From Candidatus Aerophobota bacterium (GTDB lineage Bacteria > Aerophobota > Aerophobia > Aerophobales > B3-G15), in contig JACUUP010000101.1 of the NCBI GenBank assembly GCA_014859225.1, positions 1 through 5,281 of the forward strand: DNA of 5,281 nucleotides, written 5' to 3'. Below are positions 1-5,281 of this stretch, piece after piece. Position numbers and translations under genes: made by a program. A model generated the notes under the pieces. That model had not been told where the DNA came from and ran no database searches. It saw only the letters and a program-made list of their open reading frames with translations. Positions within the stretch are counted from its first letter, which is position 1; every line of letters starts with the position of its first letter.

Positions 1-68
1 TTTGGTTTCTGAAAAATTGAATAGGGAAAGAGGCTACAAGAGGTGCAAGTTCCTGTTCTGTTTATAGT

Positions 69-91
69 AAAAGGGGACAGCGACCTTTTTT
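69..91. repeat. Short REP-like or IS-end-like hairpin
   Basis: AAAAGG (69-74) pairs with CCTTTT (84-89) around the loop GGACAGCGA. The reverse complement reads GGTCGCTGTCCCCTTTT. This resembles GGTACTGTCCCTATTTT at 4344-4360 and AACTGTCCACTTTTTT at 4626-4641. Sequences of this kind often sit at ends of insertion sequences or as transposase-associated REP units. That assignment is from memory of such repeats and not proven here. Confidence 0.3.
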
Positions 92-127
92 ATCTGTCTT
101 TTCTCGGCCTCCCCTGGTTTAAGCATT

Positions 128-162
128 GTAGAGAACGCTTTAATCGCTTTTCTACTTTTTTT
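128..162 (+). terminator. Putative intrinsic terminator
   Basis: GTAGAGAA (128-135) pairs with TTTTCTAC (148-155), eight pairs including one G-U, around a 12-base loop. Seven T residues follow directly (156-162). The stem is AT-rich, so it would be a modest terminator. It would end transcription from a gene left of the window and insulate the sulfur operon. Confidence 0.4.
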
Positions 163-229
163 ATAAATTGATCTGTCACGACTGCTAATCCTCTACTGGT
201 TTTTACCCTTATATCTTTTGTCATTTCAA

Positions 230-256
230 GGTCATCATTTTGGAGGAATGATGGCC
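230..256. promoter_or_regulatory. Inverted repeat upstream of cstB-like gene
   Basis: CATCATT (233-239) and AATGATG (247-253) are perfect inverted repeats separated by seven bases, extended by GG (230-231) and CC (255-256) after one mismatch. The centre holds GGAGG, a perfect Shine-Dalgarno core, 70-80 bases upstream of the real start at 322. A dyad of this size upstream of a sulfide/persulfide operon could be the operator of a persulfide-sensing repressor (BigR/SqrR or CstR types are known for such operons). As RNA it would be a leader hairpin with GGAGG in the loop. Neither role is demonstrated. Confidence 0.35.
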
Positions 257-321
257 CTTGTGTCAAGGAGCAATCTTTCTACAGATAGTATAGGACATAA
301 TTTAAAAACAGGAGATCGTAT

Positions 322-1704
322 ATGTTCTTGCAACGGTTTTTCAACAAAGGCCTGGCGCATAGCTCTTATCTGTTGGGAGCTACTGACACCTGTGCAGTGA
401 TTGACCCTGAGCGGCATGTTGATTCCTATATTCAGGTTGCGCGGTCCATGGGCATGCGCATTACTCATGTTTTGGAGACGCATCTTCATGCAGATTTCAT
501 TTCCGGTCATCTGGAACTTGCAGAAAAGACGAATGCTCAAATTTATGTTCCAAAGCGTGCAGAATGCCAGTTCGACCACATTGGCGTGGAAGAGGGATAT
601 ACATTTTACCTCGAACAGTTTAAGGTGCAGGTTCTGGAGACACCCGGACATACGCCCGAGCATGTGAGCTATGTGGTTACTGATACCACGCGCGGTACTG
701 ATCCGGTGTGTGTCTTTCCGGGTGATACGCTCTTTGTAGGCGATGTGGGACGGCCCGATCTCTTTCCCGGCAAGTCGCGCCAGTTAGCCTTGAAGTTATA
801 TGAGAGCCTGTATGGGCGATTACTCCAACTGCCTGATTTTTGCGAGCTATACCCGGCGCATGGAGCAGGATCACTCTGTGGCAAGGCGATTAATGCAAAG
901 GCAGTAAGTACCATCGGATATGAACGATGCTACAATGAGATGCTCCAGATAAAAGATCGAGAAAAATTTATTCGTGCACTAACGACCAATATGCCACCTC
1001 CACCTCCATATTTTAGTCGCTGCAGCATGAGCAACCGGAATGGACCCACTCTACTTCGGAATCTTTCGCTACCGGTCGGGCTGAACCCGACAGAATTTCA
1101 CGAACGCATGCAACAACCCAATACCCTGATACTCGATGTGCGCCATTATGGGGCATTTGGTGGCTGCCATATTCCTGGCTCGTATAATATTGATCTTGAA
1201 GGTAAACTTGCTACTTTTGCTGGCTGGATTCTTCCCCAACATGCGGAAATTCTCCTGGTAACTCATAACCAGAGTGCAGTAGAGGAGGCTTGTATGCGGC
1301 TCTACCGGGTGGGGCTAGATATGATTCCCGCATACCTCGAGGCCGGGATACCGGCCTGGGCAATGGCGGGTTATCCTTTGGATGATGTCCGGCAGCTCAC
1401 GCCCCAGAAGTTTTGCGAGATGCAAACCGGAGGCTGTGAGATGGCAGTGATTGATGTACGTATGCCCCATGAATATAAAAAATCGCATGTGCCGGGAGCA
1501 CTTAACATACCGGTACCCGAATTAAGAGAGTATCCCGGGCAGCTCGATCCCGGCATGCAGGTGGTACTTATCTGTAGCTCTGGACGTCGCTCGAGCCTGG
1601 GGGTGAGTTTACTCAAGCGGCACGGCTTCAAAAATATTTTCAACCTGGCGGGCGGCATAGCAGGCTACACGGTTGCCGGCTACAAGCTTGTTTCAATCGA
1701 GTAG
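322..1704 (+). CDS. cstB: CstB-like persulfide dioxygenase-rhodanese fusion
   Basis: Predicted cytoplasmic 460-residue enzyme that oxidises low-molecular-weight or protein persulfides to sulfite and transfers sulfane sulfur, giving thiosulfate. Residues 1 to about 240 form a metallo-beta-lactamase fold of the ETHE1 type: THLHADFISGH (His54, His56, Asp58, His63), TPGHTPEH (His110, His114), FPGDTLFVGDVGRPDL (Asp135) and PAHGAGSLCG. By analogy with ETHE1 the iron ligands are His54, His110 and Asp135. Residues of about 255-355 form a rhodanese fold (LILDVRHYGAFGGCHIPGS) whose active-site loop reads VTHNQSA, with no cysteine, so it is a pseudo-rhodanese. Residues of about 370-460 form an active rhodanese with loop CSSGRRS (Cys418). 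This three-domain order and length match Staphylococcus CstB (about 444 residues). The start at 322 is set by AGGAG (310-314) seven bases upstream. No signal peptide is seen. First gene of the operon with the YeeE/YedE pair. The symbol is assigned from architecture, not from an orthology test. Confidence 0.9.
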   Translation: MFLQRFFNKGLAHSSYLLGATDTCAVIDPERHVDSYIQVARSMGMRITHVLETHLHADFISGHLELAEKTNAQIYVPKRAECQFDHIGVEEGYTFYLEQFKVQVLETPGHTPEHVSYVVTDTTRGTDPVCVFPGDTLFVGDVGRPDLFPGKSRQLALKLYESLYGRLLQLPDFCELYPAHGAGSLCGKAINAKAVSTIGYERCYNEMLQIKDREKFIRALTTNMPPPPPYFSRCSMSNRNGPTLLRNLSLPVGLNPTEFHERMQQPNTLILDVRHYGAFGGCHIPGSYNIDLEGKLATFAGWILPQHAEILLVTHNQSAVEEACMRLYRVGLDMIPAYLEAGIPAWAMAGYPLDDVRQLTPQKFCEMQTGGCEMAVIDVRMPHEYKKSHVPGALNIPVPELREYPGQLDPGMQVVLICSSGRRSSLGVSLLKRHGFKNIFNLAGGIAGYTVAGYKLVSIE

Positions 1705-1712
1705 ATAGGAAC

Positions 1713-1736
1713 CTCTCTGTGCGAGCACACAGATAG
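1713..1736 (+). promoter_or_regulatory. Intercistronic hairpin between cstB-like and yeeE-like genes
   Basis: In the 53-base gap, TCTGTG (1716-1721) pairs with CACAGA (1728-1733) around a six-base loop. After one mismatch, two further pairs extend the stem. No T-tract follows, so it is not an intrinsic terminator. It could stabilise the upstream mRNA end or tune expression of the transporter genes relative to the enzyme. The downstream Shine-Dalgarno AGGAGG (1745-1750) lies outside the stem and stays free. Confidence 0.35.
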
Positions 1737-1757
1737 AGTATGCGAGGAGGCGAATCT

Positions 1758-2279
1758 ATGGATGATGTGATTATAGCGAGGTGGTCCCCTTATGTGGTGG
1801 GGGCGGGAATAGGGATTTTGTCCTGGGTAGCGTTCTTGCTCTCGAATAGACCTATTGGTTGCTCCACTGCCTATGTGCGCAGCAGTGGAATGATAGAAAA
1901 AGTTTTCCGGGGTAAAAAGGCTACGCAGAAGGCATACTACCAAGAATTCACCCCAACGGTGGATTGGGAATGGATGCTCGTTGTAGGAATCGTCATTGGT
2001 GCTTTTATCTCATCTGTTTTATCCGGTCACTTTCAGGTGCAGTGGGTACCGTCAAAGTGGGCTGAAGTGATGGGCTCAGCAGTTTCTATTCGCTGGGTTG
2101 TTGCACTGGTGGGAGGGATCGTCATGGGATTTGGAGCTCGCTGGGCAGGGGGGTGTACGAGCGGCCATGGCATCAGCGGGGCGCTTCAGTTAGCGGTAAG
2201 TAGCTGGCTCGTTTTTCTATGTCTGTTTATCAGCGGTATCATCACCGCACATGTGTTATTTGCAGGTTGGGGAGGTTAG
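1758..2279 (+). CDS. YeeE/YedE family transporter, first half
   Basis: Inner-membrane protein of 173 residues from the Sulf_transp (YeeE/YedE) family, whose members import thiosulfate or move related reduced sulfur species. I see four hydrophobic segments: about 10-29, 72-89, 111-127 and 147-168. The family signatures are NRPIGCSTAYVR (30-41) and WAGGCTSGHGISG (129-141). The latter holds the conserved cysteine (Cys133) that in TsuA-type proteins contacts the sulfur substrate. Full-length family members carry two such halves in one chain. Here the halves are separate genes, as in PmpA/PmpB-type pairs, so this protein probably acts with the product of the next gene. An in-frame ATG lies at 1740, but 1758 is chosen because AGGAGG (1745-1750) sits seven bases upstream of it. 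The stop falls four bases before the next start, which implies translational coupling. Confidence 0.85.
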   Translation: MDDVIIARWSPYVVGAGIGILSWVAFLLSNRPIGCSTAYVRSSGMIEKVFRGKKATQKAYYQEFTPTVDWEWMLVVGIVIGAFISSVLSGHFQVQWVPSKWAEVMGSAVSIRWVVALVGGIVMGFGARWAGGCTSGHGISGALQLAVSSWLVFLCLFISGIITAHVLFAGWGG

Positions 2280-2283
2280 GCCC

Positions 2284-2841
2284 ATGTTGAAGAACGTGCA
2301 TAGTCGAAAAGGTCTCCAACTCGTGCTGGGGTTGTTCATAGGTATTGCTTTTGGTTTCTTGCTCCAGAAGGGCGGAGTGACGAATTACAATATCATCATA
2401 GGTCAGCTTCTGCTCATAGATTTCACGGTTGTGAAAGTAATGCTCACGGCTGTGCTGGTGGGAATGATCGGAATTTACGGACTCCGAAGTCTGGGTCTTG
2501 TCATACTTCACCCCAAGCCAGGTTCACTTGGTGCATCGGTTGTAGGTGGACTCATATTCGGAGTCGGTTTTGGCCTATTGGGTTATTGTCCGGGTACCGT
2601 TGCGGGTGCGGTAGGCCAGGGTTCGCTCGACGCACTGTTCGGGGGAGTAGTCGGGATGCTGCTTGGGACAGGACTGTTTGCTGCTATGTACCCTATGCTG
2701 AACCGGAGTATCTTGCAAAGAGGTAGCTTCGGAACGCTCACACTGCCCGAGCTTTCCCGGGTGCATGCCTGGGTAATCGTTATTCCCCTTGCCGGAGCTT
2801 TACTTTTTATTTTATTGATGCTGGAACGAGCAGGTTTTTGA
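2284..2841 (+). CDS. YeeE/YedE family transporter, second half
   Basis: Inner-membrane protein of 185 residues and partner of the preceding gene, from the same Sulf_transp family. Hydrophobic segments lie at about 11-28, 52-75, 82-100, 117-136 and 163-180. The signature GYCPGTVAGAVGQG (100-113) contains the conserved Cys102, the counterpart of Cys133 in the other half. Together the two proteins would supply the paired cysteine motifs of a complete transporter channel. The longer frame opens at an ATG at 2251 inside the upstream gene, but GGGGAGG (2269-2275) places the real start at 2284 with an eight-base spacer. This is the last gene of the operon. Its position after the persulfide dioxygenase suggests that it supplies or removes thiosulfate or a sulfide-derived species for that enzyme. 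The substrate itself cannot be read from sequence. Confidence 0.85.
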   Translation: MLKNVHSRKGLQLVLGLFIGIAFGFLLQKGGVTNYNIIIGQLLLIDFTVVKVMLTAVLVGMIGIYGLRSLGLVILHPKPGSLGASVVGGLIFGVGFGLLGYCPGTVAGAVGQGSLDALFGGVVGMLLGTGLFAAMYPMLNRSILQRGSFGTLTLPELSRVHAWVIVIPLAGALLFILLMLERAGF

Positions 2842-2859
2842 AAATCAGGTGAAAAGTTA

Positions 2860-2930
2860 CACGCTTTACATTTCTGGCAAGGAATGCCAAAGACAGGGAG
2901 CGTTTCCTCATAAAGCGTGAATGTGCTCCC
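2860..2930 (+). terminator. Structured operon 3' region with interleaved inverted repeats
   Basis: Three inverted repeats follow the operon stop. CACGCTTTA (2860-2868) pairs with TAAAGCGTG (2911-2919). TGGCA (2875-2879) pairs with TGCCA (2885-2889) inside it. GGGAGC (2896-2901) pairs with GCTCCC (2925-2930), and this pair interleaves with the first, so the two are alternative folds or a pseudoknot. A run of five T begins only at 2941, ten bases after the last arm, so this is not a classic intrinsic terminator. It may still end the operon transcript or protect its 3' end. Confidence 0.35.
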
Positions 2931-2980
2931 ACGTCGTCTCTTTTTCCACAAATTTGTAGTAAAGAAATCGCCGGCTGAAA

Positions 2981-3238
2981 TCATCCAGGCTGGTGATAAG
3001 GCGCCACTTCGTAAGGAGCATACCCCTTATCTATTCCTCTGGTTGGGCTTTTTCTCTGGTAGTCAATGGAGAATGCATCAGGGTCTTTTCTGCAGTTTTC
3101 AAGAAGATCAAGAAATCTTCTTCTTTTGATCGTGAGTATCTGAAGGATGTACGTGAGCTCTACTTTCTCATGCATGTACTTTTCCAAAAGCATTTTCACC
3201 TCTTCGGTGGTGAATCTTTTGTGTAGCTGCTTAGCCAT
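2981..3238 (-). pseudogene. Transposase N-terminal remnant (HTH part)
   Basis: Minus-strand frame of 85 codons starting at 3238. Residues 1 to about 71 are basic and helical with a helix-turn-helix look: FTTEEVKMLLEKYM, then LTYILQILTIKRRRFLDLL, then DPDAFSIDYQRKSPTR. From memory this matches the N-terminal DNA-binding part of integrase-core (DDE) transposases, which run on for about 300 more residues. After about residue 71 (near 3026) the sequence stops looking like that family and soon hits a stop, and no catalytic DDE domain follows. It is therefore a truncated relic. A purine-rich AAGGAAGG precedes the start. The start codon is part of a perfect 10-bp inverted repeat (3235-3272). The family is likely but not certain. 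Confidence 0.6.
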
Positions 3239-3272
3239 ATCCTACCTTCCTTTTTAACAGAATAGGATATGG
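3235..3272 (-). promoter_or_regulatory. Start-codon hairpin of the transposase remnant
   Basis: CCATATCCTA (3235-3244) and TAGGATATGG (3263-3272) are perfect 10-bp inverted repeats. On the minus-strand mRNA the second arm contains the ATG (3238-3236), and the 18-base loop holds the AAGGAAGG ribosome site. Folding would occlude the start. Known insertion sequences use comparable hairpins to block translation from read-through transcripts. It could instead be an IS end or a repressor site. Confidence 0.5.
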
Positions 3273-3285
3273 TAAGGTTGTTTAG

Positions 3286-3307
3286 TTGACAAGTGCAAGT
3301 AAGTGCA
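3286..3307 (+). promoter_or_regulatory. TTGACA box with AAGTGCA direct repeat
   Basis: TTGACA (3286-3291) is followed by two AAGTGCA copies (3291-3297 and 3301-3307) spaced exactly ten bases, one helical turn. The MITE-like element begins four bases later. This could be the remains of a promoter/operator cut off from its gene by the insertion. No convincing -10 box remains, so support is weak. Confidence 0.25.
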
Positions 3308-3353
3308 TTTTTAAAGAGATTGCTGAAAAAGTCCCTCAGAATATAATTCCGTT

Positions 3354-3380
3354 CCTTGCTTACTACCTGCAAGGACAAGT
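3354..3380. repeat. 27-bp micro-insert repeat, copy 1
   Basis: First copy of a 27-bp unit (starts CCTTGCTTAC, ends AAGGACAAGT) that recurs at 3434-3460 with one difference (third base T versus C). It contains its own hairpin, CCTTGC (3354-3359) against GCAAGG (3369-3374). It abuts the left hairpin of the REP-like palindrome. Like copy 2, it is preceded by T and ends in T. Confidence 0.7.
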
Positions 3381-3471
3381 ATTCCTGCAAAAGCAGGAAT
3401 CCAGTATTTTCAAGGTATTTCTGGACTCCCGCTCCCTGCTTACTACCTGCAAGGACAAGTTTCGCGGGAGT
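3381..3471. repeat. REP-like composite palindrome inside the MITE
   Basis: ATTCCTGC-AAAA-GCAGGAAT (3381-3400) is a perfect eight-pair hairpin. CCAG (3401-3404) pairs with CTGG (3421-3424). ACTCCCGC (3425-3432) pairs with GCGGGAGT (3464-3471). Paired 'ATTCCTGC...GCAGGAATCCAG / CTGGACTCCCGC...GCGGGAGTGAC' units are a common dispersed palindromic repeat type in bacterial genomes. The right hairpin carries the second 27-bp micro-insert in its loop. Confidence 0.65.
3434..3460. repeat. 27-bp micro-insert repeat, copy 2, in a hairpin loop
   Basis: Second copy of the 27-bp unit, 26 of 27 bases identical to 3354-3380. Removing it joins CCCGCT to TTCGCGGG and restores the compact CCCGC-TTTC-GCGGG hairpin. 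It therefore looks like a precise secondary insertion into the loop and not part of the original palindrome. Confidence 0.7.
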
Positions 3472-3533
3472 GACAGAAAAGTGGGTTTTTCAGCAATCTC
3501 TTAAAGTTTAATTGACAGATTTGATGCGGAGCC

Positions 3534-3578
3534 TTGACAGGCACTTTCAGATAGATATACTAAAATTAATACTTAGTA
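3534..3578 (+). promoter_or_regulatory. Promoter and likely operator of the toxin-antitoxin pair
   Basis: TTGACA (3534-3539) and TATACT (3556-3561) with a 16-base spacer form a near-consensus sigma70-type promoter. The inverted repeat TACTAA (3558-3563) and TTAGTA (3573-3578) overlaps the -10 box and runs towards the ribosome site. That is where an RHH antitoxin, alone or with its toxin, normally binds to repress its own operon. A second TTGACAG lies at 3512-3518. Confidence 0.6.
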
Positions 3579-3591
3579 ATAAAAGGAGTCT

Positions 3592-3843
3592 ATGTTGAGA
3601 ACAACTAAAATTCAAACTTTATCTTTGCCACCGGAGATGGTGGAGCAAATCGAGAAACTGGCCAAAGAGGAGAATATGACCAAGAGCGAACTTTTCCGGG
3701 AGGCGCTAAGAGAATATCTGAGAGGGAAAAGGTGGGAGAAGATAAGAGAATATGGAGCCAGGAAAGCAGCAAAGCTGGGGATTAAAGAGGATGATGTGGA
3801 AAGACTGATTGATGAGTACCGGTCTGAGAAACAACAAAAATAA
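3592..3843 (+). CDS. Ribbon-helix-helix (CopG-type) antitoxin
   Basis: Small 83-residue protein with an N-terminal ribbon-helix-helix DNA-binding fold: strand TKIQTLSLPPEMV (about 5-17), helix EMVEQIEKLAKEEN, turn, then helix TKSELFREALREYLR. In this fold the dimer inserts its strand pair into the major groove. The charged C-terminal part (about 45-83, ending DDVERLIDEYRSEKQ) is the usual toxin-binding region and resembles that of antitoxins paired with PIN toxins. The next gene is a PIN protein three bases downstream, so this should be the antitoxin and autorepressor of the operon. AAAAGGAG (3581-3588) is only three bases from the ATG. A TTG at 3595 would have a better six-base spacing, so the start could be one codon later. 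Confidence 0.85.
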   Translation: MLRTTKIQTLSLPPEMVEQIEKLAKEENMTKSELFREALREYLRGKRWEKIREYGARKAAKLGIKEDDVERLIDEYRSEKQQK

Positions 3844-3846
3844 CTT

Positions 3847-4309
3847 ATGGTTAAAGTAGTGCTGGATACTAATGTTTTAATTTCAGCCACTGTTTTTGGT
3901 GGAAATCCAGAAAAGATACTGGATTTGGCAAGTGAAGGCAAAATTAAGCTTATAATCTCTAAAGAAGTGTTAGGAGAGCTCAAAGAAGTTCTCCAGAAAA
4001 AGTTTGGTTTTAGTCAAGAGATGGCCAAGGTGACAGCTTCTGATATAGAAGAGGTCTCTATTTTGGTTGTTCCAACCAGGAAGGTGAATGTTGCAAAAGA
4101 AAGAGGGTGATAACAGAATCTTAGAATGTGCGGTTGAAGGGAGAACTCAATACATTGTCCCTGGAGATAAACGCCATCTTCTACCATTAGGAGAGTATAA
4201 GGGTATAAAAATCGTGTCACCGGTTCAGTTTTTGAGAATCATCTCCCAGAAAAATCTTTTACACTCCAGGAACGCCATCCTTGAGGATGCTGCCCATGAG
4301 AATACATAG
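3847..4309 (+). pseudogene. PIN-domain toxin, frameshifted
   Basis: Predicted RNase toxin of a VapC-like PIN family (PIN_3, 'putative toxin component, PIN family'). The frame from 3847 gives LDTNVLIS with catalytic Asp7 and the conserved Glu44 in KEVLGELKEVL, then stops at 4108 after 87 residues. The rest lies in the +1 frame: EGDNRILECAVEG (Asp88) and YIVPGDKRHLLPLGEYKG (Asp107), ending at 4309. Dropping one A from the AAA at 4100-4102 restores a continuous protein of 153 residues, normal for the family, with all four acidic residues. The short form alone lacks Asp88 and Asp107 and should be inactive. Translation probably couples to the antitoxin, since no clear ribosome site precedes 3847. 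An ATG at 4088 with AGGAAGG (4078-4084) could start the C-terminal part (73 residues) separately. Sequencing error, real inactivation and recoding are all possible. Confidence 0.8.
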
Positions 4310-4325
4310 ATCTATCCTCATTTTT
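4282..4325 (+). terminator. Putative terminator of the toxin-antitoxin operon
   Basis: TGAGGAT (4282-4288) pairs perfectly with ATCCTCA (4314-4320), and five T follow at once (4321-4325). The loop is long (25 bases) and includes the palindrome ATAGATCTAT (4306-4315). The left arm lies within the last codons of the toxin frame. Confidence 0.4.
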
Positions 4326-4343
4326 CACTCCCTGATTAAAATG

Positions 4344-4360
4344 GTACTGTCCCTATTTTG
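4344..4360. repeat. CTGTCC-type repeat or IS-end-like motif
   Basis: GGTACTGTCCCTATTTT resembles the reverse complement of 69-85 and the stretch AACTGTCCACTTTTTT at 4626-4641. The last two flank the riboswitch segment in the same orientation. They may be scars of insertion sequence ends, but the match is short. Confidence 0.25.
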
Positions 4361-4377
4361 AGAGTAGAAACGTGCTC

Positions 4378-4405
4378 TTGACAAAAAAATATGTTGGTTT
4401 AAACT
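4378..4405 (+). promoter_or_regulatory. Promoter of the riboswitch leader
   Basis: TTGACA (4378-4383) is a consensus -35 box. TAAACT (4400-4405), after a 16-base spacer, is an acceptable -10 box. Transcription would start near 4412, about 20 bases before the first paired segment of the riboswitch, as expected for a leader RNA. The promoter and RNA together suggest a once-functional regulatory unit. Confidence 0.5.
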
Positions 4406-4434
4406 ATGTTTACAGTTGGAATCTAATCTTTTCT

Positions 4435-4520
4435 AGAGTGGAAAAAGGCAAACTGCTCGTAAGGGTAGGGCGCAAAGCTATGGATCGCTGAATAATCGAT
4501 CGCCAGGCTGCCGAAGCTCT
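4435..4520 (+). ncRNA. Cyclic di-GMP class I (GEMM-I) riboswitch aptamer
   Basis: The conserved GEMM-I segments occur in order: AAGGCAAAC (4445-4453), then stem CTGCTC/GGGTAG (4453-4458 with 4463-4468) capped by the GNRA tetraloop GTAA, then GGGCGCAAAGC (4468-4478), then UAUGG of a tetraloop receptor (4479-4483), stem GATCG/CGATC (4483-4487 with 4497-4501), and the closing AGGCTGCCGA (4505-4514). Aligned from memory to the Vibrio Vc2 aptamer, the residues that grip the ligand are kept: G20 (4447), A47 (4474) and a C at the C92 position (4511 or 4512). G at position 20 favours c-di-GMP over cGAMP. The position aligned to A43 is G. The outer P1 stem is uncertain (AGAG 4435-4438 with CTCT 4517-4520, or CTAGAGT 4433-4439 with ACTCGAG 4524-4530). 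No terminator or anti-SD switch is obvious, and no intact gene follows. Confidence 0.88.
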
Positions 4521-4682
4521 TTGACTCGAGAATTACATAAGGTATAGTTCAAGCTGACGACAAGTTAAAGCAATATGAATTCACCTTTTCTCCGCATCTT
4601 TGATCCAGATAAAGATCCCTAAAAGAACTGTCCACTTTTTTAAACATCCACTATTTTATAGATAAATCCCACGTAGTTTATC
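4521..4682. other. Region after the riboswitch, no intact gene
   Basis: The expected riboswitch-controlled gene is missing. The only plus-strand start in reach, ATG at 4575, opens a 15-codon frame that stops at 4622 and has no good ribosome site. It could be the cut 5' end of the lost gene or chance. ATCTTT (4596-4601) pairs with AAAGAT (4611-4616), but no T-tract follows closely. A CTGTCC-type motif lies at 4626-4641. On the minus strand, weakly transposase-like codons may continue across stops from the remnant at 4683. Confidence 0.45.
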
Positions 4683-4931
4683 CTACATTTTTTTATTCCA
4701 ATCCAGCAACCCGATAAGCAAGAGAACTATACCTTGAGTTCTCTTGGAAAACCCTTCGCCCTGGTGGGAGTAGCGCTCTTTGGGAATCCTACTAACAGGG
4801 GATAAGTCCAGGTAAAAAAGCTTGATAAAAACATCCTGGAAGAGGGAGGGAACCTTTATTCTCCGTAAGGCAAACTCATTCTTTACAAACTCCTGATACT
4901 CTTTGTGTGCCCTTGCTGCAGGTACGCGCAT
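4683..4931 (-). pseudogene. Second transposase N-terminal remnant
   Basis: Minus-strand frame of 82 codons. The start at 4931 is fixed by AAAGGAGG (4938-4945) six bases upstream, although the open frame reaches back to 5003. The product runs from about residue 27 as SLFQDVFIKLFYLDLSPVSRI, then KERYSHQGEGFSKRTQGI, then LLIGLLDWNKKM before TAG. From memory, the pattern 'LDLSPVLPLL..RYS..GRP.K.Q.GI.RSL' is the N-terminal part of a group of DDE (IS4-like) transposases several hundred residues long, so this is probably a truncated, diverged relic. Reading past the TAG in the same frame gives KLRGIYL and more stops, consistent with decay. It differs from the HTH remnant at 2981-3238, so two insertion sequences have decayed here. 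If the recognition is wrong, it is a small unknown gene with a strong ribosome site. Confidence 0.5.
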
Positions 4932-4958
4932 TTTCGGCCTCCTTTGGCTCTTTAGGTG

Positions 4959-5001
4959 GCCTCCAACATGGGTTTTTTGCCATTTATGCACCAATGGAGG
5001 C
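4959..5001 (-). promoter_or_regulatory. Leader inverted repeat upstream of the second remnant
   Basis: GCCTCCA (4959-4965) and TGGAGGC (4995-5001) are perfect seven-base inverted repeats 29 bases apart. They lie upstream of the minus-strand start at 4931. In the minus transcript the second arm is TGGAGGC, a Shine-Dalgarno-like sequence that the stem would hide. It may be an IS end or a leader hairpin. Confidence 0.3.
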
Positions 5002-5003
5002 AA

Positions 5004-5281
5004 AAAGGCAAGTTGAAGCTAAATTTTGACGTGGTTCAAACTTCTGTGAGATAGGTTAGTATCTTTCTCATAATTGTTTTACCTTTTAGCGGCTTGCAAA
5101 AAAAACGATTACAATAAAACATGAAGCTGAAAATTAAGACCAGGAGAAGGTGAAAAGTAGGCAGGTCGGTTCAGCTTTAGATAAAGGAAGTTTCTGAAAG
5201 CGTTAAACAATTACTTTTTCCCAAGTGGGAACTTCCAGGGAAAACCCCATCTAACTTTTTGGGGATGATGAAAATATCCCT
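5004..5281. other. Terminal region without recognisable gene
   Basis: Neither strand carries an open frame with a credible start that I recognise. The palindrome TTCCCA-AG-TGGGAA (5218-5231) is the only tight dyad. TACAAT (5110-5115) resembles a -10 box but has no -35 box at the right distance. This may be intergenic DNA or more insertion-sequence debris. Confidence 0.4.

Follow-up and report, generated by a model that had tools for sequence, protein, structure and literature searches.

What is a riboswitch aptamer doing where no gene follows it: has it been parted from the gene that it controlled, or does it now act alone? The locus that raises this question lies in an MAG of 1.8 Mb in 273 contigs, Aerophobetes-like to judge by its order-level relatives, and the window analysed here is the whole of one of them, contig C234 (5281 nt). 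The initial annotation had described a well-conserved GEMM-I aptamer behind a promoter, with no intact reading frame in the sense direction, and had offered both answers. The comparison set consisted of 16 related genomes of the order (17 with the genome itself); the next nearest genomes are related only at the domain level.

The aptamer proved to be as described. The sole cmscan match in the window was to RF03167 (c-di-GMP-I-GGC), at 4438-4516 on the plus strand (62.3 bits, E 2.2e-13; gathering cut-off, 59 bits), and the same segment scored 64.9 bits against RF01051 (c-di-GMP-I; gathering cut-off, 35 bits), so that the covariance search suggested earlier placed it above the family threshold in both cases. 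The GNRA loop (GUAA) and the UAUGG are retained, as are, by alignment, the equivalents of the ligand-contact residues of Vc2 (G20, A47 and C92). A G at position 20 specifies c-di-GMP, and an A is found there in the cGAMP types. Since the contact residues are kept, the predicted ligand is c-di-GMP and not cGAMP, which is disfavoured by the G still present at the diagnostic position. The host genome encodes five GGDEF domains. Over six copies of the subclass, 98.7% of the structure cells in the three-way junction of P1, P2 and P3 were paired, with two-sided changes in two helices. Together with an extended P1 (AGAG/CUCU) that is common to the closest subclass, the element covers 4435-4526 (+). 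As far as its sequence can tell, this is a genuine c-di-GMP sensing RNA, for which binding is predicted.

The state of the aptamer is less telling than its identity. By Rfam score it ranks in the middle of the 33 order copies, and at P1 pair 13/94 it has a G-G mismatch, whereas all 32 other order copies carry C or U13 with G94. The broken pair alone proves nothing, because one relative with a good terminator likewise has a broken pair, in P2; decay of the aptamer was thus set aside as weak proof of gene loss. The preservation noted in the initial annotation is real, but the present selection that it was held to suggest finds no support, one conserved pair being broken.

The promoter-like TTGACA-16-TAAACT at 4378-4405 (+) is not significant by itself, since similar matches are frequent by chance (9 found versus 6.5 expected). 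Among the order copies, 16 of 32 have TTGACA in the 90 nt before the aptamer, compared with 0.87 expected from shuffles, and it stands at exactly -60 both in the window and in the paralogue on contig C219. This enrichment speaks in favour of the aptamer being transcribed in these lineages, and the promoter box proposed earlier appears credible.

The c-di-GMP-I family is present in most genomes of the order, in up to six copies per genome; the genome under study has one further copy, that on C219. The conserved 3' flank that characterizes the window's subclass was found in Candidatus Aerophobetes records and otherwise in scattered single matches from unrelated organisms. Our literature search for riboswitches in Aerophobetes, an uncultured lineage, yielded no paper. 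In 23 of the 33 order copies, a terminator hairpin (-11.5 to -22.5 kcal/mol) with a T run ends within 67 nt of the aptamer. Such a terminator is missing from the second aptamer of each of two tandem pairs, from copies near contig ends, from G002b, G004a and G006, from the C219 copy, in which the hairpin after the aptamer is weak (-7.5), and from the window. Sense genes come after the terminators; read from sequence, their products include secreted proteins as well as pilus-like, HD-domain and response-regulator ones. For the closest subclass, 258-471 nt separate the aptamer from the first ORF downstream. In the two tandem pairs, each in a different relative (L045:2704-2977 and L062:841-1061), the first aptamer has a terminator, and no more than about 10 nt part the second from an ATG, an arrangement which suggests two-step control, of transcription and of translation.

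In 15 of the 23 terminator-bearing copies, the P2 3' strand (aptamer positions 21-37) can pair with the 5' arm of the terminator, and no more than 6 of 200 shuffled arms paired as well or better. The arms of the subclass relatives G007c, G007d, G015a and G015b pair with P2 no better than shuffles, which counts against an antiterminator there and limits the model to the main class. In the relatives, the nascent aptamer would either bind c-di-GMP or lend its P2 3' strand to the 5' arm of the terminator; binding would free the terminator, and the gene would be turned off. We infer that the order-level copies are OFF switches. The survey indicates that Aerophobetes employ c-di-GMP-I switches in which aptamer and terminator are mutually exclusive, and that the genes behind these include pilus-like, HD-domain and response-regulator ones.

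In the window, DNA similarity to the closest copies spans 4430-4526 and then ends. The next stretch, 4527-4682 (+), occupies the position of the relatives' terminator and leader, and no homologue of 4527-4757 was detected in the 17 order genomes; the terminator is missing from its usual place after the aptamer. A perfect 12-bp inverted repeat (AAGGTATAGTTC; 4539-4550 and 4724-4735, 173 nt apart) lies inside the unmatched stretch and may mark the ends of a small insert, or may be due to chance. In agreement with the initial annotation, no plus-strand ORF of at least 60 aa occurs in the 765 nt remaining after the aptamer; since the window is the whole contig, the absence of a gene holds only to the contig end. 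The 15-codon frame at 4575-4622 exists, with no visible Shine-Dalgarno sequence, and the search for a plus-strand gene after 4520 produced only this frame and another of 40 aa, which runs antisense to the transposase remnant. That remnant, the N-terminal part of a transposase, is encoded at 4683-5003 on the minus strand, antisense to the riboswitch transcript. It shares 62% identity over 58 aa with an ORF in one relative, and in another the homologous DNA precedes ORFs, one of which weakly matches DDE transposases; the sequences of the relatives thereby bear out the relic reported earlier.

Probably, then, an aptamer of a widespread Aerophobetes c-di-GMP-I regulon has here been cut off from both its expression platform and its gene. 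A rearrangement, in which the transposase element was perhaps involved, would have replaced everything 3' of about 4526, most likely leaving the decayed transposase fragment, to judge from its position. The remaining transcript, if it is still made, may bind its ligand, with no terminator or gene on which to act. The copy would thus be a decapitated riboswitch without present function, from which the gene was removed, and not a new regulator. Between the two answers offered at the outset, loss through insertion or deletion has good support in the terminators and genes of the relatives and in the transposase remnant, whereas the stand-alone RNA has gained no positive support. Against severing, G002b, G004a and G006 have genes despite the lack of a clear terminator, the terminator arms of the closest subclass pair with P2 no better than shuffles, and the order genomes searched, none of them of the same genus, contain no orthologous intact locus. 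The 110-aa ORF located 420 nt after the C219 copy was rejected as a model of the lost gene, as it has no relative in the other 16 genomes.

Several other explanations must be weighed against severance. The mid-range score of the aptamer counts against the severed reading and, together with the conserved promoter box, favours a functional RNA that binds c-di-GMP, works by itself or in trans, and is selected without a gene in cis. The same orphan arrangement was found in no relative, however, there is no terminator to delimit a small RNA, a conserved pair of P1 has been lost, and the fold of 4412-4700 is no better than that of shuffles (z 0.21; for 4412-4560, z -1.03), which leaves a structured stand-alone RNA unsupported; a role of this kind appears improbable. 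Alternatively, the riboswitch might control, by way of a very long leader, a transporter gene expected past the contig end, downstream of the structured element described below as motif A. The stretch from the aptamer to the contig end contains no detected plus-strand terminator, most copies of motif A are followed by solute-binding protein genes, and the leaders of the subclass relatives are themselves long (258-471 nt). We nevertheless give little credence to this alternative: the gene would be more than 760 nt off, beyond the transposase remnant, among the order-level c-di-GMP copies inspected, none is followed by motif A or by a solute-binding protein gene, and without a terminator there is nothing obvious to switch.

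The junction at about 4526 might also be an error of assembly, the true locus having both terminator and gene. The fragmentation of the MAG (273 contigs) and the repeat that the contig end shares with contig C22 would be in keeping with such an error, but no misjoining repeat is present at 4526 and 4517-4760 is single-copy in the genome, so that we consider it quite unlikely. Finally, the riboswitch converges on the minus-strand gene at 4683-5003 and could be imagined to control it in antisense, the more so since no riboswitch family occurs in antisense more often than that of c-di-GMP (PMC9943018). The target would be a truncated transposase fragment, though, and cases of this type are regarded as fortuitous in that survey; control of this kind is very unlikely here. 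Severance of the riboswitch is thus the reading that we retain.

Additional features of the contig merit description. A pair of RHH/PIN toxin-antitoxin genes adjoins the riboswitch (3592-4309, +); its PIN frame is split into overlapping ORFs (3847-4110 and 4088-4309), while the paralogue on contig C82 is a single frame of 151 aa. Further upstream, a MITE-like stretch (3311-3505), to which related pieces occur elsewhere in the genome, consists of 20-nt inverted repeat arms (95%) flanking two copies of a 32-nt direct repeat. An operon-like set at 322-2841 (+) encodes a metallo-beta-lactamase/double-rhodanese fusion and two sulphur-transport (YeeE/TsuA-like) half-proteins.

About 600 bases beyond the aptamer lies motif A, a structured leader element (5122-5239, +) whose gene would fall past the contig end. 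We consider motif A a more interesting find than the riboswitch and worth following in its own right. The surrounding part of the window (5114-5281) matches several stretches of the same genome that precede transporter genes. A covariance model built from eight copies of 5122-5239 detected, at E values up to 1e-4, 99 copies, spread over 16 of the 17 Aerophobetes-order genomes, and 100 other genomes subjected to the same search gave no match; no Rfam family matched the element. In an alignment of 70 copies, 90.3% of the cells were paired and two-sided changes occurred in 106 cells, versus 39.4 +/- 7.2 in shuffles, figures that are biased towards the model, to which the alignment was itself fitted. 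Sliding the partners reduced the pairing to 24-60%. The second half of the element forms a further hairpin (mean z -2.43). Motif A is very probably a structured RNA family, and apparently an undescribed one.

The first ORF after motif A mostly begins 5-90 nt downstream. Among 63 such ORFs, the families SBP_bac_1 (30), SBP_bac_5 (12), DctP (4), Peripla_BP_4 (2) and TctC (1) were recognized, so that, provided the families do not overlap, about three quarters are solute-binding proteins. The diversity of their substrates speaks against a riboswitch for any single one. Apparently, motif A is a cis-regulatory leader that precedes many kinds of solute-binding-protein genes in Candidatus Aerophobetes and, if confirmed, it would represent an RNA device shared across transporters, with no Rfam family of its own.

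Two other conserved sequences occur near motif A. A leader-like stretch (GGGGGTGATGAAAATATCCCTGATT...) follows it in the window (5251-5281, +), where it reaches the contig end, and recurs at L106:2917-2945, L107:25-55 and in L108 and L103; in L106 it is directly upstream of motif A, and in several relatives it adjoins transposase remnants. A short repeat around TGTGAGATAGGTTAGTATCTTTCTCATAAT (window 5028-5088, +) is intergenic in several order genomes, once (L117) just upstream of motif A, and is possibly an operator or an RNA hairpin.

In 62 of 70 copies, the loop of the first hairpin of motif A reads AGGAGGTGA or differs from it by a single change. This sequence is complementary to the 16S tail GGATCACCTCCTT, which was read directly in seven order genomes. 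A start codon at a usable distance after AGGAGGTGA was present in only 7 of 68 copies, and a leader ORF at this site is therefore unlikely. Binding of CsrA was rejected, as CsrA was found in none of the 17 genomes while the controls were positive. Motif A would display, in its hairpin loop and far ahead of the genuine start, a full Shine-Dalgarno sequence against 16S, and the displayed AGGAGGTGA might dock 30S subunits and thereby stabilise or prime the mRNA. Docking of this sort is a guess, to which we attach rather low probability. If motif A is confirmed, a Shine-Dalgarno sequence would be used for something besides initiation at its own site.

How, then, do the two elements compare with known systems? 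The aptamer is a full-length match above the curated cut-off to the GGC variant of c-di-GMP-I (RF03167, of clan CL00126 with RF01051), and shares with these riboswitches the GNRA loop, the UAUGG and the ligand-contact positions; in contrast to them, it is accompanied by no expression platform and, as far as the contig extends, by no gene, and has one P1 pair broken. For its surroundings there is a precedent. A survey of antisense riboswitches found 54 that face transposases, and attributed them to random insertion where another gene was formerly controlled (PMC9943018). The window likewise has an antisense transposase in place of a gene, and its arrangement is thus a known outcome, probably that of a regulatory RNA stranded by genome rearrangement. 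It differs from the surveyed cases in that only a fragment of the transposase is left and the relatives do not reveal the lost gene. "Orphan" riboswitches in MAGs should accordingly be examined for loss of their platform before any new role is put forward.

For motif A, the nearest known idea is, by analogy, the STAB-SD of cry3A, a stabiliser of mRNA at which the exonuclease RNase J is blocked (PMC4113751). The RNase J part of that model fits motif A poorly: no match to RNase J rose above the cut-off in any of the 17 order genomes, and blocking of this enzyme by motif A is unlikely. Motif A also departs from STAB-SD in showing its Shine-Dalgarno sequence in the loop of a covarying hairpin, followed by a second hairpin. 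What the two have in common is a Shine-Dalgarno sequence that stands far upstream of the start codon and apparently does not direct initiation.
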